Assembly (NCBI GenBank): GCA_947473045.1
Contig: CANJCO010000003.1
Coordinates: 1 to 64,000, forward strand
Source: Myxococcales bacterium
GTDB lineage: Bacteria; Myxococcota_A; Polyangia; Polyangiales; Polyangiaceae
Direction of reading: 5' to 3'
DNA: 64,000 bases
A program made the translations under genes and the position numbers. Positions 1 to 64,000 of the stretch are shown here, one piece after another. The stretch's first letter is position 1, and each line of letters starts with the position of its first letter. Below the pieces are notes generated by a model. The model was given only the letters and a program-made list of their open reading frames with translations, did no database searches and had not been told where the DNA came from.

Positions 1-2312
1 AGGAGCGCGCCGCCTGCAATGAGGCGTGCAAGGCAAAGCCCGACGCCGCGGTCTGCGCGGCCGCCTGCGGCCCCGAGCTGATCGGCTATTTCGAGAGCGG
101 CACCAAAGACGTTCGAAAATTTTTTCAGTCGAACAAATGGATGTACGTCGACCTCGACGAGCTGAAAAAAGCCGACGACACGATCGACCACGAGATCGCC
201 AGGCAGGGGGGCGTGGGCTTCGACGACGACGAAGCTGCGCCCGCCCCGGTTAACGCGCCGCCCGCGACCGCGGCTGATGCAGGAGCGCCCGCGGGCGCGC
301 TCGGCCTCGATGCCTATCGCGAAAATTGGGAGGCGTCCGCCAAGCGTCACGACGACTTTCCCACGGGTTACTTCGCGACGGCCGACGGCAAGCGCATGGG
401 GCTGCGCATCGTCTCGACCCTCGGCGGCCTTGGCGACATGGGCGGCGACAATCTCCTCGGGCGCGTGCGCGCGAAGGTCGATGCGATCAACCTCCGGGCG
501 CTGCACCCCTCGATGCTCGTGGGCTACGCGGGCGATATTCCGAACGCCCTCGAAGAAAAAGACAGCCTGATCACCGATGCGGCGTGGGCTACCGGGCTCG
601 CGTTTGTCGCCGTGTTCACGGGCATCGTCGTGTTCTTTCGATCGCCGTGGGCCGCGCTCATCATCGCGCTGCCCGCCATCATCGGTGTCGGGGTTGCCTA
701 CAGCTTCGCGATGGCCTGGTACGGCCACGTCAACACGACCGGAGCCTTTCTCGGCGCCATCATTCTCGGTAACGGCATCAACTATCCGATCGTGCTTCTC
801 AACCGCTACCGCGAGTTTCGCGCGCGCGGTATGGAGCCCGAAGTCGCGCGGCGCGAGGCCGTTCTCAACGCGTTCCGCGCCGAGCTCGTCGGCGCTCTCG
901 TGGCCAGCATCGCGTACGGCTCCCTCGTGGTGACGCATTTTCGCGGGTTCAATCAGTTCGGCGTGATCGGCTTCGTGGGCATGTTGCTGGTCTGGCTGTC
1001 GATGATTCCGTGCGTGCCCGCCATGCTGGTCGTCGACGACTGGATGCAGTCGAAGCTCCCGAAGTGGCTTCGCGACAAGCCGATTGTCAACGAGCTCGCC
1101 GAGGCCCGCGGGCCGATCATGGGACTTGTCGCGCGCGTCACCTCCCGCGCGCCGTGGGCGTTTCTTGCGGCGTTTGCCCTCGTCGCCGTGGTCTCACTCT
1201 ACAAGCTACCCGCCTACTTGCGCGATCCATGGGAGTACGACTGGAGCAAGCTCGGCTCTCGTGGCACTGCGCAGTCGGGCGCGGGAGCGTGGTCGAACAA
1301 GGCCGACGAAGTGTTTGGCGGCAAGATGAACATCGCGGGCGCCCTCATGCTCGCCGATACGCCCGAGCAGGTGCCGGTCATCAAGGCTCAAATCCTCGAA
1401 AATGACGCGAGGGACCCAAAAGGACAGCTCGTCGGCGAGATTTCGACCGTCGCCGACCTGCTCCCGGGGCCTGTGAGTGAGCAGACGAAGAAGCTCGCGG
1501 TGCTCGCCGATATTCGCGCGCGGCTGTCGGACCGGGTCATCGCGCGACTGCCCGAGGCCGAGCGAAAGCGCGTGCTCGAAATGCGCCCCCCCGAGGGCCT
1601 CGCGACGATCGACGGCGCGCAGCTGCCGCCGCTGCTCCGCCGACGTTTTGAGGAAAACGACGGGCGCGTCGGCACCGTGTTTTACGTGCGTTACAAAAAC
1701 GACGTGTCCTTGAGTGACGGGCGCAATCTCCTGCGCATCGCCGCTTCGACCGACAACGTGCGCCTCCACGACGGCACGGTCGTGCAGACTGCGAGTCGCT
1801 CTACTGTGTTCGCCGAGGTCATCCGGTCGATGGAGCGCGACGGACCGCTCGCGACCGCCGTCAGCTTCGGCGCGGTGCTCGTGGTGGTCGCGATCGCAGC
1901 TTCGTCGCTGCGAGGCTCCGTGGCGGTCATGGGCGCGCTGCTTTTGGGCGTACTCATCACCATCGGCGGCGCCGCGTTGACCGACACCAAGCTCAACTTT
2001 TTCAACTTCATCGCGCTGCCGATCACCTTCGGAATCGGCTGCGAATATCCGTTCAATATCTTCGACCGCTCGCGGTTGCTCGCCAACGACGCCGCCTCGG
2101 CTGTGCGACTTTCCGGGGGCGCTGTGGCGCTGTGCAGCTACACGACGACGGTCGGCTACGGCTCGATGCTGTTTTCGGACCAGCAGGCGCTGCAGTCGTT
2201 TGGGCGCCTCGCGATGACCGGTGAAATCGCCTGCCTCGCCGGCGCGCTGTTCTTTCTCCCGGCGCTCTTGAAGCTGTGGCCACCGGCAGGGCTGCCCGCT
2301 ACGAAGCGATGA
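1..2312 (+). CDS. MMPL/RND-family exporter, 5'-truncated by window edge
   Basis: The frame is open from the window edge, so the N-terminal part lies outside; about 770 codons are visible. The visible part has a soluble loop with paired cysteines (CNEAC, CAAAC), then a bundle of about five to six membrane segments (from TGLAFVAVFTGIVVFF), a second large periplasmic-type region, and a second bundle near the end (SFGAVLVVVAIAASS, GVLITIGGAALT, FFLPALLKLWPPAG). This is the duplicated 6-TM layout of RND/MMPL proteins, which move lipids or other hydrophobic compounds using the proton gradient. The substrate is unknown; hopanoid or lipid export is only a possibility. The stop overlaps the convergent downstream gene by 14 bases. 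Confidence 0.85.
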   Translation, partial: ERAACNEACKAKPDAAVCAAACGPELIGYFESGTKDVRKFFQSNKWMYVDLDELKKADDTIDHEIARQGGVGFDDDEAAPAPVNAPPATAADAGAPAGALGLDAYRENWEASAKRHDDFPTGYFATADGKRMGLRIVSTLGGLGDMGGDNLLGRVRAKVDAINLRALHPSMLVGYAGDIPNALEEKDSLITDAAWATGLAFVAVFTGIVVFFRSPWAALIIALPAIIGVGVAYSFAMAWYGHVNTTGAFLGAIILGNGINYPIVLLNRYREFRARGMEPEVARREAVLNAFRAELVGALVASIAYGSLVVTHFRGFNQFGVIGFVGMLLVWLSMIPCVPAMLVVDDWMQSKLPKWLRDKPIVNELAEARGPIMGLVARVTSRAPWAFLAAFALVAVVSLYKLPAYLRDPWEYDWSKLGSRGTAQSGAGAWSNKADEVFGGKMNIAGALMLADTPEQVPVIKAQILENDARDPKGQLVGEISTVADLLPGPVSEQTKKLAVLADIRARLSDRVIARLPEAERKRVLEMRPPEGLATIDGAQLPPLLRRRFEENDGRVGTVFYVRYKNDVSLSDGRNLLRIAASTDNVRLHDGTVVQTASRSTVFAEVIRSMERDGPLATAVSFGAVLVVVAIAASSLRGSVAVMGALLLGVLITIGGAALTDTKLNFFNFIALPITFGIGCEYPFNIFDRSRLLANDAASAVRLSGGAVALCSYTTTVGYGSMLFSDQQALQSFGRLAMTGEIACLAGALFFLPALLKLWPPAGLPATKR

Positions 2313-3042
2313 GCTGATCGCCCCGGGCCACGAAATCGCCTCTGCCCCACGCGAGGAGCCGATCGGCCTCGTGGCGCAGCAGCGCGTGGTTCATGTCGCC
2401 CGGATGAAGCGCGATTCGTGCCGGAAAAAACGCGCGCGCCGGGGTCGCGAGGCGACAGAACGCGACGCTCGAAGCGAGGCGGGCAGGGGTGCGGCTCGCG
2501 AAATTGAGCACCAGGCTCGCCCGCCGCTGACGTCGTTTTGGATCATATACATGCATATGATCCTCGGTGAACCGATAGCCGCGCGCTCCGAGCTTTTCGA
2601 GTAGCCATGCGGGCATCGACCACGCCGGCGGCACGTAGCCGTCGATCGTCAGACCGGCCTGCCGCAGGGTCTTCTCGCCGTCGTCGAGGCGCTTTTCGGC
2701 TTCAGCGCGAGTCACGTCGCTCATCTCGGCTTCGCCGCCGCTGACCACGCGCTGGGCAAAAAATCGCGCGGCGCCTGCTGGTTTTCCGTCGTCGCCAGGG
2801 GTGGCGGAGCTCATCCCGGATTTGTGAAAATAGCCATGGAGGTAAATCTCGTGGCCGGCGCGTTGAAGCTCGACGAGTCTCGCGCAGTAGTCGGGATATT
2901 CGAGCAGCGGCCATCGCCCGTGAAAGTTGGGCACCACAAGCAGGGCGGGCTTTACGGCGCGAGCGTGACAGAGGTCGAGCGCCCGGTCGACCTCGCTGCG
3001 AAACGCGGGCGAGACATCGTGGATAGAAACGTGAACCGGCAC
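2299..3042 (-). CDS. DUF2334-type polysaccharide deacetylase-like protein
   Basis: A 247-residue protein. It opens with the NodB-like motif SIHDVSP and continues with EIYLHGYFHKS, giving the Asp and H-x3-H metal ligands expected of DUF2334 carbohydrate deacetylase-fold proteins. A longer open frame reaches back to 3138, but its first 32 codons are low-complexity and overlap the upstream glycosyltransferase. The GTG at 3042, just before PVHVSIHDV and 13 bases after that gene's end, is the better start. It is probably cotranscribed with the glycosyltransferase and may de-N-acetylate a glycan or glycolipid. The substrate is not known. Confidence 0.8.
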   Translation of the reverse strand: MPVHVSIHDVSPAFRSEVDRALDLCHARAVKPALLVVPNFHGRWPLLEYPDYCARLVELQRAGHEIYLHGYFHKSGMSSATPGDDGKPAGAARFFAQRVVSGGEAEMSDVTRAEAEKRLDDGEKTLRQAGLTIDGYVPPAWSMPAWLLEKLGARGYRFTEDHMHVYDPKRRQRRASLVLNFASRTPARLASSVAFCRLATPARAFFPARIALHPGDMNHALLRHEADRLLAWGRGDFVARGDQLIAS

Positions 3043-3055
3043 CTGACGTGGCCTA

Positions 3056-4228
3056 TCACATGCGGCGTCGGGCGATGAGCTGCTCGTAGAGCGCAGCGAG
3101 CTGCGCGAAGTGCTCGTCGACGCTCGCGATGGCGTCACGCCGGGCGATCGCCGAAGCGCGAAGCGCGGCCGCGTCGCGCCTCAGAAGGCGCAGCAGGGCC
3201 TCCGCACAGGCACCTGCATCAAGGCTCGCGTACGTCTCGGAAAACCCCGGGAGCGCTTGCTCGGCGGCGCCCCCGGCGTCGGGAACTACGACCGGAAGTC
3301 CGCAGCAAACAGCCTCGGCGATCGACAACCCGAACGTCTCGTAGGGACACGCGTGCACGAGCGCGTCGGCGCTAGCGAGCACGTCGGCGAGGCGCTCGCG
3401 GCCTTTTTCGAAGCCTGCGAAGACCACGCGCTTGTCTCCGGCCGCGAGGGCCTCGAGCCTGGCGCGCTCGGGCCCGTCGCCGAACAGCACCAGCCTGCAC
3501 GGGCGCGCCGCCGCTATCTTGAAAAACGCTTCGATCGCCACATCCCAGCGCTTTTCGATCGCGAAGCGGCCTACGCCGACCAGCAGCAGCTCGCCCGGGT
3601 TGCAACCAAACGAAGCGCGCACGGCCTCACTGCGCTCGCGCACCCGGAACGTCGACTTGTCGACGCCAAAGGGGAGCTTGACGATATTTTGAGCGCCGTG
3701 CGACCGGAGCTTGTCGACCTGCCATTGGGCCGCGACGATGGTCGCGTCGCACGCGCGGGTGATGCGGCGCACCCAGGCCCAGAGCGGCTCGGCGATCGCG
3801 TCCTGCGCGCGCGGTGCGACGCGCATGCCGAAAAAGTCGCGGTCCAGCAGCACGTGCCGGTAAGTGTCGATGAAGTCCGAGTGCCAGAAGAAGGTGCGCA
3901 CGCCGAAGTTGCCGCCACGACTCGCCAGCGCCCCCATCGCGGCGACGTAGGGGGAGTGAATCTCGAGCACATCGGGATGCTCACGCGCGACGACCCGACG
4001 CACGGCATCGGGTCGCCACAGCAGGTGGTAGGACGGGTCGTAGGGCATCGCGGGACCGCCGACACGGATGAGCCTCGAGGGGCCGACGGGCTGCTCGCCG
4101 CGCGGACCGGGAGCGACGATCACGTGCTCGTGCCCACGTTGGCACAAAGCTTGACCCTTGGAGGTCAGATGGCTGCGCACGCCGCCGCCCCGCTCCGAGA
4201 AGAATTCAGTGACGTCGAGGATCTTCAT
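3056..4228 (-). CDS. GT4 glycosyltransferase
   Basis: A 390-residue GT-B fold glycosyltransferase. The N-terminal half starts MKILDVTEFFSERGGG, the Gly-rich acceptor-side motif of GT4 enzymes. The C-terminal half has VGVGRFAIEKRWD and the E-x7-E motif ETFGLSIAE that binds the sugar nucleotide. The open frame continues upstream to 4519, but those residues are Arg-rich and run into the divergent gene, so the start is placed at MKILDV. It is the first gene of a two-gene minus-strand unit with the deacetylase-like gene and is divergent from another GT4 gene 60 bases away. Donor and acceptor cannot be inferred. Confidence 0.85.
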   Translation of the reverse strand: MKILDVTEFFSERGGGVRSHLTSKGQALCQRGHEHVIVAPGPRGEQPVGPSRLIRVGGPAMPYDPSYHLLWRPDAVRRVVAREHPDVLEIHSPYVAAMGALASRGGNFGVRTFFWHSDFIDTYRHVLLDRDFFGMRVAPRAQDAIAEPLWAWVRRITRACDATIVAAQWQVDKLRSHGAQNIVKLPFGVDKSTFRVRERSEAVRASFGCNPGELLLVGVGRFAIEKRWDVAIEAFFKIAAARPCRLVLFGDGPERARLEALAAGDKRVVFAGFEKGRERLADVLASADALVHACPYETFGLSIAEAVCCGLPVVVPDAGGAAEQALPGFSETYASLDAGACAEALLRLLRRDAAALRASAIARRDAIASVDEHFAQLAALYEQLIARRRM

Positions 4229-4288
4229 TTCGTGCACCGCATCGTCGTCGTTCTTCCTCGAATCTACATCCAGCGTCAGCGATAAACT

Positions 4289-5782
4289 ATGAACTTGATT
4301 GCGAAATCCAGCCCTGTTGTTCGGCTCGCTCCGCCCCCTTCGACGCCGCCGATGTCGCCCTTTGCCGCGATGGCGGAGCGCTTCGGTCGCCCCCTTCGCG
4401 TCGCGATTTTGAGCGATTTTACGCGGATCCCGTACGCCAACGGTGCAGCTTTCCAAACACGGTACCTGTATCAAGAATTGCGTCGGTGTGGTCACCAGGT
4501 CACAGTCATCGGCCCGCACGACCCCGACGCGAGCCCCGACGACCTCGCGCCGGGCACGGTGTCACTGCCGAGCTTGCCGCTGAAGACCTACCCCGGCGTG
4601 CATCTGCCGCTGCCGCTCGCGCCGTGGGTTTACGACATCGACCGGTGGGACTTCGATATCTGCTTCGCGCAGACCACCACGTTGCTCATGGAGTTCGGCG
4701 TCTGGCTGCGCAAGATGAAGGGGATCCCGCTGCTTTGCGTCAATACGACGCACCTCGCAGCCGCCTACGACGTGCTGCTGCCCGAGCGATTGTCCAAGGT
4801 CGAGGCGGTGCATGCCGGCCTCGATTTCCTGCTGCGGCGTCCGTACGAGCGCACGTTCGCGGAGATCTACAACAACAGCGACGGACTCGTGGTGCTCTCG
4901 GAAGGCCTGCGCACCTATTGGCGCGAGCGCGGCGTTACCGCTCCGATTCACGTGATCCCGCGTACGGTGCAGCCTGAGGTGTTCGACCGCCCGATTGGGC
5001 AGGATCCTTACACCTTCCTCGGCGCAGCCCGTGGCCCCCGCCTGCTGTGCGCGGGCCGTCATACGCGCGAAAAGGCCCAGGATCGGGCGATTCGCATCTT
5101 TGCCAAGCACGTGCTGCCAGCCCAGCCCGACGCGACGTTGACGATGCTCGGCATCGGCCCCGACACCGATTTTTACAAGCGCGTGGCCGAGACGCTCGGC
5201 GTGTCCGATCGCGTGCACTTCCCTGGCGAAGTGCCGTTTCTCGCGATGGCCGAATACTACGCCTTCGCCGATGTGTTCGTGCACACGTCGCTCAGCGAAA
5301 CGTACGGCAACGTCATGGGCGAAGCCCTGTGGTGCGGCACCCCCACGGTGGCGTTTGCCGATGGAATGGGCGTTTCGGCGCAAATTCAAGACAGCCAGAA
5401 CGGCGTCCTCCTTCCGCCGGGCAAGGGGCCGACCGCCGAGCTCGAGGCCGATCAGCGTTTTGGAGCGGCTGTGGTTGCCTTGCTGACCAACCCCGAGCGC
5501 CGCGCCCAACTGGGGCAGACGGCCAGCCGAACCGCCCGCGATCGGGCGCATCCCGACATCGTTCAGCAGCGCATCGCCGATGCGTTTCGCCATGCGCAGG
5601 AGCACGCGTCGGCGTGTGGTCTGCGGCCAGCGGTGCTTGGTCCCAGGCCGCTTCAGTGGCTCACGACGTTTCGCCATTTTCGCAGCTGGGCGAGCATCAA
5701 CGGAGGGCTCTACGTCGTTGGGCATGCGCGGCCCGGAAAACCCGTCGAGCGCCCGAAAATTCACCCCAAGTTCGACAAGTGA
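4289..5782 (+). CDS. GT4 glycosyltransferase
   Basis: A 497-residue GT4-type enzyme. The Rossmann-like start VAILSDFTRIPYANGAAF begins at about residue 37. The C-terminal donor domain has LLCAGRHTREKAQDRAI and the E-x7-E motif ETYGNVMGE, followed by GTPTVAFADGMGV. It resembles GDP-mannose-dependent alpha-mannosyltransferases of the PimB/MgtA kind, though that specificity is only a guess. A C-terminal extension of about 100 residues, ending in Lys-rich sequence, lies beyond the usual fold. It sits in the polysaccharide locus, divergent from the GT4 gene at 3056 and convergent with the epimerase at 5880. Confidence 0.85.
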   Translation: MNLIAKSSPVVRLAPPPSTPPMSPFAAMAERFGRPLRVAILSDFTRIPYANGAAFQTRYLYQELRRCGHQVTVIGPHDPDASPDDLAPGTVSLPSLPLKTYPGVHLPLPLAPWVYDIDRWDFDICFAQTTTLLMEFGVWLRKMKGIPLLCVNTTHLAAAYDVLLPERLSKVEAVHAGLDFLLRRPYERTFAEIYNNSDGLVVLSEGLRTYWRERGVTAPIHVIPRTVQPEVFDRPIGQDPYTFLGAARGPRLLCAGRHTREKAQDRAIRIFAKHVLPAQPDATLTMLGIGPDTDFYKRVAETLGVSDRVHFPGEVPFLAMAEYYAFADVFVHTSLSETYGNVMGEALWCGTPTVAFADGMGVSAQIQDSQNGVLLPPGKGPTAELEADQRFGAAVVALLTNPERRAQLGQTASRTARDRAHPDIVQQRIADAFRHAQEHASACGLRPAVLGPRPLQWLTTFRHFRSWASINGGLYVVGHARPGKPVERPKIHPKFDK

Positions 5783-5879
5783 CCGCGGCTCACGGCTCGG
5801 CGCATCGACCCGCGATGTCGCTCGACGTGGGTGCGGAGGCGGCCGCGAACGCGCAAGCGCCGGCGAACCTCGCGATCGC

Positions 5880-6833
5880 CTAAGGGTGAGCGGAGACCCA
5901 GTCGCGGACAGTCTCGAGGCCATCGGCGAGCGCGACTTTTGGAGTCCAGCCGAGCTCGTCCCGCGCGCGGGAGATGTCGGCGAACGTGGCGTCGACGTCG
6001 CCTGCCGGCACGTTGGCGGGCTCGATGACGGCGCGCCTCGAGGCCGCCCGCTCGAGTTGGTCAACGAGCTCGCGGAGGGTGACCGGCGCGCCTGATCCAA
6101 GATTGTAGGCTCGAAAGCCTGCCGGGGCGCGATCCATCGCCGCGAGCACGCCGGCGGCGATATCGCTCACGTGCGTGAAGTCGCGGCGCATCGACCCGTC
6201 GCCGAACAGCGTGATCGGGCGTCCGGCGAGCACCGCGCGCATGAAGAGCGTGATGGCCATTTCCGGACGCTGCCGCGGACCGTAGACCGTAAAGAATCGC
6301 AGCGCGGTGATGGGCATTTCGCGCGCGATTTGCCCGATGGCGGCCGTGACGAGCTCTGCCGCCCGTTTCGAGGCTGCGTACGGCGATTCGGGCACCACGC
6401 ACGGGGCGTCTTCGCGCGCGGGCAGCGGCGTCGAGTTGCCGTACACCGACGACGAGGAGGCAAACACGAACCGATTGCAGCCGGCCGCCCGCGCGAGCTC
6501 GAGCATGGTGGCCGAGCCTTCGATGTTCACCCGCGAATAGCGCGCAGGCTCACGAAAGCTCGGTCGCACGCCTGCGAGGCCTGCCAAATGCAGGACGCCG
6601 TGGCAACCAGCCACCAGCGGCGCCATCGCTTCGCGATCGGTCACGCAAGCGCGGGCGATCGTCACGCTCGGAAATTCGGCCCTGAGATCGCGTTCGTTGC
6701 GGAGTTTTTCGGCGCGCGGGTAGGGCGCGTCGCTGAAATCGTCGGCGATGCTGACTTCGTCGCCTCGCGTGAGCAGCGCTCGCGAGACGTGATAGCCGAT
6801 GAAACCCACGCCTCCGGTGACGAGCCAACGCAT
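5880..6833 (-). CDS. NAD-dependent sugar-nucleotide epimerase (UDP-glucuronate 4-epimerase-like)
   Basis: A 317-residue extended short-chain dehydrogenase/reductase. The N-terminus MRWLVTGGVGFIGYHV has the GxxGxxG NAD-binding loop, FASSSSVYG the catalytic Ser region and PYAASKRAAE the YxxxK pair. VYGPRQRPEMAITLF and GDGSMRRDFTHVSD closely match UDP-glucuronate 4-epimerases, which interconvert UDP-GlcA and UDP-GalA. The neighbouring UDP-glucose dehydrogenase ends 10 bases upstream and would supply UDP-GlcA, which supports the call. Another epimerase specificity in the same family remains possible. Confidence 0.8.
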   Translation of the reverse strand: MRWLVTGGVGFIGYHVSRALLTRGDEVSIADDFSDAPYPRAEKLRNERDLRAEFPSVTIARACVTDREAMAPLVAGCHGVLHLAGLAGVRPSFREPARYSRVNIEGSATMLELARAAGCNRFVFASSSSVYGNSTPLPAREDAPCVVPESPYAASKRAAELVTAAIGQIAREMPITALRFFTVYGPRQRPEMAITLFMRAVLAGRPITLFGDGSMRRDFTHVSDIAAGVLAAMDRAPAGFRAYNLGSGAPVTLRELVDQLERAASRRAVIEPANVPAGDVDATFADISRARDELGWTPKVALADGLETVRDWVSAHP

Positions 6834-6843
6834 TTTAGCTCCT

Positions 6844-8184
6844 TCAGCTGTGGGGGAGTCGCGGGGTCGACAGCCGCGACGGATCGGGCTGCGGAACGCC
6901 GATGCCCTGGTAGCGGAGGCCCTCGCGGAGGACCTCGCTCGCGCGCCACACGTTGCGGGCGTCGACGAGCAGATCGCCGCGCATGCGCCGCTTGATCTCG
7001 CGGAAATTCGGGGCCCGGTAGCTGCGCCATTCGGTGAGCAGCACCAGCGCGTCGGCGCCGTCGACGGCGTCGTAATCGCGGCTCACGAGCTTGACCCGAT
7101 CGCCGACGACTTTCGCGAAATTGACCGCCGCTTCGGGATCGTGGCCAACGACGTGCGCGCCCTTGGCGAGCAGCGCCTCGGCCAGCGCGATCGCCGGAGC
7201 TTCGCGGACGTCATCGGTCTCGGGCTTGAACGCGAGGCCCCAAAGCGCCACGGTTTTGCCTTCTGCTCCGCCGAGCGCGCGCTCGACGAGGTCGACGACA
7301 AAGGCCGTCTGCTCCTTGTTCGCGAGGTGCGTCGCCTCGGCCATGCGCATCGGGATGCCGTGCGATTTGCCGAGCGCGGCGAGCGCCTGCACGTCCTTGG
7401 GGAAGCACGACCCGCCGTAGCCCGGCCCTGCGTACAGGAACCGCTTGCCGATGCGCGCGTCGCTGCCGACGCCGAGACGCACCGAGTGAATGTTTGCGCC
7501 GGTCGCGTGGCACAGGCGCGACAGCTCATTCATGAACGACACGCGCATGGCGAGCATCGTGTTGGAGGCGTATTTGATGAGCTCGCTCGACCTGCGATCG
7601 GTCATCACGAGCCGCTCTCCCGACAGTTGCAGCGGGGCGTACAGCTCGCGAAGCAGCTCGCGCGCCCGCTCGCTGTCGGCGCCGAGAATGATGCGGTCGG
7701 GGCGGAAGAAGTCGTTGACCGCGTCGCCCTCTTTCAAAAATTCGGGGTTCGACACTGCTTCGAGGTGCACCGCGCTCTTGTTAAGGCGGTCCTGCACGAG
7801 GTCTCCCGTACCCACGGGGACGGTGCTCTTGACGGCCACGAGCGCGTCGCGCCTGGCGAGCGTCGCGATGCTGTCGGCTACGGCCATGACCGCCGAGACG
7901 TCTGCGGCGCCGTGCTCGTCTGGCGGGGTGCCGACGCAGATGAAGAAGATGTCAGCCTCTTCGTAGCCTGGCTCGACGATCGTAGAAAATTTGAGCCTGC
8001 CCGCGAGCTCGTTGCGCCGCACCAGATCGGTGAGCCCTGGCTCATAGATCGGGATGACCCCCTCATTGAGGCGCGCGATGCGCTGCGGGTCGATGTCGAC
8101 GATGAGCACATCGTGCCCGAGTTCGCTCAGGCCGGTACCCGTGACGAGGCCGACATAGCCGGCTCCAAAGGCTACGAGACGCAT
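6844..8184 (-). CDS. ugd: UDP-glucose 6-dehydrogenase
   Basis: A 446-residue enzyme that oxidises UDP-glucose to UDP-glucuronate using two NAD+. The N-terminus MRLVAFGAGYVGLVTG is the hallmark dinucleotide-binding segment. GGSCFPKDVQAL contains the catalytic Cys, and GLAFKPETDDVREAPA marks the C-terminal NAD/UDP-binding domain. The length fits the family. The downstream epimerase follows after 10 bases, so the pair probably makes UDP-GlcA and its 4-epimer for the surface polysaccharide. The locus also makes GDP-fucose and dTDP-rhamnose type donors. Confidence 0.95.
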   Translation of the reverse strand: MRLVAFGAGYVGLVTGTGLSELGHDVLIVDIDPQRIARLNEGVIPIYEPGLTDLVRRNELAGRLKFSTIVEPGYEEADIFFICVGTPPDEHGAADVSAVMAVADSIATLARRDALVAVKSTVPVGTGDLVQDRLNKSAVHLEAVSNPEFLKEGDAVNDFFRPDRIILGADSERARELLRELYAPLQLSGERLVMTDRRSSELIKYASNTMLAMRVSFMNELSRLCHATGANIHSVRLGVGSDARIGKRFLYAGPGYGGSCFPKDVQALAALGKSHGIPMRMAEATHLANKEQTAFVVDLVERALGGAEGKTVALWGLAFKPETDDVREAPAIALAEALLAKGAHVVGHDPEAAVNFAKVVGDRVKLVSRDYDAVDGADALVLLTEWRSYRAPNFREIKRRMRGDLLVDARNVWRASEVLREGLRYQGIGVPQPDPSRLSTPRLPHS

Positions 8185-8214
8185 GATGACCGGACCTAGT
8201 AGTGCACCCGCCCG

Positions 8215-8239
8215 CGCCGCGCACGCTGAAAGCGCGGCG
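8215..8239. terminator. Intergenic GC-rich hairpin between fcl and ugd
   Basis: A perfect 8-bp inverted repeat (CGCCGCGC / GCGCGGCG) with a 9-base loop lies between the end of fcl and the start of ugd on the minus strand. No T-run follows on either strand. It could be a weak terminator, an attenuating structure or an mRNA-end stabiliser in the gmd-fcl-ugd unit. Confidence 0.35.
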
Positions 8240-8263
8240 ACCTGCGCGCTCGGTGATCGGGCG

Positions 8264-9184
8264 TCATTCGCGGTGAGCGAGGTACCACGCGACCGTCGCC
8301 CGTACGCCGTCTTGCAGGGCGATCGAGGCGTGCCATCCGAGCTCCGTCATTTTCGACACGTCGAGCAGTTTGCGCGGCGTGCCGTCGGGCTTCGAGCTGT
8401 CGAACGCGAGCTCTCCGCGGAATCCGACGGCGTCGCGAACGGTCTCGGCGAGCTCGCGAATGCTGACGTCCTGTCCCCATCCAATGTTGAGCGGCAGGGC
8501 GTCGTCGTAGCGATCCATCAAGTAGACGCACGCGTCGGCGAGGTCGTCGACGTGCAAGAACTCGCGACGCGGCGTGCCCGTGCCCCACACCAGCACCTGG
8601 TCGTCACCCCGCTCTTTGGCGTCGACGAACTTGCGGATCAGCGCCGGCAGCACGTGCGAGGACGCCAGATCGAAGTTGTCGCCCGGACCGTAGAGGTTCG
8701 TGGGCATCGCGCTGATCGCCTTCATGCCGTGCTGCGTGCGGTAGGCGCGCACCATCTCGAGACCGGCGATCTTGGCGATCGCGTAGGCCGAGTTGGTGGG
8801 CTCGAGCGGGCCGGTCAGCAGTGCATCTTCGCGGATCGGCTGCGGGGCGAGGCGTGGGTAGATGCAGGATGAGCCGAGAAAGAGCAGCTTCTCGGCGCCG
8901 CTGCGATGGGCGGCGTCGATGACGCTCGTCTGGATGAGCAGGTTGTCGCGAATGAAATCGGCAGGAAACGTGCTGTTGGCGAGAATGCCGCCGACTCTGG
9001 CCGCCGCCAGGTAGACATGCGTCGGTCGCTCCGCGTCAAAAAAATCGCGGACGGCGCGGGCGTCGGTGAGATCGAGCTCGGCGCGGGTGCGCAGCACGAG
9101 CTGGGATCCGAAACCTGCACTCTGCAAGCGTCTGACGATGGCGCTCCCCACCAGACCGCGGTAACCGGCGACGAAAATCTTCAC
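8264..9184 (-). CDS. fcl: GDP-L-fucose synthase
   Basis: A 306-residue bifunctional 3,5-epimerase/4-reductase that converts GDP-4-keto-6-deoxymannose to GDP-L-fucose. It starts (V)KIFVAGYRGLVGSAI, the family NADPH-binding loop. SSCIYPRLAPQPI carries the conserved Ser/Cys segment and YAIAKIAGLEM the YxxxK pair. The GTG start at 9184 lies 4 bases after the gmd stop; the longer open frame back to 9274 only overlaps gmd. The adjacency to gmd makes the assignment firm. Confidence 0.94.
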   Translation of the reverse strand: MKIFVAGYRGLVGSAIVRRLQSAGFGSQLVLRTRAELDLTDARAVRDFFDAERPTHVYLAAARVGGILANSTFPADFIRDNLLIQTSVIDAAHRSGAEKLLFLGSSCIYPRLAPQPIREDALLTGPLEPTNSAYAIAKIAGLEMVRAYRTQHGMKAISAMPTNLYGPGDNFDLASSHVLPALIRKFVDAKERGDDQVLVWGTGTPRREFLHVDDLADACVYLMDRYDDALPLNIGWGQDVSIRELAETVRDAVGFRGELAFDSSKPDGTPRKLLDVSKMTELGWHASIALQDGVRATVAWYLAHRE

Positions 9185-9188
9185 GCGC

Positions 9189-10244
9189 TCACCACTCGTC
9201 GCGCTCGCTGCCGGACCGGCCTTCGAGCCGGGCGTCGCGAATCGCGACATCGCGGCGCGCGCGATCGAGGTCATAGTTTACCATGATTTTTACCAGCTCG
9301 TCGAAGGTGGTTCGCGGCTTCCAGCCTAGCTTTGCGTGCGCTTTGCTCGCGTCGCCGTGCAGGTGGTCGACCTCGCTGGGGCGGAAGTATCTCGGGTCGA
9401 TCTCGACGTACTGCTGCCAGTCGAGGTCGAGGCTGCCGAACGCGCGGCCCAGAAAATCGCGCACGGAATAGCTCTCTCCGGTGGCCACCACGAAGTCATC
9501 GGGGGCGTCAGCCTGGAGCATGAGCCACATCGCCTCGACATAGTCTTTTGCGTAGCCCCAGTCGCGCTTCGCATCGAGGTTGCCCAGGTAGAGCTTGCGC
9601 TCGAGACCGAGCTTGATGCGGGCGGCGGCGCGGGTGATCTTGCGGGTGACGAAGGTCTCGCCGCGGCGGGGAGACTCGTGGTTGAACAGAATGCCGTTCG
9701 ACACGAACATGCCGTACGCCTCGCGGTAGTTGATCGCGAAATAGTGGGCGGCGAGCTTGCTGACCGCGTAGGGGCTGCGCGGATGAAACGGCGTGGCCTC
9801 CGATTGCGGGGGGGCTGCGCTGCCGAACATCTCGCTCGACCCGGCCTGATAGACGCGCACGGCCTCTCCGCCGCCGGCCATGTGATCGCGCACCGCTTCG
9901 AGCAGGCGCAGCGCGCCGGTGGCCACCACGTCTGCCGTGTATTCGGGCTCGTCGAACGAGACGCGCACGTGGCTCTGCGCGCCGAGATTGTAGATCTCAT
10001 GCGGGCGCACCTTCTCGATGATGCGCCGAAGCCCGGTGCCGTCGGCGAGATCGCCGTAGTGCAGCTTGAGCGTTGCGCCAGCCTCGTGCGGGTCCCGGTA
10101 AATGTGGTCGATTCGGCCAGTGTTGAACGTGCTGGCGCGGCGAACGATGCCGTGGAGCTCGTAGCCCTTTTCGATCAGCAGCTCGGCGAGATACGAGCCG
10201 TCCTGACCGGTGACGCCGATGATGAGCGCGCGCTTGTTTGCCAT
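9189..10244 (-). CDS. gmd: GDP-mannose 4,6-dehydratase
   Basis: A 351-residue SDR enzyme making GDP-4-keto-6-deoxy-D-mannose from GDP-mannose, the first committed step to GDP-L-fucose. Diagnostic segments are [19 protein letters not shown]-type sequence at the N-terminus (here [14 protein letters not shown]), [28 protein letters not shown], the [10 protein letters not shown] catalytic pair and [16 protein letters not shown]. It is directly followed by fcl with 4-base spacing. The length matches the family. Confidence 0.96.
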
Positions 10245-10264
10245 GATGTGCTAACCGGACTCCG

Positions 10265-10939
10265 ATGTTGCGAACACTTCTCGGCGCGGGCTCGGGCCCG
10301 CGGCTGTCGCACGACACGCTTGATGGGTTGCCCCAAAACGGTCGCACAGATCCCATCGAATACTACAGGCGCCCGCTGGTCGGATACCTCTTCCGAGAGC
10401 GCATCAACATGGGCCTGCGCATGCTCGGCCAGCGCCGATTTCGGAGCCTGCTTGAGGTCGGCTACGGCGCAGGCGCCGTGCTCGTGGCGCTCGCGCCGAG
10501 CGTCGACGCGATGGCGGGCATCGACCTCGACGCCGAGCCCGAAATCGTCGACCGCGCCCTGCGCGCGCGCGGCCTCGACGCGAAGCTGCTCAAGGGTAGC
10601 GTTTGCGAGATGCCCTACGCCGACGGCGCGTTCGATCTGGTGGTGTCATTTTCAGTCTTCGAGCACCTCAGCGCCTACGAAGCCGGCCTCGCCGAGGTCT
10701 CGCGCGTGCTCGCTCCGGGCGGCGTATTCCTGCTCGGCATGCCGGCGGTCAATCGCACAATGAGCCGCCTCTTCGAGCTGATCGGCCATCGCGACATCGA
10801 CGACGACCACGTGACCACCCCTGCCGAGGTCGCGAGCACCTTCGCCCGACATGGCCTGCGAGTAAAGCAGCGCACGAACCTGGGCGCGCCGGGCGGCGGT
10901 CCAGCGCTGTATTACACGTGGCTCCTCGAGCGCGTGTAA
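10265..10939 (+). CDS. Class I SAM-dependent methyltransferase
   Basis: A 224-residue methyltransferase of the Methyltransf_11 type. LLEVGYGAGAVLVAL is the SAM-binding motif I, GIDLDAEPEIV the acidic motif II, MPYADGAFDLVVSFSVFEHL motif IV and LAPGGVFLLGMPA motif V. It is divergent from gmd, only 20 bases away, and convergent with the methyltransferase-GT2 fusion. It probably methylates a sugar or lipid-linked intermediate of this locus. The substrate is not visible. Confidence 0.85.
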   Translation: MLRTLLGAGSGPRLSHDTLDGLPQNGRTDPIEYYRRPLVGYLFRERINMGLRMLGQRRFRSLLEVGYGAGAVLVALAPSVDAMAGIDLDAEPEIVDRALRARGLDAKLLKGSVCEMPYADGAFDLVVSFSVFEHLSAYEAGLAEVSRVLAPGGVFLLGMPAVNRTMSRLFELIGHRDIDDDHVTTPAEVASTFARHGLRVKQRTNLGAPGGGPALYYTWLLERV

Positions 10940-10947
10940 ATTACACG
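10933..10947. terminator. Palindrome holding both convergent stop codons
   Basis: A 15-base perfect palindrome (CGTGTAAATTACACG) contains the TAA stop of the plus-strand methyltransferase and the TAA stop of the minus-strand fusion gene. A plus-strand T-rich run (GATTTTTTT) follows about 8 bases later, inside the opposing gene. It could act as a short terminator for the plus-strand gene, but the stem is only about 5 bp. Confidence 0.35.
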
Positions 10948-12401
10948 AACTTGATTTTTTTCGCCGCGAAGGCGCTCATCCGAAGCAGCAGCAGACCGTG
11001 CCGAAAGCGCGAGATGTTGGTCTCTCCGTAGGTGCGCGCCTTGTAGCGAATCGGAATCTCCAGGATTCGCAGGTTCTGCCGGGCGGCGCCGAAGATGAGG
11101 TCGAAGTCGCCAAACGGGTCGAAGTCGCCAAAGTACGCCCTGTCGTCGGCGATGCGCTGGTAGTCCTTCTTCCACAGCACCTTCGTGCCGCACAGCGTGT
11201 CTTTGATCGGGCGATCGAGCAGAAACGAGAAGGCTTCGGCGAAGAACGTGTTGCCGATGCGGTTCAAAAAGCGCATCGCCTCGTCTTCCATCGGGTAGAC
11301 GAGCCGCGTGCCGTGAACGTAGTCGGTCTTGCCCGAGGCGAGCGCGTCGAAGAACTTCGGCAGCTCTTCGGGCTGCACGGTGAGGTCGGCGTCGAGGATC
11401 ATCAAAATGTCGCCGGTGGCCTCCGAGAAGCCCTTGCGAACCGCGTCGCCCTTGCCCTTGCCAGCCTGCTGCATGGCCTTGAGCGTGAGCGGACCTTTGT
11501 AATCACGCACCACCCGCTGAATGGTGGCCCAGGTGTCGTCGGTGGAGTTGCCTTCGACGAAGATGAGCTCGGTTCCGCCGCCCATCACGGGCGTGCGCTG
11601 CACAGCCGCCTCGATGTTGCCCGACTCGTTGCGCGCAGGCACCACGACGCTCACCGTTGGCTTCACTGCCTTTTTGCCGCCGGCTCGCGCCAGCGTATAG
11701 ACGCGGTACAGCGCGCTGGTGCGCGTCGGCCACACCTTCGGCGCGAAGCGATTGAGCAGCCCCGCTCCGGGCAGCTCGGTCGGCAGCACCATGCGATCGT
11801 CGAAGCGCACCACCTCGAGATCCGCGAGCTTGAAGAGATCGGCAAGGGCCGATTCGCTAAACCAGTTTTCGTGGGGCGAGGGCAGCTTCATGCCCAGCTT
11901 CTCGCCAACCGCGAGCGGCAACGACCACAAGAAGTTGAAGCACGTCAGAAAGATGCGACCGTCGTCTTCGAGGTGCATCGCCATGCGCTCGAGCACCCGC
12001 TGCACGTCGGGCGTCGTGTGGCAGAGGCGATCGCAGACGATCGCGTCGAATTTGCGGCCGAGGCTCAGCGTCATCGCGTCGCCCTTCACGAGGGTGATTC
12101 GCGGATCGCGGGCGCCCGTCGCCGAGAGCGCTTCGGGAAGGGCATCGACCCCCCAGCGGACTTGATTGGGGAGCGCGGCGAGCACGCTGCCTCCGCCCAC
12201 GCCGACCTCGAGCACGCTCGCGGACGCGGGAATCGCGAGGCGCAGCGCGTGGATGAGATCGCGCTGCAACGCGCGACGCGGACCGCCTACCGGAAGGGCG
12301 TTCTGCACGAGGCGCGTGAAGTACGCGCGCCACTCCGGGGCGAAGGGCTCGCTCTCGGCGGGGGCGGGGGGCGACGGGTGGTCCAGCGTTGCAGACTGCA
12401 T
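10941..12401 (-). CDS. Fused SAM methyltransferase / GT2 glycosyltransferase
   Basis: A 486-residue two-domain protein. Residues about 50-210 are a class I methyltransferase (SVLEVGVGGGSVLAAL, FDAIVCDRLCHTTPD, DDGRIFLTCFNFLW). Residues about 245-480 are a GT2 domain of the dolichol-phosphate mannose synthase-like type: TVSVVVPARNESGNIE, LIFVEGNSTDDTW, GDILMILDADLTVQPEEL (DxD) and GTKVLWKKDYQRI. No C-terminal membrane segments are evident. Fusions of these two domains are known in bacteria. It probably glycosylates and modifies the same lipid-linked intermediate. It is divergent from the methyltransferase gene at 12470. Confidence 0.85.
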   Translation of the reverse strand: MQSATLDHPSPPAPAESEPFAPEWRAYFTRLVQNALPVGGPRRALQRDLIHALRLAIPASASVLEVGVGGGSVLAALPNQVRWGVDALPEALSATGARDPRITLVKGDAMTLSLGRKFDAIVCDRLCHTTPDVQRVLERMAMHLEDDGRIFLTCFNFLWSLPLAVGEKLGMKLPSPHENWFSESALADLFKLADLEVVRFDDRMVLPTELPGAGLLNRFAPKVWPTRTSALYRVYTLARAGGKKAVKPTVSVVVPARNESGNIEAAVQRTPVMGGGTELIFVEGNSTDDTWATIQRVVRDYKGPLTLKAMQQAGKGKGDAVRKGFSEATGDILMILDADLTVQPEELPKFFDALASGKTDYVHGTRLVYPMEDEAMRFLNRIGNTFFAEAFSFLLDRPIKDTLCGTKVLWKKDYQRIADDRAYFGDFDPFGDFDLIFGAARQNLRILEIPIRYKARTYGETNISRFRHGLLLLRMSAFAAKKIKFV

Positions 12402-12469
12402 GGCAAGGCGTCCTATCGCATCTTTCGCGGCTTGACGAGCCGCGCGCCCGAGACGATTCTCCGCGCCTC

Positions 12470-13474
12470 ATGACGAGAGCGTCGAGATCGGGTGGCACGA
12501 AGGTCGGCGCGCTCAAGCGCACTTGGATGGGCGGCACTGCCGGGTACCTGCTGGCGCGCAACCTCGCCTTCAAGCACGCGCCGGCAGCGGCGAACGCGCT
12601 CATGCGGCTCACCAACATCTCAGGGCGCGGGCGCGGACGCGATGGCTCCGAGGCCGTACCGTACTTTCGCGGCGTGGCCGAGGACTACGAGGTCATCGCG
12701 CGTGCGGCGGGCGTGGCGGAGAGTCGCGGCTCGATCTTCGCCGGCAAGCGCGTGCTCGAGGTCGGCCCGGGCAACACCCAGGCGATCGCCATGGTGGCTC
12801 GTGCGCGCGGGGCGCTGCACGCCTCCGGCTGGGACGCGTTCGACGTCGTGAGTCGCGATCGTGCTTATCTGAACGCGATTTACGAGCCGCTGCTCGATGC
12901 CATTGGTGACGAAGGCAGCCCGGCCCGCGTGATCGAGCTACTGGGTGAGTGTAGAGTGCATGCAACCCGGGCGCAGCTCGAGAAGCAGGCGCCGTTCGAT
13001 CTCGTTATCTCGCGTGCCGTCCTTGAGCACGTCCGCGACCTCGAGACGCTTCACCGCGATTTGGCGGCGCTCACCACCGATGACGCGGTCGTCATCCACA
13101 AAGTCGACCTGCGCTCGCACGGTCACCAGCTCACGCACGACCTCGACTTCCTCCTCTTCTCCGACCGCGCCTGGAACGGGCTGACCACGCATATCGGTGA
13201 GCCCAATCGCGCGCGCTTTCCGAGGTATTTCGAGATCGGCGAGCGCCACGGTTTCCGCACGCTCTACGCGGCCTCGACGCGCGTCATCTCGCGCAGCGAG
13301 GCCGAGCGTATTCGTCCGAGGCTCGCCCTTCCGTATCGCGACATGTCGCCCGACGTGCTCAGCGTGCTCGGTTTTTGGGTGGTGCAAGTCAAGCCCGGAC
13401 ATCCGCTGGCGAGCCGCGCGATTCACCCGGAATCGCTTCAGCCCGCACCCCACGACGCGCTGGCGCCGTTCTGA
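12470..13474 (+). CDS. SAM-dependent methyltransferase-like protein
   Basis: A 334-residue protein. KRVLEVGPGNTQAIAMV is a recognisable motif I, FDLVISRAVLEHVRDL matches motif IV, and VVIHKVDLRSHG follows. The open frame starts earlier, at 12389, but that stretch overlaps the divergent fusion gene; the ATG at 12470 avoids the overlap. The next gene starts 3 bases after its stop, so it heads a plus-strand unit of glycosyltransferase, flippase, FkbM methyltransferase and GT4 genes. Its substrate is unknown. Confidence 0.75.
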   Translation: MTRASRSGGTKVGALKRTWMGGTAGYLLARNLAFKHAPAAANALMRLTNISGRGRGRDGSEAVPYFRGVAEDYEVIARAAGVAESRGSIFAGKRVLEVGPGNTQAIAMVARARGALHASGWDAFDVVSRDRAYLNAIYEPLLDAIGDEGSPARVIELLGECRVHATRAQLEKQAPFDLVISRAVLEHVRDLETLHRDLAALTTDDAVVIHKVDLRSHGHQLTHDLDFLLFSDRAWNGLTTHIGEPNRARFPRYFEIGERHGFRTLYAASTRVISRSEAERIRPRLALPYRDMSPDVLSVLGFWVVQVKPGHPLASRAIHPESLQPAPHDALAPF

Positions 13475-13477
13475 GCG

Positions 13478-15166
13478 ATGCGCGCTCGGCTCCGTGAGCC
13501 CCTGACCTGGATCGTCGTCGCGTTCGCAATCGCGGTGCTGGCCGGCTGCTGGTGGAACCTGCCCTGCACCGACGCGTGGTCGAATGACGAAGTATCGCCG
13601 AGGGCCTCTGCGCTAGGCGCGGTGTTCGAGACGTGGATCCCCGGGCACTTCTTTCGGTACCCGCCGCTTCACGTTTTGCTCCTGACGGTGCTGCAGTCGC
13701 CGCTCATCGTGATCGCCGGCCTTCGCGCGGGCTGGTCGCAGGACGCCTTGGCGACCGAGCTCATTTTTCCCGGCTACATGACCGCCGCCGCCGTGATCGG
13801 GCGCCTCGTGGCGCTGCTCATGGCGTGCGGCATCGTGCGCAATGTGCATGCGCTTTGGGCCCGGCTGTCGTCGCCGCGCGCCGGCTCGCTCGCCGCGGCG
13901 TTCGTCGCGTCGAGCCCGATTTTAGTGTACTTTGCACATACCGCGAGCGTCGACGTTCCTTACTGGTTCTGGACGACCTGGGCGATGGTCGAGCTCGATC
14001 GCGTAGCAGCCGGCGAGGGCCGCGAAGTGCGCGCGCTCGCGCTGTGCGCGGCAGCCGTGCTCACCAAAGATCAGTCCGCGTTTCTGCTGGCAGGCGCGTT
14101 TTCGATGAGCGGTCTGCTGGCGCCTGCGCTCCTCGCGCCCGCGGGACGCAGGCTCCGCTCCCTCGTGCGACCGGCCCTGCTGAAAGGTCTCGCCGTCGCC
14201 GCCGTGGCCGAGCTGGTCGCGTCGGGGGCGATCACCAATCCGTCTGGTTTTAGGCAGAAATTGGCCTTCATGACGGGCGAGGGGAACAAGGGCTGGACGC
14301 TCTACGCGCGCACAGCGCAGGGCGCGGCGGAGCAGCTTCGCGACATCGCGCTTCAAGTGCCGACGCTGGGCAGCGCGGCGGTGGCGGCGGTGGCGGCGGT
14401 CGGCGTGGGGCTCGCGTTTGCGGGGCGCGATCGGCCGATGATCGCGCGCAGGCTCGCGCCGCTCGCCGCAGCGATCGGCTACCTTGTGCTGTTCGTCGTG
14501 CCGAGTCGGTGGACGATGGAGCGGCACCTGTTTCCGCTCCTGCTGATGCTCTTTCCATACGCAGCGCTGGCGATCGATCGTGCGATTGGGCGCTTGCCGA
14601 AGCTGCGAGCGCCGCTGCTCGCAGGGGCCGGGATCGCGCTGCTGCCTTCGCTGCTCGATGTGGCTTCGGTCGACGCCACGCTGATCGCCGATCCGCGCAA
14701 TCAAGTCTCGGAGCTGCTGGGGCGCCTCGCGCCAGGAACGCGCGTCGAAGTGTACGGCGGAAATCAGTACCTGCCGCACTTGCCGCGGGGGCTGTCGGTC
14801 ACGCGCGTGGGACCGGAGTCGTTTGACGCTCGCAGCCCGCTTCCCGGCGTCGTTGAGCTGAAGGCGCCTTTCCTTGCGATCAACGAGCGCGCCCCCGAAT
14901 ACGTCGTCACGAGCGCTGCCTTCGCGCGCCTGTACATGCCCCGCGGCGAGCGCCGCACCGATCGCGATCGGGCCCTCGGCGACGATCCCGACGGGCGCGG
15001 GCTGTTCGAGGGGCTGTCGGCGGGCTCGCTCGGCTACCGCTGGGCGCTACGTGCAGAATGCAAATTGCCCTGGCCGCTGACCTGCAAGCGCATTCACCTG
15101 TCGACCGGTGAGGGCTCGTGGGTGTTCGTGCGTGACGTGAACATCGAAAAAGGCGCGCCGCTGTAG
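13478..15166 (+). CDS. Membrane GT-C glycosyltransferase (GT39/PMT-like)
   Basis: A 562-residue polytopic protein. It begins with a membrane segment (WIVVAFAIAVLAGCWW) followed by TDAWSNDEVSPRA, the acidic loop typical of polyprenyl-phosphate-sugar-using GT-C enzymes. RYPPLHVLLL and SSPILVYFAHTASVDVPYWF are further family-like features. About 9-10 hydrophobic segments precede a soluble C-terminal domain of roughly 150 residues. It probably adds a sugar from a lipid carrier on the outer face of the inner membrane. It sits 3 bases after the methyltransferase gene. Confidence 0.78.
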   Translation: MRARLREPLTWIVVAFAIAVLAGCWWNLPCTDAWSNDEVSPRASALGAVFETWIPGHFFRYPPLHVLLLTVLQSPLIVIAGLRAGWSQDALATELIFPGYMTAAAVIGRLVALLMACGIVRNVHALWARLSSPRAGSLAAAFVASSPILVYFAHTASVDVPYWFWTTWAMVELDRVAAGEGREVRALALCAAAVLTKDQSAFLLAGAFSMSGLLAPALLAPAGRRLRSLVRPALLKGLAVAAVAELVASGAITNPSGFRQKLAFMTGEGNKGWTLYARTAQGAAEQLRDIALQVPTLGSAAVAAVAAVGVGLAFAGRDRPMIARRLAPLAAAIGYLVLFVVPSRWTMERHLFPLLLMLFPYAALAIDRAIGRLPKLRAPLLAGAGIALLPSLLDVASVDATLIADPRNQVSELLGRLAPGTRVEVYGGNQYLPHLPRGLSVTRVGPESFDARSPLPGVVELKAPFLAINERAPEYVVTSAAFARLYMPRGERRTDRDRALGDDPDGRGLFEGLSAGSLGYRWALRAECKLPWPLTCKRIHLSTGEGSWVFVRDVNIEKGAPL

Positions 15167-15229
15167 TACGAGCGATGTTGTGCGGTCTCGGCAGATTTTG
15201 GCGCTGATCACGCGCAGTGAACGCGCGTC

Positions 15230-16744
15230 ATGAGCGACCCGTCCGCCGACGGATCGGCGCAGCAGGCGCGAGGCGCCATCGTCAACCTCTTTACGCTCGT
15301 GGCGCAGGCTGCGATGCCGGCGTTTCACGTTCAGCTCGCGCTGCTGCTCGGGCAGGCCTCGTACGGGCTTTATGTGTGGGCGAACATCATCGTCGACTTC
15401 AGCAGCGCCGTGACGTTGTTTGGCATGGACATCGCGGTGAGCCGTGAAGTCGCGCTCGCTCGCGACGCGGGAGACGACGCACGGTCGGCCCGCGCGGTCG
15501 GAACGGCCTTGAGGCTCGTGCTGCTCACCGGCGTGGCACTCGCGCTCATCCTCGGCTTCGGGGGCCATGCCATCGCCGAGCGCGCGTCGATGCCGGGCGT
15601 CGAGGCCCCGCTGCGCGTGCTTTCGCTGGTGCCGATCGCGTATCACGCAACGACGATTTTGCTCATCGCGACGCAAAGCCGTGGCGTCATGAAATACGAT
15701 TTTTGGACGCGCGGGCTGCTTCAGCCGCTGTCGTTGCTGGTGGCCACGACGGTCTTGGTTCGACTCGGCTTCGGGGTCGTCGGAGCCGCCGCCGGTGTGC
15801 TCTTCGCCATGGCCCTGACCACCGCGTTCGCCTTGTTTTGCTACCGCCGTCTGTTTTCGCTCGGCGACACCCTCGGCGCCGTTTTTTCTGGCCCGATGGA
15901 CAGCGCGGTGCTGCGCGCGGGCATTCCGATGACGGCGATCGGGCTGCTGTGGTCGCTGCAGGGGCGCCTCGACAACACGGTGCTCGGGGCCACGCGCGGG
16001 GCGGCCGCGACCGGCGCGTATGGCGCGTGCATGCTCTACGCGATCACGATCGGCCAGATGCGCGGGGTCTTCATCCCAGGCCTCCACGCAGCGCTGCCTG
16101 CGCTGCTGGTCCGAGGGGACCGCGACGGCATGAACGCGCTGCTGCAGCGCACGCAGCGATGGGTCGTGCTGCTCGCCGCGCCGCTGCTCGTGCTCTTCGC
16201 GGTGTTCGGTCGCGAGCTGCTCATCATCTTCGGCCGCAGCTTCGCCGACGCCGCGCCCGCGCTCGGCCTGCTCGCGCTCGCGCAGCTGTTCGGCGCGATG
16301 TCGCTACCGGCGCAGACCATTGTCCTCGGCTCGCGCCGGGGCGCCAGCATCGTCGCGGCTGGCGTGTCGCTCGGTCTGCAGCTGCTGCTCCTCGGTCCGA
16401 TGTGCTCGCGCTACGGACTCGTCGGCGCGGCGGCAACGTCCGCGGCGGGCATGTTGCTCGCGCAGGTCGTTCAGCAGGTTTGGGCCTATCACCTCTACGG
16501 CGTGCACGGCTTTTCATGGGCCCTCGGGCGCGTCTTCGTTGCGTGCGGCATCGCGGCGGGGGCGGGCCGGTTCATGTTGTCATGGCTGCCAATAAGCGAA
16601 GTGCCGCGCTTCTTCGTCTCGGTTCCCGTGGCTGCGGTCGTGTACCTGGTGGCGCTGGTGGCGCTCGGTCTCGGCCCGGAAGAGCGCGCGTGGCTCGATG
16701 CCCTCCGGGCGCGACTGCCGTTTGGTCGGCGGCCCGAGGCGTAG
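15230..16744 (+). CDS. Oligosaccharide flippase (Wzx/MOP superfamily)
   Basis: A 504-residue protein with about 12-14 hydrophobic segments spread evenly, as in Wzx/RfbX-type flippases of the MATE/MOP superfamily. Examples are LVLLTGVALALILGFGG, LSLLVATTVLVRLGFGVVGAAA and WVVLLAAPLLVLFAVFGREL followed by IIFGRSFADAAPALGLL. It would move lipid-linked repeat units across the inner membrane. No polymerase is obvious nearby unless the GT-C-like protein upstream is miscalled. The FkbM gene follows after 14 bases. Confidence 0.85.
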   Translation: MSDPSADGSAQQARGAIVNLFTLVAQAAMPAFHVQLALLLGQASYGLYVWANIIVDFSSAVTLFGMDIAVSREVALARDAGDDARSARAVGTALRLVLLTGVALALILGFGGHAIAERASMPGVEAPLRVLSLVPIAYHATTILLIATQSRGVMKYDFWTRGLLQPLSLLVATTVLVRLGFGVVGAAAGVLFAMALTTAFALFCYRRLFSLGDTLGAVFSGPMDSAVLRAGIPMTAIGLLWSLQGRLDNTVLGATRGAAATGAYGACMLYAITIGQMRGVFIPGLHAALPALLVRGDRDGMNALLQRTQRWVVLLAAPLLVLFAVFGRELLIIFGRSFADAAPALGLLALAQLFGAMSLPAQTIVLGSRRGASIVAAGVSLGLQLLLLGPMCSRYGLVGAAATSAAGMLLAQVVQQVWAYHLYGVHGFSWALGRVFVACGIAAGAGRFMLSWLPISEVPRFFVSVPVAAVVYLVALVALGLGPEERAWLDALRARLPFGRRPEA

Positions 16745-16758
16745 TAAGCGCTGGGCGC

Positions 16759-17442
16759 ATGCTGAGGCATCTCTCGTCGCTCGCGCGCCGCGTGGCTCGC
16801 CGCCCCAGGCGCCGCTCCTGGCTCGATTCGTTTCAATTCCGCACTGTTTTCGATGTCGGTGCGAACACCGGCCAGTTCGTCGAGGAGGCGCGCGGGTTCG
16901 CGCCCGCGGCGCAGATCTATTCGTTTGAACCACTCCCCGACTGCTACGCGCAGCTCGTCTCGAGGTTTCGTGACGATGACCGCTTCCGCGCCTTCAACAT
17001 CGCCGTGGGCGACGCGCGGGGCGAGACGACCTTTCACCGCAGCGAATACGCGCAGTCGTCATCGATGTTGCCGATGGCGCAGCTTCACAAAGACGCGTTT
17101 CCGGAGACGGCCGGAGGCGCCACGCTCACCGTGTCGGTCGACACGCTCGACAACCTGCGCGAGTCGCTCGTGATCGCGGGGCCGGTGCTGTTGAAAATAG
17201 ACGTTCAAGGCTTCGAGGACCGCGTGATTCGTGGCGCGACCGAGCTGCTCGCCCAGGTCGACGTGGCGCTCGTCGAAATGTCGGTCGAGCCGCTTTACGA
17301 GGGGCAAACGCTCTTCGATGGCGTCTACCGCATGATGGTCGAGCGGGGCTTCGTCTACCGCGGCAATCACCTGCAATTGCAGCATCCGCGCGACGGCCGC
17401 GTGCTTCAGGTCGACGGGCTCTTTACGCGCGCTCCGCGATGA
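16759..17442 (+). CDS. FkbM-family methyltransferase
   Basis: A 227-residue FkbM-type methyltransferase. TVFDVGANTGQFVEEA is motif I, IYSFEPLPDCYAQL motif II and LLKIDVQGFEDRVIRGA the family signature, followed by ALVEMSVEPLYEGQ. The frame stays open far upstream through the flippase gene, but the ATG at 16759 sits just after the flippase stop and gives the normal FkbM length. The stop overlaps the next gene's start (ATGA). It probably O-methylates a sugar in the polysaccharide. Confidence 0.88.
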   Translation: MLRHLSSLARRVARRPRRRSWLDSFQFRTVFDVGANTGQFVEEARGFAPAAQIYSFEPLPDCYAQLVSRFRDDDRFRAFNIAVGDARGETTFHRSEYAQSSSMLPMAQLHKDAFPETAGGATLTVSVDTLDNLRESLVIAGPVLLKIDVQGFEDRVIRGATELLAQVDVALVEMSVEPLYEGQTLFDGVYRMMVERGFVYRGNHLQLQHPRDGRVLQVDGLFTRAPR

Positions 17443-18668
17443 CCGCGGGCGCCTGCGCGCCTCCGGTCACGATGATCGTGCTCGGCGACGAAATCGCCTT
17501 CCCCGTGGGCGGGGCTTCGAGCGCGTACATCGGACGATTGGCCCGGGCCGTGGTTGGGGCCGGCGGCCGCAGCGTGGTCATGTGCCTCGACTATTCGGAG
17601 CGCGGATCGTCGCCGCAAAACACCGTCGCGCGCGGCGAAGAGCGCGGCGTTTCGTTTGAGTATACGACCGGGGATCCGGTGCTGCCCGCGCGCCCGTGGA
17701 ACATCTCGCTGGGCAGGGCGCGCGCGGCGCTGTCGCTGGCGTCGCGGCTCGACGCGTACTGCGTCCCCGGCCACACCGTTGCCGTCTATTACGGCCGCTA
17801 CCCGTCGGTCCTCGCGCGCTTGCGGCGCCTCTGCCGCGCGCGCGCGATCCCCCTCGTGGCGAGCGTCGTCGAGTGGCGACTGTCGTTCGCAGGCCAGACG
17901 CTTGCCCAGCGGCTAGGCGACAGGCTCTTTCACCGCATGCTGCCGTCGCTCGACGCGTCGATCGTCATTTCGCGCTTCATCGAGCGCGCCATGCGCGACC
18001 AGTTGCACGCGACGCACCCGATTCTCCGCGTGCCGCTGCTGGCCGAGCCCGAAGGTTGGCGCGCCGTTGAGGCGTTCGTTTCGTCGCGGCCATACGCGGT
18101 TTTTTGCGCCGATTTCGACTCGTATCCCGAAGACGCGAAGCTGGTCATCGAGGCCCTCGCGCGGGTTCCCGAGCTCGACCTCCACCTCATAGGCAAGGCA
18201 GTTTCGCGTCGCGAAGAGCTCCTCGCGCTCGCATCGCGACTCGGCAGCGCAGAGCGCGTCCGGCTCGAACCGCGCTTCGTTCCCGAGCCCGAGCTGCGCG
18301 CCCGCTACGCCGGAGCGAGTGTGCTGCTCGCCCCGATGCGCGACGACGCGCGCTCGCGCGCGCGTTTTCCCAGCAAAATTGCAGACTATTTGCTGGCGGG
18401 TCGCGTGGTCGTCTCGTCGGCGGTTGGCGAAGTGGGGGAGTACCTCACGCACCGCGACAGCGCGCTTTTTTGCGCTCCCGGTGACGTCGACTCGCTGGTC
18501 GCCGCGGTCCGCGAAGCCATCGGGGGGCCAGACCGCGAGGCCATCGCGCTGCGCGGTCGGCGGGTGGCGGAGCAGCAGTTCGACGTGGCCGTTCAGGGGC
18601 CGCTCCTCGCAGCCTGGCTCGCGAACCTCGCCGCGAGTAAGCGTCAGGCGCGTTCGAAATACACGTAA
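17439..18668 (+). CDS. GT4-like glycosyltransferase
   Basis: A 409-residue GT-B-type glycosyltransferase. The N-terminal half includes DEIAFPVGGASSAYIGRLA, an acceptor-loop-like segment, and LDASIVISRFIERAM. The C-terminal donor half has LHLIGKAVSRREELLALA, VLLAPMRDDARSRARFPSK and IADYLLAGRVVVSSAVGE. The usual E-x7-E is not strictly kept; the first Glu appears replaced. It starts inside the FkbM stop (ATGA), so translation is coupled. The 3' end overlaps the convergent methyltransferase gene by 25 bases. Confidence 0.8.
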   Translation: MTAGACAPPVTMIVLGDEIAFPVGGASSAYIGRLARAVVGAGGRSVVMCLDYSERGSSPQNTVARGEERGVSFEYTTGDPVLPARPWNISLGRARAALSLASRLDAYCVPGHTVAVYYGRYPSVLARLRRLCRARAIPLVASVVEWRLSFAGQTLAQRLGDRLFHRMLPSLDASIVISRFIERAMRDQLHATHPILRVPLLAEPEGWRAVEAFVSSRPYAVFCADFDSYPEDAKLVIEALARVPELDLHLIGKAVSRREELLALASRLGSAERVRLEPRFVPEPELRARYAGASVLLAPMRDDARSRARFPSKIADYLLAGRVVVSSAVGEVGEYLTHRDSALFCAPGDVDSLVAAVREAIGGPDREAIALRGRRVAEQQFDVAVQGPLLAAWLANLAASKRQARSKYT

Positions 18669-19600
18669 GTGTCGCTCGCGAACAGCCGTCGCCCGAGCGG
18701 CCTCGTGATCGCGCCGAGGAGGTTGCCAGGGGCGATGACGTCGGCGTTGGCCGCGTAGAGTTCGGAGAGCGTGAGCGGCACGGGCGCGAGTCCGGCCCGA
18801 CGCGCGAGCTCGAGCAGCGAGCGTCTGTTGAAGCAGTTGACGTGTTGCAGCGGCGTGATCGAAAGCAGGCTTCGCGGCGAGCCTTCGCCGGCCGACCAGT
18901 CGCCGATCGCGAGCCGCCGCTTGATGTCCGCGCCGTCGGGAACGCTGAGCTTCAAGATTCCGCCGGGCGCGAGCGCGGAGGTCAGGTGCTTGAGCGCGCC
19001 GAGCGGATCCGCCAGGTGCTCGAACACCTGCTCGCTGTTGATGAAGTCGATGCAGTGACCTGGAAGGTCGTTCCACGACAGCACGCGGATGCCGCGTTGC
19101 TCTGCGTGGGCGATGCGAAGCGGCGAGTTTTCGTGTCCGTAGACCTCGCAGCCCATCGCCACGGCCATCGAGCACCAGTCGCCCCACCCCATGCCGAAGT
19201 CGAGCACCTTCAGCCGCGGCTCGCCTTTGCGCAGGCGTCGTTCGGCGAGCGCGAGCTCCCGAACGAAGCGCAAGCGTCCGTCGAGGTCGCGCTTCGCGCG
19301 CTGGGACGACAAGGCGCGGTCGGCGTCGATCCACTGGTCGTAGATGCGCGCCATCAGGGCGTCGTCAGGCACTTCAGCGTGGTAGACGAGCCCGCAGTCC
19401 GCGCACTCGACGACGGTGAACGTGGCGTCTTTAAGGTACTCGAGCTCGATCTTGCCGACGGCCTCGTACTGCGAAACGAGATGGCTTCGCAGCGGCTCGC
19501 CGGTCATTCCGCTCGAAAACAAGGTCGCGCGCGCAGACGCATCGCAGACCGGACAAGTCTCTCGCGGGACGAAGTTTGGCGACGGCGCGCTCGCGCTCAT
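18644..19600 (-). CDS. SAM methyltransferase with N-terminal Cys4 zinc motif
   Basis: A 318-residue protein with an N-terminal two-CxxC element (CPVCDAS and CADCGLVYH), probably zinc-binding, as in C-methyltransferases and Methyltransf_23 proteins of sugar clusters. The SAM domain follows: LKVLDFGMGWGDWCSMA (motif I), VYGHENSPLR, CIDFINSEQVFEHLADP (motif IV) and LAPGGILKLSVPDG (motif V). It is separate from the rml-type genes, whose nearest end is 45 bases away. A sugar methyl branch or O-methylation is plausible. Confidence 0.82.
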   Translation of the reverse strand: MSASAPSPNFVPRETCPVCDASARATLFSSGMTGEPLRSHLVSQYEAVGKIELEYLKDATFTVVECADCGLVYHAEVPDDALMARIYDQWIDADRALSSQRAKRDLDGRLRFVRELALAERRLRKGEPRLKVLDFGMGWGDWCSMAVAMGCEVYGHENSPLRIAHAEQRGIRVLSWNDLPGHCIDFINSEQVFEHLADPLGALKHLTSALAPGGILKLSVPDGADIKRRLAIGDWSAGEGSPRSLLSITPLQHVNCFNRRSLLELARRAGLAPVPLTLSELYAANADVIAPGNLLGAITRPLGRRLFASDTYVYFERA

Positions 19601-19645
19601 TCCGCAGGGCCTTAGCAGGGACTGCCGGGGACCGCAAAACGCGGC

Positions 19646-20491
19646 TCAGCGCGCGTCGCGCAGCGCCTTCGCGTAGCGCAGCATGCAGTCGCGCAGCGCC
19701 ACATCGATCGGCGGCATCGTGATCCCGAGCTGGGCGAGTCGCGAGCTTGCCAGCACGCAGTTCGAGCGCGCCCGGACCGCCAGCCCCCGCTCGACGAGCG
19801 CGCCATCGTCGATGAACTCGCAGGCGTGCTCGGCATCGACCAGCTCGCGGTAGAGGTCGACCAGCTCGCGATGCCGCATCACGCCCGGGTTGGTCACGTG
19901 GAAGATGCCCGGCGCTCGCTGCGCTATCAGCTGGCGCGCAACCGCCACGAAATCATCGACCACGGTGACCGAATTTTGGACGTCGATAATTTGCTTGTAA
20001 GATACAAGCTTCGTGATGAGATTGCGCGGCCCCGGCGTGTGATCGACTGGCATCCGCAGGCGGGCGACGCCGACCCAGGCAAGACGCGAAAGCACGAGAT
20101 CGGCCGCGTATTTCGTGCGCGAATAAAATGCTGAGGGGTTTGCGAAGTCGTCCTCGCGCCAACCGTGCGGCGACGGCGACGGGCCGTAAAAAACGCAGCC
20201 CGAGCCAAGGTGCAGCAGGTAGGCCCCCACGGTCTCACACGCGTCGGCCACGTTGAGCGCGCCGATCACGTTGGCTCGGTACGTCTCGGTCTGGTGGCTC
20301 TCGCACCAGTCGACGTTCGGCGTGCCGGTCCGGCCCGCAGCGTTGATGACAGCCTCGGGGCGCTCGCGGGCGAGCAGCGCGCGCACGGCGTCGCGGTCGG
20401 TGATGTCGACCGCGCCATGAACAGCTCCCTCGATGCCGGCGGCGAGGCGGGCTCCGAACAGGCCCTTGCCGAGCACAAGTATCGTGGCCAC
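19646..20491 (-). CDS. NRS/ER-like bifunctional dTDP-4-keto-6-deoxyglucose 3,5-epimerase/4-reductase
   Basis: A 281-residue SDR starting at the GTG at 20491, which shares one base with the upstream stop (TAGTG). The sequence follows the plant and giant-virus NRS/ER (UER1) enzyme more closely than bacterial RmlD. NAAGRTGTPNVDWCESH, FYSRTK (Y123/K127), RMPVDHTPGPRNLITK and FHVTNPGVMRH all align with segments I recall from NRS/ER. C99 in GSGCVF and K161 in NLITK match the residues linked to epimerisation in the plant protein, as I remember it. A bifunctional enzyme would explain why no rmlC lies beside rmlA and rmlB. A plain RmlD is the alternative. Confidence 0.78.
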   Translation of the reverse strand: MATILVLGKGLFGARLAAGIEGAVHGAVDITDRDAVRALLARERPEAVINAAGRTGTPNVDWCESHQTETYRANVIGALNVADACETVGAYLLHLGSGCVFYGPSPSPHGWREDDFANPSAFYSRTKYAADLVLSRLAWVGVARLRMPVDHTPGPRNLITKLVSYKQIIDVQNSVTVVDDFVAVARQLIAQRAPGIFHVTNPGVMRHRELVDLYRELVDAEHACEFIDDGALVERGLAVRARSNCVLASSRLAQLGITMPPIDVALRDCMLRYAKALRDAR

Positions 20492-21573
20492 TAGCCTTCC
20501 TTCGCGAGTTCGATTTTGCAGTCGTCTCCGACGAGCAGGCTCAGTGCGCCCCTGCGTGTGGCGCCCGGGTGCACGATAACGCGCCTGCCGATGAGCGAAT
20601 CTTCGAGGCGGCCGATGTCGACCACGCGGCTGCCCTCCATGATAACCGAGTGGTCGACGCTGCTGCGCTCGATGCGCACGCCGTCGCCGATGCACGTGAA
20701 CGGGCCTATTTTTGCGTCGATCAGACACGCTCCGGCGCCGATGACGGCCGGCCCTCGAATCGTCGAGCGGACCACGGTCGCGCCGGCGCCGATTTGCACC
20801 CGCCCGCTGATTTTGCTCTCGGCGTCGACGTCTCCCTGCACGTCGTGCACGAGCCAGTCGTCGAGCACCGTGTCGTTGGCGAGGAGCAAGTCGTCTTTTT
20901 TACCCGTGTCGAGCCACCACGAGGTCACGCGGTCGAATCGCACTACGCCGCCCTGCTCAATGAGCTTGCCAATCGCGTCGGTGATCTCGAGCTCGCCTCG
21001 CGCCGACGGCGCGATCGCCGCGATCGCGTCGAAGATCGCCTTGCGGAACAAGTAGATGCCGACAAGCGCGAGGTTGCTTTTGGGGTGCTTCGGTTTTTCG
21101 ACGAGGCGTACGACGTGCCCCGCGTCATCGACTTCAGCGACTCCAAAGCTCGACGGATCGGCGACGGCTTTCAGCATTACGGAGCCGGCGAGGTGCGGCG
21201 AGCCCGCGAACGAGGCGACGGCGTCGGCGATCTTCGTGCCGATCAAGTTGTCGCCCAGGAACATGCAGAAATCGCTGTCGCCGAGGAACGGCTGCGCGGT
21301 CAGCACGGCGTGCGCGAGGCCGGCGGGCTTGTCTTGCACGATGTACGAGATGCGCGCTCCCCACCGTGCGCCGTCGCCCATCGCGGCGCGGATCTCGGCG
21401 CTCGACTCGGGCGAGACGATGATGCCGACGTCGGAGATCCCCGCGCCCGCGAGGTTATCCATGACGTAAAAAAGGATCGGGCGGTTGGCGACCGGCACGA
21501 GCTGCTTGGCGCCGGTGTAGGTCAGCGGACGAAGCCGCGTGCCCGAACCACCCGCTAAAACCAGACCTTTCAA
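20491..21573 (-). CDS. rmlA: Glucose-1-phosphate thymidylyltransferase, long form
   Basis: A 360-residue nucleotidyltransferase making dTDP-glucose from glucose-1-phosphate and dTTP. MKGLVLAGGSGTRLRPLTYT is the signature, followed by KQLVPVANRPILFYVMDN and FCMFLGDNLIG. Residues beyond about 240 form a left-handed beta-helix-like tail (GRVQIGAGATVVRSTIRGPA, AVIGAGACLIDAKIGPFTCI), as in the long StrD-like form rather than the 290-residue RmlA. The start overlaps the rmlB stop (ATGA), and its stop shares a base with the next gene. Confidence 0.92.
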   Translation of the reverse strand: MKGLVLAGGSGTRLRPLTYTGAKQLVPVANRPILFYVMDNLAGAGISDVGIIVSPESSAEIRAAMGDGARWGARISYIVQDKPAGLAHAVLTAQPFLGDSDFCMFLGDNLIGTKIADAVASFAGSPHLAGSVMLKAVADPSSFGVAEVDDAGHVVRLVEKPKHPKSNLALVGIYLFRKAIFDAIAAIAPSARGELEITDAIGKLIEQGGVVRFDRVTSWWLDTGKKDDLLLANDTVLDDWLVHDVQGDVDAESKISGRVQIGAGATVVRSTIRGPAVIGAGACLIDAKIGPFTCIGDGVRIERSSVDHSVIMEGSRVVDIGRLEDSLIGRRVIVHPGATRRGALSLLVGDDCKIELAKEG

Positions 21574-22697
21574 CTGCCTTCTCCCTTTCCGAGACCGAGC
21601 CGCCCGCGCGCGCGGTCACCGATGCGCTCGCACCAGTCGCGATTGCCCAGGTACCAGGCGACGGTTGCCCGCAGCCCGTCGTCGAAGGTGTGCGCGGGCT
21701 TCCACCCGAGCTCGTCGCGCAGGCGCGACGCGTCGATGGCGTAGCGGCGGTCGTGTCCCGGGCGATCGGCCACGAAGGTGATCTGATCGGCGTACGAGCC
21801 GCCGCTTTCGCGCGGGTGCATGACGTCTAAAATGCCCACAATCGCGCGCACCATGTCGAGGTTGCTGCGCTCGCTCGCACCGCCGACGTTGTACGTGCGG
21901 CCCACCGCGCCGCGCTCGAGCACGACCGAGATCGCGTCGCAGTGGTCGCCGACGTAGAGCCAGTCGCGCACGTTGAGTCCGTCGCCGTAGACGGGCAGGG
22001 ATTTTCCGGCGAGGGCGCTCAGCACGACCAGTGGGATCAGCTTCTCCGGATACTGACGCGGGCCATAGTTGTTCGAGCAGTTGGTGGTGAGCGTCGGCAG
22101 GCCGTAGGTGTGATGGTAGGCGCGCACCAGGTGGTCGGCCGCGGCCTTCGACGCGGCGTAGGGCGAGTTGGGCGCGTACGGGGTGTCTTCGCGAAACAGC
22201 CCTGTTTCCGGAAGCGATCCGTAGACTTCATCGGTCGACACGTGCAGAAATCGAAACGCGGCCGCCGCCGTCTTCTCGAGTCTCGACAGGTGCGCGCGCG
22301 CGGCTTCGAGCAGCTCGAAGGTTCCGACGATGTTGGTTTGAACGAACGCGCCGGGCCCGTCGATGCTGCGGTCGACGTGAGACTCCGCGGCGAAGTTCAC
22401 GATCGCGCCGACGTCGTGCGCCCTGAGCAGCTCCGCCACCAGCGCGCGATCGGCGATGTCGCCGCGCACGAACGCGTGGCGCGCGTCGCCTTCAATCGAC
22501 GCGAGGTTGTCGGCGTTGCCGGCGTAGGTGAGCTTGTCGAGCGTCACGATGCGCGCGGAGGCGCCGGCGCGGGCCAGCGTCTGGAGCACGAAATTCGAAC
22601 CGATGAAGCCGGCTCCGCCAGTGACGAGCAGCGTGGGCACGTTGCCGGTATCGTACACGTTTTCGCCCGGCGATGCAGTCGACTGGGCGTTGCTCAT
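21570..22697 (-). CDS. rmlB: dTDP-glucose 4,6-dehydratase
   Basis: A 375-residue SDR. LLVTGGAGFIGSNFV is the NAD loop, NFAAESHVDRSIDGP the RmlB signature, HVSTDEVYGSL the Thr-Asp-Glu catalytic stretch and PYAASKAAADHLVRAYHHTY the YxxxK region. NNYGPRQYPEKLIPL and DGLNVRDWLYVGDH are also diagnostic. The chosen ATG at 22697 gives a 21-residue leader before the fold; longer frames run into the divergent gene. It is first in the rmlB-rmlA-NRS/ER-like operon, which should yield dTDP-L-rhamnose. Confidence 0.94.
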   Translation of the reverse strand: MSNAQSTASPGENVYDTGNVPTLLVTGGAGFIGSNFVLQTLARAGASARIVTLDKLTYAGNADNLASIEGDARHAFVRGDIADRALVAELLRAHDVGAIVNFAAESHVDRSIDGPGAFVQTNIVGTFELLEAARAHLSRLEKTAAAAFRFLHVSTDEVYGSLPETGLFREDTPYAPNSPYAASKAAADHLVRAYHHTYGLPTLTTNCSNNYGPRQYPEKLIPLVVLSALAGKSLPVYGDGLNVRDWLYVGDHCDAISVVLERGAVGRTYNVGGASERSNLDMVRAIVGILDVMHPRESGGSYADQITFVADRPGHDRRYAIDASRLRDELGWKPAHTFDDGLRATVAWYLGNRDWCERIGDRARGRLGLGKGEGS

Positions 22698-22731
22698 CGC
22701 AGGGCGCGGTGATAAACTTCGCCTCCCCACG

Positions 22732-23895
22732 GTGTCGCGCGTAAAGGTCACGTTTTTCATCAACTCGCTCGAGCAGGGCGGGGCTGAGCGCCAGCTCGCT
22801 GAGCTGCTTACGCGGCTCGACCGCGACGTGTTCGAGCCGAGTCTGGTGCTTTGCATCGATCGCGATCAGCTCGGCTACAAGCTGCCCGTCGATCGCATTC
22901 GCTGCCTCAACGCGCCCATGTTTCCGACGCCCGCGTCGGTCAATCAGCTCGCCCGCGAGCTGCGCGACCTCGGCACAGAGATCCTTCACACCTATATGGG
23001 TTGGGAGAACATCTTCGGTCGCGTGGCGGCCCGTCGCGCCGGGGTGCGTGCGGTGGTGGGGTCCGTGCGCTGCACGCAGCTGCCGGTGCGCCACATTGCC
23101 GGCGAGGCGCTGACCCACAAGATGGCCGACGCCATCATCGTCAACTCGGTCGGCATCCGTGACGAGCTCGTTCGCCGCGCGCGCATCCCGAAAGAGAGCA
23201 TCGACGTCGTCGAAAATGGCGTCGATTTGGCGCGATTTTCGCCCCTCGGCGCGCCTGCCATCGCGCGCGAGCGCAAGCTGTGGGGCATGGACGGCCGGCG
23301 TGTGCTCGTCATGCCGGGGCGCATCTGCGACCAGAAAAATCAAAAAGAGGTGCTTCGCGCGCTGGTGAGCCTCAAGCACGACGGCGACCTCCCGGAAGAC
23401 GTCCGTGTCATCTTCGCGGGTCGCGGCTCGCCGCCATGGTTCGGAGAGGCGTTGCGTGCATATTCCACGCTTTCGGGTCTCGGCCCGCAGGTGGAGTTCG
23501 TCGGCATCGTGAAGCAAGTTGAAAAGCTCGTCGGCGCCGCAGACGCCATGCTGCTGCCATCGAACTACGAGGGACTGCCCAACGCCGTCATTGAGGGCAT
23601 GGCGTGCGGCGTCCCCGTGATCGTCTCGCAGGCGGCCAACACCGACGAGCTCGTCACCGACGGCAAAGAGGGGCTCGTGTGCGAAGACAACCGCAGCGCC
23701 GGAATCGCGCGCGCCCTTCGTCGCTTCTTCGGGCTGAGCCACGCCGAGCGTGCCGCAATGGGAGCAGCAGGGCACGAGCACGCAAAGACGCGCTTCGCGG
23801 TCTCGCGCATGGTCGCGCGCACGGTCGAGGTCTACGCGCGGGTGCTGGGCGGATTGCCGAAGCCCGCGTCTGAGCACGCATCGGGAGCCCTCTGA
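22732..23895 (+). CDS. GT4 glycosyltransferase
   Basis: A 387-residue GT4 enzyme. VTFFINSLEQGGAERQLAEL is the typical N-terminal Gly-Gly-Ala-Glu motif. The donor domain contains VLVMPGRICDQKNQKEVLRA and the E-x7-E motif EGLPNAVIE, followed by GMACGVPVIVSQAANTDEL. The GTG at 22732 is the last sensible start before the fold; the open frame continues upstream into the divergent rmlB region. It is translationally coupled to the asparagine synthetase gene by a TGATG overlap. Confidence 0.86.
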   Translation: MSRVKVTFFINSLEQGGAERQLAELLTRLDRDVFEPSLVLCIDRDQLGYKLPVDRIRCLNAPMFPTPASVNQLARELRDLGTEILHTYMGWENIFGRVAARRAGVRAVVGSVRCTQLPVRHIAGEALTHKMADAIIVNSVGIRDELVRRARIPKESIDVVENGVDLARFSPLGAPAIARERKLWGMDGRRVLVMPGRICDQKNQKEVLRALVSLKHDGDLPEDVRVIFAGRGSPPWFGEALRAYSTLSGLGPQVEFVGIVKQVEKLVGAADAMLLPSNYEGLPNAVIEGMACGVPVIVSQAANTDELVTDGKEGLVCEDNRSAGIARALRRFFGLSHAERAAMGAAGHEHAKTRFAVSRMVARTVEVYARVLGGLPKPASEHASGAL

Positions 23896-25772
23896 TGTGC
23901 GGCGTGGCTGGCTTTCTCGCGCGCGAGCCTGGCGCACCGGCCGACCTCGCGGGCGTGGAGCGCATCGCGGCTGCCATCGTTCACCGCGGGCCTGATTCGG
24001 GGGGCTTCTACTCCGATGGGCCCTGCGCGCTGGGTCACCGCCGTTTGTCGATTATCGATCTGTCGACCGAGGCGAATCAGCCGATGCACAACGAGGACGG
24101 CTCGGTCGTCGTCGTCGTCAACGGAGAGATCTACAACTTCGCCGAGCTTCGGCGCGAGCTCGAGCAAAAGGGGCACGCTTTCCGGTCGCGCTCCGACAGC
24201 GAGGTGGTCCTGCACCTCTACGAAGAACACGGACCGGATTGCGTGGCGCGCCTCGACGGCATGTTCGCGTTTATCTTGTATGATGCACGCAATCGAAAGG
24301 TGCTGATCGCGCGCGACCGTTCGGGCAAAAAACCGCTGTTTTACCGGAAGCTCTCGCACGGCATCGCGTTCGCTTCGGAGATCGGCGCCTTGGTTCGTGC
24401 GTTTCCCGACCAGCGCGCGGAGGTTGACCTTTCGGCGATCGACGAGTTTCTCACGCTCCAGTACGTGCCCGCGCCGAAGACCGCGTTCAAGGGCGCGTTC
24501 AAGCTGCCGGCTGCCCACTACGCGTTTTTTGGTCCGGGCGAATCGCCCTCGCCGGTGCGCTACTGGGCAAAGCCGCGAGGCGCAGCCCACACCGGCGACG
24601 CCCGCGAGCTCAGCGAAGAGTTGCTCCGCCTGATGCGCGCTGCGGTGAAGCGCAGGCTCGTGTCCGATGTGCCGCTGGGCGCGTTTCTTTCGGGCGGCAT
24701 CGACAGCTCGACCATCGTGGCGCTCATGGCGCAGGAGTCGTCGCGCCCGGTCAAGACGTTCAGCATCGGATTCCCCCACGCAGACGACAGCGAGCTGGCG
24801 TTTGCGCGCATGGTCGCCAAACGCTGGAAGACCGATCACCACGAAGAAGTCGTCAGCCCGCAGATGACGAGCGTGGTCGCCGAGACCGTGCGCCACCACG
24901 GAGAGCCGTTCGCCGACAGCTCCGCCGTCGCCATGTACTACCTGTCGCAGATGACGAAAAAGCACGTCACCGTCGCCCTGAGCGGCGATGCGGGCGATGA
25001 GAATTTTGCGGGGTACAAGCGCTACACGACCGCTCGCCTTGGGCATCTCTACGATCGCCTGCCTTACCGCGGTCAGCTCGTATTTCGCGCCGCCCTCGAA
25101 GGCATCGGCAGGGCGGTCGTGCCGCACGTGGGCGCCTACGCCGAGCGCCTCGGAGCGGGGGAGGCCGATCGCTACACGCGGCTGATCGGGCAGTTCTCTC
25201 CATCCGAAAAGCGTGCACTGTACATGGATTCCATGCGTGACGCCTCGACGGGCGACACGATCGCGCGATTCGAGGCGGTGCTTGCCGACAGCGCGGCGAC
25301 GTCGCCGATGGGCCGCGTCGCCGATCTCGATTGGCAGACGTACATGATCGACGACATCAACGTGAAGGTCGACATCGCGGCGATGACGCACGCCCTCGAA
25401 GTGCGCTGCCCGTTCCTCGATACGAGCGTGGTCGAGTTCGCCTCGCGACTTCCCGAACAGATGCTCATGCGTTGGCGCGGCAAATGGCTGCTTCGCCGCG
25501 CAGTGAAAGACATCGTGCCGGCGCAAATTCTCCACCGCACCAAGCGCGGCTTTGCGCTCCCGCTCGAGCGCTGGATGAAGCGCGACTTGCGCACCCTCGT
25601 GAAGGACACCCTGCTAAGCAAAAGGGCTCGCGAGCGCGGACTGTTCGATCCGAAGGTCGTCACAGAGCTCGTCGATTCGCTCGACGGCTTTCAGCCGATG
25701 GTCGACCGCCTGTGGACGCTGCTCGTTCTCGAATTGTGGTTCCGCGAGTTCATCGACGCGCCGGCTTCGTGA
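23895..25772 (+). CDS. asnB: Glutamine-hydrolysing asparagine synthetase-like amidotransferase
   Basis: A 625-residue class II amidotransferase. MCGVAGF places the nucleophilic Cys at residue 2. HRGPDSGGFYSDGPCALGHR and NGEIYNF complete the glutaminase site. The synthetase domain has PLGAFLSGGIDSSTIVAL, the ATP pyrophosphatase loop, and VRCPFLDTSVVEFASRLP. AsnB homologues are common in polysaccharide clusters and may amidate uronic acids rather than make free asparagine; UDP-uronate enzymes here would fit that. The start overlaps the stop of the preceding glycosyltransferase gene. Confidence 0.9.
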   Translation: MCGVAGFLAREPGAPADLAGVERIAAAIVHRGPDSGGFYSDGPCALGHRRLSIIDLSTEANQPMHNEDGSVVVVVNGEIYNFAELRRELEQKGHAFRSRSDSEVVLHLYEEHGPDCVARLDGMFAFILYDARNRKVLIARDRSGKKPLFYRKLSHGIAFASEIGALVRAFPDQRAEVDLSAIDEFLTLQYVPAPKTAFKGAFKLPAAHYAFFGPGESPSPVRYWAKPRGAAHTGDARELSEELLRLMRAAVKRRLVSDVPLGAFLSGGIDSSTIVALMAQESSRPVKTFSIGFPHADDSELAFARMVAKRWKTDHHEEVVSPQMTSVVAETVRHHGEPFADSSAVAMYYLSQMTKKHVTVALSGDAGDENFAGYKRYTTARLGHLYDRLPYRGQLVFRAALEGIGRAVVPHVGAYAERLGAGEADRYTRLIGQFSPSEKRALYMDSMRDASTGDTIARFEAVLADSAATSPMGRVADLDWQTYMIDDINVKVDIAAMTHALEVRCPFLDTSVVEFASRLPEQMLMRWRGKWLLRRAVKDIVPAQILHRTKRGFALPLERWMKRDLRTLVKDTLLSKRARERGLFDPKVVTELVDSLDGFQPMVDRLWTLLVLELWFREFIDAPAS

Positions 25773-25779
25773 GCTTCGC

Positions 25780-26409
25780 TCAGGGGCCTTCGCCGAGCTT
25801 TTTTTCCTTCGCTTCGACGGCCGCTCCAAACAGCCGCACGTACTGCACGGCGCTTCCGAGCGAGAAGAAGATCGACAGGTAAACGAGCCACCTTCCCACG
25901 TGGTTCATGTCGACGACGCCCAGATCGAGGCCGAGGTAGCGCATGTGGAACGGGTAGCCGAGCAGCATCGCGATGATGCCGATCATCTGCAGGGCGGTCT
26001 TGGCTTTGCCTTCCTCGCCAGCAGCGATGACGACGCCTTCGCTGGCGGCCACGCTGCGAAGGCCGGTCACGCTAATGTCTCTCCCAAGCAGCAGGATGAC
26101 CACCCACCCTGACATGCGGCCCATGCCGACCATCCACACGAGCGTGGCCATGACGATGAGCTTGTCGGCGAGCGGATCGAGCAGCTTGCCGAGCACGCTG
26201 ACCACGCCCAGCTTTCTGGCGAGATAGCCATCGAGCAAGTCGGTAATCGCGGCCAGCGTGAAGACGATTGCCGCCCAGAATCCGCTTCGCGGCGTGTCCT
26301 GATCGAGCAGATACAGGCACAACGGGATCATGACGATGCGCGCGAACGTCAGCAGGTTCGGGATGTTGAGCGCGTCTTCGGCGAGCGGTCGGCGCTTTTT
26401 GTCGGGCAT
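25780..26409 (-). CDS. pgsA: CDP-diacylglycerol-glycerol-3-phosphate 3-phosphatidyltransferase
   Basis: A 209-residue membrane enzyme making phosphatidylglycerophosphate, the first step to phosphatidylglycerol and cardiolipin. It begins with the expected NIPNLLTFARIVMIPLCLYL. The CDP-alcohol phosphotransferase motif is complete across DLLDGYLARK and GKLLDPLADK (DGxxAR...GxxxDxxxD). About five membrane segments are visible. It is convergent with asnB, leaving 7 bases, and marks the end of the polysaccharide locus. Confidence 0.93.
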   Translation of the reverse strand: MPDKKRRPLAEDALNIPNLLTFARIVMIPLCLYLLDQDTPRSGFWAAIVFTLAAITDLLDGYLARKLGVVSVLGKLLDPLADKLIVMATLVWMVGMGRMSGWVVILLLGRDISVTGLRSVAASEGVVIAAGEEGKAKTALQMIGIIAMLLGYPFHMRYLGLDLGVVDMNHVGRWLVYLSIFFSLGSAVQYVRLFGAAVEAKEKKLGEGP

Positions 26410-26466
26410 CGCGTTGCCCGTCTTAGCAGGGTGGCGCGCGGAGTGGCACTTCGGAAGCCGCGCGCG

Positions 26467-28488
26467 TCAAACGCGCTCGCCGTCACGATCGGCGTCGCCA
26501 GGGGGCGTTGACGTTGCGGCAGAGTCGATTTCGGCGCGACCGCCGCGCGCTGGCCGGGAGCTCGGGTCGCGCGTGGCGCTCGAGCGGTGGTCTTCGCTGC
26601 GCGCTTTGTCGTCGAGCCATCGGAGCGCCGCGCTGCCGTTGGCGCGCTCCAGGACCATGCGCAAATCGCCAGCGATCGGCGCCTCGATGGCGAGCCGTCG
26701 CGCAGTCACGGGGTGCGCGATCTCTATCCGCGAGCAGTGAAGAAAGGTTCGGTCGAGCCCGTGACGCTCTTCGAAAAACCGGTTGGTCGGGGCGTGCCCG
26801 TGGCGATCGTCGCCAATGATTGCGTGCCCGATCGCAGAAAAATGCCGAAGAATTTGGTGCTCTCGCGGTTGCTCGGGCACCGCGCGCACGACGCTGTGAC
26901 CGCCGACGATCGCGATGCGCCGGTAGCGGGTTCTCGCAAGGGCCTCACCGGGGAGCGCGCGGGCGATGTTCCCCTTGGTCGGCATGATGCCGCGCGCGGC
27001 GGCGAGGTGAATCATCCGCGCCTCGGGCGAGGCGAGGGCCGCCCTCCAGAGCGCCGCGTGTTCGGGCGATCGCGCGAACGCCACGACGCCGCTGGCGCCA
27101 GGATCGAGGTGGGTCAGCGGGATGGAGCGCTCGGCTCCCGGCAACGCGCGCACGCGCCCCAGCAGCGATCCCGTGTAATATGCATGTGACTCGATCGGCT
27201 CGTGAGCGGCCTTGTCCACGAAGATGACGTCGTCGTCCTCGTAGACTACGAGCGGCCGCGGCGCGGTCCCTTTGCGCATGCAGGCGACCGACTCGACCTC
27301 GTCGGTGAGCGGAATCATGTCGAGCGGCCTGATGGACGCTGCGAGGTAGCCGCCGCGAGAAAGATGGTCGAGGTCGCGGGCGAGCGTTTCCGGATCACAC
27401 GAGACGTAGATGATGCATTCGGCGCCCAGGCGCGCGACGAGCTCGCGCACAGCAGGGCTCGTGCCGCGGCGGGGCGGGTTGACGATGACCGCGTCAAATC
27501 GGGCGCCGCGTGACACGAAACCATGGAGCGCGCGTTCGACATCGCCGCAAGTCGCGGCGAGCGTCAGTCGCTGTTCGGCCGCGGCATGCCGAGCCTGTGC
27601 CACTGCCGGAGCAAAGGCCTCGACGAGGTGCACGTTCGCGCCGCGGGCAGCCAAAGCGAGGGAAATCGCCCCGGATCCGCCATAGAGGTCGAGGACGTCG
27701 AGCGGCCGCCCCGTAATGCCCCCGCGCAGGCCCAGCGCGCCCGCGATCAGCTCGTGGACGCGCGATGCCTGACCGCGGTGCGCCTGCACGAAAGAACCGT
27801 ACGTCGCGAGGTGGGTCGACTCCCCGACGCGGTCGAACGCCGAGGCAGCGCCGGCCAGCACGATGGTTTCGGCTCCGAGCACCTGCGGCGATTCGCCTGC
27901 GTGAAGGTTGAGCGCGACGCCCATGATTTCAGAGGATTCGCTCATGAGCGCAGCCGCGGCGCCGCGAAGGAGCGCCATGTCAACCGAGGGCGCGCGCTGC
28001 ATCACCAAGGTCACCAGCACGCCGTCCCGATGCGTCTCTCCGCCGCGGATCTCGCGCAAGTCCACCGCGCGCAGCAGGCCGCTCGACTTGGCGCTGTGAG
28101 GCGCGAGCGCACCGCTTATTGCTTCGTCGGCGGAGATCCGTGTGCGGATCAGGTTGGCTACGCGCGAGAGCGACGGCGAGAGCACGAGGCATTCGGGGAT
28201 ATCGACGACCTCGTGTCCGCCGCCGCGTGCAAACAGCCCCACTTCGCCCTTGCGACCCACGATGAGCTTCGCGCGGGTCCGGTATGCCCGGATCGGATCA
28301 GCCGGGAGCACAGGCTCGGCGGCGACGCGTCCGAGCGCCCCGTACCTCGCGATGGCCGTGATCACGCGCCCGTGCTTGCGGGCCAGTTGCTCATCGTAAG
28401 CAAGCGCGATGAGCGGGCAGCCGCCGCAGCGCTCGGCGTGAACGCACTGCAGCACGGCGCCAGTTTTCGCGGGTTCGCCTTCGCTCAT
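26467..28488 (-). CDS. Fusion of RlmD-type rRNA m5U methyltransferase and RluA-type pseudouridine synthase
   Basis: A 673-residue fusion. Residues 1-405 form a TrmA/RlmD-type RNA m5U methyltransferase: Fe-S cysteines C15, C21, C24 and C100, SAM motif LDLYGGSGAISL (266-277), NPPRRGTS and catalytic C364 in YVSCDPETL. Residues about 412-620 resemble RluA synthases: VVYEDDDVIFVDKAAHEP, catalytic D462 in THLDPGASGV (usual HRLDxxTSG), REHQILRHFSAIGH and FLHCSRIEIAHP. The Arg of HRLD is replaced by His. The last 50 residues are low-complexity. It should modify rRNA at two sites, or one half may act mainly in binding. No TRAM domain was seen. Confidence 0.85.
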   Translation of the reverse strand: MSEGEPAKTGAVLQCVHAERCGGCPLIALAYDEQLARKHGRVITAIARYGALGRVAAEPVLPADPIRAYRTRAKLIVGRKGEVGLFARGGGHEVVDIPECLVLSPSLSRVANLIRTRISADEAISGALAPHSAKSSGLLRAVDLREIRGGETHRDGVLVTLVMQRAPSVDMALLRGAAAALMSESSEIMGVALNLHAGESPQVLGAETIVLAGAASAFDRVGESTHLATYGSFVQAHRGQASRVHELIAGALGLRGGITGRPLDVLDLYGGSGAISLALAARGANVHLVEAFAPAVAQARHAAAEQRLTLAATCGDVERALHGFVSRGARFDAVIVNPPRRGTSPAVRELVARLGAECIIYVSCDPETLARDLDHLSRGGYLAASIRPLDMIPLTDEVESVACMRKGTAPRPLVVYEDDDVIFVDKAAHEPIESHAYYTGSLLGRVRALPGAERSIPLTHLDPGASGVVAFARSPEHAALWRAALASPEARMIHLAAARGIMPTKGNIARALPGEALARTRYRRIAIVGGHSVVRAVPEQPREHQILRHFSAIGHAIIGDDRHGHAPTNRFFEERHGLDRTFLHCSRIEIAHPVTARRLAIEAPIAGDLRMVLERANGSAALRWLDDKARSEDHRSSATRDPSSRPARGGRAEIDSAATSTPPGDADRDGERV

Positions 28489-28546
28489 CGTGCCGCCAAC
28501 ATAGCCGAGTTGGCAGGGCTTCCACTGCCCGATCGGGCGCCCCGGG

Positions 28547-29866
28547 CTACTTCTGCGTGACGAGCACGGGCCAGAAATAGTTCTGCTGCTTGCCGCCCTT
28601 CGACACGACCGCGAACGCGGTGGCGCCCTGGGCGAGTGCCTTCGTCAGCTTGACGGTCAGCTGCACGTGATAACCGTTGTTGACCGTCGTTTGATCGAAC
28701 GAAAACGACAGATTGGTGCCGCCGCCCTGGAACTGACCGAAATCGACGGCGGAAAGTGCCCAATCGGCGATGGGGGCGTCCGAGTAGGCGTCGACGTCGA
28801 CCACCGCGCTGTCGCCGACTTTCTTCAAGATCACGTGCTGTACCCGCGGCGCCGCTTGAAAGTAGACCTCGCCGCTCGGCACCGGAACGCACGGGTTGTG
28901 ACCGGCCTTCGCGCTCGCGTTCGACCAGCTTCGCTGAATCACGAAGCCGTCTTGCGTGAGTTTGTCGTTTCCGCCCACGAAGTCGACGCAAAGGTCACCC
29001 ACCTCGCCACCGGCGAAGGCCCAGGTCTGATTGAGCATGTAATAAGTGAGATTGTTTTGCCCAATGTCGGGATCGGTCGCGGCCTCGATGTACTCATGGG
29101 ACGCCGAGACGGTCGTCGTGGCCTCATCGGTGCCGCAGCGAGGCGTAACCGAATAGGCAGTCGTCACGAGTCCGCCGTCGCCGGGGACGAGGTCGACGGT
29201 GCTGTGATAGGCGCCAAATCCGCCGTTGGTGCAGCCCTGCGAGCCGTCGAGGTCGATGGCGACGCCGTCGGGGAGATAGATTGAATAGATGGTATCGGGC
29301 GTCGGCTGCGGAAAGGTCGGATCGCTCGCGAGATGGGCTTTGATGAAGTCTTGAATCGTCGACGCTCCGCCTTGCGAAGAGTCGGTGAAACCGCCCATCG
29401 GGAGGGGATCGGTGATGACCACATGCCCCCCGGAGCTGCCCTTGCCGATGCAAGGCGCGTTGTTGCCCTTTTCGCAGTATTCGGACGCGACCGCGGTCCA
29501 CCACGCCGTGCCTGTGATGGTGTCGTCGAACTGGCGGAGGCGCGCGACCATGGTCGGGTCGTCGTTCGCCCACGTGATCGTCACGATTTTCGGGTTGTGA
29601 ATGACGCGACCGCCGTTGTTGTCGACGAGGGGCATCGGCGCGTGCTTTGCCGGGTAAATCGGACTCACAACATTCGACGTGTCAGGTACGTTTGCGTCGG
29701 GCGTCTCTGCGGCGTCGGGCGCTTCGGCAGCGTCGCTGCCGGCATCTTGCTGCGCCGGCGTGTCGGCGGTCGTCCCGCCACAGGCTTGCGCGAGGAGCCA
29801 CAGCGACGCCGGAGCGGTCGCGGCAAAAAGGCCTTTACCGAAAACGGACTTTCGAGAAATCAACAT
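28547..29866 (-). CDS. Secreted lipoprotein with HExxE...TDP motif (family A)
   Basis: A 439-residue protein with a lipoprotein-type signal (LLAQAC, C29) and an Asp/Ala/Pro-rich linker to about residue 65. The folded part has SASHEYIEAATDP (H257, E258, E261) and GGEVGDLC, then QRSWSNASAKAGHNPC. This spacing recalls the HELxE...TNP / EIxDLC pattern of plant EXORDIUM-type proteins and suggests a metal-binding, protease-like site. A paralogue lies at 38288-39592. An upstream AGGAG supports the ATG start. Enzymatic activity is unproven; an extracellular or surface role is inferred. Confidence 0.65.
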   Translation of the reverse strand: MLISRKSVFGKGLFAATAPASLWLLAQACGGTTADTPAQQDAGSDAAEAPDAAETPDANVPDTSNVVSPIYPAKHAPMPLVDNNGGRVIHNPKIVTITWANDDPTMVARLRQFDDTITGTAWWTAVASEYCEKGNNAPCIGKGSSGGHVVITDPLPMGGFTDSSQGGASTIQDFIKAHLASDPTFPQPTPDTIYSIYLPDGVAIDLDGSQGCTNGGFGAYHSTVDLVPGDGGLVTTAYSVTPRCGTDEATTTVSASHEYIEAATDPDIGQNNLTYYMLNQTWAFAGGEVGDLCVDFVGGNDKLTQDGFVIQRSWSNASAKAGHNPCVPVPSGEVYFQAAPRVQHVILKKVGDSAVVDVDAYSDAPIADWALSAVDFGQFQGGGTNLSFSFDQTTVNNGYHVQLTVKLTKALAQGATAFAVVSKGGKQQNYFWPVLVTQK

Positions 29867-30009
29867 TCGTCTTTCGCGCTCCTGCGGTGCCCGGCGGCAC
29901 TGCGAACCGGGATATCATGCGCAGCGCCAGCGTCGGTGTCAGATCGCGGTCAGCACGAAGTTCGCGTGAGCCTGCAGACCTGCGCCTCCGCTGGAGCGTG
30001 CAGAAGCGC

Positions 30010-30408
30010 TCAGGCCGCTTCGAGAATTCGCGACACGCCGCGCGCCGCGCGCTCCATCGATTCGTCATGCGCTCCCGGAATTTCGGAGGATCCGAGCGGG
30101 GCTTGGGCGCAGAGCAGCAGCTGTTCGCCGTTGAAGTCGATTGAGCGAACCTGAAACAGATGACGTTCGCCGGCGTCGCGGCAAGGGCCGACGGCGTCGC
30201 CAGCTGCGATGAACGGCGCGAACGCAGCGAGCTCTTCGCACGCAGCCCAGGAGCCTGCGCCGGCGACCACCACGCCAGCGCCATCGGCGACGACGAGCGC
30301 GTCGAGGGAGGCTGCGCTTCGCGTGTGCGCCAGCTGGAAGTGGAGCGCAACGACCGGATCGCTGCTTCGGCGCACGCGCCGTTCGCTCGCTTGAATCATG
30401 GGCGTCAT
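30010..30408 (-). CDS. Small protein of unknown function
   Basis: A 132-residue protein starting MTPMIQASERR. No clear family is recognised. The middle alternates hydrophobic strands and small residues (LDALVVADGAGVVVAGAG, CEELAAFAPFIAAGDA), loosely like roadblock/LC7 small-GTPase regulators, but this is weak. A longer frame begins at 30489 but would leave little room for a promoter beside the divergent pepP. No signal peptide or membrane segment is present, so it is probably cytoplasmic. It lies between a lipoprotein gene and pepP. Confidence 0.5.
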   Translation of the reverse strand: MTPMIQASERRVRRSSDPVVALHFQLAHTRSAASLDALVVADGAGVVVAGAGSWAACEELAAFAPFIAAGDAVGPCRDAGERHLFQVRSIDFNGEQLLLCAQAPLGSSEIPGAHDESMERAARGVSRILEAA

Positions 30409-30500
30409 CGTGGCGCGCCCTTGGGCCGGCGGGCAACTTTCGGCAGTCAGCGAGCATCCTTCTTGACCCGGAGGCACGGGTGCACGCATGAAGGAAGAAG

Positions 30501-31817
30501 ATGAACGTCTCCAAACAAGAGCTCTACGCCGGTCGTCGCGCAGCTGCCATGGACGCCATGCTGGCCGGCGGCGCCGGAAGCGTCGCCGTGCTCGCCGCTG
30601 CGCCTGTATTCATTCGCAACAACGACGTGGAGCACGACTACCGGCAGGACTCGGACGTGTTCTACCTCACCGGGTTCGACGAGCCCGACAGCGTGATGGT
30701 GCTGCTCGCCGACGAACGAAAATTTGTCATGTTCGTGCGGCCGCGCGATCCCGAACGCGAGGTGTGGGACGGCGCCCGCGCGGGCGTCGAGGGGGCGGTG
30801 GCAAACTTCGGTGCAGCCGAGGCCTTCAAGATTTCCGACTTTGCGACCGAGCTTCCAAAGCTGCTGTCGAACAAGTCGCGCCTGCATTACCGACTTGGGC
30901 GTGATCGCGGCTTCGACGAGCGCGTCCTCGCCGGTCTGGAGGCCACGCGTCGCCGCGGGCGCATGGGCGTGTCGTGGCCTACCGAGATCGTCGATCCTGG
31001 AGCGATCCTCCACGAAATGCGCATGTTCAAGACGAGCTCGGAGCTCGAGTCGATGCGCGCGGCCGCGGCGATCACGCGGGAGGCTCACGAGCGCGCGATG
31101 CGGGCGACGAAGCCCGGCATGTTCGAGCACGAAATTGAAGCCCTGCTCCTCGAAACATTTCGGCGCGGCGGCTCCGAGCGCGTCGCGTACGGGAGCATCG
31201 TCGGCTCCGGTCCGAACGCAACCGTGTTGCATTACCGGAGCAACAACCGAAAAATGGAGTCCGGCGATTTGCTCCTGATCGATGCCGGCTGCGAATACGG
31301 GTATTATGCAAGTGACGTGACGCGCACGTTCCCGGTGAGCGGGGCATTTACCGCGCCGCAGAGAGCGATTTACGAAGTCGTCCTCGAGGCGCAGATCGAG
31401 AGCATCGCGCTGACCCGCGCGGGCCAGACACTCGACGACGTGCACAAAAAGAGCGTTGAGGTCCTCACGCGGGGCCTGCTGACGCTTGGGCTCCTCAAGG
31501 GCGACCTCGTCGACCTCATCGCGAAGGAAGCCTACAAGCCGTTTTACATGCACCGCACCAGCCACTGGCTCGGCATGGACGTGCACGACGTAGGCGCCTA
31601 CTTCATTGCCGGAAAGCACCGTCCGCTGGCGCCCGGAATGGTTATTACGGTCGAGCCCGGCATCTACATCGCGCGCGACAACGCGAGCGTCGCGCCGGAG
31701 TGGCGCGGCATTGGTGTGCGCATCGAAGACGACATCCTCGTCACCGATGGCGAGCCGGTGAACCTCACCGACGGCATTCCCAAGACGGTGGGCGAGATCG
31801 AGCGCGCTTGCGCATGA
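30501..31817 (+). CDS. pepP: Xaa-Pro aminopeptidase (M24B)
   Basis: A 438-residue metallopeptidase, close to the usual PepP length, that removes N-terminal residues before proline. The N-terminal domain has NNDVEHDYRQDSDVFYLTGF, typical of PepP. The pita-bread domain carries the metal ligands: LLIDAGCEYGYYASDVTRTF (two Asp), HRTSHWLGMDVHDVG (His), VITVEPGIYI (Glu) and RIEDDILVT (Glu). An AGGAAG-like ribosome site precedes the ATG. It is divergent from the small unknown gene. Confidence 0.93.
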   Translation: MNVSKQELYAGRRAAAMDAMLAGGAGSVAVLAAAPVFIRNNDVEHDYRQDSDVFYLTGFDEPDSVMVLLADERKFVMFVRPRDPEREVWDGARAGVEGAVANFGAAEAFKISDFATELPKLLSNKSRLHYRLGRDRGFDERVLAGLEATRRRGRMGVSWPTEIVDPGAILHEMRMFKTSSELESMRAAAAITREAHERAMRATKPGMFEHEIEALLLETFRRGGSERVAYGSIVGSGPNATVLHYRSNNRKMESGDLLLIDAGCEYGYYASDVTRTFPVSGAFTAPQRAIYEVVLEAQIESIALTRAGQTLDDVHKKSVEVLTRGLLTLGLLKGDLVDLIAKEAYKPFYMHRTSHWLGMDVHDVGAYFIAGKHRPLAPGMVITVEPGIYIARDNASVAPEWRGIGVRIEDDILVTDGEPVNLTDGIPKTVGEIERACA

Positions 31818-31821
31818 CGGC

Positions 31822-32283
31822 TCACGGGTCCGCTGCGCGCGAGCGGGCGGCGCGACCTCCGCGCCACCTCGCGAGACCGTAGGCCAGCACCCCGCAAATC
31901 GAGGCGATCGCTGCGCCGACCACCACGCTGCCGAGGCACCAGTCGAGGAGCAGACCGCCGGCGTGCGCGAGCACATCTGCGGTCGACAGCGCGATCCACG
32001 CGCCGGTGCGCAGGCGGTGCGATGTCTCGATCTCGGCGAGCACGATCCACGGCAGCAGCACCACGTTCGACACGCGCGATCCGACGAAGGCCCAGATTCG
32101 GCTGAGGCGCAGGAGCGAGGCCAGCGCGACCGCGAGTCCCCCATGAAAACCGACGGCCGGCGTACAGCCCGCGAACGCCCCGACGGCAACCGCCGCGGCG
32201 ACTTCGCGAGGCGACGACCGCTCGTCGCGCAGCAGTCTCCACAGCGCGACGGCGCGATCGCGGGCTCTTCGGAAGATCGTCAC
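31822..32283 (-). CDS. DUF2062 membrane protein
   Basis: A 153-residue protein whose sequence matches DUF2062: a basic N-terminal helix (FRRARDRAVALWRLL), SSPREVAAAVAVGAFAGCTP, GFHGGLAVALASLLRLSR and SNVVLLPWIVLAEIETSHRL. Two to three membrane segments are present. DUF2062 proteins are of unknown function, and some are fused to or encoded beside glycosyltransferases. Here it is convergent with pepP (4-base gap) and divergent from the Xer recombinase gene. Confidence 0.82.
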   Translation of the reverse strand: MTIFRRARDRAVALWRLLRDERSSPREVAAAVAVGAFAGCTPAVGFHGGLAVALASLLRLSRIWAFVGSRVSNVVLLPWIVLAEIETSHRLRTGAWIALSTADVLAHAGGLLLDWCLGSVVVGAAIASICGVLAYGLARWRGGRAARSRAADP

Positions 32284-32344
32284 CTCGCCTGGATGATAGG
32301 CAAAAAGTCGCCTGCAGACGAACGCGGCCGTAGAGTCTTTTGGG

Positions 32345-33277
32345 ATGACCCCCGAGGAAGCCGCGCGCGACTATCTCGAGCACATGCGCTCCGAGCGGCG
32401 GGCGTCGAAGCACACGCTCGCGGCCTATCAACGCGATCTGGCGAGTTTGACTGCTTTCTTGAGGGATCGCAGGGAGGGCAGGGCGGTGACGTTGGGCGCC
32501 CTCGACGTCTACGCGCTCCGCGGATGGCTGGGGCAACTCGCGCGCACGCTCGCGCCCAATTCGGTGGCGCGCAAACTCGCGGCCGTGCGCAGCTTCATGC
32601 GTTGGCTGCTCAAGCGGGGCCTCATCGAGCGGAGTGCCGCAGACGACCTCGCGAGCCCGAAAGTGCGCCGCCCGCTTCCCACGCTCCTTTCCGTCGATGC
32701 AGCCAAGCAGGTCGTCGAGATGCCCTCACCCGACACGATCGCCGGCGTGCGCGATCGCGCGCTGCTCGAGCTGCTCTACGGGTCGGGACTGCGCGTCGGT
32801 GAGGTCGTCGGCCTCGACCTCGGCGACGTGGCTCTCGATCGCGGCGAGGCGCGGGTTCTGGGCAAGGGAAGCAAAGAGCGCATCGTGCCGCTGGGGCGCT
32901 CGTGTCTCGATGCGCTTCGCGCCTATCTGGCGGCGCGGCCGCTGCTGGTCCACTCGCGAACGCGCAAGCAGGATCCGAAAGCGCTCTTGCTGTCGCCGCG
33001 CGGCAATCGCCTCGGCGTGCGCGCGGCTCAGGGGCTGGTAAAAAAATACGGCATCCTCGGGGCCGGGCGCGCCGATCTGCATCCGCATGCGCTCCGCCAT
33101 ACCTGCGCCACGCACATGCTCGATGGCGGCGCAGATTTGCGCGCCATTCAGGAGCTGCTCGGTCACTCGTCGCTGTCGACAACGCAGCGATACACGCACG
33201 TGTCGATGGACCACCTCATGCGCGTCTACGACGCGGCGCATCCGCTCGCGAAGGTGCGCACGGCGACCGGCCGCTAA
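32345..33277 (+). CDS. Tyrosine recombinase of the XerC/XerD family
   Basis: A 310-residue site-specific recombinase. The N-terminal core-binding domain is YLEHMRSERRASKHTLAAYQ. The catalytic domain has the full set: Arg in LLYGSGLRVGEVVGL, His-Arg in HPHALRHTCATH, His in LLGHSSLSTTQ and the nucleophilic Tyr in QRYTHVS. Length and motif match chromosomal dimer-resolving XerC/XerD rather than phage integrases, which are usually longer. C versus D cannot be settled here. No attachment site, dif site or mobile element was seen alongside. Confidence 0.92.
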   Translation: MTPEEAARDYLEHMRSERRASKHTLAAYQRDLASLTAFLRDRREGRAVTLGALDVYALRGWLGQLARTLAPNSVARKLAAVRSFMRWLLKRGLIERSAADDLASPKVRRPLPTLLSVDAAKQVVEMPSPDTIAGVRDRALLELLYGSGLRVGEVVGLDLGDVALDRGEARVLGKGSKERIVPLGRSCLDALRAYLAARPLLVHSRTRKQDPKALLLSPRGNRLGVRAAQGLVKKYGILGAGRADLHPHALRHTCATHMLDGGADLRAIQELLGHSSLSTTQRYTHVSMDHLMRVYDAAHPLAKVRTATGR

Positions 33278-33297
33278 CGTGCTAGGGTCTCCGGCCC

Positions 33298-35553
33298 GTG
33301 TTGGTTGCGCAAAAGAGGCTCCAGCTCGCCTCGCTCGGCGGTGCCCTGGCGGGCGGGGTCGTAGCCATTTTCGAGGCACGCGCGGCGGTCGCTGCGGGCG
33401 CGACTGACTCCGCAATTGCGCTGTTTGTAGCCGATTTCGGCGTGCTGCTGCCGCCTTGCGCGCTGCTGGGTCTGGGCGTTGGATTCGTGCACTGGACGCT
33501 CGAACCCGGCTTGCCGCAGCCGCCCGATCGCTACCTGTCGAGTCTGCGGCAGGCGCCTGTGCTTGCGCGCTCGCGGCTGGCTGCGGTCGTACCGCTCGCA
33601 ACGCTCGCGACCTTCTGCGATGTCGTGGCGATCGCGAATCTCGCGCGCGGGCGACTCGCTGTCGGCACGCCGGCCGAGGCAGGAGCGCTGCTCGCGATAG
33701 AAGGCATGGGCGTCGTCGCGCTCTCGGCTGCGGCGGTTTTTGCGTTCACTCCGGCGCTTCGGCGAGCGCTCGCGGCTGGCTTTGATCGGCGCCCGTGGCT
33801 TCTCGATCCGATGCGAACAGGGGCAGTCGCGGCCGCGCTCGTGGCCGCTGCATTTGTGTTTGGCGTGCGCGCCGGCGACGTCGGCGGTGACGGGGCCTTT
33901 CCGCTCGGCGTGTTCGGCGTGCTTCGGCGCGACGAGCTCGATCTTCGCCCGGTAGCCAGCGCGCTCTTTGTCGTCGCGCTCGCCTACATTCTGCAGGTTT
34001 GGCTGTCGGGGCGCAAAACGTCACGCCTCGTGGCGGCTGCGGGGCTCGCGCTGGCCGCCGCCCTGTCGGTCGCCACGACTGTGCGGGCGTCGGCGCTGCT
34101 CAATGCGAGCCCGTCGCTCACCCGCGCACTGGAGCGCTCAGCCCCGTTGGGCCGGCAGGCGCTCGCGCTTCTGCGCCGCGCCACCGATCGCGATCGCGAC
34201 GGCGCTTCTGCGCTTTTTGGAGGCGGCGATTGCGACGACCGCGATTTTTCACGCTCCCCGTCAGCGCGGGACGTGCCGGGAAACGGCGTCGACGAAGACT
34301 GCTCCGGGGCCGACTCGCCGCTGCCCGCGCCCGCCCCCAGCGCACCAGCTCCTGCAGCGCTCGCCGTTACCGTCCCGAGCGGGCTGAACGTTGTGCTGAT
34401 CACGATCGACACGTTGAGGCCTGATGTCGGCTTCATGGGCTATGGCAAAGCGACTACGCCGAACCTCGATGCGCTCGCCAGCAAGGCCGTGGTGTTCGAG
34501 CGCGCCTATGCCATGGCGTCGTATACCGGCAAGAGCGTCGGCCCGTTGCTGATTGGCCAGTACCCTTCTGAGACCCAGCGCGACGGTGGCCACTTTAATC
34601 GGTATTCCGCGGCGAATCTCTTCGTTGCCGAGCGGCTCAAGGCCGATGGCGTGCGCACGTTCGGTGCGGCTTCGCACTGGTATTTTGGCGCGTGGAGCGG
34701 CCTTTCGCAGGGGATCGACGAATGGGATCTTTCTGCGAAACCCAAAGACGGGCAAGGCGACAACGACACCTCGGTTACCAGCGCGGAGCTGTCGTCGGCC
34801 GCGCTGCGACTCCTTGCGAAGCCGGCCAATACCAGCGGCCGTTTCTTCATGTGGCTGCACTATTTCGACCCGCACGAGCAGTACGTCGAACACAGGGACG
34901 CTCCCGACTTTGCCGGTCCTGGCGCGCGCATTCAGGCGGTAATTCGCGGTCGCTACGACGGCGAGGTGTGGTTCACCGACAAGCACATCGGTCGGGTGCT
35001 CGACTTCATCGCCGCGCAGCCGTGGGGCGAGCGCACGGCGATCGTCGTCACGAGCGATCACGGCGAGGCGTTCGGCGAGCACGACATGAGCTGGCACGGC
35101 GCGGAGCTCTGGGAGCCGCTCGTGCGGGTGCCGCTGCTCGTGTATTTGCCCGGCGCGAAGCCGCACCGCGTCGCCGAAAAGCGCAGCCACGTCGACCTGG
35201 TTCCGACGCTGCTCGACCTGATGCGCGTGGCGCCGCAGGGCGGCGAGCTGTCGGGACGATCGCTCCTCGCTGATCTCGTCGGCCAGGCGCCGTTCGAAGA
35301 GCGCGACGTGTTTCTCGATATGCCAGGCGGCCCTTACACGCAGATGCGCAAGGCCATCATCACGGGACCTTCACCGGGAAAGAAACTTATCTATTCCGGC
35401 GGCAAGAACTACCAACTCTACGATCTGGCGACCGATCCCGACGAAGCCCGGGACCTGTCGGCGGACCCCGCCCAGATGGCTCCCGCGCTCGGCGCGTTCG
35501 ACCGCGCGCGCGGCAATCTGAGAGAGTTCGACGTCAAACCCGACGCGCCGTGA
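33298..35553 (+). CDS. Membrane-anchored alkaline phosphatase/sulfatase-superfamily protein with MopE-like metal motif
   Basis: A 751-residue protein. Residues 1-270 hold about seven membrane segments. Residues 298-338 carry a Ca-binding-type motif (DRDRDG, GGDCDD, GNGVDEDC) as in MopE-like proteins. From 364 a sulfatase-fold domain follows: LITIDTLRPD (D371) and VVTSDHGEAFGEHD. The position where sulfatases carry CxPxR instead reads YTGKSVGPLL, with Thr410 at the nucleophile site. That is closer to phosphoethanolamine or glycerol-phosphate transferases, so transferase activity on an envelope lipid or glycan is plausible. The GTG start follows the recombinase gene by 20 bases. Confidence 0.75.
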   Translation: MLVAQKRLQLASLGGALAGGVVAIFEARAAVAAGATDSAIALFVADFGVLLPPCALLGLGVGFVHWTLEPGLPQPPDRYLSSLRQAPVLARSRLAAVVPLATLATFCDVVAIANLARGRLAVGTPAEAGALLAIEGMGVVALSAAAVFAFTPALRRALAAGFDRRPWLLDPMRTGAVAAALVAAAFVFGVRAGDVGGDGAFPLGVFGVLRRDELDLRPVASALFVVALAYILQVWLSGRKTSRLVAAAGLALAAALSVATTVRASALLNASPSLTRALERSAPLGRQALALLRRATDRDRDGASALFGGGDCDDRDFSRSPSARDVPGNGVDEDCSGADSPLPAPAPSAPAPAALAVTVPSGLNVVLITIDTLRPDVGFMGYGKATTPNLDALASKAVVFERAYAMASYTGKSVGPLLIGQYPSETQRDGGHFNRYSAANLFVAERLKADGVRTFGAASHWYFGAWSGLSQGIDEWDLSAKPKDGQGDNDTSVTSAELSSAALRLLAKPANTSGRFFMWLHYFDPHEQYVEHRDAPDFAGPGARIQAVIRGRYDGEVWFTDKHIGRVLDFIAAQPWGERTAIVVTSDHGEAFGEHDMSWHGAELWEPLVRVPLLVYLPGAKPHRVAEKRSHVDLVPTLLDLMRVAPQGGELSGRSLLADLVGQAPFEERDVFLDMPGGPYTQMRKAIITGPSPGKKLIYSGGKNYQLYDLATDPDEARDLSADPAQMAPALGAFDRARGNLREFDVKPDAP

Positions 35554-35587
35554 ATATGCGGATTCCGCGGCGCGCACAGGTGGGACT

Positions 35588-37405
35588 TCACTTGCAAACG
35601 CTGTTCACGCACGACTTGCCATTGCCGCACACGGTGCCGCAGCTGCCGCAATTTTGAGCGTTGTTCGTCAGATCGAGGCAGAACCCTGCGCAATTGGTCG
35701 TGCCGGACGGGCAGGCGCACGCGCCGTTGGTGCACACCAGATTGCCCCCGCAAACCTGCTGACAGAAGCCGCAGTTGGCCTTGCTCGTCTTGAGGTTGAC
35801 GCACGAGCCCCCGCACTTGGCCAGGCCTGACGTGCAGTTGAGGGCGCAGGTGCCGAGATCGCAGACGAGGCCGTTTTGGCACGCGTTTCCGCAGCTGCCG
35901 CAGTTTTGACCGCTCGAATTCACGTCGACGCAGCGCCCGTTGCAGATGGTCGAGTAGCCGGAGGGGCAGGCGCAGCTGCCAGCGTTGCAGGTCGCGAACT
36001 GCGCGCAGGCGTTGTTGCACGAGCCACACGAATTCGGATTCGTCTGGAGATTGCGGCACTGCTTTCCGCACAGCGTCTGACCCGCGGGGCACCCCGCGAC
36101 GCACTGCCCGGCGGAGCACGTGGAGCCGTTGCCGCAGTTGATGCCGCAGCCGCCGCAATTCGCGCCGCTGGTGGTGAGATCAACGCACTGGCCGTTGCAG
36201 CTGGTGAGCCCGGCCCCGCACGTGCAGGAGCCGTTCGTGCAGTTGGCGCCGGCAGCGCACTGTTTGCCGCATGAGCCGCAGTCGAACGGATCGCTCGTCA
36301 GGTTTACGCACGCGTTGCTGCAGTTGGTGAGTCCGCCGCCGCAGTTCGTCGTGCAGACCCCGAGGGAGCACACCTGCCCGTTGCCGCACTTGATGCTGCA
36401 ACCGCCGCAATTGAGCGGGTCGCTCTTTACGTCCGTGCAAACGCCGTTGCAGCGGGAGCCGCCGTTGAAGCAGTTGCACGCGCCGTTTTGGCAAGTCGTT
36501 CCGCCGCCGCACTTGATGCCGCACGCGCCGCAGTTGGCGTTGTCGGTCTTTTCATCGACACACGAGTTGGAGCATGTCGACAGTCCCGGGCCGCAGCCGC
36601 CGCCGGTGCAGACTCCCGCCGAGCACACCTGGCCGTTGCCGCAGACGATGCCGCACCCGCCGCAGTTGTTCGCGTCCGATTTCTGGTCTGCGCACACGCC
36701 GTTGCACAAAACCTGATTGCCGGGGCAGCTGCAGATGCCGCCGTTGCAGCTCGTTCCGCCCGAACATTTGTTGCCGCATACGCTGCAGTTCGAGTTGTCG
36801 GTTTGGGGGTCGACGCACGACTGCCCGCAGGCGATCTGGCCGGCCACGCACTGGCTCACGCAGGCGCCCAGGGAACAAAACAGATTGCCGCTGCAGACGT
36901 TTCCGCACGCGCCGCAGTTGGCGGGATCGCTCGATACGTCGGCGCACTGCCCGTTGCACAGCGCCGGCTGTTTACCGGTTTGGCACGCGCAAACGCCAGC
37001 GGCGCAGGCCTGCCCGGCCGCACATACTTTGCCGCAGGTGCCGCAGTTGGCCGTGTCGCCCTGAAGGTTCACGCACGCCTGATTGCAGTTGGTTTGCCCG
37101 GCGCCGCAGTTGGCTGAGCACGTCCCTGAGGAGCAAACTTGTGCGCCTGGACACATGACGTTGCAGGCGCCGCAATTTTTTGGATCGGACGAGGTGTCGG
37201 TGCACGCGCCGCCGCAGACGCTTTGGCCGCTGTTGCACGGGCCGCCGTCGGCCCGGGCGCCATCCCGCGAGGCGTCGCCGACGCTCGCATCCCCGACGAT
37301 GTAGTCGACGTCGATGATGTCGCTGCGACCGCAGCCCGCGCTGAAGACCAGGGCGAGGAGAGTGGCCATCGAGGCGAGCGAAAAAACCGTTCGGGCGTAC
37401 TTCAT
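35588..37405 (-). CDS. Cys-rich lipoprotein with 13 tandem repeats
   Basis: A 605-residue secreted protein. The signal MKYARTVFSLASMATLLALV ends at a lipobox-like FSAGC. After a short Asp/Ala-rich spacer come 13 repeats of about 40-44 residues, each with about eight cysteines in the pattern CNxxCVD...NCGxCGxxC..G..C..G.C, roughly a hundred cysteines in all. Linkers alternate strictly between C-x3/4-C (odd) and C-x-C (even). It resembles myxobacterial Cys-rich repeat proteins that are sometimes mislabelled in databases. Disulphide-rich surface or adhesive structure is inferred; no catalytic motif is visible. The start is the second Met of the frame. Confidence 0.8.
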   Translation of the reverse strand: MKYARTVFSLASMATLLALVFSAGCGRSDIIDVDYIVGDASVGDASRDGARADGGPCNSGQSVCGGACTDTSSDPKNCGACNVMCPGAQVCSSGTCSANCGAGQTNCNQACVNLQGDTANCGTCGKVCAAGQACAAGVCACQTGKQPALCNGQCADVSSDPANCGACGNVCSGNLFCSLGACVSQCVAGQIACGQSCVDPQTDNSNCSVCGNKCSGGTSCNGGICSCPGNQVLCNGVCADQKSDANNCGGCGIVCGNGQVCSAGVCTGGGCGPGLSTCSNSCVDEKTDNANCGACGIKCGGGTTCQNGACNCFNGGSRCNGVCTDVKSDPLNCGGCSIKCGNGQVCSLGVCTTNCGGGLTNCSNACVNLTSDPFDCGSCGKQCAAGANCTNGSCTCGAGLTSCNGQCVDLTTSGANCGGCGINCGNGSTCSAGQCVAGCPAGQTLCGKQCRNLQTNPNSCGSCNNACAQFATCNAGSCACPSGYSTICNGRCVDVNSSGQNCGSCGNACQNGLVCDLGTCALNCTSGLAKCGGSCVNLKTSKANCGFCQQVCGGNLVCTNGACACPSGTTNCAGFCLDLTNNAQNCGSCGTVCGNGKSCVNSVCK

Positions 37406-37430
37406 GGATTTCACGACCACAGCGCACCAC

Positions 37431-37468
37431 GATTGAGGGGCGGCGCGCCAGCGATTCCGGCCTCAATC
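37431..37468. promoter_or_regulatory. Inverted repeat upstream of the Cys-rich repeat gene
   Basis: GATTGAGG at 37431-37438 is repeated in inverse orientation as CCTCAATC at 37461-37468, with a 22-base spacer. It lies between the end of the phosphatase gene and the start of the Cys-rich repeat gene, both on the minus strand. It could be an operator or a terminator stem; no T-run follows on the minus strand. Confidence 0.3.
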
Positions 37469-38165
37469 AAGCAATTTTTACATCGAAGCGCTGGCTTGGG
37501 GACGTGCCGGGCGGTGCCTTTAACCCCGCGAGCAGAGGGCCAAGCTCGCCGAGCGACGCGAGGAGGTGGTCTGGACGCAGGGCCCGCAGCCGGCCCTCGG
37601 GGTGAAAACCGCCGAGAACAGCAACCGTCGTCGCTCCTGCCGCCTTTCCGGCTCCGATGTCTTGTGGGCCGTCGCCGATCATCCAAATATCGGCAATGTC
37701 TCCGGTGAATCCCGTCTGCTTCGCGATGGCATGAATGCACGCCGGGTCGGGTTTCAGGGGGAGTTCGCCCCCGCCGATGACTGAGGCAAAGCGATCGATG
37801 ACTCCGAGTGCGCGGAGGATCGCCTGCGCGACGGGCGCGCCTTTGTTCGTGGCGAGGGCAATCGTGTGGTCGTGTGCGAGCGTTTCGAGCGCTTCCGTGG
37901 CGCCCGGCAGCCAGCGCGTGTGCTCGACCGGGTGCGCCAGATAGTACGCCGTGAGGACCGGCAATGCGGCGGCAACAAGGCTGTCCGAGGCGTCTTCGCC
38001 GAGCGCCCTGCGCATCAATTGGTGCGCCCCGTCACCGACGAACGTGGCAATTTTTTCGACTGGAAGGGCGGTTTTTCCAATGGCAACGAGCGCCGCGTTG
38101 CATGCGGCCGCGATGTCGAACCGCGAGTCGATGAGCGTGCCATCGAGGTCGAAGATCAGGAGCAT
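37467..38165 (-). CDS. HAD-family phosphatase, phosphoglycolate phosphatase-like
   Basis: A 232-residue HAD hydrolase. LLIFDLDGTLIDS is motif I with the nucleophilic Asp and general acid. IALATNKG is motif II, KPDP motif III and MIGDGPQDIGAGKAAG motif IV. The cap is of the small alpha-helical type seen in Gph. It would dephosphorylate 2-phosphoglycolate or a similar small phosphate ester. The Met next to the DxD motif is taken as the start; a Met 20 codons earlier (38225) is possible. It is divergent from the HExxE lipoprotein gene at 38288. Confidence 0.82.
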   Translation of the reverse strand: MLLIFDLDGTLIDSRFDIAAACNAALVAIGKTALPVEKIATFVGDGAHQLMRRALGEDASDSLVAAALPVLTAYYLAHPVEHTRWLPGATEALETLAHDHTIALATNKGAPVAQAILRALGVIDRFASVIGGGELPLKPDPACIHAIAKQTGFTGDIADIWMIGDGPQDIGAGKAAGATTVAVLGGFHPEGRLRALRPDHLLASLGELGPLLAGLKAPPGTSPSQRFDVKIA

Positions 38166-38287
38166 ATCGGCGTCATCGCGCGTTCGGTCCGGGGCCGCAA
38201 GCGCCGTGTTTCCGCCAGCATTCAAACTTTATTCGCGTTGATCGCGGGGCTCGTCGCGTGGAGACTGCGCCCCTACCTCGGAGGAAC

Positions 38288-39592
38288 ATGCGAATCTATC
38301 TCGTCACGGTGATTTCGGCGCTCGCGACTGCGGGAGCACTTATGGCTTGCGGCGGCGACGTGTCGAGCGTCGGCGCTCCGATCGCGCCCGACTCCGGCGA
38401 CGGGGATGCGGGGGGCGGCGGGGATGCCGCGGAGACCGCAGATGCGGCCGATCCGCCCGACACCAGCCCTCCGCCGCCGTTTCCGGCGTTCAAAATCGAC
38501 GCGCCGCAGGTGGTCACTGCAGGCGGGCCGACGCTGGCGACGCCGAAGCTGATTCCCGTTTACTTCGCGAATGACGACAAAACGTTTACCGCGCAGATTA
38601 CCAACTTCGTGAACAAGCTTCCTGGGTCGGCCTACTGGCCCCCGCCAACCAAGGAATACGGCGTGGGTATTCCGACGGCTGCCGCTCCTGTTCAGCTCTC
38701 GGAGTCAGCGACAGCCAATTTGACCGACGCGCAGATTCAGACGTGGCTCGCGGGCAAACTGAACGCGAACGACCCTGCCTTTCCTGCGGCCGACGCGAAC
38801 TCTCTTTACCTGCTCTACTACCCGACGGGCACGACGATCTCCGACGGCAACGGCAAGAGCTGCCAGTCGTTCGGCGGCTATCACAGCAACATTACGCTCG
38901 ACAAAAATCACGGCAGCAAAGACGTCGCCTACGCGGTCATGCCCAGGTGCGCGACGTTCGGCAATCTCAAGGGGATCGACGTCGTCACCGGCACTTCGAG
39001 CCACGAGATTATCGAGGCCGCGTCCGACCCGTTCCCGCAGACCAATGCCGCTTACGCGCAGGTCGACAACAACCACATCGCGTGGATGTTCTTCCTGGGC
39101 GGCGGCGAAAACGGCGACCTGTGCGCCCAGTTTCCCGGCGTCTTCTACAAGCCCAGCGATTTGCCGTTTTCGGTTCAGCGTTCGTGGTCGAACGTCAGCG
39201 CCAAGGCGGGTCACGACCCGTGCGTACCGGCGATGACCGGGCCCTATTTCAACACCATGCCTGAGCTCAAAGACACGCTGAGCATCGGCGGCCAGTTCAC
39301 CACGAAGGGCGTCAAGATCCCTGTCGGTCAGACCGCGACGATTCCGCTGCAGCTCTTCGCGGACGCGGAGACGGGCGCTCCGTGGACGGTCAACGTGGTC
39401 GACTCCGCGACGCTTCAGGGGGCCCCCGCCAACCTTCAGCTGACGCTCGACAAGAACAGCGGCCGCAACGGCGACATCATCAATCTCACCATCAAGGTGC
39501 TGAGCAAAAACCAGTACGGCGCGGAGGGCTTTGTCGTCGAGTCGCAGCTCGGCAACCGCACCACGCTGTGGATCGGTCTCGTCGGTAACTGA
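38288..39592 (+). CDS. Secreted lipoprotein with HExxE...SDP motif (family A paralogue)
   Basis: A 434-residue paralogue of the protein at 28547. The signal ends in LMAC (C21), followed by an Asp/Ala-rich linker. Shared blocks include SSHEIIEAASDP, GGGENGDLC, VQRSWSNVSAKAGHDPCVP and a C-terminal beta-rich domain ending in FVVESQLGNRTTLW. GGAGG lies about 5 bases before the ATG at 38288, which decides the start over the ATG at 38258. The His/Glu pattern suggests a metal site. The substrate is unknown. It is convergent with hemW. Confidence 0.65.
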   Translation: MRIYLVTVISALATAGALMACGGDVSSVGAPIAPDSGDGDAGGGGDAAETADAADPPDTSPPPPFPAFKIDAPQVVTAGGPTLATPKLIPVYFANDDKTFTAQITNFVNKLPGSAYWPPPTKEYGVGIPTAAAPVQLSESATANLTDAQIQTWLAGKLNANDPAFPAADANSLYLLYYPTGTTISDGNGKSCQSFGGYHSNITLDKNHGSKDVAYAVMPRCATFGNLKGIDVVTGTSSHEIIEAASDPFPQTNAAYAQVDNNHIAWMFFLGGGENGDLCAQFPGVFYKPSDLPFSVQRSWSNVSAKAGHDPCVPAMTGPYFNTMPELKDTLSIGGQFTTKGVKIPVGQTATIPLQLFADAETGAPWTVNVVDSATLQGAPANLQLTLDKNSGRNGDIINLTIKVLSKNQYGAEGFVVESQLGNRTTLWIGLVGN

Positions 39593-39608
39593 GCGGTGCG
39601 GCGACGCG

Positions 39609-39632
39609 GCGAGGCTTCTAAAAGAGCCTCGC
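39609..39632. terminator. Hairpin between convergent lipoprotein and hemW genes
   Basis: A stem of GCGAGGC / GCCTCGC, with possible extra TCT/AGA pairing around a three-base AAA loop, lies across the junction of two convergent genes and includes the hemW stop. No long T-run follows, so it would be an unusual or factor-assisted bidirectional terminator. Confidence 0.45.
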
Positions 39633-40763
39633 TGCGGTGTCGTCGGTGAAGAGCCAGGCCTTGTTCGGTATGCGCAAAATGGCGCCTTCACGGATGAGTC
39701 GCTGGCTCTTCAGCATTTTGTCGGCTTCGCGCGAGCGCTCGTCGGTCCACGCGACCACGCCGAGGTCGGCCGCTGCCGCTTCGAGATCGAACCCTGTGGC
39801 GAGGCGAAGGCCGAGCATGATGCGCTCTCGCAGCAGCGTCTCCGCGTCGAGCGGTTCCTCGCTCATCGACCCCCAGCCCGCGCGCTCGAGGTAGCGCGCC
39901 GGATCGATCTCGTTGCGCCAACGCACGCCGCCCAATTCGTTTCGAACGAATCCGTAGGCGCCGCACCCCAGCCCCAGATATTCTTCGCCGCGCCAGTAGC
40001 CGAGGTTGTGACGCGCCTCTTCGCCCGGGGCGGCGTAGTTGGAAATCTCGTAGTGCACCAGTCCGCGCGCCGCGAGCGCTTCGTCGATCGCGAGGAAGGC
40101 GTCGGCCACGCGGCCGTCGTCGGCGAGCGGCAGTCGTCCCCGTCTGGCGAGCTCGCCGAAGCGCGTGCCCGGCTCGATGGTCAGCTGGTAGCAAGACAGG
40201 TGGCGAAGGCCGAGGTCAGCGAGGGCCAGCGCCTGCGCGCGGGCATCGTCTGCGGACTGCTCGGGCAGCCCAAAAATAAGGTCCGTTGAGACGCGCGCGA
40301 TGTTCGAAGCGAGCGCGTCGGTCACCGCGTCGAGGGCGCCCTGCGGGTTGTGCAGGCGCCCGAGAAACGACAGCTGCTCCTGCTTGAGCGACTGCGTTCC
40401 GATCGACAGCCGGTTTACGCCGACCGACGCCAGCGCGTCGGCGCGCGCCCGATCGAGCGAGGTCGGGTTGCACTCGACCGTAACCTCGACCTGCGGGGCG
40501 CATCCGAGCGCGTCGCGAATCGCGGCGAGCACACGGCCCAGCTCCGCGGGCTCCCAAAGGCTCGGCGTTCCGCCACCGAAAAAAATGCTCGCGATCTCTT
40601 TCGTTTGAAAAGACTCGGCGCGCGCGCGCAGCTCGCGAATCACCGCGTCCGCGTAGGCCGCGTGCGGTACGGCGGGGCGCTCGGTCGCGTACGAAACGAA
40701 GTCGCAGTAGGGGCACTTCGTCAGGCACCACGGGAAGTGAACGTAGACCGAAGCGCGCTGCAC
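39618..40763 (-). CDS. hemW: HemW-type radical SAM protein
   Basis: A 381-residue radical SAM protein related to oxygen-independent coproporphyrinogen oxidase; HemW is thought to act as a haem chaperone. C13, C17 and C20 in WCLTKCPYC form the cluster motif. FFGGGTPSLW, VTVECNPTSLD, RLSIGTQSLKQEQLSFLGR and STDLIFGLPEQS are family blocks. The GTG at 40763 lies just before ASVYVHFPW; the frame continues far upstream, but only as antisense to rel. True HemN would need an N-terminal extension that is absent here. It is divergent from rel. Confidence 0.88.
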   Translation of the reverse strand: MQRASVYVHFPWCLTKCPYCDFVSYATERPAVPHAAYADAVIRELRARAESFQTKEIASIFFGGGTPSLWEPAELGRVLAAIRDALGCAPQVEVTVECNPTSLDRARADALASVGVNRLSIGTQSLKQEQLSFLGRLHNPQGALDAVTDALASNIARVSTDLIFGLPEQSADDARAQALALADLGLRHLSCYQLTIEPGTRFGELARRGRLPLADDGRVADAFLAIDEALAARGLVHYEISNYAAPGEEARHNLGYWRGEEYLGLGCGAYGFVRNELGGVRWRNEIDPARYLERAGWGSMSEEPLDAETLLRERIMLGLRLATGFDLEAAAADLGVVAWTDERSREADKMLKSQRLIREGAILRIPNKAWLFTDDTAARLF

Positions 40764-40925
40764 GAAGCGGCTGTAGCACGCGGTTTTGGGCAGCGGCGCC
40801 CGATGCGTACGGGCTGCGCTGATAATTGCCCGCCTGCTGCCTGAGTGATACCGTTTGCTGTGGGCGTTCCTTCGCCGTTTGACCTCGCGTCCGCGAGGAG
40901 TCGGGGAGGGTGGCTCAAGGCTCCC

Positions 40926-43094
40926 ATGCTCCAAGTCGCCGATCTGATTGAGCGCGTTCGCGGCTACCAGCCCGGTGCTGACGTTGAGCTCATTCGGCGC
41001 GCGTACGACTACAGCCTCAAGGCCCACTCGGGGCAGATGCGCAAGAGCGGCGATCCGTACTTCGTGCACCCGGCGAGCGTGGCCGGGATCATCGCCGAGC
41101 TGCGCCTCGACACCGCGAGCATTTGCGCGGGCCTCCTCCATGATGTCGTCGAAGACACGCTCGCGACCACGAAAGACATCGAACGCGAGTTCGGGGCCGA
41201 GATCGCCACGCTGGTCGACGGGGTCACGAAGCTCAGCAAAATCAACTTTGTCTCGAAGGAAGATCGCCAGGCCGAAAACTTCCGCAAAATGGTCGTCGCC
41301 ATGGCGCGCGACATCCGCGTGCTTCTGGTCAAGCTCTGCGATCGCATCGACAACATGCGAACGATGGAGCACATGAAGCCCGAGGCGCAGGAGCGCATCT
41401 CCCGCGAAACCATGGAGATTTACGCGCCGCTCGCGAACCGTCTCGGCATGGCGGCGTTCAAGCTCGAGCTCGAAGATCTCGCGTTTCGATACCTCGAGCC
41501 CGACGCCTACGGCGAGCTCGTCACCCAAATCGCCAAGAGCCAGCGTGAGCGCGACAAGTACATCGCCGACGTGTCGAAGACGCTCGCGTCGCGCCTCGCG
41601 GAGCAGGGCTTCGCGGTCGACGTCACGGGCCGCGCCAAGCACCTGTATTCCATCTGGCGAAAGATGCGCGCGCAGGAAGCGACGCTCGACCAAATTCACG
41701 ACGCCATCGCGTTTCGTATGCTCGTCGAGAGCGTAGGCGACTGCTACGCCGCCCTTGGCGTGGTGCACTCGAAATGGGTGCCGGTGCCGGGGCGCTTCAA
41801 AGACTACATCGCACTGCCCAAGCCCAACATGTACCAGTCGCTCCACACCACGGTCATTGGGCCTGGGCGCGAGCGCATCGAGATTCAGATTCGCACCCAC
41901 GAGATGCACCGCGTCGCCGAGCGCGGGATCGCCGCTCACTGGAAGTACAAAGAACGCGGCGGCGGGGGCATCGCCGACAGCGACGCCGAGAAATTCGGTT
42001 GGCTTCGCCAGCTCATGGAATGGCAAAAAGATCTCAAAGATCCGGCCGAATTCCTTGAGGGGGTCAAGGTCGATCTCTTTCAGGACGAAGTCTATGTCTT
42101 TACGCCGAAGGGCGATGTGCGCGCGTTCCCGCGGGGAGCCACGCCGATCGACTTCGCATTTTCGATTCACTCCGCGATTGGCGAGAAGGTCACCGGGGCG
42201 CGCGTCAACGGAAAGCTCGAGCCGCTGCGCTATCGCCTCAAGAGCGGTGACGTCGTCGACATCGTGACCTCGTCAGGGCAGCATCCCTCGAAAGACTGGC
42301 TCGACATCGCCGGCACGACCCGCGCGCGGGCCAAGATTCGCAATTTTCTGCGCGCCGAAGAGCGCGAAAAGTCGCACAAACTGGGCCGCGAGCTGCTCGA
42401 ACGCGAGCTGCACAAAGCCGGCGTGTCGATGAACAAACTGTTCAAGAACGACGCCGAATTCGGACGCGTGCTTGCGGCGCTCAAGCTCCAGTCTCAGGAA
42501 GAACTCCTCATCGCGATCGGCTACGGCAAGACGCGCCCGGAGGACGTCCTCGCCATCATCGCGCCGCCCGCGCAGGAAGGGGCGCCGAGCTCGGCCGCTC
42601 CCGCGGAGCTGCGCGAAGGTCGCCTCGCCGGATTCGTACGCAAGATCAGCGGAAAAGACGAAGGCGGCATTCGGCTAAGCGGTATTGACGACGTGCTCGT
42701 TCGATATGCCAAGTGCTGCAATCCGCTGCCGGGCGACGACATTCTCGGATTCATCACGCGCGGCAGGGGCCTGACGATTCACAGGCGGGGCTGCTCGAAG
42801 GCGTTCGACACCGATCCCGATCGCCGCGTCGAGATTGGCTGGGACGCGAAGGCCAAGATAAACCGTTCGGTTCAGCTGCGGGTGGTCACGGCCAACCGCC
42901 CGGGCATTCTCGCCACCGTCGGGCAGACCTTCAGCGCCCAGGGCATCAACTTGAGCGAAGCGCTGTGCCGGGCCGGTGACGACGGGCGCGCAATCAACGT
43001 GTTTACGTTTCCGTGCAGCGATCTCGACCAGCTCAAGGTGGTGATGCGCGCGCTTCAGAAGGTTCAGGGAGTCGTGGCGGTCGAGCGCGGCTGA
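40926..43094 (+). CDS. rel: Bifunctional (p)ppGpp synthetase/hydrolase (Rel/SpoT)
   Basis: A 722-residue stringent-response enzyme. The N-terminal hydrolase has GLLHDVVEDT (H72, D73), so it should be active. The synthetase domain has GRAKHLYSIWRKM and IEIQIRTHEMHRVAE. A TGS domain follows (VYVFTPKGDVRAFPRGATPID), then a conserved-cysteine region (YAKCCNPLPGDDILG, HRRGC) and a C-terminal ACT domain (LRVVTANRPGILATV). The ATG at 40926 gives the usual N-terminus; an earlier ATG at 40845 adds 27 unconserved residues. It makes and degrades (p)ppGpp on nutrient stress, which in myxobacteria feeds into development. Confidence 0.95.
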   Translation: MLQVADLIERVRGYQPGADVELIRRAYDYSLKAHSGQMRKSGDPYFVHPASVAGIIAELRLDTASICAGLLHDVVEDTLATTKDIEREFGAEIATLVDGVTKLSKINFVSKEDRQAENFRKMVVAMARDIRVLLVKLCDRIDNMRTMEHMKPEAQERISRETMEIYAPLANRLGMAAFKLELEDLAFRYLEPDAYGELVTQIAKSQRERDKYIADVSKTLASRLAEQGFAVDVTGRAKHLYSIWRKMRAQEATLDQIHDAIAFRMLVESVGDCYAALGVVHSKWVPVPGRFKDYIALPKPNMYQSLHTTVIGPGRERIEIQIRTHEMHRVAERGIAAHWKYKERGGGGIADSDAEKFGWLRQLMEWQKDLKDPAEFLEGVKVDLFQDEVYVFTPKGDVRAFPRGATPIDFAFSIHSAIGEKVTGARVNGKLEPLRYRLKSGDVVDIVTSSGQHPSKDWLDIAGTTRARAKIRNFLRAEEREKSHKLGRELLERELHKAGVSMNKLFKNDAEFGRVLAALKLQSQEELLIAIGYGKTRPEDVLAIIAPPAQEGAPSSAAPAELREGRLAGFVRKISGKDEGGIRLSGIDDVLVRYAKCCNPLPGDDILGFITRGRGLTIHRRGCSKAFDTDPDRRVEIGWDAKAKINRSVQLRVVTANRPGILATVGQTFSAQGINLSEALCRAGDDGRAINVFTFPCSDLDQLKVVMRALQKVQGVVAVERG

Positions 43095-43104
43095 CGATGA
43101 CGGC

Positions 43105-44091
43105 TCAGGGCACGCCGGCGAGATGGCTGTCGATGACGATGTGCGCGGTTCCAGTCGCGGACTGGGCGAGCGCGTCTTTGACCGTGACGGTCACGTCGAG
43201 CGGCTTGCCGAGAAATTGCGTGTAGTCTGCGCCATTCTGATCGAGCTGAAATCGCAGGCCGTAGAGCTTGCAGTAGCCGCCCTCGTCACGGTCGAAGCTG
43301 AAGACAAACGCGGTGGGTGTGACGGGCACGCCAGTGCCGGGTTGCGAGGCCGTGATTGTGGTCACTGAGCCTGCCTGCTTGAGGTTTCTCATGCGCACGG
43401 CGATCCAGATGTGGTGTCCCCCCTGCGGTCCGGCTTCGGCCTGAAGTACTTGCCCGTTGGTGAGCGGCAGGTAGTCGGTCTGCCCGTCGCCGACGATCAC
43501 CTCCGGCGCGCCCGCGTTGGCCGGGCGGCAGATATCGGGCTGTTGCAGCGGCCAGTTGCTCGCATACGTCTCGAGCGCCGAGGCGGGCAGGCTGTCGTCG
43601 GCGCACGCCCCCGAGATGCAGGTCTGATTGGCGGCAGTGCAGTCGGGGCCGCCGGTGCCGCCCACGCCGAACGCCAGATCGCACCTTGGGTCGAGGCGGA
43701 TGCGAAGGAGCTTGTGCGCCCCGGAGACGGCGTGAACGCGCGCGGTGCGGGTAAAAATGCGAATATTTTGCGATGCATTCGGGGTGGCAAAAGCGTCGAT
43801 TTTTACGGTCACTTCCTTCGCGGCGTCCGATACCGGGGGAGTCACCTCGTGAGGAAACAGCGCCGCGTCGGCCGATGAGACAGTCTCGTCGGTGGCCAGC
43901 ACGCCGTCGATGCTCGTGGTGATGTGCATCGACTTGATCGTCGCGGTGCCGTCGTCGGACTGAACGCCGATGGTCAGCGCCGTGTCGCCCGGCGGTCCGG
44001 AGGGGACGCTGCACGCCGCAGCGACGAACGCGAGCAGCAGCCCTGATCCCGACGCCCGCTTCAGTGTGCCACTCCCATTATTTTGGCTCAA
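43105..44091 (-). CDS. Secreted lipoprotein of unknown function
   Basis: A 328-residue protein with signal LLLAFVAAAC (lipidated C27). The mature part is beta-rich with no recognised catalytic motif. A mid-region has clustered cysteines (DPRCDLAFG, GGPDCTAANQTCISGACADD), a pattern common in myxobacterial lipoproteins. The C-terminal 150 residues (HHIWIAVRMRNLKQAG, LDVTVTVKDALAQ) look like an immunoglobulin-like sandwich. It is divergent from the FadL-like gene set and convergent with rel, leaving 10 bases. A surface or periplasmic location is inferred. Confidence 0.7.
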   Translation of the reverse strand: MSQNNGSGTLKRASGSGLLLAFVAAACSVPSGPPGDTALTIGVQSDDGTATIKSMHITTSIDGVLATDETVSSADAALFPHEVTPPVSDAAKEVTVKIDAFATPNASQNIRIFTRTARVHAVSGAHKLLRIRLDPRCDLAFGVGGTGGPDCTAANQTCISGACADDSLPASALETYASNWPLQQPDICRPANAGAPEVIVGDGQTDYLPLTNGQVLQAEAGPQGGHHIWIAVRMRNLKQAGSVTTITASQPGTGVPVTPTAFVFSFDRDEGGYCKLYGLRFQLDQNGADYTQFLGKPLDVTVTVKDALAQSATGTAHIVIDSHLAGVP

Positions 44092-44172
44092 TTGACTACC
44101 TCTGGCCGTACTTTAGCAAGCCGCGATCCAACGCGACGAAGTGAATCGCTTCGTGGCGATTTGCTTTATCTT

Positions 44173-45504
44173 GTGGCGGTGACGCGCGCCCGCTGGACCT
44201 TCGCACTCGCGGCTGCGCTCCTGGCTGGCAGCGCCCATGCGTCTCCGGAGGACCTGTTCGGCTACGGTGCGCGCTCGACTGCCCTCGGTGGCACCGGGGC
44301 CGCGACGGCGCGAGGATTCGAGGCCGCGTTCGGCAACCCCGCGCTGCTGTCGCTCGAGCGCGAGCGGCGGCTCACCCTTGGCTACCTGGGGGCCACGTTC
44401 GACGCGCACGCGGACGGCGCAGGTTTGCCCGGGCGCATCGGGCAGGCGCCGGCGCGAGGGGTGGTCATCGGCGTCGATGTGCCGCTGCCACTGGGGGGCA
44501 TTTTGCGCGATCGCGTCGGGTTCGCGCTGGCGTTCTACACCCCCACCGACGTCATCGTGCGGGGCCGCATCCTCTATCCCGAGACGCCGCAGTTTCCGCT
44601 GATGGGCGATCGCGCCCAGTCGCTCGCAGTGCGAATGGGGCTCGGTGCGGACGTCGGCCACGGCTTTCGCGTGGGCGTCGGCTTCGCGGCGCTGGCGCAA
44701 ATTGCCGGCGAAGTCATCGTTGCGACCGACGCCACGGGCAAAGTTGGATCGCGCGTCGAAGACCAGCTCGTCGCGACCTACTCACCCATCGCAGGAGCTG
44801 GTTACGAGCGAAAATCAGGCCATGATTTCATAAGGATCGGAGCAACCTTTCGCGGAGAGCAAGACGCTCGTTTCGCGGTTGCGATCGACGCCACAAAGCT
44901 GTCGTCGCTCAACATTCCGATCTTCAATATCGCGGGCCTCGCACAGTTCGACCCGATGCAGGTGGCGGCCGAAGGAGCGTGGACGCGCGACGCGCTCACC
45001 GTCGCAATCGGTGTAACCTACAAGCATTGGAGCGCGTATCCGGGCCTCGTCGAGCCGACGATCCTTTGCCCGGCGAGCGAGCCCGACTGCGGCGCGCTTC
45101 AGCCAACGCGCCTGTCATTTTCCGACACGTTCGTGCCGCGCGTCGGCGTCGAGCGGAGCGTCGGGTTGGGGGCAGCAGCCACGCTCGCGCTGCGGGCGGG
45201 CTACTTCTTCGAGCCGACGCCTCTGCCGGCTACGCTCGCGGCCTCGCATGCCTTTGACGCCGCCAGCCACGCGACGCAGCCCGTGCCGACGCGCTTCTTC
45301 GACGCGAGCCGGCATGCGCTCACCGCCGGCCTCGGCGTAACGCTGACCAGGCCGCTGTCGCTTCGCCTCGACTGGTCGTCTCAGCTGCACGTCCTGCAAG
45401 CGCGCGACGTGACGCTCGAGGGGGGGCCCGCGGGGACTTCAAGCGCCGCGAGCCTGCACGGCGTCGTGTGGATGACGTCGCTCGGGGCGGGGCTCGGCTT
45501 TTGA
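44173..45504 (+). CDS. FadL-like outer-membrane transport porin
   Basis: A 443-residue beta-barrel candidate. The signal peptide WTFALAAALLAGSAHA is followed by the OMPP1/FadL-type N-terminus GYGARSTALGGTGAATARGF and NPALLSLERERRLTLGYLGA. Alternating amphipathic strands continue to the terminal SLGAGLGF, ending in Phe as many outer-membrane barrels do. FadL-family channels admit hydrophobic compounds such as long-chain fatty acids. GTG at 44173 or 44179 is the likely start; an earlier frame start would overlap the divergent lipoprotein gene. Its stop overlaps the next gene. Confidence 0.78.
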   Translation: MAVTRARWTFALAAALLAGSAHASPEDLFGYGARSTALGGTGAATARGFEAAFGNPALLSLERERRLTLGYLGATFDAHADGAGLPGRIGQAPARGVVIGVDVPLPLGGILRDRVGFALAFYTPTDVIVRGRILYPETPQFPLMGDRAQSLAVRMGLGADVGHGFRVGVGFAALAQIAGEVIVATDATGKVGSRVEDQLVATYSPIAGAGYERKSGHDFIRIGATFRGEQDARFAVAIDATKLSSLNIPIFNIAGLAQFDPMQVAAEGAWTRDALTVAIGVTYKHWSAYPGLVEPTILCPASEPDCGALQPTRLSFSDTFVPRVGVERSVGLGAAATLALRAGYFFEPTPLPATLAASHAFDAASHATQPVPTRFFDASRHALTAGLGVTLTRPLSLRLDWSSQLHVLQARDVTLEGGPAGTSSAASLHGVVWMTSLGAGLGF

Positions 45505-46847
45505 TCCGGCGGCGTGTTTTCGCCGGTCTGGCCGAGATCGTCAGCTTGCTTGCGATCTCCGGAGCGGCCCGCGCCAACCCGCTCGATACGTTCGGTTTCG
45601 GCTCCCGCCAGACTGCGCTTGCGGGCGCCGTGAGCGCCGACGTCGCCGACTTCTCCGCGAACTACTACAACCCTGCGGGCCTCGCGCGCGCCCGGGGCCT
45701 CGAGCTGTCGATTGGCTACTTTCGCGCGCAGCATTATTTGCAGACCAACGGCCGCGACAACGGCGTCGATCCGGTCCGCGGGCTATCGGGCGGCATCGTG
45801 GCGCCGGGCGCGCTGCTGGGCATCCCGTTCGCGTTCGGACTCGGCCTGCACCTGCCCGACGACCGGATCTCACGCGTGCGCGCGCTCCGGCAGGAGCAGC
45901 CGCGGTGGGAGCTCTACGACAATCGTAATCAGCGCCTGTTTTTAGCCGCGAACGTCGCCGTGAGCCCGACCCCGTGGTTGCAGATCGGAGGCGGCGCTTC
46001 GTTCATGTCGTCGACCGAAGGCCGCCTCGATATTACCGGCAGCGCCAACCTCTTCAAGGCCGATGCTTCTCAGCTACGGCACGAAGTCGACGCCGATCTC
46101 ACGGCCGTGCGCTATCCGCAGCTGGGAGCGCGGGTGGCGCTCGGGGAAAATGCGGCCCTGTCGGTGGTCTACCGCGGCCAGTTCGCGCTCAAGCTCGACT
46201 TGCGGGCGCGCTTGCTGGGCGACGTCTCGGGCCTCACTACTGCCTATTACAGCCTCGTCGAATCGAGCGTCGATGCGTTCTTGCCGCAACAGGTCGTGTT
46301 TGGGGGCTCGTGGCGCCTGTCGCGTCGCCTCCGCGCAAATGCCGACTTCACCTGGATCAACTGGAGCGCCTACGTCGCGCCGGTCGCCAACGTCGCGGTC
46401 GATCTAGCGATCCCGGCGCCCGCGGGAGGGTGGCCCGCCGGCATCAGCCCGCCAGCGGTGCCGGCTCCGATCCGCATCGTGCCGCTCGTGATGCACGATC
46501 GCGTGGTGCCTCGAATCGGGGTAGAATACACGTTTGCCTCCGGCGCGCGGTGGGGCGCACAAGCCCGCGCCGGCTATGAGCTCGCCAAGAGCCCGGTCGC
46601 CGCGCAGACGCTGTCAACGAGCTACGTCGATCGCGATCGCCATTCGCTGTCGGTCGGTGCGGGGGTGCGACTGACGAACGCGATTGCCGTGCTGCCCGGC
46701 GAGCTTCGACTCGATGCGCACCTGCAGTGGAGTCTGCTCGTGACCGAGGGCACGCTCAAGCGCGATCCGGCTGATTTCGTGGGCGATTTTACGGCTGGGG
46801 GACAGATATGGAACGCAGGCGCCACCCTCACGGCAGGGTTTCGATGA
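45501..46847 (+). CDS. FadL-like outer-membrane transport porin, second copy
   Basis: A 448-residue barrel protein with signal VSLLAISGAARA and the family N-terminus NPLDTFGFGSRQTALAGA, then ANYYNPAGLARARGLELSIG. Repeated amphipathic strands run to the final NAGATLTAGFR. The TTG at 45501 overlaps the preceding stop (TTGA), matching the coupling style of this operon; the in-frame ATG at 45468 is the alternative. It probably forms a channel for hydrophobic substrates alongside its neighbour. The two share layout but are clearly diverged. Confidence 0.78.
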   Translation: MIRRRVFAGLAEIVSLLAISGAARANPLDTFGFGSRQTALAGAVSADVADFSANYYNPAGLARARGLELSIGYFRAQHYLQTNGRDNGVDPVRGLSGGIVAPGALLGIPFAFGLGLHLPDDRISRVRALRQEQPRWELYDNRNQRLFLAANVAVSPTPWLQIGGGASFMSSTEGRLDITGSANLFKADASQLRHEVDADLTAVRYPQLGARVALGENAALSVVYRGQFALKLDLRARLLGDVSGLTTAYYSLVESSVDAFLPQQVVFGGSWRLSRRLRANADFTWINWSAYVAPVANVAVDLAIPAPAGGWPAGISPPAVPAPIRIVPLVMHDRVVPRIGVEYTFASGARWGAQARAGYELAKSPVAAQTLSTSYVDRDRHSLSVGAGVRLTNAIAVLPGELRLDAHLQWSLLVTEGTLKRDPADFVGDFTAGGQIWNAGATLTAGFR

Positions 46848-47965
46848 CGCGGGGATTGCGCATCCTGCTGCTGGGCGCCGCGGCGTCGTGCGCGACGCTC
46901 GGAACGAGCGGGCAGGGCGATCTCGAGCTGCCGTCGGCCGGCGTCGGGCCTTTCCGCAAGCTCGCCGACGCTGAGGAGCACGGAGTGGCGCCCATGTTGT
47001 TCGACGCGCCGTTGGCCCGCTACCGCGAGCCCGCGCTGCTGCGCGACGACAACGATCTTCGCTCGATGCGCGTCACGCTCTTCGCCGTCGCGTCCGTAAG
47101 CGGCCACGACGCCATCGTGCGCTCGCGCGCGAACGACGGCCGCAGCTTCTTCGCAGGCGCAGGTGACGCTCCCGGCCGCGCGCCGGCGCTCGCACTCGCG
47201 GCCGACGCGCCCTGGGAAAACGGCAGCCTTTCGGGGCCCAGCGCCTTGCGTGTGGGAGAGGCTATTTATCTGTATTATGCATCTAATGGCGCGATAGGCC
47301 TCGCGCGTTCCGCTCGCGGCGCGTCGTTCACCAAGCTGCCTGCGCCCGTGTTCTCGCCGCCGCGATCGGCCCGTGCACCGGCGGTCGCGCAGCTGCCCGA
47401 TGGCTCGTTTCGGCTGCTCTACGAGAGCGCCGGCTCCATCTTCGAGGCCGCCAGCGCCGACGGCATTGTGTGGGCTGATCTCGACGCCGACGAAGCGACG
47501 CTCGCGGTCGATCCGGTGCTCGGGCCTGCGTCGCAGCCCGCGACGCTCGCACCGGGCGAGCGCCCGCCGTTCGATACCGACTCGGTCGGCGATCCGTGCG
47601 TGGCGCTGCGCGTGACGCCGGCGGGCCGGCTTCATATGCGTGTACTCTACACTGGCAGATCGCAGGCGGAGGGAGGCGACCTCGCGAGCGCGATCGGCTT
47701 CGCGGCGCGCTACGGCAGCGCGGGGCGCTTGTCGCGCAACCCGTCACCTGTGCTGTCGCTAGGCAGGCACGAGCAGGCCCCTGCGCTGCTCGAATGGCTC
47801 GCCGGCGATCCGGGAGGGCCCGACGCTCCCAACCGCTCGCTCCTGCTCGTCGCGCTCGATCAGCGCGCTCAGGCGCTTGCGCCGCCTTACTCCGCCCTCG
47901 CAGGCGCAGTGGCCCCTGCGACGGTGACGCTGGACGCGCCAGCAGCGTTTGCCGATGCCCCATAG
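46844..47965 (+). CDS. Putative lipoprotein with propeller-like repeats
   Basis: A 373-residue protein starting at the ATG that overlaps the porin stop (ATGA). The signal LRILLLGAAASC ends with a lipobox-like Cys. The mature part repeats segments such as LYYASNGAIGLARSARGASF, FRLLYESAGSIFEAASADG and MRVLYTGRSQAEGGD, giving a bladed pattern like five-bladed glycoside-hydrolase (GH32/43-type) propellers. No confident catalytic triad was found. It is coupled to two porins and followed by a PrsW-type protease gene, so an envelope role is likely. Confidence 0.62.
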   Translation: MTRGLRILLLGAAASCATLGTSGQGDLELPSAGVGPFRKLADAEEHGVAPMLFDAPLARYREPALLRDDNDLRSMRVTLFAVASVSGHDAIVRSRANDGRSFFAGAGDAPGRAPALALAADAPWENGSLSGPSALRVGEAIYLYYASNGAIGLARSARGASFTKLPAPVFSPPRSARAPAVAQLPDGSFRLLYESAGSIFEAASADGIVWADLDADEATLAVDPVLGPASQPATLAPGERPPFDTDSVGDPCVALRVTPAGRLHMRVLYTGRSQAEGGDLASAIGFAARYGSAGRLSRNPSPVLSLGRHEQAPALLEWLAGDPGGPDAPNRSLLLVALDQRAQALAPPYSALAGAVAPATVTLDAPAAFADAP

Positions 47966-47984
47966 GTGCTAGCGTCAAGGCCTC

Positions 47985-49010
47985 ATGTTCCTTGTCGGCT
48001 TGCTCCTCGGCATCGCCTGCGTGACGCCCTTCGTCGTGACCTATGCGCTCGTCGTCCGCTGGGCCGACCGCTTCGAGCCCGAGCCCTGGTGGCTGCTGAT
48101 TCTCGCCTTCATTTGGGGCGCGCTCTTCGCGACGTTCGGCGGCGGCACGGGCAGCGCGATCGGCGAGGGCATCGCGTCGGGCGTCACGGGGCTGCCGACC
48201 GACGATCCGAACATTCAGGCGTTCGGGGCGACTGTGCTCGCGCCGATTTTCGAAGAAGGATTCAAGGGCCTCGGCGTCGCGATCATCGCGTTCGCCAGCG
48301 CGCTGGGACTCAAAGAGCTCGACGGCCCGCTCGATGGCGCGATTTACGGCGGAATCGTGGGCCTCGGCTTCACGCTCACCGAAGACACGCTCTACGTCGC
48401 GGGCGCTTTTGCCGAAGGAGGCGCAGCCGGATTCGTCGGCTTGCTCTTCGTACGCACGGTGCTGCTCGGGCTCTCGCACTGCACCTTTACGGCCTGCACG
48501 GGGCTGGGGTTCGGGATCGCGGTCGAGAGCCGCAGCTGGGCTGTGAAGGTGCTCGCGCCCATGGGAGGAATCTTCGTGGCGATGAGCATGCACGCCATGC
48601 ACAACGCGCTTCCGACGTTCTTCGGCGGGGAGGGCACTGTGGTCATGGTGCTCATCTCCTGGGCCGTCGACATGCTCTATTTCCTGCTGCTCGCCGCGCT
48701 CGTCGTCCGCGACCGCGCCATCGTCGTGCGCGAGCTGCTGCCCGAAGTGGGAAGTCTGCTGCATCCGCTCGAACTGCAGTCAATCTCGACCTATTTCGCG
48801 ATCGGAATGGCCAATTGGGGCGTGATGTTTTCGCGCGGCTGGAAGCAATTTCGTGCGCGTCGAAACAAGCAACTCGCGCTCGTTGAAATCGCGTTTATCA
48901 AAAATCGGCGGCGGCGAGGCGAGCGCGGCCGCGACCTCGACGTGAAAGAGTCGAAGCTGCGCTACGAGGTCGGCCTGGCCAATCGAACGGGCGTCTGGAT
49001 CGGACGCTAA
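47985..49010 (+). CDS. prsW: PrsW-type intramembrane metalloprotease
   Basis: A 341-residue membrane protein. APIFEEGFKG holds the EExxK motif (E90, E91, K94), GFTLTEDTLYVAGAF the second conserved Glu segment, and SHCTFTACTGLGFG and HAMHNALP the membrane histidines. These are PrsW/RskP signature elements of proteases that cleave membrane-bound anti-sigma factors or similar clients. About eight membrane segments are followed by a soluble basic tail. It is 19 bases downstream of the propeller-like gene. No anti-sigma factor is in the window, so the substrate is unknown. Confidence 0.85.
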   Translation: MFLVGLLLGIACVTPFVVTYALVVRWADRFEPEPWWLLILAFIWGALFATFGGGTGSAIGEGIASGVTGLPTDDPNIQAFGATVLAPIFEEGFKGLGVAIIAFASALGLKELDGPLDGAIYGGIVGLGFTLTEDTLYVAGAFAEGGAAGFVGLLFVRTVLLGLSHCTFTACTGLGFGIAVESRSWAVKVLAPMGGIFVAMSMHAMHNALPTFFGGEGTVVMVLISWAVDMLYFLLLAALVVRDRAIVVRELLPEVGSLLHPLELQSISTYFAIGMANWGVMFSRGWKQFRARRNKQLALVEIAFIKNRRRRGERGRDLDVKESKLRYEVGLANRTGVWIGR

Positions 49011-49021
49011 GGGCGGCGCGA

Positions 49022-50572
49022 TCAGCGGATCAGGGTCGAGACCGCAATCGCAGAAAAATCAGGTGCGATCGCACGCACGGCCTGAGGGGGCCCCACGGGG
49101 ACGAGCATGTAGCCGCCGCCGAGGTGATCGTACGAGTAATAGCTGCCTGTGACGCTCTTGATGGTCTTGCCGTCGCCGGACAGGTAACTCACCGTGTGCG
49201 GATCGCCGTAGACCGGCCTGCTTACGGTGACGGTCGCGCCCCAGGTGAGCGTGCCATCGCCGGCCACGTTGACCCACGCGTAATCGCGGGGCTCGAGCTG
49301 CTCTTTCGGATAGATGAAATTCGCGCCGTTTACGGCAGCGATTCGGTCGAAGAGCGCCTTGTAGGTGTAGTCGCTGATCCACTCGTGATCCGGGCAGTAG
49401 CCCATCATGTCGTGACCCGCGGCGGGATCGATGAAGGTCTTGTCGAGCAGGCCGTATCCCCAGACACCGATGCTCGCGTTTGAATAGGGAAATGCGTTGT
49501 CGATGCCTTGAACGGGCCCGCAAGGCGCGTGCGAACGGCCATGCGCGTGGCCGATTTCGTGGGCGGCGGTGAAGGCGGTGTCGGTAGACGTCTGACTGCC
49601 CGAATAGCCGAGGCCGATGCTGGCGCGCGCGAAGACGTCTTGCACCGACTGAGCGAGCGACGACAAGCCGGCGACGCAGCCGTTGCCGCAGAAGCTGGCG
49701 AACGAGGACGCGGGCGTGAATGCTCCATAATAGTAGACGTCGTCGGGCGGATTGTCGGTTTGGCGCTTTTGCAAAAACCAGTTGAGCATGTTGCCCCAGT
49801 TGGTGCCGTTCGCGGCCGGCGCGCTCCCAGGATATTTCACCGCAGGCATCACCGTGAACTCCACCGCCGACACCGGATACAGCTCGTAGAGGAGGTCCTT
49901 AATCGTCGCGATATGCGCAGCGTCGGTGGGCGGCGTGAGGTTGTTCGTCACGAGCGGAAAGTAGTGAATCTTGACCTGATTGCCGCTCGAGCGCGCGGAG
50001 AGCGAGGCCTGCGAGCCGTCGTTGGGATACTGCGCCGGCGAGCTGCCCGTCGCGCCGCCCGCTGCGCTCGGATCGATGATTTTTACGCTAAATTCTGCGT
50101 CGGTCGTCAGGTTGGCGGCAGGCACGAGGAACTCGAACAGCGAAGACGACGACGCCTCGCTCCAGCTGCTTGAGATGGTCTTGGTGTCTTTGCGGGAGAG
50201 CGCTCCGCCCGAGCTTGTTATCGTCAGATAGGCCGTCAGGGCGTGGGGTTTGTAGCTCGTGTCGGGCGTCGCGTAGACGCGGAGCAGGGCGTCGCGATTG
50301 GCGACTACGGGCGCCTTGCTGCTGCTCGGCTTGCCGGCTTTGACGAGCGTGACCTTGACGCCTTGAAACACCGCAATGTCACTGATCGCGACGTTGGCGG
50401 CCAACGCGCCGTTGGACGGGGGAGCCGCGTCGACGATCGGATTTCCCGCGTCGTCGAGGGCTACGCCGCCGTCGTCGCCGGCTCCGGTGCCAGGGTCGCT
50501 GTGCACGTAAACGTATTCGGTGCTGCATGCGGCGAGCGCGCAGACGAGGGCGGATTGAGCGATACGTTTCAC
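49022..50572 (-). CDS. Secreted metzincin-type zinc metalloprotease lipoprotein
   Basis: A 516-residue protein starting at GTG, preceded by GGAGG at 5-base spacing. The signal ends CALAAC. An Asp-rich linker leads to a beta-rich region (about 60-210), and then the metalloprotease domain with HEIGHAHGRSH (H338, E339, H342, H348) and a Met-turn-like GHDMMGYC. This is the metzincin pattern HExxHxxGxxH with a Met-turn, resembling M66-like enzymes. It is anchored by lipid and probably acts on extracellular proteins, e.g. in predation or development (inference). A C-terminal beta domain follows. Confidence 0.8.
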   Translation of the reverse strand: MKRIAQSALVCALAACSTEYVYVHSDPGTGAGDDGGVALDDAGNPIVDAAPPSNGALAANVAISDIAVFQGVKVTLVKAGKPSSSKAPVVANRDALLRVYATPDTSYKPHALTAYLTITSSGGALSRKDTKTISSSWSEASSSSLFEFLVPAANLTTDAEFSVKIIDPSAAGGATGSSPAQYPNDGSQASLSARSSGNQVKIHYFPLVTNNLTPPTDAAHIATIKDLLYELYPVSAVEFTVMPAVKYPGSAPAANGTNWGNMLNWFLQKRQTDNPPDDVYYYGAFTPASSFASFCGNGCVAGLSSLAQSVQDVFARASIGLGYSGSQTSTDTAFTAAHEIGHAHGRSHAPCGPVQGIDNAFPYSNASIGVWGYGLLDKTFIDPAAGHDMMGYCPDHEWISDYTYKALFDRIAAVNGANFIYPKEQLEPRDYAWVNVAGDGTLTWGATVTVSRPVYGDPHTVSYLSGDGKTIKSVTGSYYSYDHLGGGYMLVPVGPPQAVRAIAPDFSAIAVSTLIR

Positions 50573-50668
50573 GGGTGCCTCCGTTGTCGCGCGGCCACGA
50601 GCTCGGCCAACCCGACTCGCCTACGATGCGTGAGCCGCTCCGCAAAAGCAACGAAGCGAGCTCACAAA

Positions 50669-50689
50669 GCGAGCCGACTCGCGGCTCGC
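50669..50689 (-). terminator. Hairpin downstream of the KirBac operon
   Basis: An 8-bp perfect stem (GCGAGCCG / CGGCTCGC) with a 5-base loop lies 47 bases after the KirBac stop. On the minus strand it is followed by TTTGT, a weak T-tract. It probably ends the acyl-CoA dehydrogenase-lipoprotein-KirBac transcript and lies upstream of the metzincin gene. Confidence 0.5.
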
Positions 50690-50735
50690 TAGAAAGATGC
50701 GAAGGGAGCGTAATCGCGCGGGAGCGCGGCGGCGC

Positions 50736-51629
50736 TCAGCCCGGGGCGGCGTCGTCGTCGTGCGCGTACGTGTGCAGCCGCGTCAAATCGAGCGTGCGCT
50801 CCTTGCCGTCGACACGAAATACGTCAACAAAATGCGCGCCGAAAATCACTGATTCTGCGTCGTAGGCGTGCCGCGCGTGAACGACCTGCGTAAGCGTCTC
50901 GTCGGTGCCCGCAAACGAGACGATGAGCGAGCCCTTCTTGTCGGCGAGCGATTCGGCCGTCTCGCCGAACAGCGGACTCGCCTCGTCGACCGAGTGAAAC
51001 ACCGTCCACGTGAGAGAAAACACCGGGCTGCGCGCGCGTTGAAGTTTTAGATCGTGCATGCGCCGGAACGTCGCTCCTTCGCTCGTCGCCTCTTCCCGCA
51101 GCAGCACTACATGCACCGACGCCTCGACGATGCGGCTCGCGCGCTCGTTGGCCATTCGGAACATGAGCACCGGCTTGCCATCGATGCTGCCGATGAGCGC
51201 GATGTGCGAAAACAGCACGCGCGCGGTCGGGCGCGAGAACTTGGCAAACACGAGGCCGGTTGTCAGCGCTGCGGAGATGACCCCGCCCATCGCCTCGATC
51301 GAGACGATGACGTTGGCGAAGGTGCCTTTCGGCGTCATCGATCCGTAGCCGATGGTCGCCATGGTCTGCACGCTGAAGAAGAACGCGTCTTCGAAGTTGC
51401 CATGGCGCGCGTTGTCGATCGCGCCGCCGAGCGCGATGTAGATCAGCGCAAAGAGCGCGTTGAATGCCACGTAGATCGCGAACATGACCGCGAGGGTCGT
51501 CGGCCATGACGCGGTCATCAGCGTAAAAAACAAGTCGCGCAGCGGATGCAGGCGATCGCGCCCGCGCGTGACCCGCAGTCCGGTTTCGAGCTGCGAGGTG
51601 CGCGGCTTGGCTGTGATTTCGCGGCTCAT
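50736..51629 (-). CDS. Inward-rectifier potassium channel (KirBac)
   Basis: A 297-residue KirBac-type channel. Two membrane helices (TTLAVMFAIYVAFNALFALIY and the inner helix near GGVISAALTTGLVFAKF) flank the filter TIGYGSMTP (T92-G96). FSRPTARVLFSHIALIG, GKPVLMFRMANERAS and LQRARSPVFSLTWTVFHSVD are the cytoplasmic IRK domain. It should conduct K+ inward, gated by the cytoplasmic domain. The ATG overlaps the stop of the upstream small lipoprotein gene (ATGA). Association with an acyl-CoA dehydrogenase operon is unusual. Confidence 0.93.
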   Translation of the reverse strand: MSREITAKPRTSQLETGLRVTRGRDRLHPLRDLFFTLMTASWPTTLAVMFAIYVAFNALFALIYIALGGAIDNARHGNFEDAFFFSVQTMATIGYGSMTPKGTFANVIVSIEAMGGVISAALTTGLVFAKFSRPTARVLFSHIALIGSIDGKPVLMFRMANERASRIVEASVHVVLLREEATSEGATFRRMHDLKLQRARSPVFSLTWTVFHSVDEASPLFGETAESLADKKGSLIVSFAGTDETLTQVVHARHAYDAESVIFGAHFVDVFRVDGKERTLDLTRLHTYAHDDDAAPG

Positions 51630-52087
51630 GTGCCTCCCCAGGTGGCTTCCAGCGCGAGGCCTCGCGTCGCGCCAGCGTCGCCGGATCGAGGCAAAAATGA
51701 GCTCATTCGCAGGGGTGCTACGACGCAGAGCAGCGCGCCGGCCTGCGCGCCCGGCCCGGGTGAAACGGTGACGCGCGGCGAGCCGATCAGGCCCCCGTCG
51801 TCGACGTCAGCAACCACACGCGCGGCCCCCGAGGCAGGCGTGCCGCGTCTGGCCTGGTCGCGGACGCACGCGTCTAGCGCGTCGGCGAGGTGGTCGACGA
51901 CGCGTCGAACGTCGTCGTCGCCAAGCCCGCGCGCTTCGGCGAGCGCGACCGCAGCCATTGGACGGCGTGCAACATACACGTATCTGTCCGCTTCAGGGCC
52001 GCCGGTTACGTCGCGCGACTCGCCGATCGCGTCTCGGACTCCCGCGCCGGCACAGCCGAGCATCAGCGCGGTGGTGAGCGCTCTCAC
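51626..52087 (-). CDS. Small lipoprotein with AgmX/PglI-like C-terminal domain
   Basis: A 153-residue protein beginning at GTG within the stop of the acyl-CoA dehydrogenase gene (GTGA). The short hydrophobic start ALTTALMLGC suggests a lipoprotein signal. The remainder follows the spacing of AgmX/PglI C-terminal domains: VRRVVDHLADALDACV, then a strand pair, LLCVVAPLRMSSFLP and a final short strand. Such domains are common in myxobacterial motility and envelope proteins. Function here is unknown. Its coupling on both sides to enzyme and channel genes is seen directly. Confidence 0.6.
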   Translation of the reverse strand: MRALTTALMLGCAGAGVRDAIGESRDVTGGPEADRYVYVARRPMAAVALAEARGLGDDDVRRVVDHLADALDACVRDQARRGTPASGAARVVADVDDGGLIGSPRVTVSPGPGAQAGALLCVVAPLRMSSFLPRSGDAGATRGLALEATWGGT

Positions 52088-53226
52088 GCGAGCATGTGCT
52101 TGGCGATGACCATGCGCTGCACCTGGCTCGTGCCTTCGTAGATCTGCAGCAACTTGGCGTCGCGCATCAGCTTTTCGACCGGGTATTCCTTGGTGTAGCC
52201 GTTGCCGCCGAAGATTTGCACGGCGTCGATCGCCGTTTGCATCGCGCTGTCGGCGCCGAACGCCTTGGCGTAGCTCGAGACCACTGGATGGCGCACGCCG
52301 TGGTCGAGGTTGTAGGCCGCTTTGCGCACGAGCAGGTTGGTGGCCTCGTAGCGAATCGCCATGTCGGCGAGCATCGCCTGAACCATCTGGTGCTGGCCGA
52401 TCGGTACCCCGAAGGTCTTGCGCTCTTTCGCGTAGGCGACGCACTCGTCGATGCAGCGGCGCATGACGCCGCAGGCGATCGCGCCGATGTCGGGGCGGGT
52501 CTGGTTGAAGGTTTCCATGGCAAGCTTGAAGCCCTGACCCGGCTCGGCGAGCACGTTGGCGGCCGGCACGTGCACGTCTTCGAGCATGACGGTGTTGGTG
52601 TCGCTCGCGCGCTGGCCGAGTTTGTCTTCGTGCTCGCCGACTGAAACGCCCTGATAGCTGCGCTCAACGATGAAGGCGCCGATGCCCTTGTGACGCAGGG
52701 CAGGGTCGATCGTGGCGAAGATGACGTAGAAGCTCGCGAAGCTCGCGTTGGTGATCCACTGCTTGGTGCCCGTGAGCACGTAGCTGCCGTCGCTTTGCTT
52801 TTTGGCTCGGCACTGCATGCCGGCGACGTCGCTTCCGGCGGAGGGCTCGCTCGTCGCGTACGACGCGAAAATCGGCTCGCTCGCAAGCCAGCCCAGGTAC
52901 TTCTTTTTCTGCTCTTCGTTGCCGCCGAGCTTGATCGGCGTGAGCGCGAGGTTGTTGGCGCTCATGCTCGTCTGAATGCCGGAGCAGCCGTAGGCGAGCT
53001 CTTCGGTAATAAACGTCAAGTCGAGATCGGCCATGCCCGGCCCGCCGTATTCGGACGGAAGCGCAGCGTTGACGAGCCCGAGCTCATGGCCCGCAATGAA
53101 GACGTCTTTTGGAAACACCGCGTCGCGGTCGCATCGGGCCGCGATTGGCGTGATGCGCTCTTTCGCGAAGCGGCGCGCGGTATCGATGAGGGCTTGTTGC
53201 TCTTCGGTGGGCGTGAACTCGAACAT
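52084..53226 (-). CDS. Acyl-CoA dehydrogenase
   Basis: A 380-residue flavoprotein, the usual length. It starts MFEFTPTEEQQALIDTARR, with GGAG upstream; an earlier Met at 53271 precedes Arg-rich codons. YATSEPSAGSDVAGMQCRA, GTKQWITNASFASFYVIFA, FNQTRPDIGAIACGVMRR and MQTAIDAVQIFGGNGYTKEYP with EGTSQVQRMVIA are family blocks, the last two near the catalytic Glu region. It oxidises a fatty or branched acyl-CoA at the alpha-beta bond. Chain specificity is unknown. It is the first gene of the KirBac unit. Confidence 0.93.
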   Translation of the reverse strand: MFEFTPTEEQQALIDTARRFAKERITPIAARCDRDAVFPKDVFIAGHELGLVNAALPSEYGGPGMADLDLTFITEELAYGCSGIQTSMSANNLALTPIKLGGNEEQKKKYLGWLASEPIFASYATSEPSAGSDVAGMQCRAKKQSDGSYVLTGTKQWITNASFASFYVIFATIDPALRHKGIGAFIVERSYQGVSVGEHEDKLGQRASDTNTVMLEDVHVPAANVLAEPGQGFKLAMETFNQTRPDIGAIACGVMRRCIDECVAYAKERKTFGVPIGQHQMVQAMLADMAIRYEATNLLVRKAAYNLDHGVRHPVVSSYAKAFGADSAMQTAIDAVQIFGGNGYTKEYPVEKLMRDAKLLQIYEGTSQVQRMVIAKHMLA

Positions 53227-53356
53227 CTCGCGTCTCCGGGGGCGGCGTCGCCGCGCGTGCAGTGGTGGCAATCGTGGGGCGCAGACGTCGCGCCGACAAG
53301 ATGACTGCTACCGCATTTTCACGCGCAGCGCATGCGCCGCGACCACCGGAGTGAGC

Positions 53357-53824
53357 TTACATGGTGCAGTGCGCGGCGCAGTTGGCCTGAAGGCAAGTAG
53401 CGTAGTTGGCGCCGGCTGAAACCGAGGCTCCCGGCTTGGTCGCGTTGCACTTGGCGAAGCAGTTGCCAGTCTCTCCGGAGGCGTCTTTGGGCGCGCCCGC
53501 ATCGGCAGTGCACCCGCGGTAGCAAGTGAGCAGATCGACGCAGGCCTTGTCGCCAAGGCACGCGTTCGTATACGCGCAGCAGCTCGTGGTCAGGCACGCC
53601 GCGCAGCTTGGTGGATCGGTCGCGACCGACAACACGCACGGAGCCGCGTCGGCGAGCCCAGTTCCGCCCCCGGGGGGCGGCGCGGCCGAGTCGGGGCTGT
53701 CGCCTCCGCCCGATCCTCCGCCGCCCGTCGTGTGAACGAGCGAGGACGTCTGCGTCGGCGTCTGCTCGCACGCGGCGAAAGCAGCCGCCGCACCGAGCGC
53801 GAAGATAGCGGTTGTGAGCTTCAT
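53357..53824 (-). CDS. Small Cys-rich lipoprotein (paralogue 2)
   Basis: A 155-residue protein with signal MKLTTAIFALGAAAAFAAC (lipidated C19). A Gly/Ser/Pro linker is followed by a Cys-rich domain: PSCAACLTTSCC, NACLGDKACVDLLTCYRGC and YATCLQANCAAHC. The same arrangement occurs in the next gene upstream (53838), so these are tandem paralogues. AGGAG lies about 8 bases before the ATG. Many myxobacterial lipoproteins show this pattern, but no function can be assigned. It is last in the putative sigma-54 operon. Confidence 0.7.
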   Translation of the reverse strand: MKLTTAIFALGAAAAFAACEQTPTQTSSLVHTTGGGGSGGGDSPDSAAPPPGGGTGLADAAPCVLSVATDPPSCAACLTTSCCAYTNACLGDKACVDLLTCYRGCTADAGAPKDASGETGNCFAKCNATKPGASVSAGANYATCLQANCAAHCTM

Positions 53825-53837
53825 AGAAAACTCCTGC

Positions 53838-54350
53838 TTACTTGCAATCAGCAGCGCACTTGCTGTGGACGCAGTTGTTGTAGTCGCCGCCGAGCTTCGA
53901 CGCGGCCGGGTACTTCATCACGCACGCGCCAACGCATTGCGAATAGTCTTGGCCCGCATCGTTGACCGGTCCACCACCACCGCCACCACCGCCACCACCG
54001 CCACCACCGCCACCACCGCCACCATCGGTGGGCCCGCATGCGTTGATGCAAGCTGCGATCGCCGTGCAGTCCGCGTCGGCGAGGCAGGCGTTTGCGAGTT
54101 GGCAGCACGAGGTCGCCAGACATGCGCCGCACGTCGGGTTTGGTGCCGCGACGGTCAGCTTGCAACCGCCGTCACTGTCGGTGCCGCCGTCGTTGCCCGA
54201 CGGAGTCGACGCGTCGGGCGCTGGTGTGGCGCTGTCGGACTGGGCATCGGGAGCGAGCAACGTCGACTTCGCGGGAGTCGTGGTGTCATTGCAGGCGAGC
54301 AGGAGTGCGCCACCAGACACGGTGATCGCGAGTGCAATTTTGAAGTTCAT
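53838..54350 (-). CDS. Small Cys-rich lipoprotein with poly-Gly tract (paralogue 1)
   Basis: A 170-residue protein starting at the ATG that overlaps the upstream stop (ATGA). The signal ends LLLAC (C20). The Cys-rich part (PTCGACLATSCC, NACLADADCTAIAACINAC, YNNCVHSKCAADC) matches the neighbouring gene at 53357. Between the two Cys blocks lies a run of 18 glycines encoded by 9-base repeats. The tract is probably a flexible spacer. Function is unknown. Confidence 0.7.
   Translation of the reverse strand: MNFKIALAITVSGGALLLACNDTTTPAKSTLLAPDAQSDSATPAPDASTPSGNDGGTDSDGGCKLTVAAPNPTCGACLATSCCQLANACLADADCTAIAACINACGPTDGGGGGGGGGGGGGGGGGGPVNDAGQDYSQCVGACVMKYPAASKLGGDYNNCVHSKCAADCK
53971..54025. repeat. 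9-base minisatellite encoding poly-Gly
   Basis: About six copies of CCACCACCG (one imperfect at each end) occupy 53971-54025, read on the minus strand as GGT/GGC codons for 18 glycines inside the small Cys-rich lipoprotein. Unit length is a multiple of three, so copy changes would alter spacer length without shifting the frame. Confidence 0.9.
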
Positions 54351-57300
54351 AGGGCGTCCACGCAATCGAACGTCTGCTGCCACGCGATGAGCGTCGGCGC
54401 CAGGTTCTTATCTGGGGTTGGGTTGAGAGCCATGTTCACTTGAAGCATGGGGTGGGAGACTTGGTTCGCTCCGGCGATCGCGTTTGCGACCGACGCGAGG
54501 ATCCACACGGGATGGGAGACGGTCGAGACCGCGAGGGGGATAACGGCGCCGAGCGACTGCGCGTTGTCTCCGGTCTGTACGGTGAACGTGATGTTCGCCG
54601 TACCGCTGCCGTTGCTCGGGATGGTGTCCTGCCAGGCGAAGTCGCGCCACTGCACGTACTTGCCCGCGGGGCAGACCGCCGTGAACTGACGGGTGAACGT
54701 GGCCGGCCCAAAAGCGGGGGCGGGCGGGGGGAGCGGGGTAATGCACCCTCCGAGATTGAAGAGCAGGAACTCCGCTGCGTCTTCTTGCGCGGTGAGTGGG
54801 CTCACCGGACATTCTTGCGGGAAGGTGAACGACTGACCGCCCTGCGCCAGGTGCATGTCGGTGTACATGCCGCGCCCGTACTGCTGGGCGACAGGCACGT
54901 TGAGCGGCGCGTCGAAGGTGAAGTCGGCGGGCACGTTACCGTTCTGATACGTCACGACCTGCTTCGAGAGGCCAGTGGTCGAATAGGTGTCGTACCGGGT
55001 CGGCGAGATGGTGAACTTTCCGGGCGACGAAGCCGCGCCGATGTAGCTCATCCACGAAGAGAAGTCGGCACCGGTTGGCAGCGCCAGGTTAATCAATCCG
55101 ACGTTTGGATCGCCATAGTTGAGCGCGCCGTCCGGCGCCCAGTTGGCGACTCCCGGGAAGGGACTTTCGATCCACTTACGGCCGTAGTGAGACGCGAAGA
55201 GGCGGCCGCCTCCTCCGAGGTACTGGCTGAGCGCTGAGTATGTCGGCGCTCCGACGAAGCTCCACGGACCCGAGTTGATGTATTCGGTTCCGCAGTCACA
55301 CGGCAGCATGACGAGGTCGTACGGCTTCAGCGTGTTCACGTTCTGCATGAACGTGCTCGGCGGCGGGTTGCTGCCGCCCGAGAGCGGAATGCCGTCTCCC
55401 AGGTAGTAGTCGACTGCGCCGCCGGCGCCCGGGCTCTTGAACTCGGAGGAGTCGATGCCGATGCGGGTCAGCAGGCACTCCATCGGGTCGCAGCCGTTGG
55501 CCGTAATCGCGATGTGGGGCATGTTGCCTTCGCCCTGATTTTTCGGCAGGCGCGTGTTGGCTGCAGGCACCGCCGCGCTGACGCACGAGCTGACGTTGAT
55601 GGTGGTCTGTCGGCGCCACTTGCCGACCTGCACGACGAGCGGAATCGAACCGCTCGGCACGCCCGTCAGCGTGAACTTCCCGTCAACGCCGGTGAGGGCA
55701 TAGGTGACCGCCGGAGGCAGGTTTCCGCCGCCGCCGCACGCGTCAGGCTGCGCGCCCGCCGGAATCGCCGGCAGCGGCAACGTCGCCGGAACATAGACGT
55801 ACGCATTGAAGATCGGGTTCTTGCCCGCCGGATCGAGGACGACACCGGTCAGCGTCGTGGGCGAGTTTACGGGGCACTGCGCGACCTGGCACTGGAAGCC
55901 CAGGCAGTTCTGCCCGCAGCCTGCCGCGGGCACGGGCACCGGCACAGGAACGGGAGGCGGCGTAGGCGTATTGCAGCCGCAGATCGACCGTCGCGAACCG
56001 CCTCCGCAGGCGATGCCGAGCTGGTCCATGTTGGTGAGGTGGTTGGTCGGGCAACCGGAATAGGTTGAACAGTACAGCGGTCCGACGAGTCCGCTGTTGA
56101 CCGCGTGGGTGCCGGGGGTGTCTTCAAGACACGCATACGTCCAGCTGTTGATCTGTGGCGGTCCGGCAATACCGAACGCGTTGGCGATGGCGGTGCACTC
56201 CGCGCCCGTCGGATCGTCCTGTGCGGCGAACACCGTGGCGTCGGAGGCAGGGGTCGAGCCAATCGCTTTGCAGACGTCGTTGCACGAGGTGCCGCATGTG
56301 GCGTTGTCGTAACACCACGTGACCCCGTTTACGGTTTTACAAGTCGCTGGCAGAGGCCCGTTATTGGGAGGTGGAACGACCACCTGACTTGCCTTGAAAC
56401 AGTAATTGGTGCCGGCGGCGCCTTGACAGTTGTCCCAGACGAACGCCGATTGAGCGCAGTTGCTTGAGCCGCAGTTGTAGTTCGCGCTCTTCTTGTAGTT
56501 TTCGGCAACAACGCTGCAACCACCAATGCCCCAGATGGTTGTCTGACCCGTGTGAGTAATGGTGTTGGGGTTGTTGTTCGTTGAACACGAGTAATCCGAG
56601 AACGAGCCGCCGAACTTGAGCGCGCAGCCTTCCTGGCAGGTGTATGTCGGCGGGTTGGTCGTCCAGTTGACTCCCTGATCAACCTGGTACGAGCCGACGA
56701 GCACGGGCGGACCTACCGGAATGACGGGACCGCTACCGAACACCTGCCATTCAAAGATGACCGGCTTCGGCGCGGCGCCCGCCGGCGTGTTGCAGCCGCA
56801 GATCGACCGTCGCGAGCCGGCTCCGCATGGAATACCGAGCTGGTCCATGTTGGTGAGGTGCTGCGTTGGGCAGCCGGAATAAGTCGAGCAGTAGAGCGGG
56901 CCTACGAGTCCGCTGTTGACCGAGTGGGTGCCGGGCGTGTCCTCGAGGCAGGCGTACGTCCAGCTGGCGATTTGCGGAGGGCCAGCAATACCAAACGCGT
57001 TGGCGATGTTGGTGCACTCGGCGCCCGTCGGATCGTCCTGAGCCGCGAACACCGTCGCGTCGGGGGCGGGCGTCGTGCCGGCCGCTGCGCAAACCGAGTT
57101 GCACGAGGTGCCGCAAGTGTTGTTGTCGTAACACCAGGTTACGCCGTTTACAGTCTTGCAGGTCGAAGGCAGCGCAGCGACGCTGTTTTTGAAGCAGTAG
57201 TTGATGCCTCCGTAGCAGTTGTCCTGACAGTAGGCCGACTGCGCGCAGTTGGCGGAGCCGCAGTTGTAGTTGACGCTCTTCTTGTAGTTTTCAGCAGCGA

Positions 57301-59854
57301 TCGGACAACCGCCGATGCCCCAGATTGTCGTGTAGTTATTATGCGTAATCGTCAGCGGGTTGCTGTTGGTGGAGCAGCTGTAGTTCGCAGCGTTGCCGCC
57401 GAATTTCAGCGAGCAGGCCTCCTGGCAAGTGTACGTCGGCGGGTTCGTTGGCCAAGACGGCCCTGTGGACACGTCGAACGAGCCCACGAGCACCGGGTTC
57501 GCCGGGGGCTGGGGAGCGGCCGTGACGACCCTCACGTTAAAGAGCCGAACCTGCGTCGTGGTGACGGGCTGGGTGAAGGTGTAGTCCCAGTCGTCGTACT
57601 GACCGGTGACGGTACCGTCGGTGATCCACTTGCTGCCGTCCCACCACTGAACGTCGGCCGCGCCGAGGGTGCCGCCCACGTTTCCGCAGCTGTCCTTCAC
57701 CGAATCGCTGCGCGTGTCCATGTGCATCTTGGTCAGCGTTTGGGCTGCCGACCACGTGTATTGCGCCCATTCACCGCTCGCGACGGTGCCAGCGTTGATG
57801 TACGCCCAGTCCGTGCACTTGGTGTTCTGGTCGATGTTGTCCTTGCAGTTCGAAGGTGCATTCGGCGCGACGCTGCCGCCCGAGCTGAGCGTGATGGTGG
57901 CGCTCACCGCTACGTTCGTGATGGGCGTGTTGCCGCCCTGACCGCCCATCGAGCACTGCCCGTTGGGGCTGGTGTACGTCAGGATGACGAGGCCCGCGTT
58001 TCCGCCGGTGCCTTGAATCGTTCCGGGAGCTCCCGCCGCAGGGGGCACCGACTTTTGGAGCGCCCAATTTAGCGAGCCGAGCGCGCCAAGCGTTGGGAGC
58101 GAAGCGAGCGAATCGCCGCCGTTGGTTCCGCCGGCCGTTGGAGGGAGGAACGCGCCGTAGGGCCCGCTTGTTGCGCCGCCGCCACCGCCGAATCCGCCGC
58201 CGCCACCGCCGCTGTCCCAGCCTGAGCCGCCGTTGCCGCCATTGCCGGCGTTTCCGCCGAACCCGCCCACGCCCGAGTAGCCGCCGTTGCCGCCGACAAG
58301 GCTGCCGCCGTTGGTCGCGCCGTTGTAGCCGATACCGCCTGTGTTGCTGCCTCCCGTACCGCCACCGCTGGAATACGGGTACGGTTCTCCGCCGCCGCCG
58401 CCGAACCAGCCGCTGCCGCCGCCGCCGCCGTAGTCGTATCCGCCGCCGCCGCCGCCGCCGCCTACGTAAACCGCGAGCGTGTGCGCGGCCGCGAGGCTGA
58501 ACGAGCCGCTCGCCGCCTTGCCCGCTCCTCCGGCGTTGGCGAAACCTCCGCCCGCGCCGCCGTTTCCGCCGGGGGCGAACGCGACGATGCCGCCGTTGTC
58601 GAGCACCGCGCTGCTGCCGCCGCCGCCGCCGCCGCCCCAGCCGCCGGAGCCGCCGCCCGCGCCGCCGCCGGCGCCGACCATCGAGTAGGTGACGGGAACG
58701 GTGCTGCCGAACGGGTTGGCGATCGAGAGCGCCGAAGTGACCCCGAGGGTGCACGTGGTGGGCGCGCCGGCATCGGGAGAGCCGGCCCCGCCGTCGGGAT
58801 TGCAGTTGTTCGGGCAAACCGTTGTGACCTCGAAAACCTGCCACTCAAACACGATGGGGTTGCTTTGCTGCCCCAGCGTGTTGGTCGTGTACATGTCGTA
58901 GAGGCGCACCTGCGTGGTCGTGACCGGCGCGGTGAACGTGTAGTCCCAGTCGTCGAGCTTGCCGCTTATCGTGCCGTCGGTAATCCACTTGGAACCGTCC
59001 CACCACTGCACCTGCGCGGCGCCGGCCGTACGACCGATGACGCCGCAAGCGCTGACGACGGTCGCGCTCGCCGTATCCATGTGCATTTTGGCGATTTTTT
59101 TCGAGCTCGGCCACGTGTAGGCCAGCCACTGGCCTCCTCCCGGCGCGTTTCCGGCTGAAATCCAGGCCCAAACGCTGCAGTTGTTCGCCTCGAGAACCAG
59201 GTCGTTCGAGTCGGTGACCTGGTATGGCGAGATGGTGCCGCCCGCGCTCAGCGTCGGCGTCGCACTGGGCGCCACGTTGGTGTAGCTCGTGGCGCAAATG
59301 CACGGGCCCGCGTCGGCGCCCGCGTCGGCGGCCGCGTCGGCCCCGCAGTCGCTGCCTTTGCCGAGGAGCGAAATGCCGCCCGCGTCGTTGACGGAGAGTC
59401 CGGGGCCCGCGTCGAGGCCGAGGCCGTTGTCGTTAATTGAAATGCAGTCAGGATCGCAAGGGTTGTTCACACACGGGACAGGCTGACCGAGGCCTTCGAT
59501 CTGCGATTCAGCGCGCGTTACAGGCGCCTCGCTCTTGAACATCGTCTTGTCGCCGACGCACGCTCCCCAGGCCGAACCGTCGCAGGTGCGCTTGCCGAGG
59601 CTGCAGGTGACGACGCCGCCTGATTTCGACAGAACTTCGCCGCATTCGGCCGTCAGTCCAACGCTGTCGCAGGGGCAGCCTTGATCGGGCTTGCTGCAAG
59701 CAACCGCTGTCGAGCCGTTGCCGCTCGGATCGACGCCGCCGGACGGCGCGTTCGAGCAGGCAAACGAAATGCTGATGGCGAGAAGGAGCGACGGGATCGC
59801 GAGCGCCCATAGGCTCGTGTTCTTTCCGCGGCTCCGTGTCTGTGATTCGCCCAT
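54347..59854 (-). CDS. Giant mosaic surface lipoprotein
   Basis: An 1835-residue protein whose start has GGGAG six bases upstream. The signal ends ISFAC (C33). Order: Cys-rich N-terminus (50-190); discoidin/F5-8C-like module (192-342, QWWDGSKWITDGT); Gly-rich stretch (393-640); second discoidin-like module (647-777, same motif); two near-duplicate Cys-rich units of about 240 residues (788-1025, 1050-1296); a carboxypeptidase-regulatory-like domain (about 1334-1420, GVDGKFTLTGVPSG); a GATase1/ThuA-like domain (PHIAITANGCDP, YDLVMLPCDCGTEY, LFASHYGRKW); and a C-terminal beta domain. No enzymatic residues are convincing; adhesion or matrix binding is inferred. Its stop overlaps the next gene. 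Confidence 0.75.
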   Translation of the reverse strand: MGESQTRSRGKNTSLWALAIPSLLLAISISFACSNAPSGGVDPSGNGSTAVACSKPDQGCPCDSVGLTAECGEVLSKSGGVVTCSLGKRTCDGSAWGACVGDKTMFKSEAPVTRAESQIEGLGQPVPCVNNPCDPDCISINDNGLGLDAGPGLSVNDAGGISLLGKGSDCGADAAADAGADAGPCICATSYTNVAPSATPTLSAGGTISPYQVTDSNDLVLEANNCSVWAWISAGNAPGGGQWLAYTWPSSKKIAKMHMDTASATVVSACGVIGRTAGAAQVQWWDGSKWITDGTISGKLDDWDYTFTAPVTTTQVRLYDMYTTNTLGQQSNPIVFEWQVFEVTTVCPNNCNPDGGAGSPDAGAPTTCTLGVTSALSIANPFGSTVPVTYSMVGAGGGAGGGSGGWGGGGGGGSSAVLDNGGIVAFAPGGNGGAGGGFANAGGAGKAASGSFSLAAAHTLAVYVGGGGGGGGYDYGGGGGSGWFGGGGGEPYPYSSGGGTGGSNTGGIGYNGATNGGSLVGGNGGYSGVGGFGGNAGNGGNGGSGWDSGGGGGGFGGGGGATSGPYGAFLPPTAGGTNGGDSLASLPTLGALGSLNWALQKSVPPAAGAPGTIQGTGGNAGLVILTYTSPNGQCSMGGQGGNTPITNVAVSATITLSSGGSVAPNAPSNCKDNIDQNTKCTDWAYINAGTVASGEWAQYTWSAAQTLTKMHMDTRSDSVKDSCGNVGGTLGAADVQWWDGSKWITDGTVTGQYDDWDYTFTQPVTTTQVRLFNVRVVTAAPQPPANPVLVGSFDVSTGPSWPTNPPTYTCQEACSLKFGGNAANYSCSTNSNPLTITHNNYTTIWGIGGCPIAAENYKKSVNYNCGSANCAQSAYCQDNCYGGINYCFKNSVAALPSTCKTVNGVTWCYDNNTCGTSCNSVCAAAGTTPAPDATVFAAQDDPTGAECTNIANAFGIAGPPQIASWTYACLEDTPGTHSVNSGLVGPLYCSTYSGCPTQHLTNMDQLGIPCGAGSRRSICGCNTPAGAAPKPVIFEWQVFGSGPVIPVGPPVLVGSYQVDQGVNWTTNPPTYTCQEGCALKFGGSFSDYSCSTNNNPNTITHTGQTTIWGIGGCSVVAENYKKSANYNCGSSNCAQSAFVWDNCQGAAGTNYCFKASQVVVPPPNNGPLPATCKTVNGVTWCYDNATCGTSCNDVCKAIGSTPASDATVFAAQDDPTGAECTAIANAFGIAGPPQINSWTYACLEDTPGTHAVNSGLVGPLYCSTYSGCPTNHLTNMDQLGIACGGGSRRSICGCNTPTPPPVPVPVPVPAAGCGQNCLGFQCQVAQCPVNSPTTLTGVVLDPAGKNPIFNAYVYVPATLPLPAIPAGAQPDACGGGGNLPPAVTYALTGVDGKFTLTGVPSGSIPLVVQVGKWRRQTTINVSSCVSAAVPAANTRLPKNQGEGNMPHIAITANGCDPMECLLTRIGIDSSEFKSPGAGGAVDYYLGDGIPLSGGSNPPPSTFMQNVNTLKPYDLVMLPCDCGTEYINSGPWSFVGAPTYSALSQYLGGGGRLFASHYGRKWIESPFPGVANWAPDGALNYGDPNVGLINLALPTGADFSSWMSYIGAASSPGKFTISPTRYDTYSTTGLSKQVVTYQNGNVPADFTFDAPLNVPVAQQYGRGMYTDMHLAQGGQSFTFPQECPVSPLTAQEDAAEFLLFNLGGCITPLPPPAPAFGPATFTRQFTAVCPAGKYVQWRDFAWQDTIPSNGSGTANITFTVQTGDNAQSLGAVIPLAVSTVSHPVWILASVANAIAGANQVSHPMLQVNMALNPTPDKNLAPTLIAWQQTFDCVDAL
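55967..56709 (-). repeat. Second copy of the 240-residue Cys-rich unit
   Basis: Encodes residues 1050-1296 of the mosaic lipoprotein. It shares long stretches with the preceding copy (56780-57493), including TVNGVTWCYDN, ATVFAAQDDPTGAEC and SRRSICGCNTP. The two copies are separated by about 70 bases and arose by intragenic duplication. Approximate boundaries. Confidence 0.8.
56780..57493 (-). repeat. First copy of the 240-residue Cys-rich unit
   Basis: Encodes residues 788-1025 of the mosaic lipoprotein. The start of the unit is SFDVSTGPSWPTNPPTYTCQ and the end is the SRRSICGCNTP block. Its partner at 55967 keeps the cysteines and aromatic residues but differs at scattered positions, so the duplication is not very recent. 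Approximate boundaries. Confidence 0.8.
57937..58678 (-). repeat. Gly-rich low-complexity coding tract
   Basis: Encodes about residues 393-640 of the mosaic lipoprotein, with Gly runs of 3-8 mixed with Ser, Asn, Tyr and Ala. The coding strand is dense in GGC and GGN triplets, with long GGC runs around 58411-58470, so it is a candidate for G-quadruplex or slipped structures. Confidence 0.8.
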
Positions 59855-59916
59855 GGTTGCTCCCGGTACATGCTGCACGCGCACGATCGGCGCACACACG
59901 TCCAAAGTGCATCTGT

Positions 59917-59932
59917 AGCAAACTCCGTGCCC
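59917..59932 (-). promoter_or_regulatory. Putative sigma-54 (-24/-12) promoter
   Basis: The minus strand reads GGGCACGGAGTTTGCT, matching the consensus TGGCACG-N4-TTGCW at all but the first base, with GG and GC ten bases apart. It lies 63 bases upstream of the mosaic lipoprotein start, so transcription should begin near 59906. Sigma-54 promoters need an enhancer-binding activator, which myxobacteria use heavily in development. No activator site was recognised. Confidence 0.65.
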
Positions 59933-60078
59933 TGAACGGGCGACTAGCAACCGGCAGCTTTTTGCTACCGCCGAGCGAAGCGTGCCAAGCGACAGCACGG
60001 ACACATCCGTAACATTTGCGAGACTATGAAATTAGTTGCGATCTTCAGGGGTTAGGCGCGAATGCATGGGATTGTAGT

Positions 60079-60873
60079 CTACACGGTTACATGGTGCGAG
60101 CCGGCGAAGGCGTCGCGGCTTCTGGCGCGCTTCACCTCTGCCTCGACGGCCGCGCGGGCCGCTTCCGCGACGACGGCGGGACGGGCGCCGTTTGGCGCGT
60201 GCAGTGGCGCGCCGACCGAAACCACGACCCGGGTGCCGGGGCTCGCCGCTACCCGCGACAGGTGCTGGCCGAAAGTCTCGTCGCGAAAAGCCACGTCGCT
60301 GCCGGCGGCGTAGGCGAGCCCGACGGGGACAATGTCGACATCGAGGCGGCCCGCGGCGAGGAACGCGCCCGGATGGAAGGGGCGAACCTCGTCGCCGCTG
60401 AAGGTGGTGCCCTCCGGAAATATGCACACGGTCTGCCCGCGGGCGAGCTGCTCGCGCATCTGCCGAATCACCGCAGCGCCGCTCTGCTTGTCGGCGCGGT
60501 CGACGAAGATGGTTCCTGCGCGGGTCGCCGCCGCACCGACGACCGGCCAACCCGAGAGGTCTCCGCGGCTGACCATGAAGCCGCCAAAGGTTCGCAAGAG
60601 CACGCCAATGTCGATAGCGCTGCGGTGGTTGGCGACGACAAGTCGACCGCGGCGCGAAGGTGCCGGCGCACCGTCAAGCAGCTCAACTTCAATCGAAAAC
60701 ATCGCGAGCAGCGCAGACGCCCAGCGCCGCGTCCAGCGATCGCGCCGCGAGTCGCGATCGGGCGAGGTCTTTGTGAGCTCGTCGCGAACCGAATAGGCGG
60801 CCGTCATCGCGGCGGTGACCGCGGCGAAGCCCGCAACGCGGCCAGCGCGCCGCACGCTCTGCACGACGGTCAC
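60079..60873 (-). CDS. plsC: 1-acylglycerol-3-phosphate acyltransferase
   Basis: A 264-residue acyltransferase. NHRSAIDIG carries the H-x4-D motif (H83, D88), VGAAATRAGTIFVDRAD the second block and FPEGTTFSGDEVRPFHPGAF the third. It acylates lysophosphatidic acid or a related lipid at the inner membrane. The GTG at 60873 overlaps the stop of the upstream PLD gene (GTGA), so translation is probably coupled; the frame continues upstream to 60939, antisense-like. Clustering with a PLD protein suggests phospholipid remodelling. Confidence 0.87.
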   Translation of the reverse strand: MTVVQSVRRAGRVAGFAAVTAAMTAAYSVRDELTKTSPDRDSRRDRWTRRWASALLAMFSIEVELLDGAPAPSRRGRLVVANHRSAIDIGVLLRTFGGFMVSRGDLSGWPVVGAAATRAGTIFVDRADKQSGAAVIRQMREQLARGQTVCIFPEGTTFSGDEVRPFHPGAFLAAGRLDVDIVPVGLAYAAGSDVAFRDETFGQHLSRVAASPGTRVVVSVGAPLHAPNGARPAVVAEAARAAVEAEVKRARSRDAFAGSHHVTV

Positions 60874-62027
60874 CACAGCCTCCGCAGCCCGTAGGCGAAC
60901 CACTCCATGGCCCGCCTCGGATAGCTGCGCGTACGCCACGCGTCGATTTCAACGCGATGGGCCGAGGCGCAGTCGTGCTCGAACCACCCGCGAACGTGCG
61001 TGGCGAACGCGCCATCTTCGACGGCGAGGTTGAGCTCCATGTTCTTCGTCCAGCTGCGCTCGTCGAGATTGTAGCTGCCGATCGTGGCGAAGCTGTCGTC
61101 GATGATGGCGGTCTTGGCGTGCAGCACGCGGCTCGGCAAAGTGTAAATCTCGATGCCGCCGGTGACCAGTCGCTCGAACAGCGCCTCGACGGCGAATTGC
61201 ACAATGGGCACGTCGCCACGTTCGGGCACCAGAACCCGCACGCGAACGCCGCGGGCGGCAGCGCGGAACAGGGCGCCGCGCACGCTGCGATTGGGGACGA
61301 AATAGCTGTTGGCTATGTCGATGTTGTGGCGCGCGCGCTCGATGCGTACGAGGTATTCGCGCCGCACGCTGCGCCGTTTGCTGCGCATCGACTGCCGCAC
61401 GGGACCGAACGCTCGCGTCGGCGTATTGGCGAGCACCCACGTACGGGCCCCGCGTTTTCGCGGCAGCGCCTTCACGTCGGCCGGAGGGAGCGCGCCGGAG
61501 GTGCGGCGCCAGGTGTCGTAGAAGAGCGTTCTCAACTCCTGAGCGATCGGCCCGCGGGCGGCGATCATGTCGTCGCGCCAGCCTTCGCCGCCGTCTTCGA
61601 CCGGGAGCCACTGGCGGCTCAGGTTAATGCCTCCCGTAAACCCGACAAGGCCGTCGACCACGAGCAGCTTTCTGTGATCGCGTCGCTCGAAGGCGCCCGT
61701 CGTGAGCGCGTTTCTAACTGGAAAAAGCGCATGAAATTCATACACTTGTCCGCCATATTGAATAAGTTTTGCAAAGAATGCGGGGGTGATGCCGAGCGAG
61801 CCGATCGCGTCATAGACGACGCGCACGCGCACGCCGCGACGTGCGGCGCTGGTGAGCGCATCGAGAAAGCGCAATCCGCACGTGTCGGGGCTGATCCAGT
61901 ACATTTCGAGCAGCACTTCGTGTTCGGCGCGCTCGATGGCGCCGAGCATTTCGGGAAATGCGCGCTTGCCGTCCCGAAGGAGCGCGACCTCGTCGGCGCC
62001 GACCGGAAACCACACGATCTCGCTCAC
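60870..62027 (-). CDS. Cardiolipin synthase-like phospholipase D protein
   Basis: A 385-residue PLD-superfamily protein. Two HKD motifs are intact: HRKLLVVDG in the first half and HAKTAIIDD in the second, followed by GSYNLDERSW. There is no N-terminal membrane pair, so it resembles the ClsB form of cardiolipin synthase (about 410 residues). The GTG at 62027 overlaps the stop of the gene before it. It would transfer phosphatidyl groups between phospholipids. The next gene is plsC. Confidence 0.86.
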   Translation of the reverse strand: MSEIVWFPVGADEVALLRDGKRAFPEMLGAIERAEHEVLLEMYWISPDTCGLRFLDALTSAARRGVRVRVVYDAIGSLGITPAFFAKLIQYGGQVYEFHALFPVRNALTTGAFERRDHRKLLVVDGLVGFTGGINLSRQWLPVEDGGEGWRDDMIAARGPIAQELRTLFYDTWRRTSGALPPADVKALPRKRGARTWVLANTPTRAFGPVRQSMRSKRRSVRREYLVRIERARHNIDIANSYFVPNRSVRGALFRAAARGVRVRVLVPERGDVPIVQFAVEALFERLVTGGIEIYTLPSRVLHAKTAIIDDSFATIGSYNLDERSWTKNMELNLAVEDGAFATHVRGWFEHDCASAHRVEIDAWRTRSYPRRAMEWFAYGLRRLW

Positions 62028-64000
62028 GGTGCGCCCGCGCGCCCGCGTGCCGTCGCGATGATCAGCGCTTCGTCCTGGAACATGGCCGCTGCGCAAGCCT
62101 TGACGTCGTCGAGTCGTTGCGGAGCGACCTCCGGCTCCTTGCGGAAGGCTGCGACGACCCGTGCGCGCGGATCGAGCCGGGAATCGACGCGTTCGCGCGC
62201 CAGGGCCGACGTCGCAGCCGACAGGTCGGCCGACTCGATCGCGCCGCGGCGGAGCCGGTCGAAGAGCGCGCGGACTTGCGACACCGAAGCGTCGAGGGCG
62301 GCGCCCGGGGCCTCGATGCGGACTGTGAGATAATGTGAGTTCGGTAGCGCGATCAGCCGCGCGTCAGACGTTCGCGCGACGCCGGCAAGCGAGCGCGGCA
62401 GCCACGTTTCGCGCAGCGCGGCCGCGAGCACTGCGGAGGCGCCGCATGCCGGCTCAGCGGGAACCGGCACTGCGAGATAGGCCACGCTCGCGCCCGGGCG
62501 GTCGACCGCGTACGTGCCAGGCTTGGCCGGGCTGAGGGCGCTGTCGGCGGGGCACGCGCGGGGGGCGTCGCGCGCGACGAAGCGATCGATCGCCTGCGCC
62601 ATCGCCGCAGCCTGCGCCGCGTCGCCGTTGGCGAGCACCACCGCTCGCAGGGGACCGCGGCGCACGCTCTCGAGGCGCGTGGAGAGCAGGTTGCGCTGCG
62701 GCCGCGACGCGGAGGCGGCGCGCGGGTCGAGCCATGTTTCGTGCGCCGGGACCAGCGTTTCGGCGAGCAGCACGAGCGCGTCGTCGGGAGCGGCCGACGC
62801 CTGAATTTCGCCGGGCGGCAGCGCGTCGAGCAGCAGCGCGCGCGAGGCGGCCTCCGCAAGGCGCCCCCCGAGAGCGGCGGCGGATTCGCCTGCGCGGGCC
62901 CGCGCGTGGGCCAGGAGCCCGGCCGCGTCATAGCCAACGAACGGTTCGGCTTCGATGCCGTAGTCGTCGTGTGCGTGCCGGGCGAGCAGCGACATCGCGC
63001 TCAGCGTGGTGCCCAGCCCCGCGCCACTTTCGGCGCGCGTGCCGCATGATGACGCAAGCAGCACGTAGGCCTCGGGCTGACCGGACTCGATCAGCGTCTC
63101 GGCTGCGATCGCCGGCTGCGTCCAGCGCCTCGTCGCCGCGTCGAGCTCGGTTGTGATCGCTGCTTGAAAGCGTTCGGCATCGAAGCCCTCCGCGCGCGGC
63201 GAGGCGTCGCTGCGGGGAGGAATGCCGACAAGCACGCGCTCGTAGCGCTGCGGTTCGCACGCGGCGTAGAGATCGGTCGCAGCCAGCACGCTGGCCGCGT
63301 CGCGGGGATCGGGCAGGGCGGCGTCGGGCGGCGCGCTGGCTTCGTGCTCGATCTCTGCGCGTGCGAGGGCCGCGAGCCTTGCGATTCGCACCGGGTCGCG
63401 CGCGGAGAGCTCGATCGAGACATCGACGCATCCCCCCGAAGGAAGTGCCGTGCCGGAAACCCGGACTACGCGGGCAGATGGATCGGCCTCGCGCAGCTTC
63501 GCAAGCAGCACCGCGTGAGGGTCGCCGAGCGATCGCGCAGCTCCCAGCGCGGCCGACGGCGCGCGCTGCGCGACAACGTCGATCCGCATCGCCCCGCGAT
63601 CGCGCAGAGGGTAGACGGCCAACGGATCGTAGGCCCGACCCGCGCACGAAATCTTGGAAATTTGAGGCCAATTGGAGCCCCTGGCGAGGTTCGCGACCGC
63701 CCGCTGCGTGATCGATGCCACACCGACGACGCCGATCGCGACCGACTGGTCGCCTACGATCGACGCGCGCGCCAGCTCGAGCGCCTCCCGGGACAGCGTA
63801 GCCTCCGCGCCGCGCGCACCGCGACAGTCTGCGAGGGCTGCGCCGTCGGCTTCGACCGCGAGGCTCGCATGCTCGACGGCGACTGCCGCTTTCGCGAAGC
63901 TCACGTCGTCGATCGGAGCAACCAGCGCGAGGCGCACGCTGTCGACCCAGGAGGCCAGGGCGCTGTCGTTGGTCATCAAGTTGTCGATGCGGACCGACGA
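62024..64000 (-). CDS. Degenerate M16-peptidase-like protein, 5'-truncated by window edge
   Basis: About 658 codons are visible and the frame is open to the window edge, with no stop before 64000; an in-frame TTG at 63979 is unlikely to be the start. ASSCGTRAESGAGLGTTLS sits where M16 enzymes have the GSRxE...HxxEH region, but the HxxEH ligands are absent. The last 170 residues (PGASVAYLAVPVP, VRALFDRLRRGAIESADLSA) follow the second M16 half. It is probably an inactive or partner subunit, or a pseudo-enzyme. It is coupled to the PLD gene by GTGA. Confidence in the family is moderate. Confidence 0.6.
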   Translation of the reverse strand, partial: SSVRIDNLMTNDSALASWVDSVRLALVAPIDDVSFAKAAVAVEHASLAVEADGAALADCRGARGAEATLSREALELARASIVGDQSVAIGVVGVASITQRAVANLARGSNWPQISKISCAGRAYDPLAVYPLRDRGAMRIDVVAQRAPSAALGAARSLGDPHAVLLAKLREADPSARVVRVSGTALPSGGCVDVSIELSARDPVRIARLAALARAEIEHEASAPPDAALPDPRDAASVLAATDLYAACEPQRYERVLVGIPPRSDASPRAEGFDAERFQAAITTELDAATRRWTQPAIAAETLIESGQPEAYVLLASSCGTRAESGAGLGTTLSAMSLLARHAHDDYGIEAEPFVGYDAAGLLAHARARAGESAAALGGRLAEAASRALLLDALPPGEIQASAAPDDALVLLAETLVPAHETWLDPRAASASRPQRNLLSTRLESVRRGPLRAVVLANGDAAQAAAMAQAIDRFVARDAPRACPADSALSPAKPGTYAVDRPGASVAYLAVPVPAEPACGASAVLAAALRETWLPRSLAGVARTSDARLIALPNSHYLTVRIEAPGAALDASVSQVRALFDRLRRGAIESADLSAATSALARERVDSRLDPRARVVAAFRKEPEVAPQRLDDVKACAAAMFQDEALIIATARGRAGAP

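Follow-up and report, generated by a model that had tools for sequence, protein, structure and literature searches.

On the reverse strand of the 64,000-nucleotide stretch of Myxococcales DNA analyzed here (the window), an open frame translates without a stop into 1835 amino acids, with the coordinates, strand, and length given in a preliminary description. It probably codes for an exported multivalent binding protein to which modules have been added at the linker between head and backbone (Table 1). As had been proposed, the protein has a mosaic architecture; separate modules of it recur elsewhere. In this reconstruction, a myxobacterial protein that is exported and probably lipid-anchored would have a backbone formed by the head, a carboxypeptidase-regulatory-like domain, an unnamed conserved domain, and a C-terminal domain, belonging to a multi-copy family among relatives. 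The linker would have acquired first a discoidin-like domain and then a cassette, in which a Gly-rich spacer precedes a further discoidin-like domain bearing two Cys-rich units, each of them a putatively disulfide-locked pair of modules (a+b). Discoidin-like domains, a, and b would be interchangeable end modules within the phylum, all three of which are found here on one chain, and the duplication could raise the avidity for a surface ligand such as a glycan or the cell envelope. Low dN/dS values (0.10 to 0.19 within the Cys-rich units and against a paralog in the same genome; ca. 0.15 for unit 1 versus unit 2, and ca. 0.15 to 0.19 for the gene versus the paralog) reveal purifying selection, and thus the gene behaves as one coding for a protein under selection.

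Table 1. Parts of the mosaic gene in window coordinates
Feature	Coordinates	Strand	Basis or remarks
Whole gene, 1835 aa	54347..59854	-	Stop-free frame; dN/dS ~0.15 vs paralog
Signal-like N terminus, residues 1-34, possible lipoprotein Cys33	59753..59854	-	Read by eye
Cys-containing head (GCPCDSVG...), residues 35-184	59303..59752	-	Common to paralog and same-genus relative
Discoidin-like module A, residues 185-345	58820..59302	-	Alignments; profile matches of relatives
Cassette (Gly-rich + discoidin B + unit 1 + unit 2), ~2.8 kb, in frame	55931..58758	-	Absent from paralog
Gly-rich stretch, residues 377-640	57935..58726	-	Sequence
Discoidin-like module B, first part, residues 641-787	57494..57934	-	Alignment
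Module a copy 1, residues 788-895	57170..57493	-	Sequence comparison
Module b copy 1, residues 896-1025	56780..57169	-	Sequence comparison
Last strand of discoidin B (VIFEWQVF), displaced to near residue 1034, after unit 1	56735..56767	-	Alignment with discoidin A, paralog, C44, and G297 copies
Module a copy 2, residues 1051-1160	56375..56704	-	Predicted structure, pLDDT 95.3
Module b copy 2, residues 1169-1298	55961..56350	-	Sequence comparison; poor structure model
Carboxypeptidase-regulatory-like domain, residues 1309-1444	55523..55930	-	PF13620 below cut-off
Unnamed conserved domain (earlier label GATase1-like), residues 1445-1704	54743..55522	-	Widespread in relatives
C-terminal domain, residues 1711-1835	54350..54724	-	Common to paralog and same-genus relative

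The internal Cys-rich duplication of about 240 residues was confirmed. Unit 1 (residues 788-1025) and unit 2 (1051-1298) are identical at 192 of 238 aligned positions (81%), and their alignment score of 1073 is far beyond that of shuffled sequences (58 ± 10). The unit had been described as an unrecognized and perhaps new module. It is indeed nameless in the libraries searched and recurs as a family, but it is made up of two modules, not one: a (ca. 105 amino acids) and b (ca. 128 amino acids). A search of the own genome with unit 2 brought up two single-module proteins, one on contig C27 that ends in b and lacks a, and one on C67 that ends in a and lacks b. Judging by where their sequences occur, a and b are independent modules that, away from the window gene, are usually found one without the other, often closing a different protein that looks exported; besides the window protein, a single one (in another genome) has both, some 110 residues apart. 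Counted over the available frames, some from incomplete loci, 22 of the 37 distinct copies of a come last in their protein, as do 11 of the 15 of b, the four non-terminal b copies being the two in the window plus the first copy of two tandem pairs. A relationship between a and b was discarded as not demonstrated, with alignments of a1/b1 and a2/b2 scoring under the shuffle mean and a profile comparison probability of 3.2%, although they do have a short stretch in common. In trees, the window a copies grouped with the own-genome C67 copy and one other (clade support, 0.86), while the b clade had a support of 0.58; no claim made here is based on them. Tandem arrangements of b were also seen, with two proteins of one genome ending in a pair of b copies, and in another genome two adjacent open frames carry b at the end of each.

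The cysteines of both modules disappear in pairs, as would be expected from disulfides. Among 36 distinct sequences of a, Cys23 and Cys40 were lost together in all three losses (hypergeometric P = 0.00014), and loss of Cys83 was always accompanied by that of Cys78 (2/36 sequences; P = 0.0048), P values that are indicative only, since the sequences are related. Cys78 was lost once while Cys83 was kept. In the eight sequences of b, the cysteine pairs 4/13 and 19/115 were each lost together once.

The preliminary description suggested a profile search with residues 788 to 1025 and named a match to a characterized family as its refutation; searches with the modules and with the unit retrieved no such family from Pfam, NCBIfam, PHROGs, or the PDB. 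Specifically, 25 members of a gave scattered weak matches at most against Pfam and eight members of b gave none; NCBIfam returned nothing of note for a and no named match for b, searched as part of the whole 1835-amino-acid protein. The a+b unit had no match in PHROGs, neither module had a convincing one among PDB sequences, and no publication on either was recognized in the literature searches made. Structure prediction was successful for half of the unit: a (107 residues, 25 aligned sequences) was modeled with a mean pLDDT of 95.3 and a pTM of 0.87 as an alpha/beta domain of mixed type, in which several strands accompany one clear helix. The fold of b was not obtained, since its alignment was limited to the two copies in the window (block pLDDT of 27 to 63, starting near residue 111). 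Foldseek of the a-alone model against the PDB gave a best E value of 3.8, VIA-align never reached a Z of 2 among 90 Foldseek-ranked chains, and viral structures yielded an E value of 1.4 at best, so that within this scope (PDB and viral structures) the shape is so far unmatched, which is no proof of a new fold. A C-type lectin was considered for a and dismissed, as none appeared among the 30 Foldseek PDB rows of the a-alone model; the a+b model retrieved mannose-receptor rows at E values of 1.6 and 3.3 (TM, 0.14).

Both modules recur in the phylum. Including the window's own genome, the a profile matched 18 and the b profile 8 of the 377 Myxococcota genomes sampled, and a single-sequence search with the whole unit matched 17 of 282. 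When genome contigs were scanned with ten aligned copies of a, 23 loci emerged, among them one in Nannocystis pusilla DSM 53165, a strain with a single copy. Four records titled Klebsiella pneumoniae also have proteins with module a, and these titles look wrong. A second home of module a in Acidobacteriota was rejected; one Holophagae-titled copy was the sole match among 149 genomes of that phylum, so transfer or mis-binning is possible. An origin from mobile elements or phages was likewise rejected, phages and plasmids having no match and viral contigs no confirmed one. In the own genome, three STIG1-repeat (PF04885) proteins end in a discoidin-like domain (C44), in a (C67), and in b (C27), with four, three, and three Stig1 stretches by Pfam, respectively. 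They share with the window protein the discoidin-like, a, or b modules that they bear C-terminally, but the window protein has no STIG1 match in the Pfam search and all three of its modules are internal. Elsewhere, a is carried by proteins with MopE, DUF4215, TSP3_bac plus VWA, SRCR, or Dicty_CTDC repeats, according to a scan of ten proteins, eight of them with a (one of the eight had no match at all).

The two discoidin-like modules flank the Gly-rich stretch and share QWWDGSKWITDGT, at residues 283 and 736, as had been pointed out; aligned with each other, they score 418 against 38 ± 7 for 300 shuffles. The discoidin-like label comes from nine relatives, of which six match DUF7402 (PF24135; best E value, 1.5e-6), two PF00754 (best, 7.7e-4), and one F5_F8_type_C_2 (PF22633; 2.2e-6). 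The best E value of a discoidin-like profile search in the PDB was 0.03. Relatives thus resemble the F5/8 type C (discoidin) and DUF7402 families, but window copy A itself matches none of PF22633, PF00754, or PF24135, and copy B is split by an a+b unit. Unit 1 had been placed after the second discoidin-like module; instead, it sits within it, ahead of the last strand (FEWQVF). In all the other aligned copies (A, those of the paralog, C44, and G297, and more distant ones; nine rows), the IFEWQVF-like last strand comes directly after the preceding loop. The Gly-rich stretch had no match in Pfam or PHROGs and no relevant one in the PDB. An ALK-type glycine-rich domain was considered for it and dropped, as no search made supported it.

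The paralog, on C71, is a 940-residue frame that skips positions 55931 to 58758 of the window (blastn), and hence the Gly-rich stretch, discoidin B, and both Cys-rich units. The parts that it shares with the window gene are 81 to 92% identical (aligned codons: head, residues 15-184, 81%; discoidin A, 91%; C-terminal part, 88%). In a relative from the same genus, the frame has 758 residues; its C-terminal part is 61% identical, its head is recognizable by eye, and both discoidin A and the cassette are missing. Compared with these two frames, the gene seems to have grown by successive additions to a single linker; on a plain reading, the frames of 758, 940, and 1835 residues would be consecutive stages. 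Discoidin on this backbone came to light in no genome other than the window's own, and few cases therefore back the order with A first. Synonymous divergence adds a complication: dS is 0.72 between the b copies and 1.77 between the a copies (a gap that may reflect conversion or constraint), but 0.34 to 0.53 between the gene and the paralog. Since the former values exceed the latter, the units would have duplicated before the paralogs split, and the cassette must then either have arrived preassembled or have been lost from the paralog. The second option, in which the cassette is ancestral, the C71 paralog deleted it between imperfect direct repeats at its edges, and the window gene is the older form, seems to us doubtful. 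It would account for the age of the duplication and for the C71 junction, a hybrid one where ca. 20 bp are imperfectly common to both cassette edges (the exact edges are blurred). However, discoidin and cassette are both missing from the same-genus relative, and in the discoidin copies read from other genomes the domain ends the frame (0 to 5 residues left), so no backbone follows it there.

The backbone parts seem to belong to a large family. The C-terminal half had matches in 38 of the 59 genomes in the sample of relatives, own included, often in many copies, and the unnamed domain with its regulatory-like partner makes up a large nameless multi-copy family in the bacterial family of the host. 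Some backbone relatives are also flanked, on a single side or on both, by extended arrays of a Cys repeat (TC..G..CGP.GDGCGG.L.CG.C....CGGGG.P..CG). Regarding the domain labels proposed earlier, the regulatory-like one has a match below threshold: PF13620 (carboxypeptidase regulatory-like domain) matches residues 1334-1420 weakly (E value, 0.0048; 17.6 bits) and the paralog more strongly (1.3e-4; 22.6 bits), but both fall under the curated cut-off of 32.3 bits. For the GATase1-like label we found no sequence support, 14 relatives giving no such family match in Pfam or NCBIfam and none among PDB sequences, and it thus stays unproven.

At the other end of the protein, the N terminus is hydrophobic and has an imperfect lipobox (SFAC) at Cys33, read by eye. 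Together with the domain company, this signal-like segment suggests export and a surface location, possibly through a lipid anchor.

Binding is the likeliest role that can be predicted for such a protein, and discoidin-like domains elsewhere are usually binding domains. This background argues against modules that are purely structural, i.e., building blocks of a disulfide-rich matrix or of a spore or envelope coat with no specific ligand, which we consider rather unlikely. The company of Cys-rich repeats, the Gly-rich stretch, the many cysteines, and the lack of a recognizable active or binding site would all fit such a material, but placement as single end modules on varied stalks is unlike that of a polymer building block. 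An enzyme active on carbohydrates or peptides, with the unnamed domain as catalyst and the modules merely targeting it to its substrate, appears improbable. Certain C, D, E, and H residues of the domain do not vary among its 14 members, and it adjoins the regulatory-like domain, but no enzyme family was matched in Pfam or NCBIfam, and the best PDB sequence rows were weak (E value of 0.05, to a stretch of a beta-N-acetylgalactosaminidase). Returning to the multivalent binding protein, a more far-reaching and tentative version, which we regard as somewhat less likely than not, is that a represents a new fold and that a, b, and discoidin are swappable binding heads of Myxococcota Cys-repeat stalks, stacked here on one chain.

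Myxobacteria are rich in large Cys-rich proteins that look exported and have no assigned use, and two recurring nameless modules, one of which (a) has a confidently predicted shape still without a match, provide defined pieces for their study. Besides, the three forms of the gene (no discoidin, one discoidin, and the full cassette) make the growth of a mosaic protein traceable step by step. Just downstream of the gene lie two more frames of the minus strand (53357-53824 and 53838-54383), both of them small, Cys-rich, and lipoprotein-like; they have a common cysteine spacing, C..C....CC, and the latter contains a long Gly run.
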